Assembly: GCF_010550695.1 (NCBI RefSeq)
Contig: NZ_JAAGOB010000001.1
Location: forward strand, 558,001 to 622,000
Direction: 5' to 3'
From: Phytoactinopolyspora alkaliphila
GTDB taxonomy: Bacteria; Actinomycetota; Actinomycetes; Jiangellales; Jiangellaceae
DNA: 64,000 bases
Part shown: positions 1 to 64,000 of the stretch, in pieces
Layout of the letters: each line of letters opens with the position of its first letter
Numbering within the stretch: the first letter of the stretch is position 1
Notes under the pieces: model-generated
Told to the model about the DNA's origin: nothing
Seen by the model: only the letters and a program-made list of their open reading frames with translations
Database searches by the model: none
Made by a program: the position numbers and the translations under genes

Positions 1-789
1 TCGCTGCCATTCGTGATCGCTGAAGTAACAAGAGTGGATGTAGGTGGTGTCCGGCCCGAGCAGACCGAGGCGGTCCAGCTGCTCCACCATGGCGTAGCGG
101 CCCGCCAGCCGGCCCATGGCCACGTGCACAGTGATGGGGATGCCCAGCTCGCGTGCCAGACCCCATTCGGCGGTGACGACGTCGTCCTGGCAGAAGCCCG
201 GTCCCCGGGTGGCCAGAGCCAGCGTCAGCAGGCCGTCGTCGCCTGGGAAGTAGGTCTCACGCACCCGGCGGACGTCGTCGCCGGGGATGACCTCCGCGCT
301 GTTGAACCAGTACTTGGCCAGCGAGGTGTTGGCCGATCCGTAGGCGTACTGAGCCCGGATGCCGGTGTCTCGAAGTGCGGTGACGGCGGCATCGGGATGC
401 TCGGGAGTGTTGTTGATGTGCGACCAGTCCACGAGTGTGGTGATCCCCGCGTTGAGGCACTCGAGCGAGCCGGCCAGGTTGCTCGCGTACACGTCGTCGG
501 GGCGGTACGCCGGTGCGAACGTGTCGAGAACGTCGACGAAGTAGTCGTCGAGGGTCGCGTTGGGCGCGCAGCCGCGGATCGCCGCTTCCCAGGTGTGCCG
601 GTGCGTGTCGACGAAACCCGGGATCACGATATGGCCGGTGGCGTCGATGACCTCCGCATCGGCCTCGATGTGCTGGTCGACGGCGGCGATCTTGGCATCC
701 TCGATCAGGATGTCTCCCTGGGGCAGGTCGCCGAGCTGCGGGTCCATGGTCAGCACGTGGCCGCCACGGAGAAGCATCCGGTGAGTCAT
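1..789 (-). CDS. Amidohydrolase-superfamily deaminase/hydrolase (C-terminus outside window)
   Basis: Metal-dependent hydrolase of the amidohydrolase superfamily, in style a TrzA/ATZ-type (cytosine/8-oxoguanine/melamine deaminase-like) enzyme acting on a nitrogenous ring or amide. The ATG at 789 opens 263 codons that run off the left edge without a stop; relatives are about 430-460 residues, so the C-terminal 40 percent is missing here. Visible are the N-terminal beta-sandwich half (residues 1-55), the metal-binding HxH in GFVDTHRHTWEAA (H63, H65) and a later histidine in YIHSCYFSDHEW (H252). It sits 67 nt downstream of the E1 beta gene on the same strand and probably belongs to that operon. 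Family is clear; substrate cannot be read from the sequence. Confidence 0.85.
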   Translation of the reverse strand, partial: MTHRMLLRGGHVLTMDPQLGDLPQGDILIEDAKIAAVDQHIEADAEVIDATGHIVIPGFVDTHRHTWEAAIRGCAPNATLDDYFVDVLDTFAPAYRPDDVYASNLAGSLECLNAGITTLVDWSHINNTPEHPDAAVTALRDTGIRAQYAYGSANTSLAKYWFNSAEVIPGDDVRRVRETYFPGDDGLLTLALATRGPGFCQDDVVTAEWGLARELGIPITVHVAMGRLAGRYAMVEQLDRLGLLGPDTTYIHSCYFSDHEWQR

Positions 790-856
790 CTCTTGTCTCC
801 CTCTTGTGCGAGTCGTCGTTGACTGTGGGGACGTCGGGTTCAGGCGGTCGGGGCGG

Positions 857-1837
857 TCAGTAGGCGACGAGGGTCCGGATCTGGTCGACGATCGCGTCGG
901 CCGTAGGGATGACGCGGTCCTCTAGTGCGTCGGCGAACGGAAGGGGAACGCAGGCGCCCGCGATCCGCTTGACCGGGGCGTCGAGCAGGTCGAAGCCCTC
1001 GTCGGCGACGATCGACACCAGCGTGCCGCCCCATCCGCCCTGGTAGGGGTTCTCTTCGACGACCACCAGGCGCGATGTGCGCTCCAGCGAAGTGAGCACG
1101 GTGCGGACATCGAGCGGGATCAGGCAGCGTAAGTCGATCACCTCGGCCGAGATGTCCTTTTCGGCGAGCCGGTCCGCCGCGGCCAGCGCCGTGGCCACTG
1201 TGGAGGCCAGGGCGACGACGGTGACGTCAGTGCCTTCCCGCACGATCCCGGCCTGCCCGAACTCGAGGACATGGTCAGGTGGGGCGGGCTCGCCCTTGCT
1301 CGCGAACAGCCCCTTGTGCTCGAAGAAGACGACCGGGTCGTCGCTGCGGACGGCGGCAGCCATCAGGCCGACGACGTCCGCCGGGGTCGACGGCGCGGCG
1401 ATCTTGAGTCCGGGGACCGCGAAGGCCCAGTTCTCCACGGCCTGGGAGTGCTGAGCTCCGAAGCCGAGCCCGCCTCCGTTCGCGGTGCGGATCACCAGCG
1501 GCACGGTGACCTGACCGCCCGTCATGTACCGGACCTTGGGGATCTCGTTGGCCAGGTAGTCCCAGCAGCAGGCGAGGAAGTCGCTGAACATGATCTCGGC
1601 GATCGGCCGGACTCCGGTCATCGCCGCGCCCATCGCCGCGCCGACGATGGCTTGCTCGGAGATCGGTGTGTCGCGGACGCGTTCCGGACCGAACTCGTCC
1701 AGCAGGCCGACCGTGGTCTTGAAGACACCGCCGGCGGCGCCGATGTCCTCGCCGATGCAGACGACGCTGGGGTCGCGCCGCATCTCGCGGGCGATACCGT
1801 CGGCCACCGCGTCGCGGTAGGTGATCACGTCCGCCAT
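857..1837 (-). CDS. 2-oxoacid dehydrogenase (pyruvate/acetoin type) E1 component, beta subunit
   Basis: Beta half of a heterotetrameric thiamine-diphosphate E1 that decarboxylates a 2-oxoacid or acetoin and passes the acyl group to a lipoyl E2. The 326-residue length is standard. The typical N-terminus (ITYRDAVADGI), the GEDIGAAGGVFKTT loop, the ISEQAIVGAAMGAA helix and the C-terminal transketolase_C domain (VEENPYQGGWGGTL) are all present. I start it at the ATG at 1837, 13 nt inside the 3' end of the E1 alpha gene; the longer reading frame upstream is only E1 alpha read in another frame. No E2 or E3 gene is visible, so they lie beyond the left edge or are shared. Pyruvate, branched-chain or acetoin specificity is not decidable here. 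Confidence 0.93.
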   Translation of the reverse strand: MADVITYRDAVADGIAREMRRDPSVVCIGEDIGAAGGVFKTTVGLLDEFGPERVRDTPISEQAIVGAAMGAAMTGVRPIAEIMFSDFLACCWDYLANEIPKVRYMTGGQVTVPLVIRTANGGGLGFGAQHSQAVENWAFAVPGLKIAAPSTPADVVGLMAAAVRSDDPVVFFEHKGLFASKGEPAPPDHVLEFGQAGIVREGTDVTVVALASTVATALAAADRLAEKDISAEVIDLRCLIPLDVRTVLTSLERTSRLVVVEENPYQGGWGGTLVSIVADEGFDLLDAPVKRIAGACVPLPFADALEDRVIPTADAIVDQIRTLVAY

Positions 1838-2835
1838 GTGCTGCCTCCGTCGGCCCAGACATCCGTGAACGCCTCGGCCGGGTCGGCTTCTGGCGCGTTC
1901 TTGGCGGCGTCGACCGCTGCCTCGACCACGCCGGCCGCATGGGCGTCGGCCTGCTGTAGCTCGTCGGCGGAGACACCCAGCGACTCGAGCCGCTGCCGGG
2001 CCACGGACAGGGGATCTCGCGCCATCCAGCGCTCGACCTCGTCGGCGGGCCGATACTTGGCCGGATCGGTCCGGCTGTGACCGAAATGCCGGTACGTGCG
2101 TGCTTCGATGACAGTGGGGCCGTCGCCCGAGCGAGCCTGTGCGGCCGCCCGGGCGACGGTGTCGTGCACCTCCGCCACGTCGTTGCCGTCGATGACGATC
2201 CCCGGCAGCCCGTGGGCGGCGGCCCGGTCCGCCGCCGGGTTCGGCACGGCGGTGACCTCGGCGATGGGTGTGTACTCCATGTAGAAGTTGTTCTCGCATA
2301 CGAACAGCACCGGTAGCCGCCACACGGCGGCTAGATTGAGCGCTTCGTGGAACGCGCCGATGTTCGTCGCGCCGTCTCCGAAGAAGGCGACCGCGACCTG
2401 CTCAGTCTTGCGCAGCCGGGCCGACCAGGCCGCTCCGGTAGCCATCGGCAGATGGGAGCCGACGATCGCGTATGAGCCGAGCATGCCGGTGGACGCCTTG
2501 GTCAGGTGCATCGAGCCGCCCTTTCCGCGGCACAGGCCGGTCGCCTTGCTCATCAGCTCGGCGAGGCATTCCTCCGGCGTGGCGCCGCGGGCGATGGCGT
2601 GGTGGTGGCCGCGGTAGGTGGCGAATACGTAGTCGTCCGGCCGCAGCGCCGCGCTCGCTCCCACGGCGATAGCTTCGTGCCCGGCCGCCAGGTGTGTGGT
2701 GCCCTTGACCATGCCGGACATGAACAGATCGTGGGCCGCCTGCTCCGTCCGGCGGATGAGGCACATCTGCTCGTACAGCGCGAGGAGTTCACTCGCGCCG
2801 AGGCTCTCGACGCGCCGCACGCTCGCCTCGGTCAT
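1825..2835 (-). CDS. 2-oxoacid dehydrogenase (pyruvate/acetoin type) E1 component, alpha subunit
   Basis: Thiamine-diphosphate-binding alpha subunit (336 aa) partnering the beta subunit downstream. The ThDP motif is intact: GDGATNIG begins at residue 153 and ends with the NN pair at 182-183. The phosphorylation-loop equivalents TYRGHHHAIARG (about 73-84) and YRHFGHSRTDPAKYR are also present. The ATG at 2835 overlaps the TGA of the M24 gene as ATGA, and its own end overlaps the beta start by 13 nt, so the three genes are translationally coupled. The short, separate alpha/beta form without an AceE-type fusion suits a catabolic complex such as acetoin or branched-chain dehydrogenase as well as pyruvate dehydrogenase. 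Confidence 0.93.
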   Translation of the reverse strand: MTEASVRRVESLGASELLALYEQMCLIRRTEQAAHDLFMSGMVKGTTHLAAGHEAIAVGASAALRPDDYVFATYRGHHHAIARGATPEECLAELMSKATGLCRGKGGSMHLTKASTGMLGSYAIVGSHLPMATGAAWSARLRKTEQVAVAFFGDGATNIGAFHEALNLAAVWRLPVLFVCENNFYMEYTPIAEVTAVPNPAADRAAAHGLPGIVIDGNDVAEVHDTVARAAAQARSGDGPTVIEARTYRHFGHSRTDPAKYRPADEVERWMARDPLSVARQRLESLGVSADELQQADAHAAGVVEAAVDAAKNAPEADPAEAFTDVWADGGSTWRT

Positions 2836-4160
2836 CGCCGCTCACCGTCGCCCAGATGACCGTTGGCTGTGTTCAGGTGGGACTGCGACTCCCGCAGCGT
2901 GCTGAGCTCGCCGCCTGTGGTCCAGTACCTGCGGCCCGCTACCAGGAGCTCCTCGGCCGGGAACTTGGTGATGACCTCGCAGCCGTCCGTGGTGACCACC
3001 ACCTCCTCCTCAATCCGGGCGGCCGACCAGCCATCGGATGCCGGCCAGTACGTCTCGAGGGCGAAGACCATGCCCTCCTCAAGAGTCTCCGGATGATCGA
3101 GTGAGACCAGCCGGCTGAAGATGGGCTTCTCCCAGATGGACAGGCCGACGCCGTGGCCGTACTGCAGGGCGAAGGCCGCCGTCTCGTCCGGGAAGCCGAA
3201 CTCCTCGGCTCGGGGCCAGACCGAGACGATGTCCGCCGTGGTGGCTCCCGGCTTCACCAGGGCGATGGCGCGGTCCATGTACTCGCGGCAGCGGGTGTAG
3301 GCGTCGCGCTGGGCGACCGATGCGCTGCCCACCGCGAACGTCCGGTAGTAACACGTGCGGTAGCCGAGATGGCTGTGCAGAATGTCGAAGAAGGCCGGGT
3401 CACCCGGGCGGATGAGCCGGTCGCTGTAGACGTGCGGATGCGGGGAGCAGCGCTCACCCGAGATGGCGTTGACGCCCTCGACGTACTCGCTGCCGAGATC
3501 GTAGAGGACTTTGCTGACCAGCCCTACGCATTCGTTCTCCTTGACCCCGGGGCGCAGGAACTCGTAGAGCTGCTCGTACGCCGCATCGACCATGGAACAG
3601 GCTTGAGTGAGCAGGGCGATCTCGTCATGGGTCTTGATCCGGCGGGCCTCCAGGAAGACCTGCTGGCCATCGACGACGTCCAGGCCCTCGGCGCGCAGCG
3701 CCTCCAGCACGGGCATCTCGACCACGTCGACGCCGACCGGATCCCGGTCCAGGCCGTGCTCGCGCAAGACTGCCGCGACCTTGCTCGCGACGTCCGCCGC
3801 GATGCCCGCGTCGGGATGGAAGGCTCCGCGTAGCGTTGAGATCCCGGCCCTGGCCCGCTCGTCGCCATCGAGCCACGGGTTGTACAGCTGGTGATGTTTC
3901 GCCGCGGAGCCGAAATCCCACACCATCGGTGCGGCGCCCCGGGGGAGCAGGGCGAACCGGATGAGCTTGTCCATGGCCCACGTGCCGATGTGGGTGGACG
4001 TCGTGTAGCGGATGTTGCCGAAGTCGAAGGACAGGAGCGACCCGAGCTCCGAGGTGTCGAGCGTGGCCTTCAGGCGGGCGAGCCGCTCGTCTCGGAGCCG
4101 GTCGAGGTCGACGCGCTCTTCCCAGTCCACCGCATTGGGGCCGAAGGTCCGGATCGCCAT
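2832..4160 (-). CDS. M24-family (Xaa-Pro peptidase fold) protein with an altered metal site
   Basis: Two-domain M24 'pita-bread' protein, 442 aa, resembling the prolidase/DddP group. The C-terminal domain carries the expected ligands except one: D259 in AFFDILHSH, H336 in GHGVGL, E369 in GMVFALE and E384 in ARIEEEV are present. The second aspartate of the usual GYxxDxTRT motif is a cysteine (C270, in GYRTCYYRTF). I chose ATG 4160, which has an AGGTG ribosome site; an in-frame GTG at 4193 would put the start inside the palindromic operator. It heads the operon and overlaps E1 alpha by 4 nt. Peptidase, C-S lyase or other hydrolase activity is open; the family is well supported. Confidence 0.85.
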   Translation of the reverse strand: MAIRTFGPNAVDWEERVDLDRLRDERLARLKATLDTSELGSLLSFDFGNIRYTTSTHIGTWAMDKLIRFALLPRGAAPMVWDFGSAAKHHQLYNPWLDGDERARAGISTLRGAFHPDAGIAADVASKVAAVLREHGLDRDPVGVDVVEMPVLEALRAEGLDVVDGQQVFLEARRIKTHDEIALLTQACSMVDAAYEQLYEFLRPGVKENECVGLVSKVLYDLGSEYVEGVNAISGERCSPHPHVYSDRLIRPGDPAFFDILHSHLGYRTCYYRTFAVGSASVAQRDAYTRCREYMDRAIALVKPGATTADIVSVWPRAEEFGFPDETAAFALQYGHGVGLSIWEKPIFSRLVSLDHPETLEEGMVFALETYWPASDGWSAARIEEEVVVTTDGCEVITKFPAEELLVAGRRYWTTGGELSTLRESQSHLNTANGHLGDGERR

Positions 4161-4185
4161 GGGCTGACACCTCGTCTCAAGGCCG

Positions 4186-4226
4186 GTGTTCACTGATGTG
4201 TAGTGACACTATTCATCATTGAACAC
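4186..4226. promoter_or_regulatory. 41-bp palindromic operator between the M24 operon and the cupin/XRE gene
   Basis: Interrupted palindrome centred on base 4206. Outer arms GTGTTCACTGATG (4186-4198) and CATCATTGAACAC (4214-4226) match at 12 of 13 pairs. The core TAGTGACACTA (4201-4211) is a perfect 5+1+5 palindrome. Together 17 of 20 pairs are complementary. It lies 26-66 nt upstream of the M24 start and is the obvious binding site for the divergently encoded regulator or another dimeric repressor of the operon. Confidence 0.7.
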
Positions 4227-4330
4227 GACTTTCCCGGCGTCAAGGTCTGATCTGCGCGGGTCGGTGCTCATGACGACCAAGAGGGCGTAGGGTGTTAACC
4301 GTTATTGATCGCCGTGAAGGAGGATGCCGC

Positions 4331-5038
4331 GTGGCTGGCAGTCCTGAACTGGACATCGGCGGGCGGCTGCGTGCCGAGCGGCTGCGAGTAGGGCTCAGCG
4401 CGCGTGGTCTGGCGCGAGAGATCGGCGTCTCGCCGAGCCTGGTCTCGCAGATCGAGACCGGCAAGAGCCGCCCCTCGGTGAGCACGCTCTATGCGATCAC
4501 CAATGTGCTGGGCATCTCCATCGAAGACCTCTTCGACCGTCCCGATCAGGTGCCGGCCGGCCGGGCGGGAGGTGCGGTAGCCACACCGGTGTCCGGGGCC
4601 TTGCCTGACCTGATGACGGCACTGGGTTGGACGCAGGCGAGTGACGGCGACCGGCCCGACGCCGGGCGCCGGGTGCTCGGCCCGGACCGCGATCGGCAGG
4701 TGGGGCCGGTGGTACCGCCGCCGGAACGAGAAGTGCTGACCCTAGATTCGGGGGTGACGTGGGAACGTCTGGGACAGGTGCCGGGCGCACACATCGACTT
4801 TCTGCGTATCACCTATGAGCCGGGCAGCACCTCCGCCGGCAACGGCCGCCTGATGCGCCACCCGGGCGTGGAATACGGGTACGTGGTCAGCGGCGAGCTA
4901 GTCCTCACACTAGGTTTCGACGAGCACCAGCTTTCACCGGGGGACGCCGTGTCCTTCGACTCGAGTACACCGCACGGATATCGCAACGACGGGATCGAGC
5001 CGGCGGTCGGGATCTGGTTCGTTCTCGAGTCGGCGTGA
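4331..5038 (+). CDS. XRE-family transcriptional regulator with C-terminal cupin domain
   Basis: One-component regulator of 235 aa, diverging from the M24/E1 operon and probably controlling it. An N-terminal Cro/C1-type helix-turn-helix (about residues 8-62, with [19 protein letters not shown]) is joined by a linker to a C-terminal cupin_2 barrel ([19 protein letters not shown], then the [12 protein letters not shown] strand) that would bind the effector. The PuuR/SutR-like architecture usually senses small amines, amino acids or organic acids. I use the GTG at 4331, preceded by AAGGAGG 7 nt upstream; an upstream in-frame start at 4292 has no ribosome site. Confidence 0.9.
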
Positions 5039-5277
5039 GACCAGACGTTCTCGCCTGCGTCGCACGCTGCCGGTCGCTCGAATAATCACTGGCCGCCGCG
5101 GCGGCGAGCGGGTAGCGTGCCTGTGGAGTTGCAGCGGCTGAGCCGAGCTGATCGCGAGGAGGTGAACGGCCATGACCGTGCGAGACGTAAGCCTGATGCC
5201 GTTTACCCGGAGGCTCGTTCGCTGATCCGCGCTCAGCGTGGGCAGGAGGGCCTCCCCCGATCACAAAGGTCCTTGTC

Positions 5278-6405
5278 ATGCCCGAACCTCGTCAACCCCG
5301 GATCTCTTCCACCCCGCATTCGGACTTCACTTCCGATGCGCTCAAGAAGCTGGGCTGGGCTGCCGGCGTCGCCGGTGCCTTCCAGCCTTATGCCGATTCG
5401 CACCTGCCCGCCCGCGTCTGCCGGATCGACAAGGGCGGGGCAGTGGTGACCACCGCGGACGGACCACTGCACGTCACCTACGGCGGCGCTGTCCTGGCCG
5501 ACGCCGCCGCCGATCGTTCTCGCTTCCCAGCTGCGGGCGACTGGGTGGCGGTCCGGCACTGGCCGGACGGCCGGATCACTCTTGATGCTGTTCTCCCGCG
5601 GCGCACGGCCCTAATCAGGGATTCGGCAGATCGCACCTCTCATGGGCAGGTGGTCGCCGCCAACATCGACCTCGTCGTCATCGTGGAACATTTGCATCCC
5701 GACCCTGACCTGGGCCGGATCGAGCGATTGCTGGTCCTGGCCTGGGCGAGTGGCGCCGTCCCGCTCGTCGTTCTCACCAAATCCGACCTCGTTGCCGACC
5801 CGGACGGTATGCGTGACGAGGTCAGCCAGGTGGCCGTCGGCGTGAAGGTACTGGCGGTGAGCGTGCCGGAGGATGCGGGGCTGACGCCATTGCGAGACAG
5901 GCTGAGCCCGGAGCTGACTTTGGCAGTGGTCGGTCCGTCGGGCGCCGGTAAATCGACTCTGGTGAACGCGCTGGCCGGCGCCGAAGTGATGCCTATCGGT
6001 GAGGTCCGGGACCGTGACGGCAAGGGCCGGCACACCACTACGCATCGAGAGCTGATCGTCCTTCCCGGCGGCGGCATCGTGATCGACACACCCGGCGTGC
6101 GATCGGTGGGTCTGGTGAGTGACGCGGAGGCGATCGCCGAGGTCTATCCCGAGATCGACGAGCTCGCGGAGCAGTGCCGCTTCCGGGACTGTCAGCACCG
6201 CACGGAGCCGGGCTGTGCCGTCTTGGCGGCGATCGAAAGCGGTGACCTCGACGAGAGCCGGTTCACTCGTTGGCTCAAGCTCGGGCGGGAAGCTGCCTAT
6301 CAGGCACGACGAGCCGACGCCCGGCTGCGGCAGCAGGACAAGGCGGTGTGGAAGCAGCGGACCAAGGCGCTGCGCGATCACTATCGCCACCGCGATCCCG
6401 GATGA
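5278..6405 (+). CDS. rsgA: Ribosome small-subunit-dependent GTPase A (RsgA/YjeQ)
   Basis: Circularly permuted GTPase that checks late maturation of the 30S subunit; 375 aa. An N-terminal OB-fold precedes the permuted G-domain: G4 TKSD (167-170), then the P-loop GPSGAGKST (219-227), then G3 DTPG (270-273). The C-terminal zinc knuckle has C300, C305, H307 and C313 (CRFRDCQHRTEPGC). The start codon at 5278 follows an AAAGG ribosome site. It is followed 21 nt later by the sirtuin gene, which seems to have its own leaderless promoter. Confidence 0.95.
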   Translation: MPEPRQPRISSTPHSDFTSDALKKLGWAAGVAGAFQPYADSHLPARVCRIDKGGAVVTTADGPLHVTYGGAVLADAAADRSRFPAAGDWVAVRHWPDGRITLDAVLPRRTALIRDSADRTSHGQVVAANIDLVVIVEHLHPDPDLGRIERLLVLAWASGAVPLVVLTKSDLVADPDGMRDEVSQVAVGVKVLAVSVPEDAGLTPLRDRLSPELTLAVVGPSGAGKSTLVNALAGAEVMPIGEVRDRDGKGRHTTTHRELIVLPGGGIVIDTPGVRSVGLVSDAEAIAEVYPEIDELAEQCRFRDCQHRTEPGCAVLAAIESGDLDESRFTRWLKLGREAAYQARRADARLRQQDKAVWKQRTKALRDHYRHRDPG

Positions 6406-6414
6406 GTAGGCGCA

Positions 6415-6420
6415 TATCCT
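6415..6420 (+). promoter_or_regulatory. Leaderless -10 element for the sirtuin gene
   Basis: TATCCT ends 6 nt before the GTG at 6427, and no Shine-Dalgarno sequence is visible. This is the spacing expected when transcription starts at the first base of the start codon. Confidence 0.5.
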
Positions 6421-6426
6421 CGAGCC

Positions 6427-7275
6427 GTGACGCTGAACATGGTGGAGGCCGAGGATGCAGTCGCCGCGGCAGAGCACATCCGGGCCGAGCTCGGTGACGG
6501 GCCGGTAGTCGCACTCACCGGTGCGGGGATCTCGACCGACTCCGGCATTCCGGATTACCGCGGTCCGTATTCGCCGCCGCGCAACCCCATGACGTATCAG
6601 CAGTTCGTGGGTGACTTCGCGTTCCGCCGGCACTACTGGGCACGCAACCACGTCGGCTGGCGGCACATGGAAGGCACGCGGCCCAACGACGGGCACCGCG
6701 CCCTGGCCGGGCTCGAGCAGTCCGGCGTCGTGAGCGGCCTGATCACCCAGAACGTGGACACGTTGCACAGTCGCGCCGGAAGCCGGCGGGTGATCGACTT
6801 GCACGGGCGCTACGACCGGGTGATCTGCCTGACCTGCCGCCGGGTGACGAGCCGGTCACGGCTGGCCCAACGGCTGACGGCGCTCAACCCGGACTTCGAC
6901 GTGGAGGTGTCCGACGCGGAGATCGCGCCGGACGCCGACGCCGTGATCGCCGCGACCGCGCACTTCCGGGTCGCCGACTGCGAATGGTGCGGGGGAGTAC
7001 TCAAGCCGGACATCGTGTACTTCGGCGAGAACGTGCCGAAACCGCGGGTCGCAGAGGCGTACGCGATGGTCGACGAGGCAGGCGCCCTGCTGGTCGCCGG
7101 CTCGTCGCTGACCGTGATGTCCGGCTTGAGGTTTGTCCGTCACGCCGCCAAGCAGGGCAAGCCTGTGGTGATCCTCAACCGGGGCGAGACTCGCGGCGAC
7201 GACCTGGCCACGCTCAAGGTAGACGGTGGCTGCTCACCGGTGCTGGCGTCCATGGCCTCGTTGTACGGCACTTAG
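6427..7275 (+). CDS. Sir2-family NAD-dependent protein deacylase
   Basis: NAD-consuming deacetylase/deacylase (282 aa) of the sirtuin family. NAD-binding GAGIS (32-36) and TQNVD (107-111), the catalytic histidine in DLHGRYD (H126), and the zinc-binding pairs CLTC (134-137) and CEWC (185-188) are all intact. The enzyme should be active and cytoplasmic, resetting acylation of metabolic enzymes such as acetyl-CoA synthetase. The GTG start at 6427 fits the leaderless promoter; ATG 6439 is an alternative. It lies 21 nt after rsgA, but co-transcription is not needed to explain its expression. Confidence 0.93.
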   Translation: MTLNMVEAEDAVAAAEHIRAELGDGPVVALTGAGISTDSGIPDYRGPYSPPRNPMTYQQFVGDFAFRRHYWARNHVGWRHMEGTRPNDGHRALAGLEQSGVVSGLITQNVDTLHSRAGSRRVIDLHGRYDRVICLTCRRVTSRSRLAQRLTALNPDFDVEVSDAEIAPDADAVIAATAHFRVADCEWCGGVLKPDIVYFGENVPKPRVAEAYAMVDEAGALLVAGSSLTVMSGLRFVRHAAKQGKPVVILNRGETRGDDLATLKVDGGCSPVLASMASLYGT

Positions 7276-7350
7276 GGCGCGGTGTGGTGCGGCGGCGGTC
7301 GCGGTGTGGGACGCGGCGGCGTCGGCCGGCGTGGCCCTCTTCCTGCCTTT

Positions 7351-7461
7351 GCAATGCACACATATACGCACTTCAGCGCTTTTACGGCGACGACTCGCGA
7401 ATGCGCCCTAGGAACGCTCGCAATGCACACCCGGACGCACCCGCAATGCACACCCGGACGC
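7351..7461 (+). repeat. Three direct copies of a 19-bp element (GCAATGCACAC...ACGC)
   Basis: GCAATGCACACCCGGACGC occurs at 7420-7438 and again, identically, at 7443-7461. A diverged copy, GCAATGCACACATATACGC, lies at 7351-7369 (15 of 19 identical). They lie just beyond the 3' end of the XRE gene (stop at 7553). A fourth copy in opposite orientation lies at 8200-8218, upstream of that gene. The rest of 7276-7552 shows no coding signal. Confidence 0.75.
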
Positions 7462-7552
7462 AACGCCCGGTGGTAGGACTTGGCGAATGGTGATGTCAGC
7501 TCGGTGAGTCTTGCTGGAACGAGCGCCTGCCGCGGCTAGCGCCAGCGGTCGG

Positions 7553-8128
7553 TCAACGCCACGGCGCGGGCCCCGGCTCCCGCGGAGGTGGATCGTTCCG
7601 GAACTGTTTCACCCGAACCTCCCACTGACTTCGATTCCGTTTGGCATCCCGGTAGGCACGGGACCTGTGGTAAGTCTCGGGCGGTCGGGCCAAGCCGTAC
7701 GTGGCGCCCCACCAGTCGTCACCATCGGTGGGATCAAGAATGAGGTCCAGGTGTGCCGGGAAGTTGCGGTCGGCGCCGTCGCGCGTGTCGTCCCAGACAT
7801 ACAGCGGGCGGATGACACGTCCTGTCTCGTCGGCAACCACGAGGATGAATCGCGCCGGAGCCAACAGCCGAAGCAGCATCCGGAAACTCGGCACGAGCGT
7901 CCCGGCTTCGATCCGCCCAACTGTTGATGCGGCTACTCCTGCCTGTTTGGCGAGTTCACGCTGACTCAAGTCGGCTTCACGTCGCACTCGGCGGACGATG
8001 CCTGGAAGTACGCGCTCCCACAGGTACGGTGGAGGCAGCTCAGGCGGTTGGATGCCGCCAGAACCATCTCCGGCCTCCGGAGGGCGGTCACGAGTCATGA
8101 CGGCCAGCCTTATACGTCCGGGCGTCAT
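7553..8128 (-). CDS. XRE-family helix-turn-helix regulator
   Basis: About 191 aa. A Cro/C1-type helix-turn-helix in the first half (LPGIVRRVRREADLSQRELAKQAGVAASTVGRIEAG region) is followed by a conserved-looking but unassigned C-terminal segment (HLDLILDPTDGDDWWG, then YRDAKRNRSQWE). I favour the ATG at 8128 because GAGGG lies 6 nt upstream; ATG 8098 is a shorter alternative. The gene stands alone between copies of a 19-bp element, one in its leader and three past its end, which suggests autoregulation. Its target is unknown. Confidence 0.8.
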   Translation of the reverse strand: MTPGRIRLAVMTRDRPPEAGDGSGGIQPPELPPPYLWERVLPGIVRRVRREADLSQRELAKQAGVAASTVGRIEAGTLVPSFRMLLRLLAPARFILVVADETGRVIRPLYVWDDTRDGADRNFPAHLDLILDPTDGDDWWGATYGLARPPETYHRSRAYRDAKRNRSQWEVRVKQFRNDPPPREPGPAPWR

Positions 8129-8199
8129 GATCAACCCTCGATCGGGCGGCTGTGGACAACCCGTGATCGATGGTCCATAGACGCGATCCCGGAGCCGTT

Positions 8200-8218
8200 G
8201 CGCCCGTGTGTGCACTGC
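8200..8218 (-). promoter_or_regulatory. Inverted fourth copy of the 19-bp element in the XRE leader
   Basis: On the minus strand this reads GCAGTGCACACACGGGCGC, identical to the 7420 copy at 16 of 19 positions. It lies about 70 nt upstream of the XRE start at 8128, where an operator would be expected. Confidence 0.6.
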
Positions 8219-8303
8219 AAAGGGAGAGGAATAACACCCTTCAGGGTCGGCACCGGGATCATCTCAGCGACCGCCAGCTGGGGGGCGCGGGGAGACAGCC
8301 GTG

Positions 8304-9269
8304 TCAGCTACCGACCAAGACGTCCGCCAGCAAGGCAGGGTCGACGTTCCCACCGCTGGCGACGGCCACCGTCACACGCGCCTCGGGCAGCCGGTCACGG
8401 GCATACAGGTAGGCCGCGGTGGTGGCCGCCCCGCTCGGCTCGGTCACCAGCCGGCCCTGAACCACAAGCACGCGCATGGCTGCCCGGATCTGGTCCTCGG
8501 ACACAGTGATGATGTCGTCGACGTAGGTGCGGATGTGCTCCCACGGTGCGACACCCACGGACACAGTCCGCAGCCCGTCTGCGATGGTGCGGTGCGTCTG
8601 CTCAGGTGTCCATGCCGTGCGCCGCCCGGCTCGGAGGCTCTCGGCCGCGTCGCCGGCGAGCTCCGGTTCCACGCCCACCACGCGCGCGTCCGGGCACAGC
8701 ACCTTCACGGCGGTGGCGATTCCGGAGATGAGTCCACCGCCGCTCACCGGCACCAGCACCAGATCGACGTCCGGCACATCGTCGCCGATCTCCGCGCCGA
8801 TGGTGCCTTGCCCGGCGATGATGGCCGGGTCGTCGAACGGCGGCACGAGAACAAAACCGCGCTCCTCGACCAGCCGCACCGGCACCACGTCCCGCTCGGC
8901 AGGGGGAACGAGGACGACGTCCGCACCGAGCGACGTGGTGGCCTCGACCTTGTGTGGCGGAGCGGTGTCCGGGATGACGATCGTGGCCTTGGCGCCGAAC
9001 ATCCTGGCCGCATAGGCGACCGCCTGCGCGTGGTTCCCGCTGGACGAGGCGACAAGCCCGCGGGCGCGTTCTTCAGGGGACAGCAGTGCGATTTTGTTGT
9101 AGGCGCCGCGGATCTTGAACGCGCCGATCGGTTGCAGCATCTCGGGCTTGACGTAAAGCTCACCGTCACCCGGGGCCCATGGCGCGGGGAGGAGCGGGGT
9201 GCGGACTGCGACGCCGGCGATGCGCTGTTGCGCTGCCCGGATATCGGCGAGAGTCACAAGGGCGGTCAC
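8304..9269 (-). CDS. PLP-dependent threonine/serine dehydratase (threonine ammonia-lyase family)
   Basis: Fold-type II PLP enzyme of 321 aa that deaminates threonine or serine (or racemises serine). It shows the Schiff-base lysine motif GAFKIRGAYNK, the substrate loop ASSSGNHAQAVAYAA and the PLP-phosphate glycine loop SGGGLISG. It lacks the C-terminal ACT regulatory domain of biosynthetic IlvA, so it is more like the catabolic or serine-racemase branch. The frame is open further upstream, but the sensible start is GTG 9269, which sits 7 nt after a TAGCGT -10 box; the open extension overlaps the DUF488 gene. Confidence 0.9.
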   Translation of the reverse strand: MTALVTLADIRAAQQRIAGVAVRTPLLPAPWAPGDGELYVKPEMLQPIGAFKIRGAYNKIALLSPEERARGLVASSSGNHAQAVAYAARMFGAKATIVIPDTAPPHKVEATTSLGADVVLVPPAERDVVPVRLVEERGFVLVPPFDDPAIIAGQGTIGAEIGDDVPDVDLVLVPVSGGGLISGIATAVKVLCPDARVVGVEPELAGDAAESLRAGRRTAWTPEQTHRTIADGLRTVSVGVAPWEHIRTYVDDIITVSEDQIRAAMRVLVVQGRLVTEPSGAATTAAYLYARDRLPEARVTVAVASGGNVDPALLADVLVGS

Positions 9270-9276
9270 CCGGGAA

Positions 9277-9282
9277 ACGCTA
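9277..9282 (-). promoter_or_regulatory. Leaderless -10 element for the threonine dehydratase gene
   Basis: TAGCGT on the minus strand ends 7 nt before the GTG at 9269, with no ribosome-binding site between. It lies at the 3' end of the upstream DUF488 gene. Confidence 0.5.
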
Positions 9283-9855
9283 CACGCCGCCCGGCCCGCG
9301 ACCGGCTTCACCGTCGATGGGCAGCGTGTCCGGGACGTCGTAGACGGGCCAGGCGTCATCGTCGCATCGCATGATGGGCTTGGGCCGGTGGTGTCGCCGC
9401 TGGCCCACGTCGGTCAGATGTACCACGCCAGAGCCGCGGCAGATGAGGGCGTCGGCGATGAACGAGCGGTGGCATCGCCACCACAACGTCTCCGCGCACA
9501 TGACCGCGAGCCGTTCGCCTCCCTCGGCCCGGCGGAGCAGCACGGTCAGGGCGTCCCTGAACTCCGGTGTGTCCATGTGGTCGGCGTATCCGCCGAAGGA
9601 CTCGTTGAGGATCGCCATGTGCCGGGTTTCCTTCGAGCGGCGTCGTCGTCCGCCGAGCGACTCGCCCTGCCACTCGTAGCGGATGCCATGCGCGCGGAGG
9701 GTGGTGGCCAGGGCTTCGCGGCCGAACTGCGGGTGACGACGCGAGCCCGGAAACCGGCGGACGTCGACCAGTGTGCCGACGCCGGCGTCGAGCAACACCG
9801 CGACGAACTCCTCGGCGGACCGCGCGCCGTGGCCCACGGTCATGACATCCGGCAT
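9280..9855 (-). CDS. DUF488-family protein
   Basis: 191-aa member of the DUF488 family (YeaO-like). Family hallmarks are TVGHGARSAEEF at the N-terminus, LVDVRRFPGSRRHPQF, and the C-terminal cysteine/histidine signature MCAE...WWRCHRSFIADAL. Biochemical function is not established for this family, although the conserved cysteine and histidine suggest a metal or nucleic-acid role. Its stop lies 10 nt upstream of the dehydratase start on the same strand. Confidence 0.9.
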   Translation of the reverse strand: MPDVMTVGHGARSAEEFVAVLLDAGVGTLVDVRRFPGSRRHPQFGREALATTLRAHGIRYEWQGESLGGRRRRSKETRHMAILNESFGGYADHMDTPEFRDALTVLLRRAEGGERLAVMCAETLWWRCHRSFIADALICRGSGVVHLTDVGQRRHHRPKPIMRCDDDAWPVYDVPDTLPIDGEAGRGPGGV

Positions 9856-9900
9856 GGCTGACCCGCTTGCCGATTCGCGCTGGTACTCATCCAGTTCATG

Positions 9901-10260
9901 CTAGGTGTGGTCGGCCTGCCATGTCCCGCGCTCCTTGGCGGCGTCGATGGCCGCTTGGCCTTGCGGGGTCATGAGGCCCAGCTCGATCATGGCGGCGGCG
10001 CGCTGCCGGTTCAGCCGGCTCCATGAGCTGCGCTGTTTGCGGGGCGTAAACCGGAGCTGGGAGCTGTGCGCGTCCCGCTTGCGGTGCAGGCCGTCGATCC
10101 ACCCGAAGCACAGCGCCTGCTCGACCGCCTCGTGGTAGCGCACGCTCGGTGTGCTGCTGTCCTTGTGCTGGATCACCAGGCACACCTCCTTCTCGGACTG
10201 GCTGTTGCGGATCAGCCACTCCCGCCACTCCTCCGCGGTGCTCGCGAACACGACGTTCAT
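9901..10260 (-). CDS. YdeI/OmpD-associated family protein
   Basis: 119-aa protein matching the YdeI family: an N-terminal FASTAEEWREWL segment, the central EAVEQALCFGWIDG motif and the C-terminal bacteriocin-protection helix (FTPRKQRSSWSRLNR). YdeI-like proteins are small cytoplasmic proteins of poorly known function linked to peptide/bacteriocin tolerance. The ATG at 10260 overlaps the stop of the upstream VOC gene by 4 nt, so the two form an operon opposite the WYL regulator. Confidence 0.88.
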   Translation of the reverse strand: MNVVFASTAEEWREWLIRNSQSEKEVCLVIQHKDSSTPSVRYHEAVEQALCFGWIDGLHRKRDAHSSQLRFTPRKQRSSWSRLNRQRAAAMIELGLMTPQGQAAIDAAKERGTWQADHT

Positions 10261-10679
10261 CTCGTGTCTCCCATCGTGCGGCTGACGACGTCGAGGTAAT
10301 GCTGGTTGTACATGACACCGAGGATGTTGCCGAAGGGATCGATCACGGAAGCGGTGACGAACCCGGGCCCGCGCTCGATGGGCTCCTGGTGCACGGTGGC
10401 TCCGAGGGATAGCAGCCGCTCGACACTTGCCTGGACATCGTCCACGGCCCAGTAGATCACCGCGCCGCCAGGCGCGTCCGACTGGCCGTGCGGCGCGTAC
10501 CGGCTGTCGACGATGCCCAGTTCGTTCTGGTAGTCGCCGATGCGGAACTCGACGTAGGCGGGCGGTCCCTCCTCCGGGCGGACGAAATACGGCTCGACGC
10601 CCACCACTTGCGTGTACCACGCGGCGGCGGCCGGGACATCGTCGGCGAAGTAACTGACGGTGGTGAATCCTCGCAACAT
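10257..10679 (-). CDS. VOC-family (glyoxalase/bleomycin-resistance fold) protein
   Basis: 140-aa single-module VOC protein, with two beta-alpha-beta-beta-beta units: FTTVSYFADDVPAAAAWYTQ and VIYWAVDDVQASVERLLSLGA ... VIDPFGNILGVMYNQH. Such proteins bind metal and act as small dioxygenases, lyases or antibiotic-binding proteins. The ATG at 10679 has GGAAGGA upstream. Coupled to the YdeI gene and divergent from the WYL regulator with a palindrome between, so probably under that regulator's control. Confidence 0.88.
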   Translation of the reverse strand: MLRGFTTVSYFADDVPAAAAWYTQVVGVEPYFVRPEEGPPAYVEFRIGDYQNELGIVDSRYAPHGQSDAPGGAVIYWAVDDVQASVERLLSLGATVHQEPIERGPGFVTASVIDPFGNILGVMYNQHYLDVVSRTMGDTR

Positions 10680-10728
10680 GGCTGTTCCTTCCCTCGTTCG
10701 GTTGGTGACACAGACCATCGTGCCGGCC

Positions 10729-10753
10729 AAAGTGCTCACCAATTGAGCACTTT
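10729..10753. promoter_or_regulatory. Perfect 10+5+10 palindrome, likely WYL-regulator operator
   Basis: AAAGTGCTCA (10729-10738), a 5-nt spacer CCAAT, and TGAGCACTTT (10744-10753) form a perfect inverted repeat in the 92-nt gap between the divergent VOC and WYL genes. It ends 18 nt before the regulator's start codon. Confidence 0.75.
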
Positions 10754-10771
10754 TTCGGGCAGACTGGAGAA

Positions 10772-11755
10772 ATGCGCGCTGACCGCCTTGTCGCCGCCCT
10801 CCTGCTGATGCAGGCACGGGGCCGGGTGACAGCCGCTGAGCTGGCCGAGGAACTCGAGGTGTCGGTGGCGACGGCGCGCCGGGACCTGGAAGCGCTGTCG
10901 ACCGCGGGCATCCCTGTCTACCCGCAGCCGGGCCGTGGCGGCGGCTGGTCGCTGGTCGGCGGCGCCCGCACGGACCTCAGCGGATTGTCGGCCAGTGAGG
11001 CACAGGCGCTGTTCCTGCTCGTGGGCCCGGCCGCGGCCGTCTCCGACGAGGCCAAGTCAGCCTTGCGCAAACTGGTACGTGCGTTGCCGCAGACCTTCCG
11101 GGAGCATGCCGAAGCCGCCGCCACGGCCACCATGATCGATCCCACCAGGTGGGGGGAGCGGGCCCGGGACCGGCCCGCGACCGTCGATCTGCTGCAGGCC
11201 GCGGTGATCGATCGGCGCAAGGTCCGGTTGACCTACACCAGCGGGTCCCGGGAACGGTCCGAACGCCTCGTCGACCCCTGGGGGCTTGTCGACAAGGACG
11301 ACATCTGGTACCTGATCGCGGGCACCGCGCGAGGCCGGCGCACCTTCCGGGTCGACCGGATCGAGCGTGCCGAACGAACCGATCAGCCCGCTGAGCGCCC
11401 GGATGACTTCGCACTCGATGCCGCATGGCGAGAGGTGGTGGGGGAGGTCGAGCAACGCCGTTCGCGCACGTGGGCCACGGTGCTCATCGAGGCGCGGTTC
11501 GTGCGCATCCTGCGCGACCATTTCGGTCAGCACTGTCACGACGACGGCGAGGCCGACGACGGGCGGGCCCGGGTCCGCGTCGGTGCGCCGACGGCCTTGG
11601 ACATCGCCCGGAACCTCGCCGGCTGGGGTACGGCGGCCGAGGTGGTGGACCCGCCGGCCGTCCGAGCCGAGCTCGGGAGGATCGGCGCCGAACTCGCCGG
11701 ACGCTACGCCGTGCCGAGTCCGGCCGAACACCACGCCAGCCGCCGTCCGGCTTAG
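10772..11755 (+). CDS. YafY-type HTH/WYL-domain transcriptional regulator
   Basis: 327-aa regulator. The N-terminal winged helix has the DeoR/HTH_11 pattern (RVTAAELAEELEVSVATARRDLEAL, residues about 18-42) and is followed by a wing rich in glycine (QPGRGGGWSLVGG). The middle holds the WYL fold (KVRLTYTSGSRERSERLVDPWGLVDKDDIWYLIAG). A WCX C-terminal extension ends the protein. WYL domains sense nucleic acids or nucleotide-like ligands. The neighbouring VOC-YdeI operon and the palindrome in the shared promoter are its likely targets. Its stop overlaps the convergent VOC gene by 4 nt. Confidence 0.93.
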   Translation: MRADRLVAALLLMQARGRVTAAELAEELEVSVATARRDLEALSTAGIPVYPQPGRGGGWSLVGGARTDLSGLSASEAQALFLLVGPAAAVSDEAKSALRKLVRALPQTFREHAEAAATATMIDPTRWGERARDRPATVDLLQAAVIDRRKVRLTYTSGSRERSERLVDPWGLVDKDDIWYLIAGTARGRRTFRVDRIERAERTDQPAERPDDFALDAAWREVVGEVEQRRSRTWATVLIEARFVRILRDHFGQHCHDDGEADDGRARVRVGAPTALDIARNLAGWGTAAEVVDPPAVRAELGRIGAELAGRYAVPSPAEHHASRRPA

Positions 11756-12357
11756 GCCGAGGTGGCCTCCCATGCGAACCCGTCCGGGTCGGTGAAGGGC
11801 CCGGCGTCGCTGCCGACGACGAGCCGATGCGATCCGGTGCCGTCCGGCGAGACACCGGCCACCTTGGCGAGGGCACGACGCTTGTAAAGCGCCAGCGTGA
11901 CAGGACCAGAGTCGAACTGGACATACTTGCGGCCATAGCTCTTTCCGACGGTGAGGCCGCGGTCCGCGTAGAAGCGCTTGCTCGCGGCGACGTCCTCGAC
12001 GCCCAGCTGGAGCACGACGTCGTCGATCCGCATGGTGGCCGGGCCGGCGTCCTTCTTGGACGAGGACGCGACCGTCAGGATCGTGCCGTCCGGTGCCTGT
12101 ACGACGCCGCCGTAGCCCCACAGGGACTTCGCTGCGGGCTTCAGGGTCGTGGCGCCGGCATCGAGCGCCGCGCCGACGAGGCCGTCGACGTCCGCCGGTT
12201 GGGACACGACGAGCGACAGCGTGAACGCACGAAAGCCGGTGGTCGGTGCTTCGGAGGCCCGCACACGCACGTGCTTGTCCAATCCGAGAGCGGTGTAGAA
12301 GCCGTTGGCGGCCGTGGTGTCGGCCACCTCGAAGGTGACGTACTCGATCGTGGTCAT
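11752..12357 (-). CDS. Two-domain VOC-family protein
   Basis: 201 aa with two glyoxalase-fold modules: the first about residues 1-110 (IEYVTFEVADTTAANGFYTA ... GGVVQAPDGTILTVAS), the second about 111-201 (IDDVVLQLGVEDVAASKRFYADRG ... PFTDPDGFAWEA). Likely a cytoplasmic glyoxalase/dioxygenase-like or drug-binding protein; no substrate can be given. Convergent with the WYL regulator, overlapping it by 4 nt, and 51 nt downstream of another VOC gene on the same strand. Confidence 0.88.
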   Translation of the reverse strand: MTTIEYVTFEVADTTAANGFYTALGLDKHVRVRASEAPTTGFRAFTLSLVVSQPADVDGLVGAALDAGATTLKPAAKSLWGYGGVVQAPDGTILTVASSSKKDAGPATMRIDDVVLQLGVEDVAASKRFYADRGLTVGKSYGRKYVQFDSGPVTLALYKRRALAKVAGVSPDGTGSHRLVVGSDAGPFTDPDGFAWEATSA

Positions 12358-12408
12358 GGCTGGTCCTTAAGGTTGACGTTGTCTGGGTTGACTGTGCCGG
12401 AGCTTTGA

Positions 12409-12750
12409 TCAGCGCTGGAGGAACCCGAGGACGTTGCCGTTGGGATCCTCGACGATAGCGGCCAGTTGCCCACCGCCGACGTCTTTGACGTCCTGGCGCG
12501 TTCGCCAGCCGGCCTCGACGGCTAGGCGCAGGGTCGCTGTGACGTCGCCGACGTGGCAGTAGCCCACCGGACCCGTCATGCCGTGGTTGTGGCCGTTCGG
12601 ATCGAGGCCGATCTCCTGGTCGCCGACCCGGAAGCCGACGTAGTACGGCTCGTCGGCGTAGGGCTGCACGCCCAAGGCGGTGCCGTAGAGCGCCTTGGCG
12701 GCGTTCAGGTCCCGGACCGGGATGATGATGGTCTTGATGCTGTGACTCAT
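12409..12750 (-). CDS. VOC-family protein
   Basis: 113-aa single-module glyoxalase-fold protein (IKTIIIPVRDLNAAKALYGTALG at the N-terminus, IVEDPNGNVLGFLQR at the end). I start it at ATG 12750 with a GAGGAGC ribosome site, rather than the upstream GTG at 12789. It is the first gene of a leftward VOC pair and is divergent from the LuxR/NB-ARC regulator. Confidence 0.88.
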   Translation of the reverse strand: MSHSIKTIIIPVRDLNAAKALYGTALGVQPYADEPYYVGFRVGDQEIGLDPNGHNHGMTGPVGYCHVGDVTATLRLAVEAGWRTRQDVKDVGGGQLAAIVEDPNGNVLGFLQR

Positions 12751-12946
12751 GTGTGCTCCTCGGTGACGTGGACTGACACGAGACAGCATGTCGCTGACCG
12801 GCCTGCGCCCACATCCGTGCCGAGCACGGAACGTGCCACGGATCCATCACGTACCCCTCGGTAGGCCGTCGCACGACCGGTGGCGTGATGGGCGGTGCGA
12901 CCGGCAGTGAGGTGGGGTGGCGCGGCCATGCGGGAGAATGGGGCGC

Positions 12947-15796
12947 GTGTCGAAGCAGGCAGCCACGGCGGGGATCTCGGCTCGTGAGGTCGAGGTCCTG
13001 AACTTGGTCGGGGAACATCGCAGCAATGCCGAGATCGGTGCGCAGCTGTTCATCTCGGTGCGCACCGTCGAGACGCACGTATCGTCCCTGCTGCGCAAGC
13101 TCGAGGCCCCGGATCGCCGGGCACTCGCCGACCTCGCGGCCGAGATCAACCAGTCCGAGCGGACCAGCCAGGTGCTGAGCGGGCTGCCGTCGCCCCTGAA
13201 CCCTTTCATCGGCCGAGCCCAGGAGCGCACCGAGCTGCGCGACGCCGTCCGCGCGCACCGTCAGGTCACAGCCGTCGGCCCCGGCGGTGTCGGCAAGACC
13301 CGTTTGGCGCTGGCCGTCGCGGCAGACCTCGCCGGCGACTTCGCCGACGGCGTGTGGTTCGTCAACCTCGTTCCGGTCACGGACCCCGCGATGGTCGGTT
13401 CCGCGGTCGCGGCCGCCATCGGTGTGGGGGAGTTGCAGGGCCGCAGCATCGACGACTCGGTGCTGGCTGCGCTGGCCGATCGGCGCTCCCTGCTGGTGCT
13501 GGACAACTGTGAGCACCTATCCGACGGGGTGGCGCCGTTCGTCGAGCGCCTGCTCGCGCGGTCCCCACATGTGAGGGTGCTGACCACCAGCCGTGCCCGG
13601 CTGACGGTTCCTTTCGAGTGGGTCTACTCGGTTCCGCCGCTGTCCCTCGAAGGACACGGCGACGCCGGCGGGCACGGTGACGCCGGTTCGCCGGATGCTG
13701 TCGCACTGTTCATTGACCGGGCCACGGCCGTAGGTTGGACGGTTGAAGCCGAGCACATGGACCAGGTCGCCGACGTGTGCCGGAAGCTGGACGGCGTGGC
13801 GCTGGCGATCGAGCTCGCCGCGGCCCGCCTGCCGGCACTCGGGCTCGACGGGCTGGTCGCAGGTCTCTCGGATCACCTGCGCCTACTGGTCGGCGGGTAC
13901 CGGGCCGACGACCGGCACCGGTCGGTGCGGGCCATGCTCGATTGGAGCCAGGCGCTGCTCACCGGTGACGACCTGACCCTGCTGCAGCGGGTCTCGGTGT
14001 TCGTCTCGCCGTTTACCGCGTCAGCGGCCGCGGAGGTAGCCGGATTCAGCCCTCTCGAACCGGGGCAGGTGGTCGACGGGCTGGCCCGGCTCGCGGACCA
14101 GAGCCTGCTCAGCGTCGGCCCATCAGCCGGCGGCACCCGGTATCGGGCGCTGGAAACGATCCGCCAGTACGGGGCCGAACAGCTCGCCGCGGCCGGTGTG
14201 CTCGCCGCCGCCCGGGCTCGGCATCTGCGCTGGTGCCTGGCTATCGCCAAGGAGCTGGCAGAGGAACCGGAGCCCACCACCGGCGCCTGGCGGGCCACGT
14301 TCGACGCGGCGGCCGACGATTTCCGCGCCGCACTGAGCTGGGCCGCGGAGCAGGCCGGCCGGCGCCCCGATGCACACCACCTCGCACTGTCACTGGCGCA
14401 TCTCGCCTTCACCCGCAACCTGGCCAGCGAGTCCCAGCAGCGCTACGAGCAGGCAGCCGCCTTGACCGACGTGCCCGCCGCGGCGGCTGCCGCCCTTCGG
14501 TGTGCCGCGAACGTGGCCGCGTGCCGGATGCGCGGCGACGACGCCTACCGCCTGTGGCTGGCTGCCGCGGACGTCGCTCAGCGGGCCGGAGACACAGCGG
14601 CCGCTGCCCGGGACCTGGCCATGGCCACCACCACCTACTTCCGGAAGTTCGGCACCTTCACTCAGCTGCCCCCGCGCGACGAGGCGACTGCGTTGCTCAC
14701 TCGAGCGCGCGAGCTGGCCGGCGACGACGCGGCGGCGCAGGCCACGGTGGCGCTGGCCGACTGCTCCGCTCGAGGCTATGCGTTCTTCGCCGAACAGGCC
14801 GAGCGCACGATGGCTGCATCGGAGATGACCGCACTCGCGGAGCGGGCCGTTGAGCTGGCCCGCCGGCTGGACGACCCGCTGGCGGAGTGTGCCGCGCTCC
14901 ACGCCCTGATCGGAGCCCAGCGCCGGGCAGGTGACATCTGCGCTGCCGCGGCCACCGCGCGCCGCCGCGTCGAGCTGCTCGACTCGGTGCCGGTCACTCC
15001 AGCCACGGCCGACGAGCTGATCGACGCTCTGCTGATCGCCACGGCGACCAGCATCGGCGTCGGCGATCTCCCGTCGGCGCGACGATGGGGCCGGCAACTG
15101 CGTGACCTGCCGGTGCTGGCCGGGGTCGGGCACGTCGCGACGTCACGGCTGCTCATGGCCGATGCCCTCGCCGGGCATGCCACTGAGGTCATCGCCGCCA
15201 GTGGCCGGTTCCTCGACGCCTGGACCCAGGCGGGCTGCCCACGGGCACCCAGCTTCGGCCCGGTGGCCGCCGCGGTCACGATGATCCACGGTTTGCGCGG
15301 TGACCGGGCCGCTCAAACGACATGGCGCGCCATCATCGACCAGCTGGGCGTCACCGCCGCAGACCGAGCCGGTTATAGCCCTACTTTCGACGCCATCGCC
15401 CTGCTCCACCATGGACAGCCCACAGTCGCCCTGGAGCGGCTCGACGTCCGGGACGACGAGCCGAACCCGTGGCTCACCGGGATACTGCTCCACTGGCACG
15501 TCGCCCTGCGAGCCGAGGCCGCCGTGCTGGCCGGTCACCCCGACGCGACCCACCATCTCGACGCTGCCCGCCCGATCGTCGTCGGGAACCCCGTCGCCGG
15601 CGCGATACTCGACCGGGCCGCGGCGCTGCTCGATGACGACCACGAGAGCCTCATCGCCACCGCCACCATGTTCCAGACCGCCGGCTGCCCGTATCAACGA
15701 GCCCGCACGCTGATCCTGGCCGGTCACGACACCGCATCGACCGGCCAGGCAGCTCTCGACAATCTCGGACTAACCCCTGTCACCGGCACGAGCTGA
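12947..15796 (+). CDS. LuxR-type HTH / NB-ARC ATPase / TPR regulator
   Basis: Large (about 949 aa) ATP-dependent transcription regulator. A LuxR-type helix-turn-helix comes first (about residues 10-63: ISAREVEVLNLVGEHRSNAE, VRTVETHVSSLLRKL). It is followed by an NB-ARC/STAND ATPase with Walker A GPGGVGKTRLAL (from residue 111) and Walker B-like LLVLDNCEHLSDG, then a helical/TPR-like C-terminus of about 500 residues. Most LAL regulators carry the HTH at the C-terminus, so the order here is reversed. GTG 12947 (GGGAG 10 nt upstream) is my choice; ATG 12938 is possible. Divergent from the VOC pair, which may be its target. Confidence 0.88.
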   Translation: MSKQAATAGISAREVEVLNLVGEHRSNAEIGAQLFISVRTVETHVSSLLRKLEAPDRRALADLAAEINQSERTSQVLSGLPSPLNPFIGRAQERTELRDAVRAHRQVTAVGPGGVGKTRLALAVAADLAGDFADGVWFVNLVPVTDPAMVGSAVAAAIGVGELQGRSIDDSVLAALADRRSLLVLDNCEHLSDGVAPFVERLLARSPHVRVLTTSRARLTVPFEWVYSVPPLSLEGHGDAGGHGDAGSPDAVALFIDRATAVGWTVEAEHMDQVADVCRKLDGVALAIELAAARLPALGLDGLVAGLSDHLRLLVGGYRADDRHRSVRAMLDWSQALLTGDDLTLLQRVSVFVSPFTASAAAEVAGFSPLEPGQVVDGLARLADQSLLSVGPSAGGTRYRALETIRQYGAEQLAAAGVLAAARARHLRWCLAIAKELAEEPEPTTGAWRATFDAAADDFRAALSWAAEQAGRRPDAHHLALSLAHLAFTRNLASESQQRYEQAAALTDVPAAAAAALRCAANVAACRMRGDDAYRLWLAAADVAQRAGDTAAAARDLAMATTTYFRKFGTFTQLPPRDEATALLTRARELAGDDAAAQATVALADCSARGYAFFAEQAERTMAASEMTALAERAVELARRLDDPLAECAALHALIGAQRRAGDICAAAATARRRVELLDSVPVTPATADELIDALLIATATSIGVGDLPSARRWGRQLRDLPVLAGVGHVATSRLLMADALAGHATEVIAASGRFLDAWTQAGCPRAPSFGPVAAAVTMIHGLRGDRAAQTTWRAIIDQLGVTAADRAGYSPTFDAIALLHHGQPTVALERLDVRDDEPNPWLTGILLHWHVALRAEAAVLAGHPDATHHLDAARPIVVGNPVAGAILDRAAALLDDDHESLIATATMFQTAGCPYQRARTLILAGHDTASTGQAALDNLGLTPVTGTS

Positions 15797-16259
15797 CCGG
15801 GGAATCGAGGAAGTGTCCGGCCGGAATGACTCTGGGAGCGCACCCGGTTAGGCCTGAAGATCCAGAGGCGGCGCCGCCCGGAGCTGGTCCCTCCGAGATG
15901 GGCCTGAACCGAAACCTGCAAGGAGGAATCGGCCGTGCGACCGACCCTTCACACGTTCACTTCGACCGCTCAACGAGACGGTGATCACAGGCTTGTGGAG
16001 TGTGACCAAGGCAGCCATGAGTGGGCAGCGTGTCGATCCGTTCGACCGGACGACGGCAGGGTGAATTACGGCTCGCACCGAGGGGAACGGCGCTGGCTCG
16101 GCCAACGACTTGCCCTCCGAAATAACACCCGAGCCATACGCGTGGTTCGTAGATCTGGGTGATCTCACGGGCGGTTCTGGGGGACCAGCGGTGACGGCAC
16201 GTCATACTACTGAATCCCATGTCGGTTGACTATGTTCGGCTGGAAGTTGGAGGTTCTCA
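15797..16259. other. 463-nt gap without a recognisable gene
   Basis: Reading frames on both strands are short and match no family I recognise. No tRNA, hairpin terminator with a T-run or mobile-element end is visible. The AAA-type kinase gene that follows has its own ribosome site at 16243-16250. Confidence 0.6.
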
Positions 16260-16829
16260 ATGTATCGAGGCTTGTTGCTAAGTGGAGTCGCCGGCGTTGG
16301 GAAAACGACGATCTCCACTGCGATCGGACGGACTCTCGGCGCTGCTGGAAAGGTCACCGCGCTTGTCGACACCGACGCGCTTGCCCAGTTTGGGCCAGCG
16401 CTGGAGGGCAAACCGCAGGTGGAGCGCCGAGCGTTCTATGACCGCATGAAGTGCGTCAACCTGTCCTCAGTCTGGACGAACTACAAGGCGTTCGGCGCCC
16501 ATTTCATAGTCGTAGCTGGTGGCATTGACAGTCTCACCCTGCGCGAGCAATACGCGACTAGCCTTACTGGCTGTGAGGTCAAGTTGTGCCGGTTGGTGGC
16601 CCCTACGGCGACCGTCCGCCAGCGTCTCCACAATCGAGAGGAAGGGGCGAGGACTGAACGGCTTCTGGCGACACTCACACGGCAAGAGGCCCAGTTTGAT
16701 GCAGCCGCTATCGAGGATTTCTTCGTCATCAATGACCGGAGTGCCACCGAGGTTGCCTGGGAGATCCTCGTCAAGGCGGGATGGGTCGACCCTCTCGAAT
16801 CAGGTCCAACGGCTCCACAGGTGGGTTAG
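16260..16829 (+). CDS. Small P-loop kinase-like (AAA_18/AAA_33) protein
   Basis: 189-aa nucleotide-binding protein with Walker A GVAGVGKTT (9-17), a conserved VDTDAL strand end, and an adenylate-kinase-style lid region (VRQRLHNREEGARTERLLATL). The fold suits a small-molecule kinase or phosphotransferase; the substrate is not evident. The start has a GGAGG ribosome site 6 nt upstream. Base composition looks slightly less GC-rich than neighbouring genes, which may signal recent acquisition. Confidence 0.75.
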   Translation: MYRGLLLSGVAGVGKTTISTAIGRTLGAAGKVTALVDTDALAQFGPALEGKPQVERRAFYDRMKCVNLSSVWTNYKAFGAHFIVVAGGIDSLTLREQYATSLTGCEVKLCRLVAPTATVRQRLHNREEGARTERLLATLTRQEAQFDAAAIEDFFVINDRSATEVAWEILVKAGWVDPLESGPTAPQVG

Positions 16830-16924
16830 CGTTTCAAGCTCTGCAGCTGACGAGGCCGCGCTAATGAAGAATTCGGGTTGACCCGGAGCGCAGAACCGGC
16901 CCGGACGAACGACATGATGTACGA

Positions 16925-17338
16925 ATGGACCCCCGCATCACGATGGCCGACCCGTACTGGCTGAAACTGGCAGTTAGTAAGTTCATGGACGCTGGTGCCG
17001 GCGAGGTCTATTCAGAAGCGCCAGGCACTCTGACCTTCGTGGCATCTGCCGGCACGACGATCTACGGATGGGCCTGGGGATATCACCTTGTCCGGCCAGA
17101 TGACTCGTCGATGCTGTACCTCCATCAGATCGAGGTAGACGAGTCGCATCGCCGCAAGGGAATCGGCCGGGAGCTTCTGCGCGCCTTCATGGCAACGGGA
17201 GCGGCAGCCGGCGCTACGAAGATGTTCCTCACGACCGGGGCGGACAACTTCGCCGCACGGTCCCTCTACGAGGCGATGGGTGGCGGGTTGGCATCACAAG
17301 GCCCGACCGTCAACTACTGGTTCCGGCTCAGCGGGTGA
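16925..17338 (+). CDS. GNAT-family N-acetyltransferase
   Basis: 137-aa acetyltransferase. The acetyl-CoA site is clear: LHQIEVDESHRRKGIGRELL matches motif A (V-x-x-x-x-R-x-x-G-x-G/A), followed by TTGADNFAARSLYEAMG (motif B). Size and layout recall the AAC(3)-I aminoglycoside acetyltransferases, but identity cannot be judged by eye, so resistance function is only a possibility. It stands between the P-loop kinase and a MazF-like ORF on the same strand. Confidence 0.85.
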   Translation: MDPRITMADPYWLKLAVSKFMDAGAGEVYSEAPGTLTFVASAGTTIYGWAWGYHLVRPDDSSMLYLHQIEVDESHRRKGIGRELLRAFMATGAAAGATKMFLTTGADNFAARSLYEAMGGGLASQGPTVNYWFRLSG

Positions 17339-17392
17339 GGGGCGGTTGCTGGTGTCGAGTCCCTACAGGTGTGACTGCTCTGTACGTGGCTC

Positions 17393-17734
17393 GTGTCGTT
17401 CGGTGCGGCCCGACAAGGCGAGCCCGGAAAGAACAGACCGGTGATCGTGGCGTCCGTTGACCAGATCAACGCTGGCGTTCCCGATGAGCTGTTGGTGGTT
17501 GTGCCAGTGTCGAGTTCACGGACGCCCTCGCCATTGCGGCCGGAAGTCTCACCGGGCGAGGGTGTCGAGACGGCAAGTGTCGCGGTTGTTCGAGCAATCC
17601 GGGCAGTGTCTCGAGGTCGTTTCCTTCGCCGTCTCGGCGAGGTGAAGCCAGAGACCATGGCGAGCGTCGAAGGCGCGCTAAGCATGATCTTGGGCATCGA
17701 GATGGCCCGTATTGCGGACTATGAAGGCGACTAG
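17393..17734 (+). CDS. MazF/PemK-like endoribonuclease toxin, start unclear, no antitoxin seen
   Basis: 113 aa from the first in-frame GTG. The family pattern is plain: the loop [14 protein letters not shown] (MazF 'SEqgKxRPvvV'), the strand [11 protein letters not shown], the segment [22 protein letters not shown] and the C-terminal helix [16 protein letters not shown]-like stretch (about residues 86-101). The N-terminal strand of MazF (xWLVxFG) is encoded just upstream, from 17375 ([10 protein letters not shown] after a TGA), with no ATG/GTG/TTG to start it. Either CTG 17375 is used or the gene has lost its start. No antitoxin gene precedes it, since only 54 nt separate it from the GNAT stop. 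Confidence 0.65.
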
Positions 17735-17780
17735 ACGCTCGGCGTCGCCCACGTGAGGCCTGACCTGCATATGTGCGGGT

Positions 17781-17851
17781 GGGCGATACTGGGATTGAAC
17801 CAGTGACCTCTACCGTGTCAAGGTAGCGCTCTCCCACTGAGCTAATCGCCC
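17781..17851 (-). tRNA. tRNA-Val (GAC)
   Basis: 71 nt. Acceptor GGGCGAT pairs with ATCGCCC; the anticodon stem CTACC/GGTAG closes the loop TTGACAC, giving anticodon GAC. The T-loop TTCAATC is canonical. No CCA is encoded. First of three tRNA genes clustered on the minus strand. Confidence 0.95.
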
Positions 17852-17887
17852 GCTGCCATTGATTCTTCGGCTGCTGTGTGTCAGCGA

Positions 17888-17957
17888 GGTGGAGACGGGA
17901 TTTGAACCCGTGTAGACGGCTTTGCAGGCCGTTGCCTCGCCTCTCGGCCACTCCACC
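17888..17957 (-). tRNA. tRNA-Cys (GCA)
   Basis: 70 nt. Acceptor GGTGGAG pairs with CTCCACC; the anticodon loop carries GCA within CCTGCAAAG, and the T-arm contains GGTTCAAATCC. Single middle member of the Gly-Cys-Val cluster. Confidence 0.95.
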
Positions 17958-17988
17958 GAGGTGAGGCCTGGCTTGGGCCTCAATCCGA

Positions 17989-18060
17989 GCGGACGACGGG
18001 ATTCGAACCCGCGACCCTCACCTTGGCAAGGTGATGCGCTACCAGCTGCGCTACGTCCGC
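17989..18060 (-). tRNA. tRNA-Gly (GCC)
   Basis: 72 nt. Acceptor GCGGACG pairs with CGTCCGC; the anticodon stem CACCT... closes the loop containing GCC (CTTGCCAAG), and the T-arm is GGGTTCGAATCCC. Transcribed first of the three-gene cluster, away from pabB. Confidence 0.95.
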
Positions 18061-18182
18061 GTGCACCTGTCCCGCCGTTTCCGGCGGACCGGGCTGCGGA
18101 AAGAACATTAGCCCATCCAGGCCTCTGGATCCAAACAGGGTGCTGGGATTGACGAAAAGTGTCGGGCATCGGCCGCATCGGG

Positions 18183-18188
18183 TAGCGT
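18183..18188 (+). promoter_or_regulatory. Leaderless -10 element for pabB
   Basis: TAGCGT ends 8 nt before the GTG at 18197; no ribosome site is present. This supports the start chosen for pabB. Confidence 0.5.
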
Positions 18189-18196
18189 CACCGGAC

Positions 18197-19204
18197 GTGG
18201 ACGGTTCGGAGCTCGTGCGTCCGATGGCGCATCTCGGAGGGATGCTTGCCACTGGCCTGTCCGAGGTCACCGACGACCTGACGGTGCTGGACGGCACCGG
18301 TCGCTGGGCTGTAGTCGTGACGTTTGAGGGAACCGCAGTCTGTGCCAGATTCGACACATGGGAACAAGCCCCGCTGACCGACGTCGGCGCCTGGCGCGGG
18401 CCGGGACTGGGGGAGTGGACCACATCACTGGACCGGGCCGGCTACGTAGCGGCGGTCCAGGAGGTCCGGGAACGGATCGCCGCTGGGACGGTGTATCAGG
18501 TCAATGTGTGCCGCGTGATGCAGGCACCGTACCGAACGGGCGCGGACGGGCTGCTGCATCTTGCGGCCCGCTTGGCGGAGCGGCACGACGCGCCGTTCGG
18601 CGGTCTGGTTCAAGTGCCCGGCGCACACGTGGTGACGGCGTCGCCTGAGCTGTATCTGCGTCGTCGTGGTGGCACGGTCTGGTCGTCGCCCATCAAGGGG
18701 ACGGGACGGACAGAGGCCGACCTGACCGCCAAGGACGAGGCGGAGAACGTGATGATCGTCGATCTGGTCCGCAACGACCTGTCGCGCGTGTGCCGCCCCG
18801 GGTCCGTCGCCGTGGAGGAGCTGCTGTCGGTGGAGAAGCACCCGGGATTGGTGCACCTCGTCTCGACGGTACGGGGAGAACTTCACCAGGGCGTGGGTTG
18901 GGCTGAGCTGATTCATGCCACTTTTCCACCGGGTTCGGTCAGCGGGGCGCCCAAGTCCAGTGCGCTCGACGCGATCGCGGACCTCGAGCCCGCGCCGCGT
19001 GGGCCCTACTGCGGCGCCGTGGGATGGGTGGACGCCGACACCGGCGAAGGTGAGCTGGCCGTCGGTATCCGGACCTTCTGGTCGGACGCGGACACACTTT
19101 GCTTCGGGACCGGAGCGGGCATCACATGGGGCTCCGATGCCGAGCGGGAGTGGGCCGAGACGGAACTGAAGGCCGATCGTCTCGTAGGCTTGGCCTCGTG
19201 CTGA
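18197..19204 (+). CDS. pabB: Aminodeoxychorismate synthase component I
   Basis: Chorismate-binding enzyme (335 aa from GTG 18197) making 4-amino-4-deoxychorismate for folate. The catalytic C-terminal domain has the usual motifs: PIKGTGRTEADLTAKDEAEN, MIVDLVRNDLSRVC, VSTVRG and FPPGSVSGAPK. The N-terminal domain is short compared with TrpE/PabB of 450 or more residues, so the glutamine amidotransferase must come from a separate PabA/TrpG. An upstream in-frame GTG at 18140 is less likely because the -10 box lies downstream of it. It overlaps pabC by 7 nt. Confidence 0.9.
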   Translation: MDGSELVRPMAHLGGMLATGLSEVTDDLTVLDGTGRWAVVVTFEGTAVCARFDTWEQAPLTDVGAWRGPGLGEWTTSLDRAGYVAAVQEVRERIAAGTVYQVNVCRVMQAPYRTGADGLLHLAARLAERHDAPFGGLVQVPGAHVVTASPELYLRRRGGTVWSSPIKGTGRTEADLTAKDEAENVMIVDLVRNDLSRVCRPGSVAVEELLSVEKHPGLVHLVSTVRGELHQGVGWAELIHATFPPGSVSGAPKSSALDAIADLEPAPRGPYCGAVGWVDADTGEGELAVGIRTFWSDADTLCFGTGAGITWGSDAEREWAETELKADRLVGLASC

Positions 19205-20031
19205 TCTGGGTGAACGGTGAGATGTCTCCGGCCGCGGAAGCGACCGTGAGTGTGCTGGACCACGGATTGACCGTGGGTGACGGTGTCTTCGAGACGACGA
19301 AGGTGGTGAACGGCGTCCCGTTCGCCATGGAGCGGCATATCGCGCGCCTGGCTCGTTCAGCCGCTGGGCTGGGGCTGCCTGCCCCCGACGGGACACTGCT
19401 CCGGAAGGCGATCGCGGAGGTTCTGGACGCACTGGGCTCACCGCCGTTGGCGCGGATGCGCATCACCTACACCGGTGGAGTGTCGCCGCTCGGGTCGGCG
19501 CGGGGAGACTCGTCGCCGACACTGGTCGTCGCTTGTGTGCCGGTCGAGCCGTATCCAGCCACCACCGCTATCGCCACCGTCCCGTGGCGACGCAACGAGC
19601 GTGGCGCCACTGCTGGGCTGAAGAGCACGTCGTACGCGGAGAACGTCATCGCGCTGGAGCGTGCCCACTCGCTGGGCGCCAGCGAGGCCATCGTCGCCGA
19701 CACCCAGGACAGGCTGTGTGAGGGCACCGGCAGCAACATCTTCGTGGTCGTCGACGGCAAGCTGCTGACGCCCTCTCTCGCCACCGGGTGCCTCGCGGGT
19801 GTCACGCGGGCGCTGGTCCTGGAATGGACCGAGGCGGAAGAGGCGGAACTGGACTTCGACGTGCTCCAGCGTGCCGAGGAGATCTTCCTCACCTCGTCGG
19901 TCCGTGACGTGCAAGCCGTCGACGCGGTGATCCACGACGGCGAGCGTCGTGAGCTCGACGCTCCCGGGCCGGTGACACGGCGGGTGAGCGAAGAATTCGC
20001 GCGGCGTAGCGCCGAGACTACGGAGCCCTAG
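19198..20031 (+). CDS. pabC: Aminodeoxychorismate lyase (class IV PLP aminotransferase fold)
   Basis: 277-aa fold-type IV PLP enzyme that releases pyruvate from aminodeoxychorismate to give 4-aminobenzoate. Recognisable parts are VSVLDHGLTVGDGVFETTKV, the PLP lysine in AGLKSTSYAENV, and DRLCEGTGSNIFVV with the conserved glutamate. A D-amino-acid or branched-chain aminotransferase has the same fold, but the 7-nt overlap with pabB makes PabC the better call. The start is GTG 19198, inside the last codons of pabB. Confidence 0.9.
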   Translation: MLIWVNGEMSPAAEATVSVLDHGLTVGDGVFETTKVVNGVPFAMERHIARLARSAAGLGLPAPDGTLLRKAIAEVLDALGSPPLARMRITYTGGVSPLGSARGDSSPTLVVACVPVEPYPATTAIATVPWRRNERGATAGLKSTSYAENVIALERAHSLGASEAIVADTQDRLCEGTGSNIFVVVDGKLLTPSLATGCLAGVTRALVLEWTEAEEAELDFDVLQRAEEIFLTSSVRDVQAVDAVIHDGERRELDAPGPVTRRVSEEFARRSAETTEP

Positions 20032-20071
20032 CTCAGGTTGCCGGCCGGCGAAGGCGTACGGCTCGTCGCGC

Positions 20072-20626
20072 TCAGCCCGCAGCGCGGCGTCGCTCCCGAT
20101 AGGCGGCGACATGGAGGCGGTTTCCGCAGGTGCGGCTGTCGCAGTACCGCTTGGAACGGTTGCGCGACAGGTCGACGAGGACCCGCTGGCAGTCGGGAGC
20201 GTGACACTCCCGCAGGCGCTCCTGTTCGCCGGCGACGACGACGAATGCCAGCGCCATGCCGCTGTCGGTGAGCAGGTGCTCGGCCAGTTCGGCGCCGGGC
20301 GCGAAGTAGTGGATGTGCCAGTTGTAGCCGTCGTGGTCGGTCAGCCGCGGGCACAGCCGCGCCTTCGCCAGCAGATCGTTGACCAGAGCTGAGGCTTCTT
20401 CGGTCGTGTCGGCGAGGAAGATCTCCCGCAGCTTGGGACGCAACGCGTGTACGTGACGAAGATCACTGGCGTTCAACTCGCCCACGTCGCTGATGACGTG
20501 CTCGGCGACGAAAGCGCGCAGGGCGTCCACATCGGGGAGGAGCTCCTGGCCAGCGATCGCCGGATCAGTATTGATCAGGTCGACGACGATGCTGAGCGAG
20601 TTCTGTACGTCGTGGCTGAAAGTCAC
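20072..20626 (-). CDS. CGNR zinc-finger protein with ABATE domain
   Basis: 184 aa. An N-terminal stress-linked ABATE-like domain (LSIVVDLINTDPAI ... LRPKLREIFLADT) is followed by the C-terminal CGNR zinc finger, with cysteines in RECHAPDCQRVLVDLSRN and RYCDSRTCGNRLHVAAYR. These are thought to be DNA-binding regulators in actinomycetes. It lies between pabC (convergent) and the SsgB-like gene; no target is visible. Confidence 0.9.
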   Translation of the reverse strand: MTFSHDVQNSLSIVVDLINTDPAIAGQELLPDVDALRAFVAEHVISDVGELNASDLRHVHALRPKLREIFLADTTEEASALVNDLLAKARLCPRLTDHDGYNWHIHYFAPGAELAEHLLTDSGMALAFVVVAGEQERLRECHAPDCQRVLVDLSRNRSKRYCDSRTCGNRLHVAAYRERRRAAG

Positions 20627-20727
20627 GGCCTACCTCGGGAGACGGTTGTCGGTTGGCCGACCGTAGACCGCAACGCCGTCAATGCACAACACCAGGTCCG
20701 GATAGGTACCTTTTGGAAACCCGCTCG

Positions 20728-21147
20728 TTATGCGCCGTCGAGTAACGAGACGAGCGCAAGGTCGATGCCGAGCAGCGCAGACTCCGCTCCCGGCGGCACC
20801 ACTCGCCACGTGCGGGCGAGAAACTCCTCGACCTGCGACGCCGACGCCAGGATGTAGGCGTCGCCGTCGGGGGAGGACAGCCTGATCTGCAGGGCGGGCA
20901 GGCCGGCCTCATCCTCGGTGGGCCAGAGCGAGATGTCCCCGATCCCTGCCCGGCCGTCAAGACCCTCGGCGAGGAGATCACGGGCGAACACCCAGCTGAC
21001 CGGAGATTCGGATTGGGCGTCGAACACCACTGTCACCGCTAACGGATCACGTGCGGAATAGTGGAACTGCGCAGGTAGCGGACGTGAGCCGGTCTGGCTG
21101 CTCAGGAGCCGCAGGGTCATCGGGTACGAGACCGTCATGTGTTCCAT
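20728..21147 (-). CDS. SsgA/SsgB-family sporulation and cell-division regulator
   Basis: 139-aa SsgA-like protein (SALP), a family known only from actinomycetes. SsgB recruits FtsZ to future sporulation septa together with SsgA. Family signature WVFARDLLAEGL followed by GIGDISLWP is intact, and the overall length matches SsgB (about 137 aa). The tRNA/pab/thrS neighbourhood is compatible with ssgB, as ssgB and thrS are near neighbours in Streptomyces coelicolor (from memory). I therefore lean to SsgB but leave the symbol open. ATG 21138 is an alternative start. Confidence 0.88.
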   Translation of the reverse strand: MEHMTVSYPMTLRLLSSQTGSRPLPAQFHYSARDPLAVTVVFDAQSESPVSWVFARDLLAEGLDGRAGIGDISLWPTEDEAGLPALQIRLSSPDGDAYILASASQVEEFLARTWRVVPPGAESALLGIDLALVSLLDGA

Positions 21148-21296
21148 GCCCCCAAGACGGAAAGTCAGGGGACTCGTGACGCAGCTTTTGTAACGAGTAG
21201 ATAACGGAATGACGAGGCGGTGACATGCCGGTGCGTGAGCTGGCCGGGGCCAGTTGGGCGTGGGGTTCGGAGTGGGGTATGGTTTTCCTCGCGCCC

Positions 21297-21367
21297 GGGC
21301 GATTAGCTCAGCGGGAGAGCGCTTCGTTCACACCGAAGAGGTCACTGGTTCGATCCCAGTATCGCCC
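21297..21367 (+). tRNA. tRNA-Val (CAC)
   Basis: 71 nt. Acceptor GGGCGAT pairs with ATCGCCC; the anticodon stem CTTCG/CGAAG closes the loop TTCACAC, giving anticodon CAC. It is almost identical to the tRNA-Val(GAC) at 17781 outside the anticodon arm, and lies divergent from the SsgB-like gene. Confidence 0.95.
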
Positions 21368-21603
21368 ACTCGTATTTTCCCAGCTGGATGGCCTGTCGAT
21401 CACCGTTATCGACGGCTGCATCTGAAGATCATTTCCTGTGGTCCGGGGACGCCCCTGTGGGCGGCCCCGCACCGTGCTACGCCCCTCTGTCCCGATCCGG
21501 CACCGCAACCGGAATTCTTTCGAAGATTACGTGGCAGGCCGTCCATATGCGGTTCGGCAGCGGGATAGGCTCGGATCGCGTCGGAAAGGGAGAGGAGCCG
21601 CAG

Positions 21604-21978
21604 ATGATTCGCAGGCTTCAGGCAGTCGCGCTGGACTGCCCGGACCCGGTACGGCTCGCGGAGTTCTACGCGGAACTTCTCGGCGGGCAGATCGTGATGG
21701 ACCCGGACGTACCGGACTGGGTGGAGGTGCGCGGGTTTGAAGGGACTCCGCTGGCCTTCCAGCGGGTGCAGGGCTACCGCCCACCCGAGTGGCCAGGGGA
21801 GCAGATGCCCCAGCAGGTACATCTGGACTTCGATGTCGACGACATCGAGGCGGACGAGAAGCGAGCGCTGGAGCTCGGCGCGACCGTGCTGGAGCGTACG
21901 GACCAGGTGCGTCGGGAGGCCAACTGGCGGGTCTACGCGGACCCGGCGGGCCATCCCTTTTGCCTCTGTCTCCACTGA
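21604..21978 (+). CDS. VOC-family protein
   Basis: 124-aa single-module VOC protein (LQAVALDCPDPVRLAEFYAE, then PQQVHLDFDVDDIEADEKRA, ending DPAGHPFCLCLH). Closely paralogous to the protein at 33798, sharing the QxVQxYxPPxWPxQ and HLDxxVDD motifs. Function is likely antibiotic binding or a small metal-dependent enzyme. The ATG follows GGAGAGGAG. No partner gene is in the same operon. Confidence 0.88.
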   Translation: MIRRLQAVALDCPDPVRLAEFYAELLGGQIVMDPDVPDWVEVRGFEGTPLAFQRVQGYRPPEWPGEQMPQQVHLDFDVDDIEADEKRALELGATVLERTDQVRREANWRVYADPAGHPFCLCLH

Positions 21979-22092
21979 GACGACCGAGACCACCGCGCTC
22001 ATTGAGGCGGGATCGGAACGGGTGAGCGTTCCGCGGCGGCCACACGCCTCGATGGTGATTTCTGAAACATGCCTCGCAGGTCAGGTCGGGTA

Positions 22093-22098
22093 TAGGGT
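22093..22098 (+). promoter_or_regulatory. Leaderless -10 element for the tandem VOC gene
   Basis: TAGGGT ends 8 nt before the ATG at 22107; no Shine-Dalgarno sequence is present. Confidence 0.45.
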
Positions 22099-22106
22099 CG
22101 TGCGCC

Positions 22107-22844
22107 ATGGCGTTGCGACTTGTTCAGGTGAATTTCAAAGCTCGGGATGACTCAGCACTCGGCCGGTTCTGGGCGGAGGCGCTCGGCTGGGGTGTTTCCA
22201 GCGAGGGACCCGGTGTGACCAACGTTGAACCAGTGGACTTCGTCTGGCCGGACCCGGTCGCCGTCTGCATCGATGTCGTCACTGTCCCTGATCCCGAAAC
22301 GGTGAAGTACCGCACGCACCTCGATCTCGCCACCACCTCGGCTGCCCATCAGGCGGAGTTGGTCGCGCGTCTGCAGGAGCTCGGTGCGACGCCAGCCGAC
22401 ATCGGCCAGGGCGACGTGCCGTGGACCGTCCTGGCCGACCCGGAGGGCAACGTGTTCTGCGTGCTGGAGCCTCGATCGATCTACCAGGACACGGGGCCGA
22501 TCGCCGCCGTGGTGGTCAACTGCGCGGATCCGCGGGCCATGGCCCGGTTCTGGAGCGAGGCGATGGACTGGACCTTGCACGAGGTGAACGACGATTATGC
22601 GAGGTTGCGCTCGGCCAAGGGTGTCGGTCCGTATCTGGAGTTCCTTCGCACGCCCGACGTGAACACGGTGCGGCACCGTGTCCATCTCGACCTGAAGCCG
22701 TACTCCGGTGACGATCAAGCGGCAGAGGTAGCCCGGTTGCGGGCGCTGGGTGCCACTGACGCCGACGTTGGCCAGGGCGATGTGCCATGGATGTGCCTCG
22801 CCGACACGGAGGGCAACGAGTTCTGCGTCCTTACCCCGGGCTGA
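22107..22844 (+). CDS. Two-domain VOC protein with internally duplicated halves
   Basis: 245 aa composed of two VOC modules of about 120 residues each. Both halves end alike (DIGQGDVPWTVLADPEGNVFCVLEP and DVGQGDVPWMCLADTEGNEFCVLTP are aligned over this stretch), and both have an RFWxEAxxW helix (RFWAEALGW and RFWSEAMDW). Internal duplication produced an extradiol-dioxygenase-like full barrel within one chain. Substrate unknown. It follows a leaderless promoter. Confidence 0.88.
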   Translation: MALRLVQVNFKARDDSALGRFWAEALGWGVSSEGPGVTNVEPVDFVWPDPVAVCIDVVTVPDPETVKYRTHLDLATTSAAHQAELVARLQELGATPADIGQGDVPWTVLADPEGNVFCVLEPRSIYQDTGPIAAVVVNCADPRAMARFWSEAMDWTLHEVNDDYARLRSAKGVGPYLEFLRTPDVNTVRHRVHLDLKPYSGDDQAAEVARLRALGATDADVGQGDVPWMCLADTEGNEFCVLTPG

Positions 22845-23034
22845 CACAGAGTCTCGAGTTCCACTCTCCAGGCTGGCCGGCGGTCGCGCGGGCCTGAGCC
22901 CACAGAGCGACGGTGCCGTTGTCGTTTCTGTCCAAGACGGCCGCGGCGGCCTCCGTCTACCGTAAGCGCGAGAGCACCGCCGCGGTGCGCAGGCAATTCG
23001 CCCCACCATCTCGACCATGAGGAGAGAAAGCACC

Positions 23035-23613
23035 ATGCGTCATCTGGTTTACACAGCGTTCATGTCGCTCGACGGTGTCGTGGACTCGCCCGGTGGCGGG
23101 CCAGACGAGGAACATCGGAATGGTGGCTGGGTGGTTAAAGACCTCGAGTTCGTGCCCGAGGCTTGGTCGATCAAGAGCGAGGAACTCGCCGACACGACGG
23201 CGCTGATGTTCGGGCGCCGAAGCTACGAGGTCTTCGCTCCGGTCTGGCCCGGTTCAGAGGACCACGCCGCGTACAAGGATCTGCCCAAGTACGTGGTGTC
23301 GTCGACGCTGCCCGACGACGCCGTCGTCGACGACTGGGGCCCGACGACGATCCTGCGCTCGACCGAGGACGTGGCCGCGCTCAAGGAAGGCGAGGGTGGC
23401 GCGATCTTTATCCACGGCAGCGCGGAACTTGCCAGACGGCTGTCGGACGAGGGTCTGATCGACCAGTACAACCTGCTCGTCTTCCCGGTACTGCTCGGGG
23501 CCGGAAAGAGCCTCTTCAGCCGGTCGGACAGGGACAAGCAGGTTCTGCGCCTCAGGGAGTCCGAAACCTACTCGAACGGGATCATCAAACTGATTTACGA
23601 CGTCACGCGCTGA
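23035..23613 (+). CDS. Dihydrofolate-reductase-fold (RibD C-terminal) protein
   Basis: 192-aa NADPH-binding reductase of the RibD_C group: VYTAFMSLDGVVDSPGG at the N-terminus, LMFGRRSYEVFAPVWPG, and a C-terminal LLVFPVLLGAGKSLFS strand. Such stand-alone proteins are usually YyaP/YwjB-like with unknown natural substrate, not true folate or riboflavin enzymes. I use the ATG at 23035 with GGAGAG upstream. Its 3' end overlaps the convergent AraC gene by 19 nt. Confidence 0.88.
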   Translation: MRHLVYTAFMSLDGVVDSPGGGPDEEHRNGGWVVKDLEFVPEAWSIKSEELADTTALMFGRRSYEVFAPVWPGSEDHAAYKDLPKYVVSSTLPDDAVVDDWGPTTILRSTEDVAALKEGEGGAIFIHGSAELARRLSDEGLIDQYNLLVFPVLLGAGKSLFSRSDRDKQVLRLRESETYSNGIIKLIYDVTR

Positions 23614-24305
23614 TCCAGAGTCAGACCGATCGCGCCGCCGGTGCCGTCGTGGAGCTGCCCTGCCGTACGTCCGACGTATGAGCGCAGGGCACGGGCCAGA
23701 TGCGGCTCGTCGAAGTAGCCGAGTTTGGCGACCACGTCGACGGCGGGGTCGCCGGCGGCCAGGAGCTCCGCGGCGGTGCGAGCGCGCTCGATCTGCCGTA
23801 TGGCGCCCTGGGTGAGCCCCGTTGCAGCTCGGAACCGGCGTTCGAGCGTGCGGCCCGAGACGGCCGGGCGACGGCCACCGAGAACCTCGGCGACGAGCGG
23901 ATCGCGGACGACGATTCCGGACCGGACAAGACGATCGACCAGAGCCTCGGCGTCGTCGGGGCCTGGCGTCTCCCAGCGCGCACCGTCCAGCCGGAAGGTG
24001 CGGCGCGTGGTGTCGGGGAGTTCGACGCCACCGTCGACCAGTGCCGTCGTGGGCACGGCCCGGAGCGAGGTCCCCACGGCGAACTCGATACCCATGAAGG
24101 TCGCGCCCTCCGGCACCGGCGCGGTGCCCGTCCTGGTCTCGGGACCTGTCACGCCCGCGTACGCCCGACCCTCATGCTCCCAGAACACCAGGCCCCAGCG
24201 CACACCTGCCACGGAGGTCATCTCAGCGACCAGCTCGCTCCTGCAGGTCCACACGATGTCGAACCACGGCGAGTCGGACTCGCGTGTGTCGAATAGCAGG
24301 CCCAC
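23595..24305 (-). CDS. AraC-family transcriptional regulator
   Basis: 236 aa with a C-terminal AraC helix-turn-helix pair (SGRTLERRFRAATGLTQGAI, then DVVAKLGYFDEPHLARALRSYVG). The N-terminal half is a variable effector domain of the DUF6597/AraC_binding-like kind. Convergent and overlapping by 19 nt with the RibD-like gene, so antisense interaction of the two 3' ends is possible. Target not identified. Confidence 0.88.
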   Translation of the reverse strand: MGLLFDTRESDSPWFDIVWTCRSELVAEMTSVAGVRWGLVFWEHEGRAYAGVTGPETRTGTAPVPEGATFMGIEFAVGTSLRAVPTTALVDGGVELPDTTRRTFRLDGARWETPGPDDAEALVDRLVRSGIVVRDPLVAEVLGGRRPAVSGRTLERRFRAATGLTQGAIRQIERARTAAELLAAGDPAVDVVAKLGYFDEPHLARALRSYVGRTAGQLHDGTGGAIGLTLDQRVTS

Positions 24306-24359
24306 GGATGCAGAATACGCCGTTTGCCACGCCGCTTGTCGTGGCGTTGGCCCAAGGGT

Positions 24360-24375
24360 GATATCGTGTGCTATC
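24360..24375. promoter_or_regulatory. Possible VapBC operator
   Basis: GATA and TATC arms flank 8 nt just before the vapB ribosome site (GGAGGTGG). A larger inverted pair, GCCACG and CGTGGC, lies 20-40 nt further upstream. VapBC operons are normally autorepressed at such sites; the evidence here is only the repeats. Confidence 0.35.
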
Positions 24376-24388
24376 GGAGGTGGCCGTC

Positions 24389-24610
24389 ATGACCGACTTG
24401 CTGATTCGCAACATAGATGAGGATGACCTGCGGCGGATCGACGCCAACGCTGAACGGCAGGGACTGTCGCGGAGCGAGTACCTGAAGCGCGAGGTGTCGC
24501 GGCTCGCCCAGATCGGCGCGCGGCCTGCGACGCGTGTCGACCTGGCTCGTTCGGCGGACCTGTTCGCAGATCTGGCTGACGAGTCGGTGATGGAACAGGC
24601 GTGGTCGTGA
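24389..24610 (+). CDS. vapB: VapB-type antitoxin (FitA/RHH-like)
   Basis: 73-aa antitoxin. The N-terminal half ([20 protein letters not shown] and [14 protein letters not shown]) is a ribbon-helix-helix/FitA DNA-binding fold, and the acidic tail ([16 protein letters not shown]) would wrap the toxin. ATG 24389 follows GGAGGTGG; the upstream GTG is not needed. Its last codons overlap the toxin gene as GTGA, the usual arrangement for coupled antitoxin-toxin pairs. Confidence 0.85.
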
Positions 24611-25020
24611 CCGATCTTTGGGTCATTGACAAGTCTGCCTACGTACGTCTCAGTGCATCGCCAGATGCCGACCAGTGGTTGGATCGGATTAACCGGGGAT
24701 TGGTCCGGGTGACCACTGTGACGCTGTTGGAGATGGGCTTTTCGGCCCGATCCGGTCGTGACTGGCGGGTCGGGATTCAGGAGCCGCCAGCGGCGAGTCT
24801 GCCGGTCGAAAACCTGACTCCGCGCATGGAAGCGCGTGCGGTCGAGGTGCAGGGGTTACTCGCGGCGCAGGGACACCATCGTGCGGTGAAGATCCCTGAC
24901 CTGCTCGTCGCCGCTGCCGCCGAACTCGCGGGGCTTGCCGTCCTGCATCTGGACAAGGACTTTGATCTCATCGCAGAGCTCACGGGCCAGCCCGTCGAAC
25001 GCCTCCAGGGCGACTTCTAG
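24607..25020 (+). CDS. vapC: VapC-type PIN-domain toxin
   Basis: About 137-aa PIN-domain ribonuclease, which in this family cleaves tRNA or rRNA when freed from VapB. The acidic active site is intact: D in [14 protein letters not shown] in [10 protein letters not shown] in [13 protein letters not shown] and D in [14 protein letters not shown]. Start chosen as GTG 24607 (GTGA overlap with vapB); GTG 24601 adds two residues. Confidence 0.9.
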
Positions 25021-25240
25021 ATAGCAGAGCAGCTAGCAAGCTTCAGAGCGAAGTCTCGGCACGAATCTGAGTCGTACCATCCACCAACCAGTCCACTCGA
25101 CGTGGTGCGTGGCCTCAGGGCGGGTGCGAGCAGATTGGTGTTCGAGGTCCGCTATCGTCGTGGCGGAGAACGCTGCGGTGCACGCGGGCAGCGGGACCTG
25201 AGCAGTCCCTGATGCGCTGATGGATAAAGGAGAACGCTAG

Positions 25241-26302
25241 GTGACTGCTCTACTCACCGCGGCCGTCGTGAGTCTGGTGGTCTCGATTCTCGGAACTCGG
25301 GTAGCGATCCAGGCGCTTGTCCGGCGTGGCTACGGCCAGCCGATCCGGGACGAACTCTCGACAAGCCATCAGACCAAGCGGGGCACGCCCACGATGGGCG
25401 GGATGGTGATCATTCTGGCGGCGCTTGCCGGCTACGCGGCGGCGCACCTGGTCCGTCCGTCCGAGCCCTCGGTCTCGGCGCTGCTTGTGCTCGGCCTGAT
25501 GGTCGGGCTCGGCCTGGTCGGGTTCGTCGACGACTACATCAAGATCTTCAAACAGCGGAGCTTGGGCCTGCGCAGTCGGGCGAAGACGGCTGGGCAGGTG
25601 GTGGTAGCGCTTGCGTTCGCGCTTCTGGCGATCCGGTTCGAGAACGACCAGTCGTTGACTCCGGCGTCGCAGGCTGTGTCGTTCCTGCGCGACACCCCGA
25701 TCGTCCTGCCGGCCGTGCTGTTCGTCGTTTGGGCTCTGCTGATCATCTCCGGTACCTCGAACGCGGTGAATCTGACCGACGGCCTGGACGGCCTAGCCAC
25801 AGGCGCGTCGGTCTTGGTCTTCGGTGCCTACACGCTTATCGGGATCTGGCAGTTCAACCAGAGCTGCCTTACCGCTCCGGGACCGGCGTGCTACGACGTG
25901 CGCGACCCGTTCGACCTTGCCGTCGTGGCGGCCGCGCTGGTAGGCGCATGCTTCGGGTTCCTGTGGTGGAACGCATCCCCCGCCAGGATCATCATGGGCG
26001 ACACCGGGGCGCTGGCGCTTGGCGGAGCAATGGCCGGACTGGCCATCACCACCCGCACCGAGCTGCTGCTCGTCATTCTCGGCGGCCTGTTCGCGATCAT
26101 CACCATGTCCGTGGTGCTGCAGGTCGGCTACTTCAAATTGACCGGCGGCAAACGCCTGTTCCGGATGACGCCGCTCCATCACCATTTCGAGCTCAAGGGC
26201 TGGAGCGAGGTCACGATCGTGATCCGCTTCTGGATCATCGCCGGCCTCTGCGTCGCCATGGGCCTCGGCATCTTCTACGCACAGTGGGTCGTCGGGACGT
26301 GA
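25241..26302 (+). CDS. mraY: Phospho-N-acetylmuramoyl-pentapeptide transferase, isolated from a dcw cluster
   Basis: 353-aa integral membrane enzyme forming lipid I from UDP-MurNAc-pentapeptide and undecaprenyl phosphate. About ten transmembrane segments are visible. Catalytic motifs are intact: FVDDY (D97, D98), [12 protein letters not shown] (177-188) and the HHHFELKGW loop near residue 303. AAAGGAG precedes the GTG start. No other division or wall gene is nearby, which is unusual because mraY normally sits between murF and murD. This is either the sole copy moved out of the cluster or a second paralog. Confidence 0.92.
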
Positions 26303-26325
26303 GCACGGCCGCGTCTTTCGTGCTC
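26301..26325 (+). terminator. Short hairpin after mraY
   Basis: GAGCACG (26301-26307) and CGTGCTC (26319-26325) form a 7-bp stem with an 11-nt loop, overlapping the mraY stop codon. There is no T-tract, so it is only a plausible terminator. Confidence 0.35.
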
Positions 26326-26451
26326 GAAAGCGGAGTGCCCGGTCTGGCCCGGGGGTCGTACCGCTTGGTATCGATGGGTCACGACGACGATCTCCTCCAT
26401 GATCCGTTGGTCACGTCACGTTTCCCTTCGATGACCGCACCCCGCAGCCGA

Positions 26452-26457
26452 TAGCAT
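26452..26457 (+). promoter_or_regulatory. Leaderless -10 element for the 26464 kinase gene
   Basis: TAGCAT ends 6 nt before GTG 26464; no ribosome site is present. Confidence 0.5.
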
Positions 26458-26463
26458 CCCAAC

Positions 26464-27027
26464 GTGCCCACGATCACGTACCTGGTTGGACCGCCTGCCG
26501 TTGGCAAGCACACCATCGGTAGCGAGCTGGCGGATCTAACCGGAGCGGCCCTCATCGACAACCACCTCGTCAACGACCCCATCTTCCGGGCGTACGGTGC
26601 CGACGGTCGTACGCCCCTGCCCGACTGGGTGTGGGAGCTGGTGGAGCGAGTTCGCGAGGCGACGATGACCGCGGTGACGGACGCTCGTCCGGAGGTGAGT
26701 CACATCTTCACGAACTACCTCAGCAGCGAACCAGAGGACGAACAGTTCGTGCAGATGCTTCGCGACACGGCTGCGGGACGGGGAGCTCAGTTCGTGCCGG
26801 TATGGCTCACCTGCCCAGAGGACGAGCTGGTACGACGCGTGGCGCTGCCCGGGCGAGCGGAGCGGCACAAGCTCCGGGATGCCGACGCCCTGAGGACTAT
26901 TCTGCGCACGCAAGGAGTGCTGCCTGCACCGCCGGACGCGCTCGTGCTTGACACGTCCGCCATTCCTTCACCCGAGGCAGCTCAGCGCATCGTCGATCAC
27001 ACTCACGCGGCATTGAGTATGGATTAG
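26464..27027 (+). CDS. P-loop NTPase/kinase-like protein
   Basis: 187-aa AAA-type nucleoside- or shikimate-kinase-like protein. It has the Walker A GPPAVGKHT (9-17), ALIDNHLVND (substrate or second acidic site) and a lid RxxLPGRAERHK. The family contains many small uncharacterised phosphotransferases; substrate unknown. Start is GTG 26464 from a leaderless promoter. Confidence 0.78.
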   Translation: MPTITYLVGPPAVGKHTIGSELADLTGAALIDNHLVNDPIFRAYGADGRTPLPDWVWELVERVREATMTAVTDARPEVSHIFTNYLSSEPEDEQFVQMLRDTAAGRGAQFVPVWLTCPEDELVRRVALPGRAERHKLRDADALRTILRTQGVLPAPPDALVLDTSAIPSPEAAQRIVDHTHAALSMD

Positions 27028-27240
27028 AACGCATGGCCGGCCGTGTTCGCCGGGATCACGGACAGCACGGTCCGCGCACGTGGTCCAGGTAACCCCTTGG
27101 TTCGAGGCGTTGAGCTGTATTCGGGTTGACGACCGGTGGTGCCGTTGATCGGTCAGGAATCGAGAAGTGCCAATCGTTCAGGGCGTTTAGTGTGAACGCA
27201 AATCGCACGGATCACCGGGACGAGCCGAGGAGCACCGTTG

Positions 27241-27720
27241 ATGGCCAAGGCATCGAAATCTGACGAGAAGAACAAGGGCGCATCGCCCGAGGAGAGGTTC
27301 TCCGAGCAGGAGCGCGCCGCGATCAAGGAGCGGGCCGCGGAGCTGAAGACGCAGGGTCAGCGTGGCCGCAGCGCGGACAAGGCTGCGGCTGACGAGGCGG
27401 ATGTGCAGGCAAAGATCGCTGAGATGCCGGAATCCGATCGTGTGCTGGCTGAACGTGTGCACGAGATCGTGACGACGGAGGCTCCTGAGCTGGCACCGAA
27501 GCTGTACTACGGGCAGCCTGGCTACGCCAGAAACGGGAAAGTCGTGTGCTTCTTCCGCAGCGGGCAAACGGACAAGGAACGGTACTCGACGTTCGGGTTC
27601 AGCGCGCACGCGAATCTGGACGATTCCAGCGGACTCTGGCCGAGCTCGTATGCCCTGACCGAGCCGAGCGAGAAGGCCTGGGAGAAGCTCGCTGAGCTCG
27701 TCAAGCAGGCCGTGAGCTGA
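27241..27720 (+). CDS. DUF1801-like (iron chaperone/YdhG-type) protein
   Basis: 159-aa cytoplasmic protein. A highly charged, likely coiled-coil N-terminus (about 1-60, rich in K and E) is followed by the DUF1801 fold: VLAERVHEIVTTEAPELAPK, LYYGQPGYARNGKVVCFF and LWPSSYALTEPSEKAWEKL. Family function is unknown, though YdhG was linked to iron delivery. ATG 27241 follows GAGGAGC; TTG 27238 is less likely. Confidence 0.8.
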   Translation: MAKASKSDEKNKGASPEERFSEQERAAIKERAAELKTQGQRGRSADKAAADEADVQAKIAEMPESDRVLAERVHEIVTTEAPELAPKLYYGQPGYARNGKVVCFFRSGQTDKERYSTFGFSAHANLDDSSGLWPSSYALTEPSEKAWEKLAELVKQAVS

Positions 27721-27768
27721 CCGATCGGCTCATAGGGATCTTAGATCGACGAATCGGCCCCAGGGCAC

Positions 27769-27860
27769 GTTCAACGGTGGAAAGTTCTTTCAACGGTGGA
27801 AGACTCTCTAGGCCCTGGCCCACATGATCTTCCATCGCTGAAAGAACCCTCCATTGATCA
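27769..27860. repeat. Imperfect 19-nt-periodic inverted repeat element
   Basis: TTCAACGGTGGAA occurs directly at 27770-27782 and 27789-27801 (period 19). Two diverged inverted copies, TTCCATCGCTGAA (27830-27842) and CTCCATTGATC (from about 27849), follow at the same period. The two sides can pair into a long hairpin with a loop containing GGCCCTGGCCC. No coding signal covers the surrounding 27721-28059. Role unknown: terminator, small RNA or repeat element. Confidence 0.6.
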
Positions 27861-28059
27861 CAGGGTGCTCGGCCCGAACCAGCCCTGCCATGACCGCGAC
27901 CCGCGAACTTGGACTCGGCGCCGGTGCCGATGGTCTTGTCCTTGTCGCCGTCAGGTGTGGCGGCACCTGCGCATCGTTCGCCTTTAGAGACGCATACCTC
28001 CATTTCGGTCATCTCAATCGAGATGCGGCCAGCCTAATTGCGTGATTGGGGATTGCTCA

Positions 28060-28093
28060 AATCTGATTGATTGATTACTCTGCCAATCAGATT
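28060..28093. promoter_or_regulatory. Inverted repeat (10+14+10) upstream of the beta-propeller operon
   Basis: AATCTGATTG (28060-28069) and CAATCAGATT (28084-28093) are perfect inverted copies separated by 14 nt, 51 nt before the start of the first beta-propeller gene. AT-rich and well placed for a dimeric repressor or activator. Confidence 0.65.
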
Positions 28094-28144
28094 CGATCCC
28101 CCGTCAAGCTCCAGGCTCGCCTATCCGACCATGGAGGACGATCC

Positions 28145-30403
28145 ATGATCCGTCGATTTACCCTGGCCACGCTCCTGTTCGCCGGACTCCTACTCCCGGC
28201 CAATGCAGCCGCTGGTGCCGAAGACACAGAGTGGGCCATCGAAGACGTCGGCCCAGCCAGCGTCGCCACGCCCACCGGTTCCGGACACTTCATCGACGAC
28301 ATTCTTTGGTTCTCGACCCGGCTGACCTCTCCGACGTCGGTCGTCGGACTGGACCCTGCGACCCGAGAGGCTGTCGCGCAGGTCGATCTCCCGGAAGGGC
28401 AGGGCGCCTGGGTGACCGCCGTGTCCGGCACCGACGTCTACGTCGGCACCTACACGCCGGCCAAGGTCTACCGGGTCGACACGACCACGGGCACGGTCGA
28501 CGAGATACTGACCGCGGGCGGCTCGGGCGCCGTCATCTACGCGATGGTGGTAGCCCCTGATGGCGTCGTGTACACCGGCACCTACGCATCGTCCGGTGGA
28601 CGGATCTTCTCTTATGATCCGGCCACCGACGCCGTCACCGACCTGGGCGTCATCGTGGAGGGCCAGGACTACGTCAGGGCGCTTGAAGTCGATGAGGACT
28701 ATCTCTACGCGGGCATCGGATCTCGCGCCCACCTCGTCCGCATCGACCGGTCCACTGGAGCCGTCTCTGACATCACGCCATCGTCGCTGGACGGCGCGAC
28801 GTTCGTGTCGTCGCTTGCATTGCACGAGGGCACGCTGCTGGGCGGCATTTCACCCCGCGGCCAGCTGCTCGCCGTGGACACGACGAACCCGGATCGGAAC
28901 GAGCTGGTTCAAGCGCCGAACGAACGCTTCGTGGTGGCCGTCACCGGTGCCGAGCCCGGAGAAGCGTATTTCGCGGCCCGCCCGTCGGGCACGTTGTACC
29001 GGTACTCACTATGGAGCGGCACCGCCGAGGCGGTAGCGGTCCCCGCGCCGGAGATGGCCGCAAACGGCCTCACCTACCACGGCGGACTGGTGTGGGGACT
29101 GGTCGACGGCTCGGCCTACTCGTTCGACTCGAGCACCGGAACGGTCACCGGCTACTCACTGGACGCGGCCGGGGTTCCGGCCAGCCCAGAGGGACCAATG
29201 GCGATGGCGGCCGACGACCAGCACGTCTACGTCGCCGGCGCGGCCGGTGTCCAGGTGCACGACATCGGCACCGGCCAGAGCGTCCGGCATTTCGTGCCAG
29301 GGGAGGCGAAGTCAATCACCCCGGCCGGAGACATCGTCTACTTCTCCGTGTACACCCAAGCCCTGATCTACTCCTTCGATCCGCGCAGCGGTGACCTGGA
29401 AAAGCTGGCCGACATCGGCAACGAGCAGACCCGGCCGAGAGACTCGCACTACCAGGCAGACGCGGATCGGCTGCTGGTCGGTACTGAGCCTGACTACGGC
29501 AAGTACGGCGGCGCCCTGGCCATCTATCACGCCGATAGCAATAGCCTGGACGTCTACCGCAACATCGTGCCCGATCAGACCATCTCCGCGGTGACGGCCG
29601 ACGGCGGCGTCGCCTACATTGGCAGCGACATCACGACCGGGCTGGGCACCAACCCGATCGCCACGCGAGCGGAGCTCGCCGCTGTCGACATCACGACCGG
29701 CGACGTCATCTGGTCGATCCCGGCTCCCGCCGGCGCGATCGCCGTCACAGACCTCATCACCATCGGCGACCAGCTCGTCGGCATCACCTCCACCGGGCTG
29801 CTCTTCGGCGTCGACCCGGCCATCCGCACCATCACCTGGACGAAACAGGCCGGCACCCGCGGCGGGCCGCTCACCCTCACAGCCACCGGGGTGTACACGA
29901 GCGACGGAGACACGGTCTTCCGGGTCACCTGGACAGATCTGTCGCACGCACCGGCTGTCGTGCCGGTAGCCTCGGGCTTGGCCGGCGAGTGGTTTGGCCG
30001 GCCGACGGTCGTCGCCACCCCGGACGACACCACCCTCTACACCACCCGCGGCCGGACGCTCGTCCGGATCGCGGTCCCTGCACACGCGCACGTGTCCCTC
30101 ACCACCGAAACCGGCGCTGCACCCCTCAACGCGGGCGACGAGGACGGCTGGCGGGCGCACGCCGCCGTCACCGTGACCGACCCGTTCGGCCGGCCGCTGC
30201 GCGGGGTCCGGGTCGAGGGCCACTGGGAACCGCGGCCCGCGCCACGGGCCGCGTGCGTGACCGACGACGCCGGCCAATGCACGGTGTTCCGGACGGTGCG
30301 CGACACCGAGTCGGTCACGCTGTCACTCTCCGTCCTCCGCCACCGCGGCCTGCCAGACGGACGGGTCGAACTCGATGAGACACACGTCATTTCCCGGTCC
30401 TGA
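28145..30403 (+). CDS. Exported beta-propeller protein with C-terminal Ig-like domain (Sec)
   Basis: 752 aa. A Sec signal peptide (MIRRFTLATLLFAGLLLP, cleavage near AxA about residue 23) precedes about 600 residues of repeated four-stranded blades. Blade motifs such as VYVGTYTPAKVYRVDTTTG and VYTGTYASSGGRIFSYDPAT recur. A last domain (about 650-752) looks like an Ig/invasin-like fold (DPFGRPLRGVRVEGHW ... TDDAGQCTVFRT). It is probably an extracytoplasmic binding or scaffold protein; no catalytic motif is seen. ATG 28145 follows GGAGG. A paralog exported by Tat starts 12 nt downstream. Confidence 0.85.
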   Translation: MIRRFTLATLLFAGLLLPANAAAGAEDTEWAIEDVGPASVATPTGSGHFIDDILWFSTRLTSPTSVVGLDPATREAVAQVDLPEGQGAWVTAVSGTDVYVGTYTPAKVYRVDTTTGTVDEILTAGGSGAVIYAMVVAPDGVVYTGTYASSGGRIFSYDPATDAVTDLGVIVEGQDYVRALEVDEDYLYAGIGSRAHLVRIDRSTGAVSDITPSSLDGATFVSSLALHEGTLLGGISPRGQLLAVDTTNPDRNELVQAPNERFVVAVTGAEPGEAYFAARPSGTLYRYSLWSGTAEAVAVPAPEMAANGLTYHGGLVWGLVDGSAYSFDSSTGTVTGYSLDAAGVPASPEGPMAMAADDQHVYVAGAAGVQVHDIGTGQSVRHFVPGEAKSITPAGDIVYFSVYTQALIYSFDPRSGDLEKLADIGNEQTRPRDSHYQADADRLLVGTEPDYGKYGGALAIYHADSNSLDVYRNIVPDQTISAVTADGGVAYIGSDITTGLGTNPIATRAELAAVDITTGDVIWSIPAPAGAIAVTDLITIGDQLVGITSTGLLFGVDPAIRTITWTKQAGTRGGPLTLTATGVYTSDGDTVFRVTWTDLSHAPAVVPVASGLAGEWFGRPTVVATPDDTTLYTTRGRTLVRIAVPAHAHVSLTTETGAAPLNAGDEDGWRAHAAVTVTDPFGRPLRGVRVEGHWEPRPAPRAACVTDDAGQCTVFRTVRDTESVTLSLSVLRHRGLPDGRVELDETHVISRS

Positions 30404-30415
30404 AGGAGGGTCATC

Positions 30416-32404
30416 ATGCCCGAGGTGAACAGGCGATCGTTCTTCCGCACAGCAGGCGTCGGCGCGCTCGCCGCCGGTGGGTTCGCAGGTGCCACCGCAC
30501 CAGCGTGGGCAGCCGCCGCACCGGCTCGTAACGTGCCGCATCCCGAGCTGTTCGGCACCGCCGCGCGAACGGCGGCCATCGTGGGGATGGCCGTTGACGG
30601 CACCACCGGCTATTTCGTCACGCGCGGCCAGACTCCACCCAAGCTCGTCACCGTCGATCTGGTGGCTCGCAGCGTCGAGCGGATCGACCGGCTGGACCGC
30701 GGCGACGGCGGATGGGCCGCGACGTTCTCCGGCGGCAAGGTCTATGCCGGGACCTACCCGTTTCCGGACCTCTACGGCTACGACCCAGCGACGCACCAGG
30801 TGGACTTTCTCGGCCAGATCGGGCCGAACGGCGGGTTCGTGTGGTGTCTTGCGACGGCTCCAGACGGCACCGTCTACGCGGGCACGTCGCCGCGCGCGGA
30901 GGCATGGGAGTACCAACCGGCTACCGGTGAACTCCGCAATCTCGGCCGAGTGGCGTCGGATGTCGAATTTGCCCGGGTCATCGCCGCCGATGACCAGTTC
31001 GTCTACGTGGGCACGACGCCGATCCGGCACATCATCCGGATCGACCGTGCCAGTGGCGCGATGACCGACATCGTTCCGGCGCAGGTGAGCGGTCCGGGCG
31101 CCATTGGAGCTATCGTCGCCGCGGGCGGGCGCGTGCTGGCGACGGCAGGAAACGATCTGATCGACATGGCGCCGGACGGGTCCGACGTCACTGTCATGTC
31201 CACCCCGGACAGCCCACGGATGATCGACTCCTTGACCGTCACCGCGGACGGGGAAATGTACTGCTCAGGCCGTGGTGCCGGAACGGTCTACCGGCGCGAG
31301 GGCGACGCGCTCGTCGTCGTCGGAACGCCCAACCCGGGGGACGAGATCCGCGGCATCAGCAAGCTCGACGATTCCACCCTGGTCGGCTGCGGAGGCAGTG
31401 GAGTCCTCTGGTATCTGGACCTGAACGACGGCAGCACCGAGCTGTTCGACCTCACCGATACCGACGTCGCTGGGCCGGACCTCGCCCAGTCCATCGCCCT
31501 CGACCCGGACGGCTCGGTACACGTGGGCGGCCACTTCTATGTCACCGTTCACCGGCCGTGGCAAGGCAGCTCCCGCCGGATCCGGGTGTCCGGCGAAGCC
31601 AAGGCGCTGCTCCCGCACGACGCCGGGAAGGTTCTGTGTGCGCTATATCCAAGCGGTGAGATTGTGGACATTGAGCCCGCCACCGACGACGTCCGCTCTA
31701 TCGGTGTCATCGGCCACGGACAGCAGCGGCCGTGGGAGATCGCCTACGACGCAGAGCGGAATCTGGCCGTCATCGCCAGCGCCGCCGCGTCGGGATACCT
31801 GGATGGAGCGCTGACGCTGCTTGACCTGAGCAACGGGGAGATGGAGGTATTTCCAGGGGTTCTGCCCGACCAGAGCATCCTCTCCGTCGCCGTCGTGGAT
31901 GGGGTGGCCTACCTGGCCGGAGACACGTGGGGCGGCGGCAGCGTGCCACGGGTCCGGGACACCGCCCAGGTGGGTGCGTTCGACCTCGACACCAGGACGA
32001 TGCTGTGGCGAGCGGAGCCACTGCCTCAGATGCAGAGCATGCAGCACGTCGACGTCCACGACGGCGTGCTCTACGGCGTCTACAAGCGCCTGAGCGGTAC
32101 CTGGTTTGCCATGGACCTGGAGACCAAACGCGTCGTTCACCAGGGCCAAGTCAGTGGCTACGGCGAGATCGTCGTCCGCCATGACAAGGTGTTCGCGGCC
32201 ACCAATTTCGGGGACAACATCTACTGCATCGGTCCCGGTCTGGACGAGGCGCAGCTACTTGTGGAGGGACTCGTGGCGAGCTGGATGACCGTGCCGCAGC
32301 TGGAGTTCGAGCCGCGGTACTGGCACGCATGGGGTCTGGCCGGACGCGAGCTGGCTCGGTTCGACCTGCACCCACGGCACTGGAGACCGGCCGGCACACG
32401 ATGA
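30416..32404 (+). CDS. Exported beta-propeller protein with Tat signal
   Basis: 662 aa. The N-terminus NRRSFFRTAGVGALAAGG carries a twin-arginine motif, so folded export is expected. The rest is a propeller paralogous to the upstream protein (for example VYAGTYPFPDLYGYDPAT and VVDGVAYLAGDTWGGG), but it lacks that protein's C-terminal Ig-like domain. GGAGG lies 7 nt upstream and the gap after the first gene is only 12 nt, so the two are co-transcribed. Ligand or cofactor cannot be read; WD40/PQQ-type propellers bind proteins, sugars or quinones. Confidence 0.85.
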   Translation: MPEVNRRSFFRTAGVGALAAGGFAGATAPAWAAAAPARNVPHPELFGTAARTAAIVGMAVDGTTGYFVTRGQTPPKLVTVDLVARSVERIDRLDRGDGGWAATFSGGKVYAGTYPFPDLYGYDPATHQVDFLGQIGPNGGFVWCLATAPDGTVYAGTSPRAEAWEYQPATGELRNLGRVASDVEFARVIAADDQFVYVGTTPIRHIIRIDRASGAMTDIVPAQVSGPGAIGAIVAAGGRVLATAGNDLIDMAPDGSDVTVMSTPDSPRMIDSLTVTADGEMYCSGRGAGTVYRREGDALVVVGTPNPGDEIRGISKLDDSTLVGCGGSGVLWYLDLNDGSTELFDLTDTDVAGPDLAQSIALDPDGSVHVGGHFYVTVHRPWQGSSRRIRVSGEAKALLPHDAGKVLCALYPSGEIVDIEPATDDVRSIGVIGHGQQRPWEIAYDAERNLAVIASAAASGYLDGALTLLDLSNGEMEVFPGVLPDQSILSVAVVDGVAYLAGDTWGGGSVPRVRDTAQVGAFDLDTRTMLWRAEPLPQMQSMQHVDVHDGVLYGVYKRLSGTWFAMDLETKRVVHQGQVSGYGEIVVRHDKVFAATNFGDNIYCIGPGLDEAQLLVEGLVASWMTVPQLEFEPRYWHAWGLAGRELARFDLHPRHWRPAGTR

Positions 32405-32535
32405 CCGCCCCCGGGGCCCGGCGCGGAGCCGCCGGTGACTGTTGGTGTTCACGACCGGTGTAGCGATGTCCGCCGCCATCGAGGCCACGCAGGCCGTGGC
32501 GCCCCAGAGCGGAAGACGACGCGGCTCGGTGAGAG

Positions 32536-33273
32536 TCAGCTGATGTCGGCGACGGCCATGCCCGTCGTCATCAGAGGAACCTCCGCCACTACTTCACCCC
32601 GCGGGTTGATGATGCTGGTCGGACCCAAACCAATGCGACACTCATCGCGCTCGCCGGTGACGTCTGCCGACACCAACCACATCCCGGCCTCTCGCGCTCG
32701 TTCAGTACGAATCGTGTTGTGCAGATGCTTCCAGTGATGTGCGGCGTCCCGGCGCATCATGTTCTGCGCTGGGACGAGGAGAAGCTGCGCGCCCTGTGCT
32801 GCGATGGGGGCGGCGGCTTCGGCAAATTGAGTGTCGTAACAGATGTTGATGCCGAACCTGATCCCCTGCATCTCGAACGTGGGGTAGGCATCACCTTTGT
32901 GGAACAAGGACTCACCAGGCACGAGGTGCGTCTTGCGATAGACGCCCATGAGCCGGCCGCGAGTGACGACTACGGCGGTGTTGAAGTACGTTTGGCCGTC
33001 CTGTTCGATGACACCGAACACGAGCGTCGGCTTAAATCGTTCCATCCGCCTCAATACAGAGCCGAACCTGGGGGAGCCGAGATCCACCGCGTGTTCATGT
33101 ACGTGCTGCTCCTCGACCAAATAGCCTTGCAGGAAGCACTCCGGGAACAGCAGCAGATCGACGCCTCGTACATCGGCCTCCGTCGCGAAGTCTTCGATGC
33201 ACGCCAGCGCTGGCTCGATGTCGCCCAAGATCTCCGCCGTTTGGCAGGCACCAATCCGCAACGTCTCGCCCAC
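32536..33273 (-). CDS. Carbon-nitrogen hydrolase (nitrilase superfamily)
   Basis: 245-aa amidase of the nitrilase superfamily. The catalytic triad is visible as E45 in [11 protein letters not shown]114 in [10 protein letters not shown] and C145 in [10 protein letters not shown]. The substrate, an amide or carbamoyl compound, is unknown. I start at GTG 33273, 6 nt after a TACGAT -10 box; an upstream open stretch lacks family similarity. Converges on the propeller operon. Confidence 0.9.
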
Positions 33274-33279
33274 GCTGTG

Positions 33280-33285
33280 ATCGTA
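33280..33285 (-). promoter_or_regulatory. Leaderless -10 element for the nitrilase-family gene
   Basis: TACGAT on the minus strand ends 6 nt before GTG 33273, with no ribosome site. Confidence 0.45.
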
Positions 33286-33532
33286 AGATGCGAGGCCCAG
33301 AACCCGAGCCGTATGCGTGCCTTGGCGTTCGACCGCCGGAAGCCTTCGCCACGCGCCACTTGCCAATGCACCTCGAACGGCTGTGGCAGCTGCCCTTACT
33401 GCCGTCGGCGGCGAGCGGGCCTAGCGCCAGCCGAGTCCAGAGCACCAAGCCGCCAGAAATGGGTTCTCCAGAGGCCACGCCGAGTGTGAACGGGTCGGTG
33501 CCCCGTAGTGTCTTCGCGGCCGCTAGCCGAAC

Positions 33533-33778
33533 TCAAGCCGGTAACAAAGCGACGCCCTCGATTGGAGCGTGGGCGAAGAAACACGGGTGCAGGATCGAGA
33601 AGGCGACGACGCCGTCCCGCGTCAGTGAGGCGCGTACGTCGGCCACGAGCCGGCCGAGTTCTGGCAGGTCCATCAGGACCATGTGTGCGACGACCCGGTC
33701 GGGATGCGCGTCCCATGTGACATCCTGGCATCCCCATGAGCGAGAATTGCCGGTGTACCGGCTGCGGATCGTCCGCAA
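33533..33778 (-). pseudogene. Remnant of a class I SAM-dependent methyltransferase
   Basis: 81-codon open frame whose middle (VVAHMVLMDLPELGRLVADV and TRDGVVAFSILHPCFF) matches the C-terminal half of a Methyltransferase_11 domain. The SAM-binding GxGxG half and the C-terminal tail are missing, and the ends are frayed by unrelated sequence. Too short to fold as an enzyme. It marks the start of a decayed stretch reaching to 34788. Confidence 0.6.
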
Positions 33779-33785
33779 TCGCGCC

Positions 33786-33791
33786 TAGCAT
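33786..33791 (+). promoter_or_regulatory. Leaderless -10 element for the 33798 VOC gene
   Basis: TAGCAT ends 6 nt before ATG 33798; no Shine-Dalgarno sequence is present. Confidence 0.5.
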
Positions 33792-33797
33792 GCCGTT

Positions 33798-34154
33798 ATG
33801 GCTATCGCACGATTTCCAAGCGTCGTCATCGACTGCCCGGACCCAGCGGCTCTCGCCACGTTCTACAACGCGATGCTGGACTGGAAGATCGACGTCTCCA
33901 ACGACTGGGCCGACATCCGCGGCGAGCAAGGTCAGTGCATCTCGTTCCAGCAAGTGCAGGACTACACCCCGCCTGCGTGGCCGAATCAGCAGGTGCCCCA
34001 GCAGATGCACCTCGACGTGATGGTGGACGACCTTGACGCAGCGGAGGCCGCCGTCCTGGAACTCGGGGCTACCAAGCACGATCACCAGCCGGGAACGTCG
34101 TTCCGGGTCTTCCTCGACCCGGCGGGCCATCCCTTCTGCCTGTGCGTGGACTGA
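33798..34154 (+). CDS. VOC-family protein
   Basis: 118-aa single-module VOC protein: FPSVVIDCPDPAALATFYNA, PQQMHLDVMVDDLDAAEAA and DPAGHPFCLCVD. A close paralog of the protein at 21604, with the same QVQxYxPPxWPxQ loop. Transcription looks leaderless. The ArsR-like ORF on the other strand runs into its 3' end. Confidence 0.88.
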   Translation: MAIARFPSVVIDCPDPAALATFYNAMLDWKIDVSNDWADIRGEQGQCISFQQVQDYTPPAWPNQQVPQQMHLDVMVDDLDAAEAAVLELGATKHDHQPGTSFRVFLDPAGHPFCLCVD

Positions 34155-34470
34155 CTCTGAACGATCTCAGGCGACGGCAGCGGAGCGGCTCGCCTCGACA
34201 CCCGAGGTGCCGCGTCCTTGATGCCGAGGTGAGGGCATCGAGCAAGCCCGGGAAAGCCTCGTCCATCTCGGCCCGCCGCAGGGAGTTCATCCGTGCGGTT
34301 CCGACGTAGTACTGCCGGATCAGGCCGGCCTCCCGCAACACCGTGAAGTGGTGGGTGGCGGTGGACTTGCTGACGGCGATGTCGAAGTCGCCGCATTTGA
34401 TGTCCTTGTCTCCGGCATCGAGCTGACTCACGATCCTCCGGCGTACCGGGTCGACGAGAGCCTCCAGCAC
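34069..34470 (-). CDS. ArsR-type winged-helix protein, probably decaying
   Basis: The first 82 codons (about 34225-34470) are a convincing ArsR DNA-binding domain: LVDPVRRRIVSQLD, VSKSTATHHFTVLREAGLIR and AEMDEAFPGLLDAL. Relatives stop close to that point, but here no stop follows and the frame reads on for some 50 residues of unrelated sequence antisense to the VOC gene. Start GTG 34470 abuts a truncated dehydrogenase gene. I read this as a regulator damaged at its 3' end, which may still bind DNA. Confidence 0.55.
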   Translation of the reverse strand: MLEALVDPVRRRIVSQLDAGDKDIKCGDFDIAVSKSTATHHFTVLREAGLIRQYYVGTARMNSLRRAEMDEAFPGLLDALTSASRTRHLGCRGEPLRCRRLRSFRVSPRTGRRDGPPGRGRPGTTFPAGDRAW

Positions 34471-34482
34471 CTGCTGGACCTA

Positions 34483-34788
34483 GCCGGTGCCGTGGCCTCC
34501 GGCGGAACGCTGTTTCTGTGGGGTGCGCAGAGCGGGCGGCCGACGCCGTATCCCGGCTTCGACCTCGGCATGCCAGCGTTGAGTGTGCGCACGTACACCG
34601 TGCTGGAGACCACCAGGGATCCCGTGAGGATGCGGCGCGCCGTAGCCTTTGTCAGTTCGGGCCTGCGTACCGGCGCCTTTCGCCCCGTCATCGACCGGCT
34701 GTTCCCGCTGGAGAAGATCGTGGAAGCGCATCGCCACATGGAGTCCAACAGTCAGGTCGGCAAGATCGTCGTCACGGTTCCGCGCTGA
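34483..34788 (+). pseudogene. C-terminal remnant of an MDR-family zinc/quinone oxidoreductase
   Basis: The last about 100 codons of a medium-chain dehydrogenase/reductase: GAVASGGTLFLWGAQSG is followed by a VETT...RMRRA helix and the typical ending FPLEKIVEAHRHMESNSQVGKIVVTV. The catalytic domain and NADPH P-loop are gone; upstream the frame runs into the ArsR gene on the other strand. Likely residue of a deletion between divergent regulator and enzyme genes. Confidence 0.65.
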
Positions 34789-34811
34789 CGCGCGCCGGGA
34801 GGACGGCGAAA

Positions 34812-34841
34812 TATAACGACACGTGATCTCGTCGTTATATG
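34812..34841. promoter_or_regulatory. Perfect 10+10+10 inverted repeat upstream of the DUF998 gene
   Basis: ATATAACGAC (34812-34821) and GTCGTTATAT (34832-34841) with a 10-nt spacer, AT-rich in a GC-rich setting. Either the operator of the DUF998-RraA pair or a leftover terminator of the decayed dehydrogenase gene 24 nt upstream. Confidence 0.5.
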
Positions 34842-34950
34842 TTTGTGATCTTCTGAGGTCGGGTATGTCCCTCTTCGTCGGCGCTGTCGCTTATTGAGAT
34901 CCGTGGTCCGGAAGCGTCGAGTGGACGGAGAAACGAGGTGACGCTTCCTC

Positions 34951-35706
34951 ATGGTGTTGGTGCTTCCAGACCGAGCCCGGCAGCGCAAGATACCCACCTG
35001 GCTCGCGACGCCAGCCATCATCGGGGCGCTGGTCTTCACCGCGGGATGGCTCATCGCGGGCCGCTTGCAGGAGCACTACAACCCCCGCAGCGACTACATC
35101 AGCTCGCTAGCCGCGGTCGGCGCGGCCGATCCGTGGATCATGATCTTGGCACTGGTCGTGTTCGGCGTGGGCGTGATGTTCCTGGGAGCCGGGTTGGTCC
35201 ATGTCCTGCCGGGGAGAATGGGCCGGCTCGGTTCCATGGGCATTGTCCTCAGCGGCGTCGGCGTGTTCCTCGCCGGCTCGATGCGCCACGACTGTGGCGT
35301 TCAGCTGCCGGAATGCTCGCTCAAGGTCAGCCTGGGGGAGGTCTCCGGTTACCACGCCGTGCATGACGTCGTGAGCGGGCTGACCTTCGTCGTCGCCGGA
35401 GTCTCGCAGATCCTGATCTCGCTCAGCGTCAGCCGGCAGAACGGGTGGCGTTACCTCCGGGTGCCGTCGATGGTCAGCGGGGCACTGACGCTGGTGCTGT
35501 TCACCCTGATGATCTCTGCGCTCTTTCCCGGCTGGGTGGGTGCGATCCAGCGGACGATTGCCGTGCTCGCCTGCGTCTGGGTCAGCACCTTCGCCGTCTA
35601 TCTGTACCGGGCCAGCACCCGGGGACATCCGCCGGACGCCAGCGTCGCTCCGGGTGCGTCGCCGGAGGCGGACCTGCTGACTCTGGCCGCGAAGCACGAG
35701 ACATGA
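34951..35706 (+). CDS. DUF998-family integral membrane protein
   Basis: 251 aa with about six to seven transmembrane helices (for example IIGALVFTAGWLIAG, VVFGVGVMFLGAGLV, LVLFTLMISALFPGW) and the DUF998 hallmark NPRSDYISSL after helix 1. DUF998 proteins are uncharacterised membrane proteins. The stop is coupled to the start region of the RraA-like gene (35703-35745). Confidence 0.85.
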   Translation: MVLVLPDRARQRKIPTWLATPAIIGALVFTAGWLIAGRLQEHYNPRSDYISSLAAVGAADPWIMILALVVFGVGVMFLGAGLVHVLPGRMGRLGSMGIVLSGVGVFLAGSMRHDCGVQLPECSLKVSLGEVSGYHAVHDVVSGLTFVVAGVSQILISLSVSRQNGWRYLRVPSMVSGALTLVLFTLMISALFPGWVGAIQRTIAVLACVWVSTFAVYLYRASTRGHPPDASVAPGASPEADLLTLAAKHET

Positions 35707-35744
35707 TGAACTCGTCGGTGAGCCCGACGAGAGGAATCAATGCA

Positions 35745-36452
35745 ATGGACCAGCTGGATCTTCAGGGTCGATTCGCCACCCTCACCACCGCACACGTCGC
35801 CGATGCGTGTATCCGCGCAGGCGTCCAGGTGCGCTGCGCCCCGACGCAGGTGCGGGCCGTGGTCCCCGGCACCCGGCTGGCGGGCCAGGTGGCCCCGGCT
35901 CGGCATGTGGGCAGTGTCGACATCTTCCTCGAGGTCCTGCACGACGCCGACCCGGGCACGGTCCTCGTCGTCGATAACGGCGGACGCCTCGACGAGGCGT
36001 GCGTCGGGGACCTCGTCGCGTGGGAGAGCCAGGCCGTCGGACTCGAGGGGATCGTGATCTGGGGCCTGCATCGCGACACTGCCGACATTCTGGAGATCGG
36101 CCTGCCGGTGTTCAGTCTCGGCGCGATTCCGAGTGGGCCGCAGCGCCTCGATCGGCGTCCCGGCGACGCTTTGACGTCCGCGCGGGTGGGGGACTGGACA
36201 GTCAGCAGCGACGACCTGGCACTCGGCGACGACGACGGCGTGATCTTTCTTCCCGCGGCCCGGGCGGACGAGGTGTTCTCGCTCGCCCAGGGAATCCGGG
36301 ATACCGAACGACGGCAGGCCGAGCGGATCCGCGATGGCCTGTCTCTGCGCGAACAAGTGCGATTCGGTGAATACCTCTCGCGGCGCGAGACGGAGCCCAC
36401 GCTGACCTTCAGGGAGCACCTGCGTGCCGTGGGCGGCGCTATCGAGGAGTAG
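35745..36452 (+). CDS. RraA-family (demethylmenaquinone methyltransferase-like) aldolase/lyase
   Basis: 235 aa of the RraA fold. Family signature GDLVAWESQAVGLEGIVIWG, then LHRD, matches the G-x20-RD loop of 4-hydroxy-4-methyl-2-oxoglutarate aldolases and RraA ribonuclease-E inhibitors. The LAGQV and PGTVLVVDNGG strands are also typical. In actinobacteria the aldolase/oxaloacetate decarboxylase role is likelier. I favour ATG 35745 (GAGAGGA upstream); ATG 35703, overlapping the previous stop, is possible. Confidence 0.85.
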   Translation: MDQLDLQGRFATLTTAHVADACIRAGVQVRCAPTQVRAVVPGTRLAGQVAPARHVGSVDIFLEVLHDADPGTVLVVDNGGRLDEACVGDLVAWESQAVGLEGIVIWGLHRDTADILEIGLPVFSLGAIPSGPQRLDRRPGDALTSARVGDWTVSSDDLALGDDDGVIFLPAARADEVFSLAQGIRDTERRQAERIRDGLSLREQVRFGEYLSRRETEPTLTFREHLRAVGGAIEE

Positions 36453-36484
36453 CCCGCTCACGGCACGGGTGAGGTCCGAGCGGA

Positions 36485-37273
36485 TCAGAGATTGACCGTG
36501 ATGTCTCCGCTCTCGCGCAGGTCCGCCAGCAACGCCTGGGCGACCTCTGCCTCCTTCTGCGAAATGGCCTGCTCCTCGAGCTGCGGGCGCACCTCCTCGA
36601 AGGACGGCACTTCGGCGCCTTCCTCAGTACCTGCCTCGGCGGCGCCTTCCTCGCCTGCAGCCTCCTGCTGAGCCACCGCGTCGTCGTAGAGCTTGCGTAG
36701 CTCGTCCTCCGACGGCTCGATGTCGCCGGCCTCGTCACTGATCAGCTGGTCGACCTTGACCTGGAGCTCGAGCTGCTTCATGACCTCTTCTTCCGGCATG
36801 CCCTGCTCGGCCAGTGCGGCGAGGAAGTCGTCGGCGGTTCCGAGACCGTTCTGCTCGGCGAGCTCGTTCAGGGTCGTGTCGACGTCGTCCTGGGAGGCGT
36901 CGAATCCACGGTCGTCGGCCTCTTGGACAAGAAGCTCGGAGTCGACCATGCTGTCGGCTGTCTGTGCTTTCAGCTGCTCCTGGTCCACCTCCTCGCCCGA
37001 CATCTGCGCCTGCATCGCCATCTGCTGGAACTGGCTCTCGTAGGTGGTGACGAACTCGTCCCGGGAGATCTCCTCGCCGTTCACCACCGCGACGACATCC
37101 GGGATGCCCTCCAGGTCGGGCTCTGGTGCCGCCTCCTGGCCGGTGCCTTCGTCCTCGGCCGTGGGCGCCGACTCGGGTGCGGTGGCGTCACCGGCCTCGT
37201 CGTCCTCGCCACAGGCAGCGACGCCGAGCAGTGACAGCACTACTCCGGCGGACAGCAACAATTTCTTGGGCAT
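36485..37273 (-). CDS. SurA-N-domain lipoprotein chaperone
   Basis: 262-aa lipoprotein. The signal peptide ends in a lipobox (LSLLGVAAC, lipid-modified C22). A low-complexity acidic linker (about 25-55) follows, then a SurA N-terminal fold (VVNGEEISRDEFVTTYESQF and VDSELLVQEADDRG). The parvulin PPIase domain found in PrsA/SurA is absent, so it probably acts as a holding chaperone for exported proteins. ATG 37273 follows AAAGGA. Convergent with the RraA gene. Confidence 0.87.
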   Translation of the reverse strand: MPKKLLLSAGVVLSLLGVAACGEDDEAGDATAPESAPTAEDEGTGQEAAPEPDLEGIPDVVAVVNGEEISRDEFVTTYESQFQQMAMQAQMSGEEVDQEQLKAQTADSMVDSELLVQEADDRGFDASQDDVDTTLNELAEQNGLGTADDFLAALAEQGMPEEEVMKQLELQVKVDQLISDEAGDIEPSEDELRKLYDDAVAQQEAAGEEGAAEAGTEEGAEVPSFEEVRPQLEEQAISQKEAEVAQALLADLRESGDITVNL

Positions 37274-37469
37274 GGGGGATCCTTTCGACTCTTCAGGTGA
37301 TTTCCTCACGGCAGCGAGTGGCCGTGTCACTCCCTGAACGGGAGAGGTGTCAAATCATTCGGCTGTGAATACGCTCGGCCGCCGCAGTGGCGCAACATCG
37401 CATGAGGCGTCAGGTGAGTGAACGTCTGCCGGCCGGCAGACGTTCCTCAACGCGGCATCGAATCTCACG

Positions 37470-38132
37470 TCACCCGTAGTCGACCGTGATGCCCAGCTCG
37501 GCCGCCAGCATCGGAGCGATGCCAGCCAGCTGATCGCCGTCCACCGTGGCGCCCCGCAACGAACCGTAACCATCGGCGAGGTGAAGCTGCGCCGCGCCGC
37601 GGAAGTCGACCCGCTCCATGGTGACGCCGGGCATCCGGACGCCGCGCAAGGTGGACCGGGGAAAGCTGACGCCGCTGAGGTGAGCACCGCTCCAGTCGAC
37701 CTCGTCGAGCAGGCAGCCTTCGAAGACGACGTCGGAGAACTGAGCGGCACGGAAATTCACCGAGTCGAACTTGCAGTCTTCGAAGACCACTCGCCGGAAC
37801 TGGCTGCTGTAGGCCTCGATCCCGGAGAAGGCCGAGGACAACACGGTGGTGTCGAGCCAGTCCGCTTCGATGAGCTCCGCTCCGACGACACGCACGGCAC
37901 GCAGCCACACCTCGTTGAAGCGGCATCGGACACTGCCGCCCGAGAACGTCACCGTCGTGAACGCGCACTCCATGAACCGTGCTCCACTGGCCTCGGCGTC
38001 CTGGAAGTCCAGAGAGTCGAACAGCACCGTGTCGTACTCGGCACCCGGACGCAGTGGCCCGTCGTGTGGCTCGAGCAGATGACCGTAGGGAAGGTCGGCG
38101 AGCTGGCGGGCGACGGTGGTCACCTTGCCCAC
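37470..38132 (-). CDS. Pentapeptide-repeat protein
   Basis: 220 aa. From about residue 30 to 190 the sequence repeats every five residues with hydrophobic centre positions (F/L/V), for example VLFDSLDFQDAEASGARFME and CKFDSVNFRAAQFSDVVFEG, giving a right-handed quadrilateral beta-helix. Some such proteins mimic DNA and protect gyrase; others are of unknown use. Start GTG 38132 follows GGAGG. Divergent from the ATP-grasp gene (74 nt gap). Confidence 0.9.
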   Translation of the reverse strand: MGKVTTVARQLADLPYGHLLEPHDGPLRPGAEYDTVLFDSLDFQDAEASGARFMECAFTTVTFSGGSVRCRFNEVWLRAVRVVGAELIEADWLDTTVLSSAFSGIEAYSSQFRRVVFEDCKFDSVNFRAAQFSDVVFEGCLLDEVDWSGAHLSGVSFPRSTLRGVRMPGVTMERVDFRGAAQLHLADGYGSLRGATVDGDQLAGIAPMLAAELGITVDYG

Positions 38133-38206
38133 GTTAGCCTCCGGACGATCGGCGGCCGGTCGCGTATCGTCGGATCGGCTCAAGAAGAACGTCGAAAGGC
38201 ACACAC

Positions 38207-39106
38207 ATGGCCCGAATCGCGCTTGCGACATGCGCCGAGCTGCCCGCGCTCGATGACGACGAACGTCGCGTCCTGCCGCCGCTCGCGGAGCGCGGCATCG
38301 AGGCCACGCCCGTCGTGTGGAACGACCCGGCGGCTGACTGGACCGCATTCGAACTAGTGGTTCTGAGGTCCACCTGGGACTACACACTGCGCCGGGCCGA
38401 GTTCCTCGCGTGGGCCGATGCCATGCCGTCGCTGCTCAACCCGGCGGCTGTGGTGCGCTGGAACACCGACAAGCGCTACCTGCGCGACCTCGAGGTCGCG
38501 GGCGTGCCCGTTGTGGCCACCCAGTGGATCGAGCCGGGGGAGTCCGTCGTCGTTCCCGGCGAGCGCGGCGTGGACCTCCCGGCGATCGCCCGCGCGGACG
38601 AGTACGTCGTGAAGCCCTCGGTGAGCGCCGGATCGGTCGACACGGGCCGATACCGCAAGGACGACGACGAGCACCGGGAGCTGGCTCGCGAGCACGTCGC
38701 CCGCGTGACCGGCAGAGGCGGCACGGTGATGATCCAGCCGTATCTGTCCGCCGTGGACGCATTCGGAGAGACCTCGATGCTCTACATCGGGGGAGAGTTC
38801 AGCCATGCCATCCGCAAGGGCCCGATGCTCGACGGTCCGGACCGGGGCGTCGAGGGCCTGTTCCGGGAGGAGCGGATCACGCCCCGGACGCCGTCGGACG
38901 TCGAGCACAAGGTGGCCGAGCTCGCCCTGGCGGCGATTCCCGGTGGCGCAGAGCTCCTCTACGCCAGGGTCGACCTCATCCCCGGTGCCGACGGCTCGCC
39001 GATCGTGCTGGAATTGGAGCTCACCGAGCCGAGTCTCTTCCTGGAGCACGGTCCGGGCGCCCCGGACCGTTTCGCCGCCGCGATCCATCGCGCTCTTGTG
39101 AGTTAG
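38207..39106 (+). CDS. ATP-grasp domain protein (RimK/glutathione-synthetase-like)
   Basis: 299 aa. ATP-grasp layout is evident: the N-terminal Rossmann-like segment (VVLRSTWDYTLRRAEF), the NTDKRYLRDL boundary, a central ATP-binding subdomain (DEYVVKPSVSAGSVDTGRY) and the C-terminal metal site (YARVDLIPGADG, ELELTEPSLFLEH). Such enzymes ligate an amino acid to a carboxylate; the substrate is unknown. Convergent with the M14 carboxypeptidase gene (2-nt gap). Confidence 0.9.
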   Translation: MARIALATCAELPALDDDERRVLPPLAERGIEATPVVWNDPAADWTAFELVVLRSTWDYTLRRAEFLAWADAMPSLLNPAAVVRWNTDKRYLRDLEVAGVPVVATQWIEPGESVVVPGERGVDLPAIARADEYVVKPSVSAGSVDTGRYRKDDDEHRELAREHVARVTGRGGTVMIQPYLSAVDAFGETSMLYIGGEFSHAIRKGPMLDGPDRGVEGLFREERITPRTPSDVEHKVAELALAAIPGGAELLYARVDLIPGADGSPIVLELELTEPSLFLEHGPGAPDRFAAAIHRALVS

Positions 39107-39108
39107 GG

Positions 39109-41715
39109 CTACCAGATCGCCGCGGCCACCTGTGGGTACAGCCCTTCGGGGTGAGCACGGAACAGTGGCTGGGTGCCGAAAAGCGTCACGTTCGCGCCCC
39201 GCGCGGATCCACTGACGACGACGGCCCGACCGGCCGCGCTGTCGTGACCCAGCCAGTGCCCGGCCAGGAAGAACGCCCCTTCGGCCAGGGCCTGCTCGAC
39301 CCGCACGTCCACGCCGACCCTGGTGAAATAGACCGGAGCGTCGACGAACGAGCTCGACAACGCGGCGCCGGTGACCGGCGATCCAGGGGTGTTCTCGACA
39401 GCGACGATGCCGTTGGCCGAGCCCGGGCCCTGCGCGACGCCGACGTCCAGCAGGCCAGCACGCTGGTTGAACTGCGCGCCGCCGCCGCCGACGCCCACCA
39501 CGGTGCCGCCATCCTCGAGCCACTGGGCGAACGCGGCACCCTGAGCGGCGTTCAGGTTCAGCGGGTTGAAGCTGGACGCCGAGATGTAAAGCGCGTCGAA
39601 GTCGTCGAACGCGTACAGCCCATCGTTGAATCCCGCATGCGTGACTGTGGTGGGCCTGAATCCCATCCGGGTGAGCGCGAAGTACTCGCCGGCCGACGTG
39701 CTGACGGCGAGCCGGACCCCGGTGAACGGTGCGGCGCCGCGGGTCTCCCGGGACGGCGGAAGCACACTGAACGCCACGCCGAAGGTGTCCGCCGTGTCCT
39801 GGACGGCCTCGATCTGCCAGCGCTGCGCTGCCGGCACCACGAACGTGCCGTCCGCGGTGCGCCGCAGCTCCATGCCCAATCCGAGCAGGTGGTGCACCGC
39901 CTGGACGCCCGCGAGTGAATCCACGGTGAGTCCGTACTGGGCGCGCCGGCCGGGAGGTACGAAACCGGTGGGGTCGGGGGACGTGACCGGTCGAAGTGCG
40001 CGCCCGTCCACGCTGGCCTCACCGACTCGCTGCGTGGTGGCACCCCAGAGATGGCCGTGACTCCACGCGGAGATGTCGTACATCAGCGGGAAGTCGTCGG
40101 TGACATCGCGGCCGACGTCGAGAACGGTGTTCGCGAGGCCGCGCTTCGCCTGATGCATGTCGACGACGTACGACCCGGCCTTGACGTGGACGCCGCCCAG
40201 CTTGACCGGGCGGGACGCCTGATGGACCCGTACGTCGTTCGCAACCAGGAACCGGACCAGGCTTGCTGCCGCCGTGTCGCTGCGCTGGCCGGCGCCTACC
40301 GGGATCACGTAAGCGCGGGGAAAGTCCTGCAGATGGGTCTTGGCGTTGTCCCCGGCGGCCAGGGAGAGCGCCAGCTCGTCGTCGATCGGCCGGGTGGCTT
40401 CGCCGTCGGCGCCCCGGCGGAACCACTCGAGCTGGTTGGCCAGCAGATCGTCGCGGTGCTCGGTGGCATACGCGAGGTTGGCCTCGATGGTGGCCACGGC
40501 GTAGCGCGTGTTCAGTGCCGTACGAGTGTGGCGCTCGGTCTCGTCGGCCAGGCCGCGCGGGTTGAGCGGGATCTCGATGGTGTGCCCGACCGCACCGTGG
40601 TACATCGCATACATGGGGGTAAAGATCGGTGGCCAATCGTCCCAGCCCGTGGTCCGGTTCCGATACGGGATGTCGGCATGCCCGCGCCAGGTGAAACTGT
40701 TCCGGGTCGCGGCGAATGCCTCGAGGTCCGTGCCGAGGTCGTCCAGCACGCGGTCTTCCATCGCCAGCGCGTGCCGGAGCGCCTGAGGGATGTAGAGGTC
40801 GTACTCGTAGTTGTCGCCGTGCGGGCCGGTGGTCGGCTCGATCAAGCCGGCACCAGTGCTGTTACTCCAGACGTAGCCGTGGATGTCCAGCATGGTCAGC
40901 GGACTGTAGCGGGCTATCTGGGCCCGGACGGCGCGTACCTCCGGCTGGGACGCGGTGATGTAGTCCCGATTCATGTCGAAGCCGTTCGCGTTGGCACGGG
41001 TGCCGGCGACCCGCCCGTCGGGGTTGTTGGTGATGACGACAGCGACGACGTGGTTGTCGAGCACGTCCAGCACCGCGGGATCGTCGGAGAAGGCAAGCTC
41101 TTCCAAGACCTGAAGGCTCGCGTCGGTGCCCTCCCACTCGTTGCCGTGAATGTTGTTGTTGATCAGCAACGGCGTGCGCCAGGCGTCGTAGCCGCCGGAC
41201 TCCAGCTCGGCGGCGGCGGCGTGCGGGTCGTCGATGCGCAGGTCGGACAGGCGCTGCCAGTCATCCCAATCCGCGTCGCTCATCGGCGAGGTGACCACGA
41301 CAAGGTGCAGGTCCCGGCCGAGGACGGACTGGCCGATGATCTCCACGCTCACCCGCTCGCTCTCTTGCAGCGCGCGCAGGGCCGGCGGGATGTCGTGGTA
41401 GGGGATCAGGTTCAACGGGATGGAAGCGTCGTCCGGATCGACCGGTACGTCGTCGATGACGTCGTCTTGCGGCTTGCCGGGCAGCCGGTCGCCGGCGACC
41501 GCCGGCGCATGCTGCTGCCCAGGATTCTCCGCCGCGTGCCCGCGCTCATTCTGGGGAACGCCGGAGGGGCCGGAGGTGTCGTCGAACGGCGCGTCGGTAT
41601 CGGACGGTCCGCGCGGGGAGTCGTCGTCGGGCGCCGCCGGAGTGGCAGGAGCCCAGACCAGGAAGAGAAAGACGGACAGCAGGACCGTGGACCACCGACG
41701 AAGAGTCACCGGCAC
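39109..41715 (-). CDS. Secreted M14-family zinc carboxypeptidase, multi-domain
   Basis: 868 aa. A Sec signal peptide (TVLLSVFLFLVWAPATPA) and an acidic low-complexity spacer (about 28-95) precede an M14 metallopeptidase domain. Its zinc motif HGNE (H190, E193), the later histidine in LDIHGYV, the NxxDMNRD substrate loop and a catalytic-type glutamate in HTIEIPL all stand. Beyond about residue 500 lies a long C-terminal region with no domain I can name (a Rossmann-like stretch near TGVRLAVSTSAGE). Probably trims peptides or peptidoglycan outside the cell. GTG 41715 follows GGAGAG; 41709 is an alternative. Confidence 0.88.
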   Translation of the reverse strand: MPVTLRRWSTVLLSVFLFLVWAPATPAAPDDDSPRGPSDTDAPFDDTSGPSGVPQNERGHAAENPGQQHAPAVAGDRLPGKPQDDVIDDVPVDPDDASIPLNLIPYHDIPPALRALQESERVSVEIIGQSVLGRDLHLVVVTSPMSDADWDDWQRLSDLRIDDPHAAAAELESGGYDAWRTPLLINNNIHGNEWEGTDASLQVLEELAFSDDPAVLDVLDNHVVAVVITNNPDGRVAGTRANANGFDMNRDYITASQPEVRAVRAQIARYSPLTMLDIHGYVWSNSTGAGLIEPTTGPHGDNYEYDLYIPQALRHALAMEDRVLDDLGTDLEAFAATRNSFTWRGHADIPYRNRTTGWDDWPPIFTPMYAMYHGAVGHTIEIPLNPRGLADETERHTRTALNTRYAVATIEANLAYATEHRDDLLANQLEWFRRGADGEATRPIDDELALSLAAGDNAKTHLQDFPRAYVIPVGAGQRSDTAAASLVRFLVANDVRVHQASRPVKLGGVHVKAGSYVVDMHQAKRGLANTVLDVGRDVTDDFPLMYDISAWSHGHLWGATTQRVGEASVDGRALRPVTSPDPTGFVPPGRRAQYGLTVDSLAGVQAVHHLLGLGMELRRTADGTFVVPAAQRWQIEAVQDTADTFGVAFSVLPPSRETRGAAPFTGVRLAVSTSAGEYFALTRMGFRPTTVTHAGFNDGLYAFDDFDALYISASSFNPLNLNAAQGAAFAQWLEDGGTVVGVGGGGAQFNQRAGLLDVGVAQGPGSANGIVAVENTPGSPVTGAALSSSFVDAPVYFTRVGVDVRVEQALAEGAFFLAGHWLGHDSAAGRAVVVSGSARGANVTLFGTQPLFRAHPEGLYPQVAAAIW

Positions 41716-41891
41716 ACCTCTCTCCGGACAGAAGGTGGATCATTTGTACCAGTGGTCGGGTATGCGTGGTGTCACGGTGAGGTAACGGCTGCGGCGGACC
41801 GTGTCACGCCGATATCCGTTACGGCCCGAGCAGGTGGCACGGGTAGCATCGTGCGGGTTCCTACATTCGTTCCACACCAGGGAGAGTCGTC

Positions 41892-43892
41892 GTGTCCGAA
41901 CAGATCCGTATCGTCGTCGCCGGGGCCGAGCGACAGGTCGATGCGGGCACGACGGCCGCCGATCTGTTCGCGGATGAGCGCACCGTGATCGCGGCGCGCG
42001 TCGGCGACGACCTGGTGGACCTGTCCCGCGCATTGAATGACGGTGAGAAGGTGGAGCCGGTCGAGATCGCATCCGATGACGGCCGCGCCATCCTGCGCCA
42101 CTCCACCGCGCATGTGCTCGCCCAAGCCGTGCAGGAGCTCTTCCCCGAAGCCAAGCTGGGAATTGGCCCGCCGGTGGAGAACGGGTTCTACTACGACTTC
42201 GACGTCGCCGAGCCGTTCAATCCGGACGACTTGAAGCGCATCGAGAAGCAGATGCAGCGCATCATCAAGGAACGTCAGCAGTTCGTCCGGCGCGCGGTGG
42301 CCGACGACGACGCGCGCGCGGAACTGGCGGGCGAGCCGTACAAGCTCGAGCTGATCGGGCTCAAGGGCGGCGCGGCCGACGCTGCTGAAGGCGCCTCGGC
42401 GGAGGTCGGCGCGGGCGAGCTCACCATCTACGACAACGTGCGCCGTGGGGGAGAGGTGGCCTGGAAGGACCTGTGCCGCGGCCCGCATGTGCCCACCACC
42501 AAGCATGTCCCCGCGTTCAAGCTGATGCGGGTGGCGGCGGCGTACTGGCGGGGAAGCGAGAAGAATCCTCAACTGCAGCGGATCTACGGCACCGCATGGG
42601 AGAGCAAGGAAGAGCTGCAGGCTTACCTGGACCGGCTGGCCGAGGCGGAGCGGCGGGACCACCGCAAGCTGGGCGCCGAGCTGGACCTCTTCAGCTTCCC
42701 TGACGAGATCGGCTCCGGGCTTCCGGTCTTCCATCCAAAGGGCGCCACGATCAAGATGGAGATGGAGAACTACTCCCGGCAACGGCACATCGACGCCGGG
42801 TACTCCTTCGTCTCCACACCGCACATCACCAAGGCTCATCTCTTCGAGACCTCCAAGCATCTGGAGTGGTACGCCGACGGCATGTACCCCCCGATGCACC
42901 TGGACGAGGAACGCGACGCTGACGGCAACATCAAGCGGCAGGGGCAGGACTACTACCTCAAGCCGATGAACTGCCCGATGCACAACCTCGTCTTCCGCTC
43001 CCGTGGCCGCTCCTACCGGGAGTTGCCCCTTCGGCTGTTCGAGTTCGGCGCGGTGTACCGCTACGAGAAGTCTGGCGTGGTGCACGGTTTGACCCGAGCC
43101 CGTGGATTCACCCAGGACGACGCACACATCTACTGCGCTCGCGAGGACATGAAGGAAGAGCTGGCGCGGCTGCTGACGTTCGTCCTCGATCTACTGGCCG
43201 ACTACGGGCTGGACGACTTCTACCTGGAGCTGTCCACCCGCGATCCCGAGAAGTCCGTCGGGGATGAACAGACATGGAAGGAAGCGACCCAGATCCTGGA
43301 GCAGGTCGGCACCGAGTCTGGGCTGGAGCTGCTTCCCGATCCAGGCGGGGCCGCCTTCTACGGCCCGAAGATCTCCGTGCAGGCGAAGGACGCGATCGGC
43401 CGGACCTGGCAGCTGTCGACCATCCAGTTGGACTTCTTCGAGCCTGAGCTGTTCGAGCTCGAGTACACCGCCCCGGATGGTTCCCGGCAGCGACCGGTGA
43501 TGATTCATCGCGCGCTCTTCGGCTCGATCGAGCGCTTCCTCGGCGTACTCACCGAGCACTACGCAGGTGCATTCCCGCCCTGGCTGGCGCCGGTGCAGGT
43601 GGTCGGCATCCCCATTGCCGATCAGCACACACCGCACCTCGACGATGTGGCGGACCGTCTTCGTGCACGGGGTGTCCGGGTGGAGATCGACACCTCCGAC
43701 GACCGGATGCAGAAGAAGATCCGCAATGCGCAGAAGCAGAAGGTGCCGTACATGCTTCTGGCTGGCGACGACGACGTGGCGAAGGGCGCGGTGTCCTTCC
43801 GATACCGGGACGGCACCCAGAAGAACGGGGTCCCGGTCGCGGAGGCGATCGAGGAGATCGTCAGCGCCGTCGAGCGCCGCGTCCAGGTATGA
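41892..43892 (+). CDS. thrS: Threonyl-tRNA synthetase
   Basis: 666-aa class II synthetase charging tRNA-Thr. In order: an N-terminal TGS domain (about 1-65), the SAD editing domain with [11 protein letters not shown] and [12 protein letters not shown], and the catalytic core with class II motif 2-like [21 protein letters not shown] and motif 3 [12 protein letters not shown]. The anticodon-binding domain sits at the end. Start GTG 41892 follows GGGAGAG. It begins the thrS-HIT-pgsA block known from mycobacteria (Rv2614c-Rv2609c). Confidence 0.96.
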
Positions 43893-43900
43893 GCGGCAGC

Positions 43901-43940
43901 GTCCTGCACACCGTGGTCCATGGCACTCGGTGTGCAGGAC
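43901..43940. terminator. 13-bp hairpin between thrS and the HIT gene
   Basis: GTCCTGCACACCG (43901-43913) and CGGTGTGCAGGAC (43928-43940) form a perfect 13-bp stem with a 14-nt loop, only 9 nt after the thrS stop and 23 nt before the HIT start. No T-run. It may attenuate or process the transcript rather than end it. Confidence 0.6.
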
Positions 43941-43962
43941 GCACGGGATGGAAGGGGTGAGC

Positions 43963-44466
43963 GTGCCGGATCGGCTGCAACGGTTATGGACGCCGTACCG
44001 GATGGCTTACATCAAAGGCGAGCCGGGCAACGGCCGAGACGGCGACACGTGCCCGCTGTGCACCATCCCCACCATGACCGACGCCGACGGTCTCGTGCTG
44101 GCACGTGGTGCCCATGTGTATGCAGTGCTGAACCTGCACCCGTACAATCCGGGGCACCTCATGGTGGTCACCCACCGGCACGTCGGCGAGTTCGAGTCAT
44201 TGTCCGGCGATGAGACCGCCGAGCTGACCACCATGACCCGCGACGCGATCCTGGCGATCAAGGCGGCGTCGCAGCCACACGGCTTCAACGTCGGGCTCAA
44301 CCTCGGCGGCGTGGCCGGGGGTTCGCTTGCCGCGCACCTGCATCAGCACGTCGTGCCGCGATGGAGCGGGGATGCGAACTTCATGACCGTGCTGGGTGAC
44401 ACCAAGATCATGCCACAGCTGCTCTCCGAGACTCGTGAGCTCTTGGTGGCGAACTGGCCGAGCTGA
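43963..44466 (+). CDS. HIT-family nucleotide hydrolase/Ap4A phosphorylase
   Basis: 167 aa, the counterpart of mycobacterial Rv2613c, an Ap4A phosphorylase. The histidine triad is intact as HLHQHVVPRW, preceded by GGSLAAHL. RLWTPYRMAYI and LNLHPYNPGHLMVV are family marks. Likely cleaves diadenosine tetraphosphate or related nucleotides. GTG 43963 sits 5 nt after GGAAGGGG; ATG 43948 is possible. Between thrS and pgsA, as in mycobacteria, though here an inverted EF-G-like gene intervenes before pgsA. Confidence 0.9.
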   Translation: MPDRLQRLWTPYRMAYIKGEPGNGRDGDTCPLCTIPTMTDADGLVLARGAHVYAVLNLHPYNPGHLMVVTHRHVGEFESLSGDETAELTTMTRDAILAIKAASQPHGFNVGLNLGGVAGGSLAAHLHQHVVPRWSGDANFMTVLGDTKIMPQLLSETRELLVANWPS

Positions 44467-44472
44467 CGCGTC

Positions 44473-44501
44473 CCACACCGATCGTGGTGATCGTTGTGTG
44501 G
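44473..44501. terminator. Hairpin between convergent HIT and EF-G-like genes
   Basis: CCACAC (44473-44478) and GTGTGG (44496-44501), with GATC pairing with GATC in the inner stem, make an interrupted stem. It lies in the short gap between two converging genes, so it could act on both transcripts. Confidence 0.5.
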
Positions 44502-44532
44502 AAACGAGCCGGGAGGCGTGGGAAACGGGGCG

Positions 44533-46683
44533 TTACTCGAGGGCTTTGGCGGCGAGGTGCTGGGGCATGGGTTCATACCGGGCGAAGCCACGGGTGAACG
44601 TGGCGGTTCCGTGGCTCATAGCTCGAAGCTCGATGGCATAGCGGACCAGCTCGGTCTGCGGCACCTCGGCGCGGATGAGGCTGCGGCCCTGACCCACCGA
44701 CTCGGTGCCGAGGACGTGCCCGCGGCGAGCGGAGAGATCGCCCATGACGGCGCCCACGTCCTCGTCGTGGACCATGATCGAGACGTGGTCGTACGGCTCG
44801 AGCAGGTTGACCCCCGCGGTCTGGGCGGCCTCCCGCAGCGCCAGCGCTCCGGCCATCTGGAATGCCATGTCGGAGGAGTCGACGCTGTGGGTCTTGCCGT
44901 CGAGAAGGGTGACCTTGATGTCCACCATCGGATAGCCGGCCGGCGTGGTGCCCTTCTCCATCTGGCTCCTGATGCCCTTCTCCACAGATGCGATGAACTG
45001 CCGCGGGATGGCACCGCCCACCACCTTGTCCACGAACTCCAGGCCCGACCCCTCGGGAAGCGGCTCCGCCTCGATCTCACAGATGCCGTACTGGCCATGC
45101 CCGCCGGACTGCTTGACGTGGCGTCCTCGCGCTGAGGCCTTCGCCGCCAGGGTCTCCCGGAGCGGGACACGTACCGGAACCTGGTCGACGTGCACGCCGT
45201 ACCGGGACGCCAGCCGGTCGAGGAGGACGTCGGTGTGAGCCTCGCCCAACGTCCAGAGCACCAGCTGGTGGGTCTCCGGATTGTTCTCCACCCGCAGCGT
45301 GGGGTCCTCGGCCGCCAACCGGGCGAGCCCTTGCGAGAGCTTGTCCTCGTCGGCTTTCGCGTGGGCGACGACGGCCACCGGGAGCATCGGTTCGGGCATG
45401 TCCCACGGGCGCATGACGAGTGGGTCTGCCGGGTCCGAGAGGGTGTCGCCCGTCTCGGCGCGGGACAGCTTGGCCACGGCGACGATGTCGCCGGCGACGG
45501 CCTTGTCGATGGGGCGCTGGACCTTTCCCAAAGGACAGGAGAGGGTCCCGATCCGTTCGTCCTCGTCGTGTTCCTCGTGGCCGCGGTCGGCCAGGAAGTG
45601 GCCGGAGACGTGAACGGGCATGTCCGGGCGCAACGTGCCGGAGAAGACCCGGACCAGGCTGATCCGCCCGACGTAGGGATCGGTCGTCGACTTGACGACC
45701 TCGGCCAGGAGCGGGCCGCCCGGGTCGCAGGCCACGCCGTTCCTCGTGGCGCCGTGAACGGTGTAGACGTCCGGCATCGGGTGCTCGGCAGGAGACGGGA
45801 ACGCGCTGGTGATGACTTCGAGCAGTTCGGCTGTTCCGAGGCCGGTACCGGAGCACACTGGGATCACCGGATGGAAGGAGCCTCGGGCCACAGCACGCTC
45901 GAGGTCGTCGATGAGGATCTTCGGATCGATCTCCTCACCGCCGAGATAGCGCTCCATCAATGTCTCGTCCTCGGACTCCTCGATGACGCCCTCGATCAGT
46001 TCACCTCGCGCCTCCTCCAGGCGGAGGGCGTCGTCGTCGCCGAGCTTTGCCTCTTTCCGGCGGCCGTCGGCGTAGGTGTACAGGCGGCGGCTGAGCATGC
46101 CGGCCAGCCCGGTGATGGGTGCGCCGTCCGCGGGCGTGGGGAGGTATAGGGGCAGGACGTTCGCGCCGAATGCCTCGCGGCAGGCGGTCAGGGTGTCGGC
46201 GTAGTCGGAACGGGGATGGTCGAGCTTTGTCAGCACCACAGCTCGGGGCATGCCTACCGCGGCGCACTCGGTCCAGAGCATGCGTGTGGTCCCGTCCAGT
46301 GGCGCCGCGGTGGAAACCACAAACAACGCACAGTCCGCCGCGCGCAGGCCGGCCCGGAGCTCACCGACGAAATCGGCGTAGCCCGGCGTGTCCAGCAGAT
46401 TGACCTTGATCCCGGCGTGCATCAGTGGCGCGATGGAAAGGTTCACCGAGCGCTGTTGCCGGGCTTCGGCGTCGTCGTAGTCGCTGACGGTGGTGCCGTC
46501 CTCCACGCGCCCTGCCCGCGAGACCGTGCCGGTAGCCGCGAGGAGGGACTCCACGAGGGTGGTCTTCCCGGAACCCGCGTGGCCGACCACCACGACGTTT
46601 CGGACATCGCGTGCATCAGACGGCGCGGCATCACCACCCGCAGGGCTTCCGGAGCTGCGATCGTTGGCATGTCTGCCGGCCAT
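44533..46683 (-). CDS. Elongation factor G-like GTPase (EF-G2 type)
   Basis: 716 aa. EF-G domain order with the GTPase first: P-loop GHAGSGKT (34-41), G3 DTPGY, G4 TKLD in place of the usual NKxD, followed by domains II-V (ending with the C-terminal PYDHVSIMVHDEDVGAVMGDL segment). The family is the second, non-essential EF-G paralog of actinobacteria (FusA2-like), whose role is unknown; it may not translocate. It is encoded against the direction of its neighbours and splits thrS-HIT from pgsA. Confidence 0.9.
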   Translation of the reverse strand: MAGRHANDRSSGSPAGGDAAPSDARDVRNVVVVGHAGSGKTTLVESLLAATGTVSRAGRVEDGTTVSDYDDAEARQQRSVNLSIAPLMHAGIKVNLLDTPGYADFVGELRAGLRAADCALFVVSTAAPLDGTTRMLWTECAAVGMPRAVVLTKLDHPRSDYADTLTACREAFGANVLPLYLPTPADGAPITGLAGMLSRRLYTYADGRRKEAKLGDDDALRLEEARGELIEGVIEESEDETLMERYLGGEEIDPKILIDDLERAVARGSFHPVIPVCSGTGLGTAELLEVITSAFPSPAEHPMPDVYTVHGATRNGVACDPGGPLLAEVVKSTTDPYVGRISLVRVFSGTLRPDMPVHVSGHFLADRGHEEHDEDERIGTLSCPLGKVQRPIDKAVAGDIVAVAKLSRAETGDTLSDPADPLVMRPWDMPEPMLPVAVVAHAKADEDKLSQGLARLAAEDPTLRVENNPETHQLVLWTLGEAHTDVLLDRLASRYGVHVDQVPVRVPLRETLAAKASARGRHVKQSGGHGQYGICEIEAEPLPEGSGLEFVDKVVGGAIPRQFIASVEKGIRSQMEKGTTPAGYPMVDIKVTLLDGKTHSVDSSDMAFQMAGALALREAAQTAGVNLLEPYDHVSIMVHDEDVGAVMGDLSARRGHVLGTESVGQGRSLIRAEVPQTELVRYAIELRAMSHGTATFTRGFARYEPMPQHLAAKALE

Positions 46684-47000
46684 GGCGCGTCACTCCCTTC
46701 GGGGGACGGCGCCGTCGCCTACGTTCTCGCCGGAGCGCTTCTGCGCCGACGCCGACCGGTATGCGGTTGGGAACACCTGGAACGAGCTTTGGTCCTACCG
46801 CGACGACCAGGTGTTTACGTCACTCTCCTGCGCCACGAGCGGATCCGCAAGAGGACGCGGGCTTTCCATCAGTACGATGGCGGGGCTGAACGAGGTGACC
46901 TGGCGGCTTGGGCAAGGCACACACCTGATCAACAAGGGCGCCCGGTTCGGCGCAGAACACCTGATCGCACTCTGACGAGAAGACTGGACGAGACCAGCAC
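46684..47000. other. 317-nt gap between the EF-G-like gene and PIP synthase
   Basis: Holds the promoter regions of the leftward EF-G-like gene and the rightward pgsA operon. A 98-codon open frame from ATG 46682 (ending at 46975) is present, but matches nothing I know and overlaps the EF-G start, so I do not call it a gene. Confidence 0.5.
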
Positions 47001-47612
47001 ATGCTCGACAAATACACCCGGGTCTACACGACCCGAATCCTGACGCCAACGGCCAGGGCCCTGGTCAAGGCTCGCATCAGCCCCGACGTGGTGACGGTGG
47101 TCGGCACCGCCGGCGTCACGGCGGGGGCGCTGGGCTTTTACCCCCGAGGCGAGTTCTTCTGGGGAACGGTGTTCATCACCGCATTCGTCTTCGCCGACAA
47201 CATCGATGGCATCATGGCGCGCCTGTCCGGACGGCAGAGCAACTGGGGAGCATTCCTCGACTCGGTTCTGGACCGGATCGGCGACGCAGCCATTTTCGGT
47301 GCGCTGGCGATCTACTTCGCCGGGCAGGGGGAGCACCTGCGCATGACGGCGTTGCTCATCGCCTGCCTGGCCCTGGGCGCCATCGTCTCCTACGCCCGAG
47401 CCAGGGCGGAGAGCCTCGGATACACGGCCTCCGGAGGGATCGCCGAGCGCGCGGACCGGCTGGTTGCCATCCTGGTCACCACCGGGCTCGTCGGCCTGTT
47501 CGGGTGGCCTGTCGTGGTGCTCGAGGTCGTACTCTGGCTGCTGATGAGCGCGAGCGCATGGACGGTCTTCCAACGGATCAGGCACGTCTATCAGCAGGTG
47601 GCTACGCCATGA
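47001..47612 (+). CDS. pgsA: Phosphatidylinositol phosphate synthase (CDP-alcohol phosphatidyltransferase)
   Basis: 203-aa membrane enzyme with six transmembrane helices joining CDP-diacylglycerol to inositol 1-phosphate, the first step of mycobacterial-type PI synthesis. The CDP-AP motif is intact: D66, D69, D87 and D91 in DNIDGIMAR...GAFLDSVLDR. Position just before the acyltransferase and pimA matches pgsA1 (Rv2612c). Its stop overlaps the acyltransferase ATG by 4 nt. Confidence 0.92.
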   Translation: MLDKYTRVYTTRILTPTARALVKARISPDVVTVVGTAGVTAGALGFYPRGEFFWGTVFITAFVFADNIDGIMARLSGRQSNWGAFLDSVLDRIGDAAIFGALAIYFAGQGEHLRMTALLIACLALGAIVSYARARAESLGYTASGGIAERADRLVAILVTTGLVGLFGWPVVVLEVVLWLLMSASAWTVFQRIRHVYQQVATP

Positions 47613-48553
47613 GCGGCTTCGCGGATCGCCGTCGGCTGGCGATGTACAGCGCCGGCTGGTCTATTATGCGCGCCTTGCCCGAGCGGGCCGCCTATGGCCT
47701 CCTCCGCACGTTCTCCGACATCGCGTGGCGACGCCGCTCACCGTCGGTGCGGGGCCTGGAACGCAATCTGGCGAGAGTCGTGCCCGACGCCAGCCCCGAC
47801 GAGCTCCGGCGGCTGAGCCGGGAAGCGGCGCGCTCGTACATGCGGTACTGGGGCGACGCGTTCAGGATCGGGGACTGGGACCGGGAGCGCATCGTGTCCC
47901 GGGTGCGAGTCATCAACGAGGGCCAGTTGCGGGGTCCGCTCGAGCGCGGGCAGGGCGTCGTGGTCGCTTTGCCGCATATGGCGAACTGGGATCACGCGGG
48001 TGCCTGGGCAGGACAGACGGGTCTTCCGGTGGCCAGCGTCGCCGAGCGGCTTCGCCCGGAGAAGCTCTTCGACAAGTTCGTCGCCTATCGCGAGAAGCTG
48101 GGCATGACCATCTTCCCGCTCTCCGGGGGTGGCATCGACGTGATCGCCAAGCTGACCGAGCACCTCAAGGACGGCAAGCTCGTATGTCTCCCCGCGGAAC
48201 GTGACCTGTCGCAGCGCGGTGTCCAGGTCACCTTGTTCGGGGAGCCGACCCGGATGCCGGCCGGCCCGGCCATGCTGGCGATGCGCACCGGATCCGTGCT
48301 CCTGCCGGTGACCATGTGGTATGAAGGCCGCGAGCCGAACCACGGTATCGTGCTCAACTTTCACGAGCCGGTCCCCGTGCCACAGGAGCGCGCCAACCGG
48401 ATCGCGACCATGACGCAGCGGGTGGCGGACGCCTTCGAAGACGGCATCCGCCAGCATCCAGAGGACTGGCACATGACACAGCGACTGTTTCTCTCCGATC
48501 TCGACGCGGCAGACCCGCGCCGGCCTAGTGACGACAAGCTCGTGTCGACGTGA
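47609..48553 (+). CDS. Phosphatidylinositol mannoside acyltransferase
   Basis: 314-aa membrane-associated acyltransferase of the LpxL/HtrB type, acylating the 2-linked mannose of PIM. The catalytic HX4D motif appears as HMANWDHAG (H, D); the rest (LVCLPAERDLSQRG) fits the family. ATGA overlaps both neighbours, so translation is coupled with pgsA and pimA, as in mycobacteria (Rv2611c, PatA). Confidence 0.92.
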   Translation: MSGFADRRRLAMYSAGWSIMRALPERAAYGLLRTFSDIAWRRRSPSVRGLERNLARVVPDASPDELRRLSREAARSYMRYWGDAFRIGDWDRERIVSRVRVINEGQLRGPLERGQGVVVALPHMANWDHAGAWAGQTGLPVASVAERLRPEKLFDKFVAYREKLGMTIFPLSGGGIDVIAKLTEHLKDGKLVCLPAERDLSQRGVQVTLFGEPTRMPAGPAMLAMRTGSVLLPVTMWYEGREPNHGIVLNFHEPVPVPQERANRIATMTQRVADAFEDGIRQHPEDWHMTQRLFLSDLDAADPRRPSDDKLVST

Positions 48554-49689
48554 AGATCGGCATCGTCTGCCCTTACGCATGGGGAGTGCCTGGGGGAGTG
48601 CAGTTCCACATCCGGGACTTCAGCGAAGAGCTCATGGCCCGCGGCCACAGCGTGTCGGTGCTGGCACCGGGCGGTGAGGACGACCACGCGCCGCCGTACG
48701 TGGTGAAGGCTGGCCGGCCGGTGTCGGTGCCCTACAACGGGTCGGTGGCACGGATCCTGTTCGGCCCGCGGGCCGCGGCGCGAGTGCGGCGCTGGCTCAC
48801 CGACGGTGACTTCGACGTCGTGCACATCCACGAGCCGGAGACCATGAGCCTGGGGTTGCTGGCCACCTGGTGGGCCGACATGCCGGTGGTGGGAACCTTT
48901 CACCAGGCCACGGATCGGTCCCGGGCGATGAGCGCGGCGCGCGGGATCCTTCAGTCCAGCGTCGAGAAGCTCAGTGCCCGGATCGCGGTCTCCGAGGAGG
49001 CTCGGCGCACGTTGGTGCAGCACCTCGGGGGCGATCCGGTGTTGATTCCCAACGGCCTCTACGTGGACCGTTTCAACGTACCCGCGCGTCCGGAGTGGCG
49101 AAGCGATGGCGGCACCTTGTCGTTCCTTGGCCGCGTGGACGAACCGCGCAAGGGCCTGCCTGTCCTGCTGGCCGCGTGGCCGGGGATCCGGGCGAAGATG
49201 CCGGACGCGCGCCTCCTGGTCGCCGGCCCGGGCGACACCAGCGAGATCCGCCAGGCCATTCCGGCCGAGCATCGGGACTCCGTGACCTTCCTGGGCGCCG
49301 TGAGCGACGAGGACAAAGCCGCCATGCTCGCCAGCAGCGACATCTACGTGGCACCGCACACGGGCGGGGAGTCGTTCGGGATCGTTCTGGTAGAGGCCAT
49401 GGCGGCTGGAGCGCCCGTGCTGGCCAGCGATCTGGTGGCGTTCCGCGCGGTCCTCGACGACGGGCGCCTGGGCGCGCTCGTTCCGATCGGCGACGCCGAT
49501 GCTCTGGCCGACGAGGCCTGCGCGCTTCTCGCGGACCCGGACCGGCGGCGGCAGTACCGCGACGCCGCGTCCGTCGCGGTGCGCAGGTACGACTGGTCAG
49601 AGCTCGCAGGCGAGGTGCTGGCCGTGTACGAGATGGTGATGGCCGTGGGGTCGCCGGCCAACCGCGTATTCCGCATGCCTCGCCGTTAG
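48550..49689 (+). CDS. pimA: Phosphatidylinositol alpha-mannosyltransferase PimA
   Basis: 379-aa GT4 glycosyltransferase adding the first mannose from GDP-mannose to phosphatidylinositol at the inner membrane face. GT-B fold: N-terminal half with VPGGVQFHIRDFSEEL and the HEPETMS loop, C-terminal donor half with LGRVDEPRKGL and the EX7E motif GESFGIVLVEAMAAG. The GTG start overlaps the acyltransferase stop. Context identifies it as PimA rather than another GT4. Confidence 0.93.
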   Translation: MKIGIVCPYAWGVPGGVQFHIRDFSEELMARGHSVSVLAPGGEDDHAPPYVVKAGRPVSVPYNGSVARILFGPRAAARVRRWLTDGDFDVVHIHEPETMSLGLLATWWADMPVVGTFHQATDRSRAMSAARGILQSSVEKLSARIAVSEEARRTLVQHLGGDPVLIPNGLYVDRFNVPARPEWRSDGGTLSFLGRVDEPRKGLPVLLAAWPGIRAKMPDARLLVAGPGDTSEIRQAIPAEHRDSVTFLGAVSDEDKAAMLASSDIYVAPHTGGESFGIVLVEAMAAGAPVLASDLVAFRAVLDDGRLGALVPIGDADALADEACALLADPDRRRQYRDAASVAVRRYDWSELAGEVLAVYEMVMAVGSPANRVFRMPRR

Positions 49690-49701
49690 GGTCTGAACGT
49701 C

Positions 49702-50235
49702 ATGATGTGGATTCTGATCGTCGTCGGGGCGCTGCTGCTGCTCGGCGTGTACCTGTCCTGGACGGCGGGTCGGCTGGACCGGCTGCACGCCCGTGTCGAC
49801 GCGTCGCGGGCCGTGCTCGATGCGGAACTGCTCCGGCGCTCGGCATCCGCACTCGAACTCGCCACGGCCGGCCTGCTCGACCCGGCCACGTCAGTGGTCG
49901 TCGCCGACGCGGCCTCGCGTGCCCGCACAGTCAACGAGGAAAGCCGCTACCAGGCCGAGAGCGACCTGACCGCGGTGCTGTGCACGGGCCTGGACGACCC
50001 ACAGGACCTCGCCGCCCTGCGCGAGGAGATTCCGGGCCTCGGCCAGCCGCTCGATGAGCTGGGGATGGCCTGTCGCCGTGCGGCACACGCTCGGAGATTC
50101 CACAACGAGATGGTTCGGGGCGCTCAGCGACTGCGCCGCAAACTGCTGGTGCGCTGGCTGCGCCTCGCCGGGCACGCGCCGTGGCCGGAGACGGTCGAAC
50201 TGGACGACACGGTTCCCCGCGGTTTCAACGGCTGA
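49702..50235 (+). CDS. LemA-like single-pass membrane protein
   Basis: 177 aa. One N-terminal transmembrane helix (MMWILIVVGALLLLGVYLSW) is followed by long amphipathic helices, typical of LemA (RLDRLHARVDASRAVLDAEL and RRAAHARRFHNEMVRGAQRL). A conserved actinobacterial protein often beside pimA; function unknown. It begins 12 nt after pimA and may be transcribed with it. Confidence 0.75.
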   Translation: MMWILIVVGALLLLGVYLSWTAGRLDRLHARVDASRAVLDAELLRRSASALELATAGLLDPATSVVVADAASRARTVNEESRYQAESDLTAVLCTGLDDPQDLAALREEIPGLGQPLDELGMACRRAAHARRFHNEMVRGAQRLRRKLLVRWLRLAGHAPWPETVELDDTVPRGFNG

Positions 50236-50266
50236 GCACGCGTCATCCGCGAGGCGCCGCTTCGGT

Positions 50267-51115
50267 TCAGATGTCTCGTCCGCGGCGGCGGAGGTAACGC
50301 TCGAACTCGCGGGCGATGTGCTCGCCGGACGCCTCGGGCAGGTCGATGGTGTCCGAAGCCTCCTCCAGGCGCTGTACGTACTCGGCGACGTCGGCGTCTT
50401 CCTGCGCCAGCTCTTCAACACCGTGCTGCCACGCCTCGGCCTGCTCCGGCAGGTCTCCCAGCGGCACGGGGAGGTCGAGAATGTCCTCGAGACGGCGCAG
50501 GAGAACCACGGTGGCCTTGGGACACGGCGACTGCCCGACATAGTGCGGAACGGCCGCCCACAGCGATACGGCGTTCAGCCCGCCGCGGGAGGCCGCGTCC
50601 TGGAAGACGCCCACGATTCCGGTAGGTCCCTCGTACCGGGATGGTTCCAGCCCGAGCGACGAGGCGGTGGCGGGGTCACTGGCGGACGCGGTGACCGGGA
50701 CCGGACGGGTGTGGGGGACGTCGGCGAGAAGAGCGCCGAACGTGACGACCTGCTCGACGCCGAGATCCGCTGCCACGCTGAGCAGTTCGGCGCAGAACCC
50801 GCGCCAGCGCATGTTGGGCTCGATTCCCCGCAGGAGGACGACATCGCGGCCGAGGTCGGGGGAGTTGGCCAGGGACATCCTGGTGGTGGGCCATTGCAGG
50901 CTGCGGATCCCGTCCGGGTCGAGCGAGACGATAGGCCGGTTGACCTGGAAGTCGTAGTATTCGTCCGGATCGAGCGATGCGAGAGGCTCAGCGTTCCACG
51001 TCTGCTCGAGGTGCTCGACCGCGCCCGTCGCGGACTCGCCAGCGTCGTTCCAGCCCTCGAACGCGGCGATGAGGACAGGCTCGTGCAGTTGCGGAACACT
51101 GTCGAGTTCGATCAC
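50267..51115 (-). CDS. PAC2-family proteasome-assembly-chaperone-like protein
   Basis: 282 aa. PAC2 signatures VLIAAFEGWNDAGESATGAV at the start and LRGIEPNMRWRGF in the middle. Actinobacterial PAC2 proteins (for example Rv2125) resemble eukaryotic proteasome-assembly chaperones, but their partner is not established. Converges on the LemA-like gene; GTG 51115 follows GGAAGGACCGG. Confidence 0.9.
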   Translation of the reverse strand: MIELDSVPQLHEPVLIAAFEGWNDAGESATGAVEHLEQTWNAEPLASLDPDEYYDFQVNRPIVSLDPDGIRSLQWPTTRMSLANSPDLGRDVVLLRGIEPNMRWRGFCAELLSVAADLGVEQVVTFGALLADVPHTRPVPVTASASDPATASSLGLEPSRYEGPTGIVGVFQDAASRGGLNAVSLWAAVPHYVGQSPCPKATVVLLRRLEDILDLPVPLGDLPEQAEAWQHGVEELAQEDADVAEYVQRLEEASDTIDLPEASGEHIAREFERYLRRRGRDI

Positions 51116-51283
51116 TCCGGTCCTTCCCCCTGCGTTGATTGTCGACGGCGAACGCTTCTACCACCTCGCCGTGGCTCCCGCGGGACCTCCTCGTCCCGAA
51201 GCCAGCCTACGACCCTCGCCCGACCGCGTGCTGGCGCCACCGGGGTTTGGGCCGGGCACGGCGGTACATGAGACCATGGCTGG

Positions 51284-51964
51284 GTGAGTGCTCCCCTTCC
51301 AGCCGCGGTCCTCTGGGACATGGACGGCACCATCGTCGACACCGAACCGTTGTGGATCGCCGCCGAGCAGGTTCTCGTGGAGTCCCACGGGGGGTCCTGG
51401 ACCGAAGAGGACAGTCTTGCGCTGGTGGGCAGTGATCTGCTCGCGGCTGGAGAGTACATCAGGCAGCGAGCCGGCCTGCCGATGTCGGCGGAACAGGTGC
51501 GTGACCACTTGCTGGCCGAAGTTCTGACCGGCGTGAAGGCGGGGGTCGAGTGGAGGCCGGGCGCTGTCGAGCTACTGGCAGGACTCGGCCGCGCGGGTGT
51601 GCCCGCGGCTCTGGTGACGATGTCCTACCGGGTGCTCGCCGAGGCGGTCGTGTCCCAGCTACCAGCTGGGACATTCACCGCGGTGATCACCGGGGACTCC
51701 GTCAGCCGGGGAAAGCCGCACCCGGAGCCGTACCTCGCGGCCGCCGCGGAGCTGGGAATCGCCCCGGCCGACTGCCTGGTGGTGGAGGACTCCCCGCCGG
51801 GGGTGGCCTCAGGCCTCGCCGCGGGCATGCGTGTCGTCGGCGTCCCCAACACCGTGGCCATCGACCCCGCGCCGGGACTGGTGCTCATCGATTCGCTCGC
51901 CGGCCTCGACGTCGCCGAACTGCTGGGCTCGGTAGGCCGGGCCGATGCGGGACGTCGCCACTAG
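51284..51964 (+). CDS. HAD-superfamily hydrolase (phosphoglycolate phosphatase/beta-phosphoglucomutase-like)
   Basis: 226-aa subfamily IA HAD phosphatase. The nucleophile motif is D12-M-D14-G-T, with the later SRGKPHPEPY lysine and VVEDSPPGVASGL acidic pair. Substrate could be phosphoglycolate or a sugar phosphate. GTG 51284 is the start; convergent with the ABC permease gene. Confidence 0.9.
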   Translation: MSAPLPAAVLWDMDGTIVDTEPLWIAAEQVLVESHGGSWTEEDSLALVGSDLLAAGEYIRQRAGLPMSAEQVRDHLLAEVLTGVKAGVEWRPGAVELLAGLGRAGVPAALVTMSYRVLAEAVVSQLPAGTFTAVITGDSVSRGKPHPEPYLAAAAELGIAPADCLVVEDSPPGVASGLAAGMRVVGVPNTVAIDPAPGLVLIDSLAGLDVAELLGSVGRADAGRRH

Positions 51965-52004
51965 AAACGCCCACATCGGCCCGGTCCCTCCTCATTGCGC
52001 ACCG

Positions 52005-54563
52005 CTACTCCGTGGTGATGGCCCGGAGCACGTCGAGTCTCGCCGCCCGCCGGGCAGGCCAAGCCGCAGCCAGGACCCCGACGAGGGCAGCGAGCACGAC
52101 GAACCCCGCGAGCTGGCCCACCGGTACGTCGAGCACATCCAGTCCCTCGTCGGAGATCGCCTGTTGCAGCGACACCCCGAAGATCACGCCGAGGCCGATG
52201 CCGAGGACGGCTCCGAGCACGGCGATGGTGATCGACTCCAGCCGGATGGTGGTGCGGAGCTGCCGCCGGCTCAATCCCACCGCGCGCAGTAGCCCGACCT
52301 CCCGGGTGCGTTCCATCACCGACAGCGCAAGGGTGTTGACGATGCCCAGGATCGCGATCAGAACGGCCAGGCCCAGCAGGGCATAGACGATGTACAGCAG
52401 CTGGTTGATCTCCTCACGCGAGGACTGCTTGTACTCTTCCTGATTCTGTACGGTGACCGTCGGTAGATCCGCGGTCGCCTGCTCGAGCGAGGCTTGAACG
52501 CCCGCCAGGTCGGCACCGTCCGCGGCCACGACATAGACCGACGCGTCGGCCGCCGGCCCGCCCAGCTCCTCGAAGGTGTCGAAACCGAAGATGTAGCTTC
52601 CGGAGAGGAGTGGATTCTCGGCGTAGATGCCGACCACAGGAACCGTTCTGGCGCCTGCCGGCAGGTCGACCTCGATCTCCTCGCCGATGGCGAGGCCCTC
52701 GCGGTCTGCCTTGTCCTCGCCGACGATCGTGCCGCCACCGGTCAGGTCCGTCGATCCGTCGACGATGTCGAGCTGACTGGCCTGGCCGAACGCCTCGGGG
52801 TCGATGGCCATGAGGAACTCCTGGGACCCGTTCACCACCGCGAACGTGTTCCGCAGGGCGGCAACGCCTTCCACGCCGTCGGTCGCCCTGGCGCGTTCGG
52901 CGACCGCGGGGGAGAAAGGCTGGCCGACAGCGTTGCCGATCACGAAATCGGCCTCCATGCCCTCGTCGAGGGCCTTGTCGATGCTCTTGTTGGTGGACGC
53001 ACCGAACACCGCGATGGCTGAGACGAGCGCGAGGCCGATCATGAGAGCGGACGCTGTGGCCGCTGTGCGGCGGGGATTGCGCAGCGCGTTCTCCCGCGCC
53101 AGCCTGCCCACCGTTCCGAAGGCCCGCGGGAACCATCCGGCGATCACCCGGACGAGCGGACGTGAGATGACGGGAGCGAGCAGCGCCACGCCGATGAACA
53201 CCGCGAGCACGCCGCCGCCGACGAAGGCGACCGGGGAAGGCGCGATGCCGGCGAGGCCCGCCGCCATCGCGGCCGCACCTCCGGCCGTCAGCAAGCCACC
53301 GAGCAGAGAGGACCGGCGCGCCGAGGACGTGGGTGCGACGACGTCGTCGCGCATGGCCGCGACCGGGGGAACCCGCGAGGCCCGCCGGGCGGGGACGAAC
53401 GCGGCGATCATCGTGACCAGCACACCCACCGCGTAGGCGACGATGACCGTGCGTGGGGACATGACCAGGCCGCCGCCGATGTCCATGCCGAAGGCCGCGA
53501 AAGCCATCTGCAGGAGCAGCGCGACCCCCAGCCCGAGAAGCAGCCCCAAGGTCGACCCGATTAGCCCCACGATCAACGCCTCGATCAGTACCGACCGGGT
53601 GACCTGCCCACGCTCGGCGCCGAGCGCCCGGAGCAGGGCCATCTCCTGGGTTCTCTGAGCGATCAGGATGGAGAACGTGTTGAGGATCAGGAAGATACCC
53701 ACGAACAACGCGATCGCGGCGAAGACCAGGAGGAACGTGTTGAAGAAGCCGAGGCCCTCCTCGACGGCCGACGCGGTCTCCTCATCGACCTCGGCCCCGG
53801 TTTTTGCCTCCAGCTCGCTGGGCAGCATCTGCGTGAGCACGTCGCGCAGCTCTTCGGCCTCGACGCCGGACGCGGCCGTGACGGAGATCCGGTTGAACGC
53901 CTGCTCGCCGCCCATGAACAGCTGCTGTGCGGTCTCGGTGTCGAAGACGGCGAGACTCGCTCCGGCCAGGCTGCCGCTCTCGCCGAACCGGGAGACACCG
54001 ACGAGCTCCGCGGTGATCCTTGGCTCGTCTCCGAGAGTGATCATCGGGATCTCATCGCCGAGCTCGTAGCCGGTGCTCTCGACGGTCTGATCGTCGATGG
54101 CGACCTCGCCGGCGCGCTCCGGGGCTCGTCCCTCGACGATCTCGAGGACCGTCTCGCCGTCGGCCGACGGCCCGTCGTGCCAGTTCACAGCGACGCCAGG
54201 CGCGCCGGCGACGCCGACGACTTTGTCGTCCTTGTCCAGGACGAAGACGCTGGCGTCCTCCACCTCGCCGTCGGCGCGTTCCACCTCCGGAAGGGCGGCC
54301 ACGTCGTCGACGAGCTCCTGCGACACCGTCACCGACGCACCGGTGCCCATGAACGCCATCCAGTCGTCCTGGCCCTCTGGAGTGGCCGGGCGCACCACGA
54401 CGTCGGCGTTCAGGTCGCCGAAGATGTCGCTGAAGGCGCGATTGAGTGTGTCGGTGAAGACGAAGGAGCCGACCACGAACGCGACGCCGATGACGATCGC
54501 GAACGCGCTCATTCCCAGCCGGAGCTTCCGCGCGGCCAGGCTCTTCAGGGTTGCTCGCAGCAT
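52005..54563 (-). CDS. ABC transporter permease (FtsX/MacB-type)
   Basis: 852-aa membrane protein with an N-terminal transmembrane helix (AFAIVIGVAFVVGSFVFTDT), a large extracytoplasmic region, FtsX cores (FLLVFAAIALFVGIFLILNTF) and a repeated second half with the same layout, ending GFVVLAALVGVLAAAWPARRAARLDVLRA. Such proteins use ATP hydrolysis to act mechanically on envelope substrates. Overlaps nothing but lies 4 nt from the partner ATPase gene. Confidence 0.92.
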   Translation of the reverse strand: MLRATLKSLAARKLRLGMSAFAIVIGVAFVVGSFVFTDTLNRAFSDIFGDLNADVVVRPATPEGQDDWMAFMGTGASVTVSQELVDDVAALPEVERADGEVEDASVFVLDKDDKVVGVAGAPGVAVNWHDGPSADGETVLEIVEGRAPERAGEVAIDDQTVESTGYELGDEIPMITLGDEPRITAELVGVSRFGESGSLAGASLAVFDTETAQQLFMGGEQAFNRISVTAASGVEAEELRDVLTQMLPSELEAKTGAEVDEETASAVEEGLGFFNTFLLVFAAIALFVGIFLILNTFSILIAQRTQEMALLRALGAERGQVTRSVLIEALIVGLIGSTLGLLLGLGVALLLQMAFAAFGMDIGGGLVMSPRTVIVAYAVGVLVTMIAAFVPARRASRVPPVAAMRDDVVAPTSSARRSSLLGGLLTAGGAAAMAAGLAGIAPSPVAFVGGGVLAVFIGVALLAPVISRPLVRVIAGWFPRAFGTVGRLARENALRNPRRTAATASALMIGLALVSAIAVFGASTNKSIDKALDEGMEADFVIGNAVGQPFSPAVAERARATDGVEGVAALRNTFAVVNGSQEFLMAIDPEAFGQASQLDIVDGSTDLTGGGTIVGEDKADREGLAIGEEIEVDLPAGARTVPVVGIYAENPLLSGSYIFGFDTFEELGGPAADASVYVVAADGADLAGVQASLEQATADLPTVTVQNQEEYKQSSREEINQLLYIVYALLGLAVLIAILGIVNTLALSVMERTREVGLLRAVGLSRRQLRTTIRLESITIAVLGAVLGIGLGVIFGVSLQQAISDEGLDVLDVPVGQLAGFVVLAALVGVLAAAWPARRAARLDVLRAITTE

Positions 54564-54567
54564 GGGT

Positions 54568-55329
54568 CTACGACACCTGGCCGATCGGGTCGAAGTTCTT
54601 CATCCGCTCGAGAACCTTCTCAGCGCTGGGGTCGAACATCTCGTCGACGATCTGGCCGTCGCCGAGGAAGAGCACCCGGTCGGCGTACGCGGCGGCGCCG
54701 GGATCGTGGGTGACCATGACGATGGTCTGCCCGAGCTCACGCACCGAGTTGCGCAGGAAGGCGAGGATCTCTGCGCCGGAGCGCGAGTCCAGGTTGCCGG
54801 TCGGCTCGTCGGCGAAAATGATATCCGGACGGCTGACCAGGGCGCGGGCGCACGCGACACGCTGCTGCTGACCGCCGGAGAGCTCGTTGGGCTTGTGCTT
54901 CAGCCGGTCCGCAAGTCCGACGGTGCGGACCACGGTATCGAACCACTCCTTGTCGATGTCTTGACCGGCGATGTCGAGGGGGAGTGTGATGTTCTCCTTG
55001 GCGTTGAGGGTGGGCACCAGGTTGAAGGCCTGGAAGATGAAGCCGAGCCGGTCACGCCGGATGCGGGTGAGTTCCTTGTCCTTCAACGAGCTCAGCTCGA
55101 CCTCGCCGATGTAAACCTTTCCCGACGTCGGAGAGTCCAGGGCCGCCATGCAGTGCATGAGCGTGGACTTGCCCGAGCCTGACGGTCCCATGATGGCGGT
55201 GAACTGTCCGGCGGCGAACTCGACGCTGACACCGCCCAGGGCGATGACCTGCGTATCGCCGAAGCCGTAGACCTTGGCGAGGTCCACAGCGCTGGCCGCG
55301 GGAGGGCCGGGCTGGCTGGTGTTGGTCAC
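54568..55329 (-). CDS. ABC transporter ATP-binding protein
   Basis: 253-aa ATPase. Walker A GPSGSGKST, signature LSGGQQQRV, Walker B IIFADEP and an H-loop histidine in VMVTHDP are intact. It pairs with the FtsX-type permease 4 nt downstream. GTG 55329 follows GAGGAG 7 nt upstream; the frame is open further upstream but lacks similarity there. Confidence 0.95.
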   Translation of the reverse strand: MTNTSQPGPPAASAVDLAKVYGFGDTQVIALGGVSVEFAAGQFTAIMGPSGSGKSTLMHCMAALDSPTSGKVYIGEVELSSLKDKELTRIRRDRLGFIFQAFNLVPTLNAKENITLPLDIAGQDIDKEWFDTVVRTVGLADRLKHKPNELSGGQQQRVACARALVSRPDIIFADEPTGNLDSRSGAEILAFLRNSVRELGQTIVMVTHDPGAAAYADRVLFLGDGQIVDEMFDPSAEKVLERMKNFDPIGQVS

Positions 55330-55649
55330 AGTGTGCTCCTCGTGATGTAGATGACCCGAGACCAACCTAGGGGCGCGAACCGACAGTGCGCTCGGGTTTT
55401 CGGCTGGTCTACGCACTCCGTCCAGCGGATGAGGGACGCCCGGCGGTCCTCCACGAGGACGAGCCCGGACATCCGGGCGATCCAGGAAGAGCCGCCCGGG
55501 CTTCCTTGCGTGCCGCGTTCTCGTGCCGCGCGAATTCGCAGACCGACGGTCTAGCTAAAGATGCCCACGACGGTCTAGTATCCGTCAACATCACCATCGT
55601 GAGCTAACCACTGGTCCCAAATGCGGACAAGACGGGAGGAGGCCGCCTT
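55330..55649. other. 320-nt gap with the sugar-locus promoter
   Basis: Between the leftward ABC ATPase and the rightward GntR gene. Contains two direct GGTCTAG repeats (55544-55578) listed separately; nothing else recognisable, no tRNA or ORF with family similarity. Confidence 0.6.
55544..55578 (+). promoter_or_regulatory. Two CGACGGTCTAG repeats upstream of the GntR gene (DasR-box-like)
   Basis: CGACGGTCTAG occurs at 55544-55554 and 55568-55578, spaced 24 nt, about 70-105 nt before the GntR start. The GGTCTAG core recalls the DasR responsive element (GGTCTAGACC), although the inverted half is not complete. A TAGTAT -10 candidate overlaps the second copy. Confidence 0.5.
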
Positions 55650-56372
55650 ATGGCCCGGCCGTCTGTCAAACCCAGGCAGGTGCGCGACCTCCTGGTCAAG
55701 CAGTTCATCGCTACGCTCCAGCCGGCCGACGTGCTGCCGTCGGAGCGAAACCTCGCCGAGCTGTTCGGGGTCTCCCGCGTCACCGTGCGAGCCGCGCTCA
55801 AGCTTCTCGAGGACGAAGGCCTGCTCAGGTCCGCCCCCGGGGTGGGAACTTTCGTCGCGGCTCCGCACCTGTCGAAGGCGCCGGTGCTCAAGTCGTTCTC
55901 CGAGGAGATCCGCGAGCGGGGGTGGAAGCCGGGATCGAAACTTGTGGAGAGCCGGACCGAGCAGGCCGGGTTCGGTGTCGCGCACGACCTGTCCATCGAG
56001 CCTGGGGCGCTGTACTACGAGATCACCCGGGTCCGGCTCGCCGACGACGTACCGCTGTCCATCGAACGGATCAGGGTTCCGGCAGACTACTTCCCCGGCC
56101 TTCTCGACCATGACCTGGAGTCGTCCTTGTACGCGCTGTTCGCGCGCGAGTACGGCGTGCGCATCTCCAGGCACGAGCGGCGGATCAGCGCCATGAATAT
56201 CGACGCTCCGACGGCTGAGCTGTTCGGTGTGCCAGAACGCGCGGCCGGCCTCTACGTCGTACAGAGTGGTTACGACCAGCACGGACGCAAGATCGAGCAT
56301 GGTCGCTCCCTTTACCGCGGAGATCGCTACGACTTCACCACCGTCGCCTATGCGCAGCCGGAGGGCACATGA
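55650..56372 (+). CDS. GntR-family (HutC/DasR-like) regulator with UTRA domain
   Basis: 240 aa. A winged-helix GntR domain (LPSERNLAELFGVSRVTVRAALKLLEDE, residues about 28-55, and the wing GVGTFVAAPHLSKAP) is joined to a C-terminal UTRA ligand domain (LSIERIRVPADYFPGLLDHDL and the terminal GRSLYRGDRYDFTTVA). DasR-type regulators respond to sugar phosphates such as GlcN-6-P. ATG follows the GGGAGGAGG site. First gene of a coupled operon (ATGA overlap with the glucosidase). Confidence 0.9.
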   Translation: MARPSVKPRQVRDLLVKQFIATLQPADVLPSERNLAELFGVSRVTVRAALKLLEDEGLLRSAPGVGTFVAAPHLSKAPVLKSFSEEIRERGWKPGSKLVESRTEQAGFGVAHDLSIEPGALYYEITRVRLADDVPLSIERIRVPADYFPGLLDHDLESSLYALFAREYGVRISRHERRISAMNIDAPTAELFGVPERAAGLYVVQSGYDQHGRKIEHGRSLYRGDRYDFTTVAYAQPEGT

Positions 56373-57682
56373 CACTCCCGCAGGAGCTGGGCACGCGTGG
56401 CACCGCGTGGACACCCGAGACTCGCCTGTACTCCGAAGGCGTCGTCGTCGGGACGGGCGGTGGCCCACTCGTGGTGCCGCCGGGCTCCGACATACGCCGC
56501 GTGCCGGGTACCGGCTTCCTCGACGTCACCAGCGGTTCGCTGCCGAGCGCCGCGATGGCGACGCCGGAGCAGGTCGAATCCAACCGGGAGCGGCTCAGCA
56601 TGGCCGAGATCCCCGGGGCCGGCTCACCATACGCGGGCATGGCTCGCGAGGCGCTGATCGACATCGATGTGCTGACGTTTCCCAACGGCGCCGCGGTGGC
56701 GGCCGGCAGCCCGTACTGGCGCTACGTGTGGCCGCGCGACGCGGGTTTCATGGCGGTGGCGCTGGCGGTGGCCGGCCGCCACGCCGAGGCGGCGCACGTG
56801 CTCCGATACGTCGCGTCCATGCAAGAGGACGACGGCGGATGGGAGGCTCGCTACCTTCCCGACGGATCCGGCGACGTGCCTGACAACCGCGGGCGCCAGC
56901 TCGACGGCATCGGATGGAGTCTGTGGGCGGCCTGGGCGTGCGACCGGACCGGTGGCGCGGCGGACGCGTTCCTGCCGATGGTCCGCGCGGGCATCACCGC
57001 CGCGCTCGATTCGTTGGATCCGCGGACGCGCCTGCCGTGGGCTTCGCAGGACTTCTGGGAGATGGACGTCGACGAGGCCACCCTCGGCACGGCCGCACCC
57101 CTTCTGCTCGCGTTGCGATGCGGGCGTGACCTGCTTCGCAACGACGAGCCTGAACTTGCCGGGCGCGCGGCGCGGGCTGCGGGGGAGCTCGCGGGCGCGA
57201 TCCGGGACCGGTTCGGCGCGCACGGATACAGCCGCCGGTTGAGTGGGCACGGCGGGCGCGACGCGTCGGTGGCGTTTCTTCTGCCGCCCTTCGGGCCGGA
57301 GGAGCCCGCCGTGCTCGACGCCTGGCGGGCCGCCATGTCGGCGACGGCTGTCCCGAACGGCGGCGTCCGGCCGGGAGAGGAGTGGAGCGATCACAGCACG
57401 GCGTGGACGCCTCAGGTGTCCCTGTACGCGCTCACCGCCGCGGCTACCGGTGACCGTGTTCTCGCCCATCGTCTCCTCAGTTGGCTGGACCTCCGCCGCA
57501 CCGCGCTGGGCAGCCTGCCGGAGAAGGTCACGGCCGACGGCCGTCCCGCGGCGGTGGCCCCGTTGGGCCTGACCGGGGCGACCGTCCTGCTCGCTCTGGC
57601 CGCGCTGGACGGCCGAGCCCTGCCTGTTCCGCGGGACGACACGTCCGCGGCCACCATTCGAATGCAGACACAACACCGATGA
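56369..57682 (+). CDS. GH15-like (alpha/alpha)6 glucosidase, cytoplasmic
   Basis: 437 aa without a signal peptide. The GH15-type core is recognised by YWRYVWPRDAGFMAVAL, the GRQLDGIGWSLWAAW helix and DFWEMDVDEATLG. Likely hydrolyses alpha-glucosides imported by the following transporter. The start overlaps the GntR stop. Shorter than secreted glucoamylases, which carry extra N-terminal sheets. Confidence 0.78.
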   Translation: MTLPQELGTRGTAWTPETRLYSEGVVVGTGGGPLVVPPGSDIRRVPGTGFLDVTSGSLPSAAMATPEQVESNRERLSMAEIPGAGSPYAGMAREALIDIDVLTFPNGAAVAAGSPYWRYVWPRDAGFMAVALAVAGRHAEAAHVLRYVASMQEDDGGWEARYLPDGSGDVPDNRGRQLDGIGWSLWAAWACDRTGGAADAFLPMVRAGITAALDSLDPRTRLPWASQDFWEMDVDEATLGTAAPLLLALRCGRDLLRNDEPELAGRAARAAGELAGAIRDRFGAHGYSRRLSGHGGRDASVAFLLPPFGPEEPAVLDAWRAAMSATAVPNGGVRPGEEWSDHSTAWTPQVSLYALTAAATGDRVLAHRLLSWLDLRRTALGSLPEKVTADGRPAAVAPLGLTGATVLLALAALDGRALPVPRDDTSAATIRMQTQHR

Positions 57683-57707
57683 ACGGCGAAATCCTTGGAG
57701 GTTGGGC

Positions 57708-59141
57708 ATGAGAGCACCCACGAGCCCGCGCAGTCCCCGGCGGCAGGGCACCCGGATCACCACCGGCCTGACGGCCGCCGGGGTATTGCTCGCGGTAGCC
57801 GCGTGCGGTGGTGACGATTCGAGCGGGGGAGACGAGGGAAACGGGGAGCCCGCGTCTCCCATCACGATGTGGACACCGCACGTCACGCCGGAGCGCCTGG
57901 CCGGACAGGAAGCGGTGGCCGCGGCGTTCACCGAGGAGACCGGCATCGAGGTGGAGGTCGTGCCGCTGGCCGGCGCCGACCAGAATCAGTCCCTGGTCAC
58001 CGGAGCCGCTTCCGGCGACGTCCCGGACGTAATCCTGCACGCGCCGGACCAGACGGCGGCTTGGAACGAGCAGGGATTGCTCGACACCGAGGTCCCCGCT
58101 CAGGTGATGGAGAACCTCGGCGCGGAGACGTTCAGCGAGCAAGCACTCGACCTGGTCACCGTCGGTGGCGCGCTCGCGGCGGTGCCCAGCGACGGCTGGG
58201 GTCACCTCGTCGTCTACCGGCAGGACCTGCTCGACGACGCCGGCCTGGACACACCCGAGACGGTGCAGGATCTGGCCGAGATCGCCGCCGAGCTCAGCTC
58301 CGGGAGCATGTCCGGCATGGCGCTGGGAACCCAGCCTGGCAACCCGTTCACGACGGAGTCACTGGAAGCGATTCTTCAGCCCACCGGGTGTGACCTGATC
58401 ACCGACGGCGAGGTCACCGTCGACTCGCCGGAGTGTGCGGAAGGGCTGCGCGTCTTCCGGGAGCTCGCCGACTCCTCCGCGGGTGGCCAGTTCGACGTCG
58501 AAAGCGCACGCGCGGCGTATCTGGCCGGCAACGCCGCGATGCTGCTGTTCTCCTCGCACATCATCGACGAGCTTGCCGGGCTCGACCCGAACAACCCGCT
58601 CACCTGTGCCGAGTGTGCCGACGATCCGATGTTCCTGGCCGAGAACAGCGGCTTCGTCACCGTCCTGAACGCCGCCGAGACGGGCGGGCGGCAGTACGGC
58701 GCCACGCTCAATTACGGTGTGCCGGTCGGCGCGAACGCCGACGAGGCCCGCCAGTACATCGAGTACGTCCTGGGTGACGGATACGTCGACACCTTGGCGA
58801 CGGCCACCGAGGGCAGGGTCCCGCTGCGAGGCGGAACCGCGGAGAATCCCACCGAGTTCATCGACGCCTGGGGCGAGCTGCCGTTCGGGCCGGATCCGGA
58901 GAACGACGCGTCGATCAGCGAGATCTACGGCGAGGAGGTCGTCCAGGCGTTGCAGGACGGCGCCAACGCGATCAGCCGCTGGGGCTTCGGCACCGACGAC
59001 GCCACGGTGGCGGGCGCGGTCTTCTCCCAGCACGTCCTGGCCCAGAACATCGAGCCCCTGTACCGAGGCACCGATCCAGCCGAGGTGGCGGCGCAGCTGG
59101 CCGCGGAGGTGTCCACCGTCCAGCAGGAAATCGGCGGATGA
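57708..59141 (+). CDS. ABC transporter sugar-binding lipoprotein
   Basis: 477-aa extracellular solute-binding protein (family 1). Lipoprotein signal with lipobox LAVAACGG, then the SBP fold (ITMWTPHVTPERLAGQEAVA, LVTGAASGDVPDVILHAPDQ). Binding pocket residues are not readable by eye. GGAGG lies 6 nt before ATG 57708. Start of the permease overlap chain. Confidence 0.92.
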   Translation: MRAPTSPRSPRRQGTRITTGLTAAGVLLAVAACGGDDSSGGDEGNGEPASPITMWTPHVTPERLAGQEAVAAAFTEETGIEVEVVPLAGADQNQSLVTGAASGDVPDVILHAPDQTAAWNEQGLLDTEVPAQVMENLGAETFSEQALDLVTVGGALAAVPSDGWGHLVVYRQDLLDDAGLDTPETVQDLAEIAAELSSGSMSGMALGTQPGNPFTTESLEAILQPTGCDLITDGEVTVDSPECAEGLRVFRELADSSAGGQFDVESARAAYLAGNAAMLLFSSHIIDELAGLDPNNPLTCAECADDPMFLAENSGFVTVLNAAETGGRQYGATLNYGVPVGANADEARQYIEYVLGDGYVDTLATATEGRVPLRGGTAENPTEFIDAWGELPFGPDPENDASISEIYGEEVVQALQDGANAISRWGFGTDDATVAGAVFSQHVLAQNIEPLYRGTDPAEVAAQLAAEVSTVQQEIGG

Positions 59142-60127
59142 CGCTGGGGACGTCCCGGCCTTCGCACCGGACGCGGGGGAGGGTGAGGCGGCCGCTGACC
59201 CGGCGGCCGCTCACCCGGTCCCGGCGTGACGACTTGACCGGCCGGCTCCTGGTGAGCCCGACGGTACTGGTGGTCTTCCTCGTCGTCGTCCTGCCGTTCT
59301 TCGCGGTGGTGGCGTTCGGGTTCTTGAATGTCCGGCTGGTGGACATCCCGCGAATCTCCCTGTTCGACCTCGAGTTCACCGTCGACAATTTCTCGACAGT
59401 GCTCTCCAGCACCGTGTTCTGGACGTCGTTCCGGACCACCGCCATCTACGCCACCGCCACCACGCTGGGCGCGATCGCCGCCGGCCTGGCGGTGGCGATC
59501 GCGCTGCGCCATCCGTTCCCCGGGCGCGGCCTGATCCGCGCCCTCGTGCTGATCCCGTACGTGCTGCCGATCGTGGCCGCCACCACCATCTGGAAGACGC
59601 TGCTGAACAGCCAATACGGCGTGGTGAACGCGTTCGGCACCGAGTTCCTCGGCTGGGACGGCCCGATCGCCTTCCTCAGCACCACGTCGCAGACCTTCCT
59701 CGGCATTCCGGTGCCAGTGACGCTGGTCGTCGTCGTCCTGTTCGAGATCTGGAAGACGGCCCCGCTCGCCTTCCTGTTCATCACCGCGCGCCTGCAGGTG
59801 ATTCCCGGCGAGCTCGAGGAAGCGGCGTCGATCGATGGGGCGTCGATCACGCAGCGGTTCCGCTACATCGTGATGCCACAGTTAAGGGGTGTCGTCGCGT
59901 TGCTGATCCTGCTGCGCTTCATCTGGTCGTTCCAGAGCTTCAACGACATTTACCTCCTCACCGGCGGCGCCGGTGGCACTCAGGTGATGGCGATCAAGGT
60001 GTACGACGAGCTGATCACCCGGGCGAACATCGGTACTGCGGCCGCCTACGGGCTGGTGATGACCGTGATCCTCGCCGTCCTGATGGCCGTCTACGTACGA
60101 GCCAACCGTGCGGAGAACATCGGATGA
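59138..60127 (+). CDS. ABC sugar-transporter permease 1 (MalF type)
   Basis: 329 aa, six transmembrane helices after a basic N-terminus. The EAA loop for ATPase contact is EEAASIDGASITQRFRYIVM. ATGA-type overlap with the binding-protein stop and with the second permease. No ATPase gene is linked; the locus probably uses the shared MsiK-type ATPase known for actinobacterial sugar importers. Confidence 0.93.
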   Translation: MTLGTSRPSHRTRGRVRRPLTRRPLTRSRRDDLTGRLLVSPTVLVVFLVVVLPFFAVVAFGFLNVRLVDIPRISLFDLEFTVDNFSTVLSSTVFWTSFRTTAIYATATTLGAIAAGLAVAIALRHPFPGRGLIRALVLIPYVLPIVAATTIWKTLLNSQYGVVNAFGTEFLGWDGPIAFLSTTSQTFLGIPVPVTLVVVVLFEIWKTAPLAFLFITARLQVIPGELEEAASIDGASITQRFRYIVMPQLRGVVALLILLRFIWSFQSFNDIYLLTGGAGGTQVMAIKVYDELITRANIGTAAAYGLVMTVILAVLMAVYVRANRAENIG

Positions 60128-60999
60128 GCCGGAGCCGAATGAGCGGAACCACCGAGAAGCGGGTCCTGACGGTGCTCAAGGTACTCGTCATCGCCGGGGC
60201 GGTCGTGGTGAGCGCCGGACCGCTTCTCTACGGCATGCTGCTGTCCGTGCGCCCGTTCTCCGCGGTGGTGAACGCGCCGCTCGACCTGTTTCCAGCCCCG
60301 TCCGAGCTGGACTTCGGTTCCTATCCCACGGCGCTGCGTGACGAGTCGGAGGGCGGATTCGGCCTGGCCCGGCTGATGCGCAACTCGCTCGGCGTGGCGG
60401 TCGGCACCGTCGTCCTGGCGGTGGGCTGCAGTGTCCTGGGCGCGTACGCGGCAGTTCGGCTGCGCTTCTTCGGCCGCACGGCGGTCAACGGCATGTTCCT
60501 CGCTGTCTACCTGTTTCCGGGGATCGTGCTCGCCGTGCCCCTGTTCGTGGGGATGAGCCGGATCGGGCTGACCGGGTCACTGTTCGGGCTGGTGCTCATC
60601 TACATGGCGATGACGGTGCCCGTGGCGCTGTACATGCTGCGGAACTATTTCGTCGCCGTTCCGGTCAGCGTCGAGGAGGCCGCACTGATCGACGGCTGTG
60701 GGCGGCTGAAGATGATCTGGAAGGTGGTGCTGCCGATGTCGCTGCCCGGTATCGCTGCCACCAGCCTTTACGTGTTCATGATCGCCTGGAACGAGTACTT
60801 GTTCGCGTTGCTCTTCCTGGTGCGGGACCGGGAACGCTGGACCGTGGCCCTGGGCATCGCCCAGCTGACCGAGTTCACCGTGCCGGCCACGGTGCTGATG
60901 GCCGGCTCGATCGCCATCACCGTCCCCGTGATCGTGGGCTTCTTCGGCGCGCAGCGGCTGCTGATCTCCGGGCTCACTCACGGCGCGGAGAAGGGCTGA
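60124..60999 (+). CDS. ABC sugar-transporter permease 2 (MalG type)
   Basis: 291 aa, six transmembrane helices, EAA loop EEAALIDGCGRLKMIWKVVL. Overlaps permease 1 by 4 nt. Ends 22 nt before a perfect 41-bp inverted repeat. Confidence 0.93.
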   Translation: MSRSRMSGTTEKRVLTVLKVLVIAGAVVVSAGPLLYGMLLSVRPFSAVVNAPLDLFPAPSELDFGSYPTALRDESEGGFGLARLMRNSLGVAVGTVVLAVGCSVLGAYAAVRLRFFGRTAVNGMFLAVYLFPGIVLAVPLFVGMSRIGLTGSLFGLVLIYMAMTVPVALYMLRNYFVAVPVSVEEAALIDGCGRLKMIWKVVLPMSLPGIAATSLYVFMIAWNEYLFALLFLVRDRERWTVALGIAQLTEFTVPATVLMAGSIAITVPVIVGFFGAQRLLISGLTHGAEKG

Positions 61000-61021
61000 G
61001 ACCACCCTCCACCAAGCGACG

Positions 61022-61115
61022 CCTAAATGATCATGTAAACCATGTTTTCTCGTGCTTCACCAGGACTGTAGACATGGTGAAGCACGAGAAAACATGGTTT
61101 ACATGATCATTTAGG
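61022..61115. repeat. Perfect 41-bp inverted repeat (94 bp) between convergent genes
   Basis: Left arm 61022-61062 and right arm 61075-61115 are perfect reverse complements over 41 bp around a 12-nt loop (61063-61074). The arms begin and end CCTAAATGATCATGTAAACC and GGTTTACATGATCATTTAGG, much more AT-rich than the region. The right arm includes the stop codon of the dioxygenase gene at 61111-61113. A very stable cruciform or hairpin; possible roles are bidirectional terminator, remnant of a mobile palindrome, or operator. Confidence 0.85.
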
Positions 61116-61923
61116 GGTAGAGCACGGGGTTGAGTGGCGTGTCCGGAACGTCGCCGAGGGTGGCTCCCGGCATCAGGACATCGAGATCGTTCTGCTGCTC
61201 CGGGCGGACCAGCGGCCCGACCCGGATGTCGGCGTCCATGTAGATGACGGTCATCACCCGCCGCGGTTCCGTGCCGGTGTTGCGGCCCGCCCGGTGGAAG
61301 GTCCAGCCCAGGTGGAAGCTCACGTCACCGAGGTCGTATGGAGCCTCGTCGATGGGGAAGTCCTCCCGCTGCAGCGCTTCCTGCAACGCGCGCTCCGACT
61401 CGTCACTGATCTTCAGGTCACGGCCGAACTCGAACCGGTGGCTGCCGCGCGCGAACGACAGCGGGCCCATGTCCAGCGGCGTGTCCTGCAGCGGGATCCA
61501 CACGGTACAGGTGCGGTCGGTCGACAGCGGCCAGTAGTACTGGTCTGCGTGCCATGGCGTGATGCCACCGCTCGGCTCCTTGTACAGCGCCTGGTCGGCG
61601 TAGAGGCGGACGCTGTCGACCTGGAGCAGCGATGCCGCGATCCGGGCCAGCCTCCGTGAGAAGACCAGGTCATGAGCAGCCTGGCTATGCTTCCACAAGT
61701 TTCCAACCTGCAGGAAGGCCTTCTGCGTGGTGGTGCGCTCCGCCATGGGGGCGTGCACGGTATTCAGCTCAAGGACCTTGGTGGTGATCTCCGGCTCGCG
61801 CTCCCGCAGGAGACCCGGATCCAGGACATTCTTCAGCCGGATGTAGCCGTCACGCTCGAACGCGTCGACGTCGGCGTCCGCGAGCGGTGCGCGATCCGTG
61901 AGACCTGGGGACGTAGCAGTCAT
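61111..61923 (-). CDS. Phytanoyl-CoA dioxygenase-family Fe(II)/2-oxoglutarate oxygenase
   Basis: 270 aa. Metal site HxD is in WHADQYYWPL, with a distal histidine in LGWTFHRAGRN; the arginine R in the last strand region binds 2-oxoglutarate. PhyH-type hydroxylases modify small molecules such as sugars or osmolytes. Start ATG 61923 follows GGAGGAGAG. It faces the sugar operon across the 41-bp palindrome, sharing a convergent 3' end. Confidence 0.88.
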   Translation of the reverse strand: MTATSPGLTDRAPLADADVDAFERDGYIRLKNVLDPGLLREREPEITTKVLELNTVHAPMAERTTTQKAFLQVGNLWKHSQAAHDLVFSRRLARIAASLLQVDSVRLYADQALYKEPSGGITPWHADQYYWPLSTDRTCTVWIPLQDTPLDMGPLSFARGSHRFEFGRDLKISDESERALQEALQREDFPIDEAPYDLGDVSFHLGWTFHRAGRNTGTEPRRVMTVIYMDADIRVGPLVRPEQQNDLDVLMPGATLGDVPDTPLNPVLYP

Positions 61924-61972
61924 GGCGTGAACTCTCCTCCGAGCCAGCGGTCTGCTCAATGGTGCAGCGTCT

Positions 61973-61998
61973 TAGCGAGTCTAGCGAGCGAAACGCTC
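61973..61998. promoter_or_regulatory. Candidate operator for the dioxygenase gene
   Basis: TAGCGAG is repeated directly at 61973-61979 and 61982-61988, followed by the small palindrome GAGCG-AAA-CGCTC (61986-61998), about 50-75 nt before the start at 61923. Suggests a LacI/GntR-type site; weak evidence. Confidence 0.35.
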
Positions 61999-62016
61999 AA
62001 TTAACAGACCACCGGT

Positions 62017-62083
62017 ATGAAAATTCTGATATCGGGTGGCGGTCCATCAGAAAGCTCCGGGGCGCGATGTCGAGAATTTTCAT
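62017..62083. promoter_or_regulatory. Inverted ATGAAAATTCT pair and possible ECF42 promoter
   Basis: ATGAAAATTCT (62017-62027) and AGAATTTTCAT (62073-62083) are perfect inverted copies about 45 nt apart. Overlapping the right copy is TGTCGA (62068-62073), the -35 motif reported for ECF42 sigma factors, 17 nt before a CATC. This suggests autoregulation of the DGPF-sigma operon. Confidence 0.4.
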
Positions 62084-62146
62084 GCGGCTACATCCCTGAA
62101 GCGAATACGGCCACAATGGGCCGTACCGTACGAAGGGGGACCCACG

Positions 62147-62554
62147 ATGGCCAAGTACCTGCTGCTCAAGCACTACCGGGGCGCCCCGCCTGCGGTCAAC
62201 GACGTGCCGATGAACCAGTGGACGCCGGAGGAGGTATCGGCCCACGTGCAGTACATGCGGGATTTCGCGGCTCGGCTCGAGGGCACTGGTGAGTTCGTCG
62301 ACAGTCAGGGGCTTTCCCCGGAGGGCATGTTCGTCCGTTACGACGGCGAGGGGCGGCCACCGGTCACCGATGGCCCGTTCGCGGAGACGAAAGACCTGAT
62401 CGCCGGCTGGATGGTGATCGACGTCGAGACCCACGAGCGCGCACTCGAACTGGCCGGCGAGCTCTCGGCAGCTCCGGGCGCGGGTGGCAAGCCCATCCAC
62501 GAGTGGCTCGAGGTGCGGCCGTTCCTCACCGCCTCGCACACCATCACGGAGTGA
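62147..62554 (+). CDS. YciI/DGPF-family protein
   Basis: 135-aa small enzyme-like protein. The YciI fold is marked by MAKYLLLKHYRGAPP and the hallmark DGPFAETKDLIAGWMV (DGPF at about residue 68). DGPF proteins are regularly paired with ECF42 sigma factors, as here, and may function as small epimerase-like or substrate-binding proteins. GAAGGGGG precedes the ATG. Its stop is 9 nt before the sigma gene. Confidence 0.92.
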   Translation: MAKYLLLKHYRGAPPAVNDVPMNQWTPEEVSAHVQYMRDFAARLEGTGEFVDSQGLSPEGMFVRYDGEGRPPVTDGPFAETKDLIAGWMVIDVETHERALELAGELSAAPGAGGKPIHEWLEVRPFLTASHTITE

Positions 62555-62563
62555 CGCAAAGGG

Positions 62564-63709
62564 GTGGACGAGGCAGTGCTGCGGGCTCTCACCCCCACCG
62601 TGATCGGCGTCCTCGTCCGTCGCGGGGTCGACTTCGCGACGGCCGAGGACGCCGTGCAGGACGCTCTGGTCGAAGCCTTTCGGGTGTGGCCCGCCGAGCC
62701 GCCGCGGGACCCCAAGGGGTGGCTGGTCACGGTGGCCTGGCGCAAGTTCCTCGACACCGCCCGGGCCGACGCCTCCCGCCGGCACCGCGAGACACGGGTC
62801 GAGGCCGAGCCGTCGCCCGTCGCGGGGGAGGAGGTGGACGACACGCTCCAGCTGTACTTTCTATGCGCGCATCCGTCCCTGACACCGGCTTCGGCCGTGG
62901 CGCTCACGCTGCGCGCCGTGGGCGGCCTGAGCACGCGTCAGATCGCACAGGCCTACCTCGTGCCGGAGGCGACCATGGCCCAGCGGATCAGCAGAGCCAA
63001 GCGGACCGTCTCGGGCGTCCGGTTCAACCAGCCCGGTGACGTCGCCACGGTGCTGCGCGTGCTCTATCTGGTCTTCAACGAGGGCTACTCCGGCGACGTC
63101 GACCTCGCCGGCGAGGCGATCCGGCTCACTCGCCAGCTGGCGGCCAAGATCAACCATGAGGAGGTCGCGGGCCTGCTCGCGCTCATGCTGCTCCACCACG
63201 CCCGGCGCCCGGCACGGACCGGCCCGGACGGCAGGCTCATTCCACTGGCCGAGCAGGACCGCAGCCTGTGGGACACCCGCCTGATCGCCGAAGGTGTCGA
63301 CGTGCTCCAGGCCGCGCTCGCCCGCGACCGCTTGGGCGAGTTCCAGGCCCAAGCCGCCATCGCCGCACTCCACGCCGACGCCTGGGCGGCCGAGGAGACC
63401 GACTGGTCGCAGATCGTCGAGTGGTACGACGAGCTGGTGCGCCTCACCGGCAGCCCGGTGGCCAGCCTCAACCGGGCCGTCGCGGTCGGCGAGGCCGACG
63501 GCCCGCGGGCCGGCCTGGCTGCCCTGGCAGAGCTCGACCCCGCGCTGCCCCGCCACGCCGCCGTCGCAGCGTACCTGCACGCGCGAGACGGTGACCCAGT
63601 GACCGCGGCGCGGCTCTACGCGGAAGCCGCCAGGTCAGCGTCCAGCCTCCCCGAACGCGACCACCTCACGCGACAGGCCGCGCGGCTCAACACTCAATTG
63701 CGCAGTTGA
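62564..63709 (+). CDS. ECF42-type RNA polymerase sigma factor with C-terminal TPR-like extension
   Basis: 381 aa. Sigma region 2 (VDFATAEDAVQDALVEAFRV), region 4 (LSTRQIAQAYLVPEATMAQRISRAK) and a C-terminal extension of about 200 residues of helical/TPR repeats (FNEGYSGDVDLAGEAIRLTR and LARDRLGEFQAQAAIAALHA), which ECF42 proteins need for activity. The coupled DGPF gene fits the ECF42 group and makes autoregulation likely. GTG 62564 is the start, with only a weak ribosome site. Confidence 0.92.
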   Translation: MDEAVLRALTPTVIGVLVRRGVDFATAEDAVQDALVEAFRVWPAEPPRDPKGWLVTVAWRKFLDTARADASRRHRETRVEAEPSPVAGEEVDDTLQLYFLCAHPSLTPASAVALTLRAVGGLSTRQIAQAYLVPEATMAQRISRAKRTVSGVRFNQPGDVATVLRVLYLVFNEGYSGDVDLAGEAIRLTRQLAAKINHEEVAGLLALMLLHHARRPARTGPDGRLIPLAEQDRSLWDTRLIAEGVDVLQAALARDRLGEFQAQAAIAALHADAWAAEETDWSQIVEWYDELVRLTGSPVASLNRAVAVGEADGPRAGLAALAELDPALPRHAAVAAYLHARDGDPVTAARLYAEAARSASSLPERDHLTRQAARLNTQLRS

Positions 63710-63756
63710 GCGGTGCGCGACGGCCGTCGGCGACGCCGGCCGGTCCAGCGGCGAGA

Positions 63757-64000
63757 TCACAGAGCGCCTGGTGTGACCAGTCCACTCTCGTAGGCGTAAA
63801 TGGCCGCCTGCACGCGGTCGCGCACGCTCAGCTTGGTGAGCAGGTTGCCGACGTGCGTCTTGACTGTCGTCTCCGAGACGACGAGCTCGGCCGCGATCTC
63901 GGCGTTGGACATGCCGCGTGCCACCATGGTGAGCACCTCGCGCTCACGCGCCGTCAGGTGACTGAGGGAGGCGGGCGTGGGCGCGTCTGTAGCCGGGAAC
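63757..64000 (-). CDS. NarL/LuxR-type response regulator, C-terminal part
   Basis: Only the last 81 codons fall in the window; the receiver domain lies beyond the right edge. The visible LuxR helix-turn-helix ([20 protein letters not shown], then [20 protein letters not shown]) is complete to the stop at 63757. A sensor kinase gene should adjoin it further right. Convergent with the sigma factor gene, 47 nt away. Confidence 0.88.

Follow-up and report, generated by a model that had tools for sequence, protein, structure and literature searches.

A dispersed, species-specific palindromic repeat at gene 3' ends in Phytoactinopolyspora alkaliphila and its relatives

The 64-kb stretch of the Phytoactinopolyspora alkaliphila genome analysed here (the window) contains a long perfect palindrome belonging to a repeat family, family A, which is placed at gene 3' ends. 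Copies of the family maintain pairing between their arms, carry sequence specific to the species, are patchily present at orthologous gene ends and are used as targets by insertion sequences. The best explanation, to which we give a probability of about 0.6, is that family A is a non-autonomous palindromic repeat of the YPAL- or MITE-like kind which settles behind stop codons and there acts, in both directions, as an mRNA 3' hairpin that lacks a U-tract.

An earlier note on this DNA had described a perfect, AT-rich inverted repeat at a convergent gene junction which includes the stop codon of the PhyH gene, and this description is exact. The arms are reverse complements at 41/41 positions around a 12-nt loop, their G+C content is 0.39 vs 0.674 window-wide, and the hairpin lies between the converging permease and PhyH open reading frames with the PhyH stop codon in its right arm (Table 1). 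The second-longest perfect inverted repeat in the 64 kb (loop of 3-20 nt) has arms of only 15 bp. Folded as RNA, positions 61015-61122 reach -75.5 kcal/mol (z = -15.97), a value equalled by 0 of 200 shuffles. Comparison of window positions 60800-61400 with Rfam gave nothing at the gathering score, and the sub-gathering matches were nearly all to microRNA precursors.

Table 1. Positions of the palindrome, its parts and neighbouring genes in the window, and of hairpins with another base motif
Feature	Position	Strand	Remark
Palindrome left arm, 41 bp	61022-61062	no strand	exact reverse complement of 61075-61115
Loop GGACTGTAGACA	61063-61074	no strand	family consensus tip near-palindromic itself: CCTGCAGG
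Palindrome right arm	61075-61115	no strand	contains PhyH stop codon 61111-61113 (-)
Conserved base motif AATGATCATGT, left copy	61026-61036	+	conserved across own-genome copies
Conserved base motif AATGATCATGT, right copy	61101-61111	-	conserved across own-genome copies
Species-specific block AAACCATG, left arm	61037-61044	+	on both arms in 52/61 own copies
Species-specific block AAACCATG, right arm	61093-61100	-	on both arms in 52/61 own copies
Octamer CTAAATGA	61023-61030	+	ISL3-type target repeat in other own copies; uninterrupted here
PhyH (phytanoyl-CoA dioxygenase family) gene	61111-61959	-	PF05721, 94.4 bits; stop codon supplied by hairpin
ABC transporter permease gene, convergent	60124-60999	+	PF00528, 65.5 bits; stop 22 nt short of hairpin
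CGTCCTGC-base hairpins	window 43899-43942; L266:17675-17724; L282:12588-12633; L293:15246-15287

A 141-bp query gave 80 matches in the own genome (5.5 Mb, 33 contigs; both strands counted), out of which 40 separate copies were read, and a covariance model (R1) built from 15 sequences gave 132 matches at 66 places, R1 counts running at about two per copy. Among 22 genomes of the family, which we take to be the Jiangellaceae, 19 match R1 at E <= 1e-3, with at least 150 matches in P. halotolerans (G002), 120 in P. halophila (G005), 23 in P. endophytica (G003; like P. halotolerans, of the own genus in the taxonomy used), 121 in G001, 123 in G020, 122 in G008, 90 in G014 and 6 in G004, and at this threshold 0 in G017, G018 and G021. 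The G008 assembly (L063, L079) is 1.7 Mb long and 75% complete, so that its matches, corresponding to some 61 copies, lie at a density far above that of the own genome. This search of the arms against the own genome and its relatives refutes the worry, voiced in the earlier note, that the palindrome could be an artefact or a one-off. Apart from how seldom perfect long palindromes occur, nothing favours an assembly artefact or one-off inversion, and it has practically no chance of being correct, since the repeat stands at 66 places and in independently sequenced relatives, one of which carries a hairpin of the same family on the stop codon of its PhyH orthologue.

Beyond the family, a class-wide draw of 197 genomes searched at E <= 1e-6 with stricter filters gave 15 matching genomes, namely 13 of the family plus G070 and G168. 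The long hairpins of G168 (L197) and G070 (L198), which belong to other families, have the related bases TGATCACGTT and GACCACGTT and are either distant members of family A or look-alikes. A scan of named genomes with an exact pattern requiring one intact arm gave at least 77 matches, all of them in Phytoactinopolyspora among the matches listed. The species names given here to G002, G003 and G005 are based on identical stretches shared with named genomes. No match to family A was found in the plasmids searched, nor in viral contigs with one exact pattern. A decayed own copy (L246:1966-2066; contig C3, near 8767) retains a single outer arm intact.

Placement is tied to the ends of genes. By the calls of a home-made gene caller, the 66 own copies comprise 31 at convergent and 28 at tandem junctions, 1 at a divergent junction (a weak copy) and 6 at contig edges, vs 58 convergent, 191 tandem and 87 divergent among all gaps of at least 60 bp at the same loci, hairpin-holding gaps included (Fisher, p = 5e-8 for convergent and p = 2e-6 for divergent). 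The nearest upstream stop lies at -17 to +35 nt in 30/31 convergent and 26/28 tandem copies, a position close behind stop codons as expected of a YPAL- or MITE-like repeat. In 25/59 own copies the gene ends inside the hairpin, and the stop codon is then the TAA or TGA of the hairpin base. The corresponding counts (convergent, tandem, divergent, edge) are 6, 14, 0 and 1 in P. halophila and 1, 1, 1 and 0 in P. endophytica. In P. halotolerans (n = 56) they are 24, 18, 3 and 11, and the 3/56 divergent copies, called with the same home-made tool, are counted against the best explanation.

The repeat unit is 94 bp long, copies of other length having been omitted from the consensus and from the target-duplication test. 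From the outside inwards it consists of a base CCYR, the motif AATGATCATGT, a block of 8 bases and TTTTCTCGTGC, and it closes with an inner hairpin whose tip is CCTGCAGG. At the relatives' loci, 2 of 24 from outside the family, the left arm reads exactly AATGATCAYGT in 15/24 and the rest deviate. The block differs between species and is written on both arms: AAACCATG in 52 of the 61 own copies whose arms are both readable, GAAGTGGG or GAAGTAGG in 42/50 P. halotolerans copies, and TTGGTACG in 8/9 P. halophila copies, this last species having 12 further copies that are one-armed (12/21 of its set). Hybrid copies also occur, with TAAGTAGG on one arm and AAACCATG on the other in the own genome (C5:177134) and with one TTGGTAGG arm and one GAAGT arm in five P. 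halotolerans copies. Both the hybrids and the one-armed copies are a hint that arms may be exchanged singly.

A block that is uniform within a species, differs between species and appears on both arms would also suit a DNA-level signal, in which arms and block form the recognition site of a co-evolving protein that acts, for example, in organising the chromosome or in DNA uptake. This is quite improbable, given that placement is bound to stop codons, that the P. halophila set contains so many one-armed copies and that 3/22 family genomes lack any match; we know of no binding protein.

Pairing of the stem across 62 own copies amounts to 93.8% of cells vs 92.9 after shuffling, and changes on both sides fall on 47 cells vs 26.1 shuffled, with 0/500 shuffles as high; structures slid out of register pair at 33-44%. 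Flanking bases just outside AATGATCA in the own copies pair at 0.75 vs 0.58 shuffled (position 1) and 0.50 vs 0.44 (position 2). Beyond these two bases there is no excess of copy-specific pairing, and P. halotolerans shows none at any position near the motif, so the repeat unit is sharply edged. The idea that the repeat entered the stem of a pre-existing terminator was considered as well and is unsupported, the excess of flank pairing being found only next to AATGATCA.

Placement, pairing and fold, as read from sequence, suggest a two-way mRNA 3' hairpin. By this mechanism the repeat would insert directly 3' of stop codons, a transcript of either strand would fold into a very stable hairpin, and the hairpin would close the mRNA of one gene at tandem junctions or of both at convergent ones, acting as a U-tract-less terminator or as a barrier halting 3' trimming. 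Ending or stabilisation of mRNA by the hairpin is what we infer. Behind the stem, a U-tract (at least 5 T in 8 nt) is found at 0/132 stem ends, and no canonical terminator was found at the hairpins, which are therefore not of the canonical intrinsic type. The mean in these 8 nt is 1.03 T, and judged on this mean the hairpins resemble U-lack (I-shaped) 3' ends, that is, a stable stem-loop followed by fewer than 3 U in 8 nt. Of the putative bidirectional terminator or double-stranded mRNA 3' end proposed in the earlier note, the placement thus fits, but the canonical intrinsic form does not. Selection at the RNA level should give a preference for G-U over A-C mismatches on the sense strand, and the 60 vs 62 counted in stems of tandem copies, with asymmetric copies omitted (5 own, 6 P. 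halotolerans, 12 P. halophila), show none, which counts against a 3'-end RNA role.

The same lack of preference counts in favour of family A being a selfish or neutral repeat of no benefit to the host, surviving at 3' ends since insertions elsewhere harm genes or promoters, with arm pairing left by recent spread or by palindrome-correcting replication errors. We regard this as a serious though unlikely alternative, which the species-specific copies and the distribution at orthologous gene ends also favour. A single joined query served to look for orthologues of own hairpin genes in four congeners, and it yielded 47 regions for 13 junctions hand-picked among the most uniform copies, orthology being based on one gene side; a LacI-like fragment (L036) was omitted because of hits on paralogues. 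By a fixed rule, family A stands at 4 of the 47 ends and a different TGATCA-based palindrome at 10, while 33 have none (2/5/5 in P. halotolerans, 1/4/7 in P. endophytica, 1/0/12 in G001 and 0/1/9 in G004). Presence and absence are thus both found at syntenic places, with the same family at 4/47, between species too distant for exact empty sites. With 33/47 ends empty (12/13 in G001 and 9/10 in G004), the hairpin is evidently dispensable, which also weighs against the proposed 3'-end role. At the P. halotolerans PhyH orthologue, beside which the permease was not found, a family-A hairpin with the blocks GAAGTGGG and GAAGTAGG overlaps the stop codon; in G001 and P. endophytica the PhyH orthologue has no hairpin.

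What speaks against a selfish or neutral repeat is the presence of other palindromes (e.g. ATGATCATCAACCGT..., CATGATCATGAACATT...) at further orthologous ends. TGATCA palindromes stand at 7/12 orthologous ends vs 10/116 background ends in P. halotolerans (p = 1e-4) and at 5/12 vs 5/113 in P. endophytica (p = 7e-4), where the background consists of transcription-unit-like gene ends and the tests pool both kinds of hairpin. This excess in two species points to a hairpin being favoured at such ends, provided that the palindromes do not have a common target preference. G001 and G004 show little, with palindromes at 1/13 and 1/10 ends, a comparison made without background ends. The loose 11-mer rule is also positive in 11/392 own background genes and is therefore not specific to family A. 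By eye, decayed TGATCA palindromes that the rule leaves uncounted are visible at L206, L208 and L211.

Model R2, built for another palindrome family from 8 sequences, matches 21/22 family genomes at E <= 1e-4, with 22 matches in the own genome (best E 1.8e-10), at least 150 each in P. halotolerans, G004 and P. halophila and 128 in P. endophytica; the weaker matches may in part be other TGATCA palindromes. A 3'-end hairpin family with the base motif CGTCCTGC occurs in the own genome, P. halotolerans and P. endophytica, and a different TGATCA-based palindrome (CCATGATCATTGAC...) lies between convergent own genes at L267:10957-11012. The 400 kb of own sequence examined for other hairpins consisted of stretches picked for their scarcity of family A, so the count of other hairpins is biased for the own genome.

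A tentative and rather doubtful extension is that gene 3' ends are docking points at which palindromes are exchanged whole. Unrelated palindrome families with TGATCA as their common base would take each other's place at one and the same stop codon, or would have their arms re-templated singly, each species writing its own block into its set. If true, copying would need no transposase and go by gene conversion on a palindrome template, or it would depend on a trans-acting mover of an undescribed kind, and the hybrid copies, C5:177134 and the five of P. halotolerans, would be half-converted steps.

Two types of insertion sequence land on the hairpins. In the own genome, an ISL3-type end pattern (up to 2 mismatches) was found 15 times, always where a contig ends, and 15/15 adjoin the hairpin-base octamer CYAAATGA or a one-base variant; at 7 the hairpin follows, and 8 are on the outer side, where the octamer copy alone is visible. 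The name ISL3 is based on a PF01610 score of 34.8 bits for a 54-residue fragment beside one end, and the two end sequences of this type could represent either variants or opposite ends of a single element. At L224 an ISL3-type end sits, by eye, on a hairpin-base remnant. IS30-like ends number 14, of which one is at a contig end and one (the C16 end) is outside the readable set; all 12 readable ends lie in the inner part of the hairpin; at 11 of these the outer arm follows, and at 1 the inner arm stands alone. The associated open frame scores 67.9 bits for HTH_38, presumably a marker of IS30. Many breaks between draft contigs fall at insertion sequences in or beside hairpins (e.g. L010:1-94, L041:1-189, L196:1-124). 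Contig starts beside hairpins were also considered as rRNA operons, but they have no Rfam match and are insertion-sequence ends instead. The idea of a recombination hotspot, raised in the earlier note, survives only in the sense of a landing site for two insertion-sequence types.

The physical association of both elements with the hairpins could be read as descent, family A being a miniature derivative of one of them. However, their ends are unlike the hairpin ends and they insert at fixed points of base or tip, so the association is through target choice and such an origin is very improbable. Evidence of mobility was sought elsewhere. Y1_Tnp, the domain of RAYT-type or IS200 movers, is found in 0/22 family genomes, and a control search for it was positive in 5/14 named genomes. 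In 62 copies, direct repeats at the symmetric offsets examined for target-site duplication were no more frequent than expected. No transposase was recognised by eye among the genes within two of the hairpin in the 12 largest clusters, nor was an autonomous parent with the arms as its ends recognised in these clusters or in the first 100 of 138 matches of an arm search. The mobile palindromic element suggested earlier is well supported as a dispersed repeat family, with similar copies at 66 own places and a patchy distribution across species, but no mover was found for it. Under the preferred reading of family A as a non-autonomous repeat, its spread would be due to a trans-acting transposase or to one copy converting another.

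The closest known kind is the YPAL repeat of Yersinia. YPAL was reportedly described by De Gregorio et al. in 2006, and YPAL copies are reported to insert closely downstream of stop codons. According to a review, YPAL (or RU-2) sequences are dispersed palindromes of about 100-170 bp with a stable hairpin RNA, target sites at or beside dyad symmetry and a proposed influence on upstream mRNA, and they generate target duplications of 3-26 bp and are not A+T-rich (PMC2229807); YPAL is also listed in PMC2267715. Family A is likewise a dispersed palindrome with a stable hairpin, and is likened to YPAL by this description rather than filed under it. It differs from what that account gives in having no target duplication that was found and in its A+T-rich, nearly perfect arms. 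Its sequence also varies by species, and other palindrome families occupy the same gene ends.

With REP and BIME sequences, family A shares its many intergenic palindromic copies and its use as a landing site for insertion sequences (PMC1525189). REPs are given as 20-40 bp in PMC3733652, and the 94-bp family A, with Y1_Tnp in 0/22 genomes, is unlike REP/BIME systems with a RAYT. Elements of the IS3, IS110, IS4, IS256 and IS5 families target REP palindromes, one repeated palindrome being chosen, sometimes by every copy of an element, and the term ISL3 is absent from the main text of this source (PMC1525189). The transposases here similarly choose one repeated palindrome, but there are two different fixed points, the base for the ISL3-type element and the tip for the IS30-like one. 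Highly structured U-lack transcript 3' ends, likened to I-shaped terminators, and bidirectional transcript ends are reported for Streptomyces clavuligerus in passages of PMC8269248. The stem-loop of family A is comparably stable and without a U-rich tract; the S. clavuligerus ends, as those passages present them, apparently form no single repeated family, whereas family A is one repeated 94-bp sequence. Among the best literature matches listed, no title or abstract opening describes family A, and in such text PMC5292007 alone pairs 'palindromic' with 'Phytoactinopolyspora'.

Loss is the expected fate of long perfect palindromes. Family A has nevertheless been kept and multiplied, in species-specific form, in several genera and at one type of site. 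It offers a clean case in which two unrelated transposases choose a common palindrome, the first targeting the base and the second the tip. It also provides a natural series in which the same gene has the same hairpin, a different hairpin or none, and this series is useful for asking how high-GC actinobacteria that lack U-tracts end their mRNAs.
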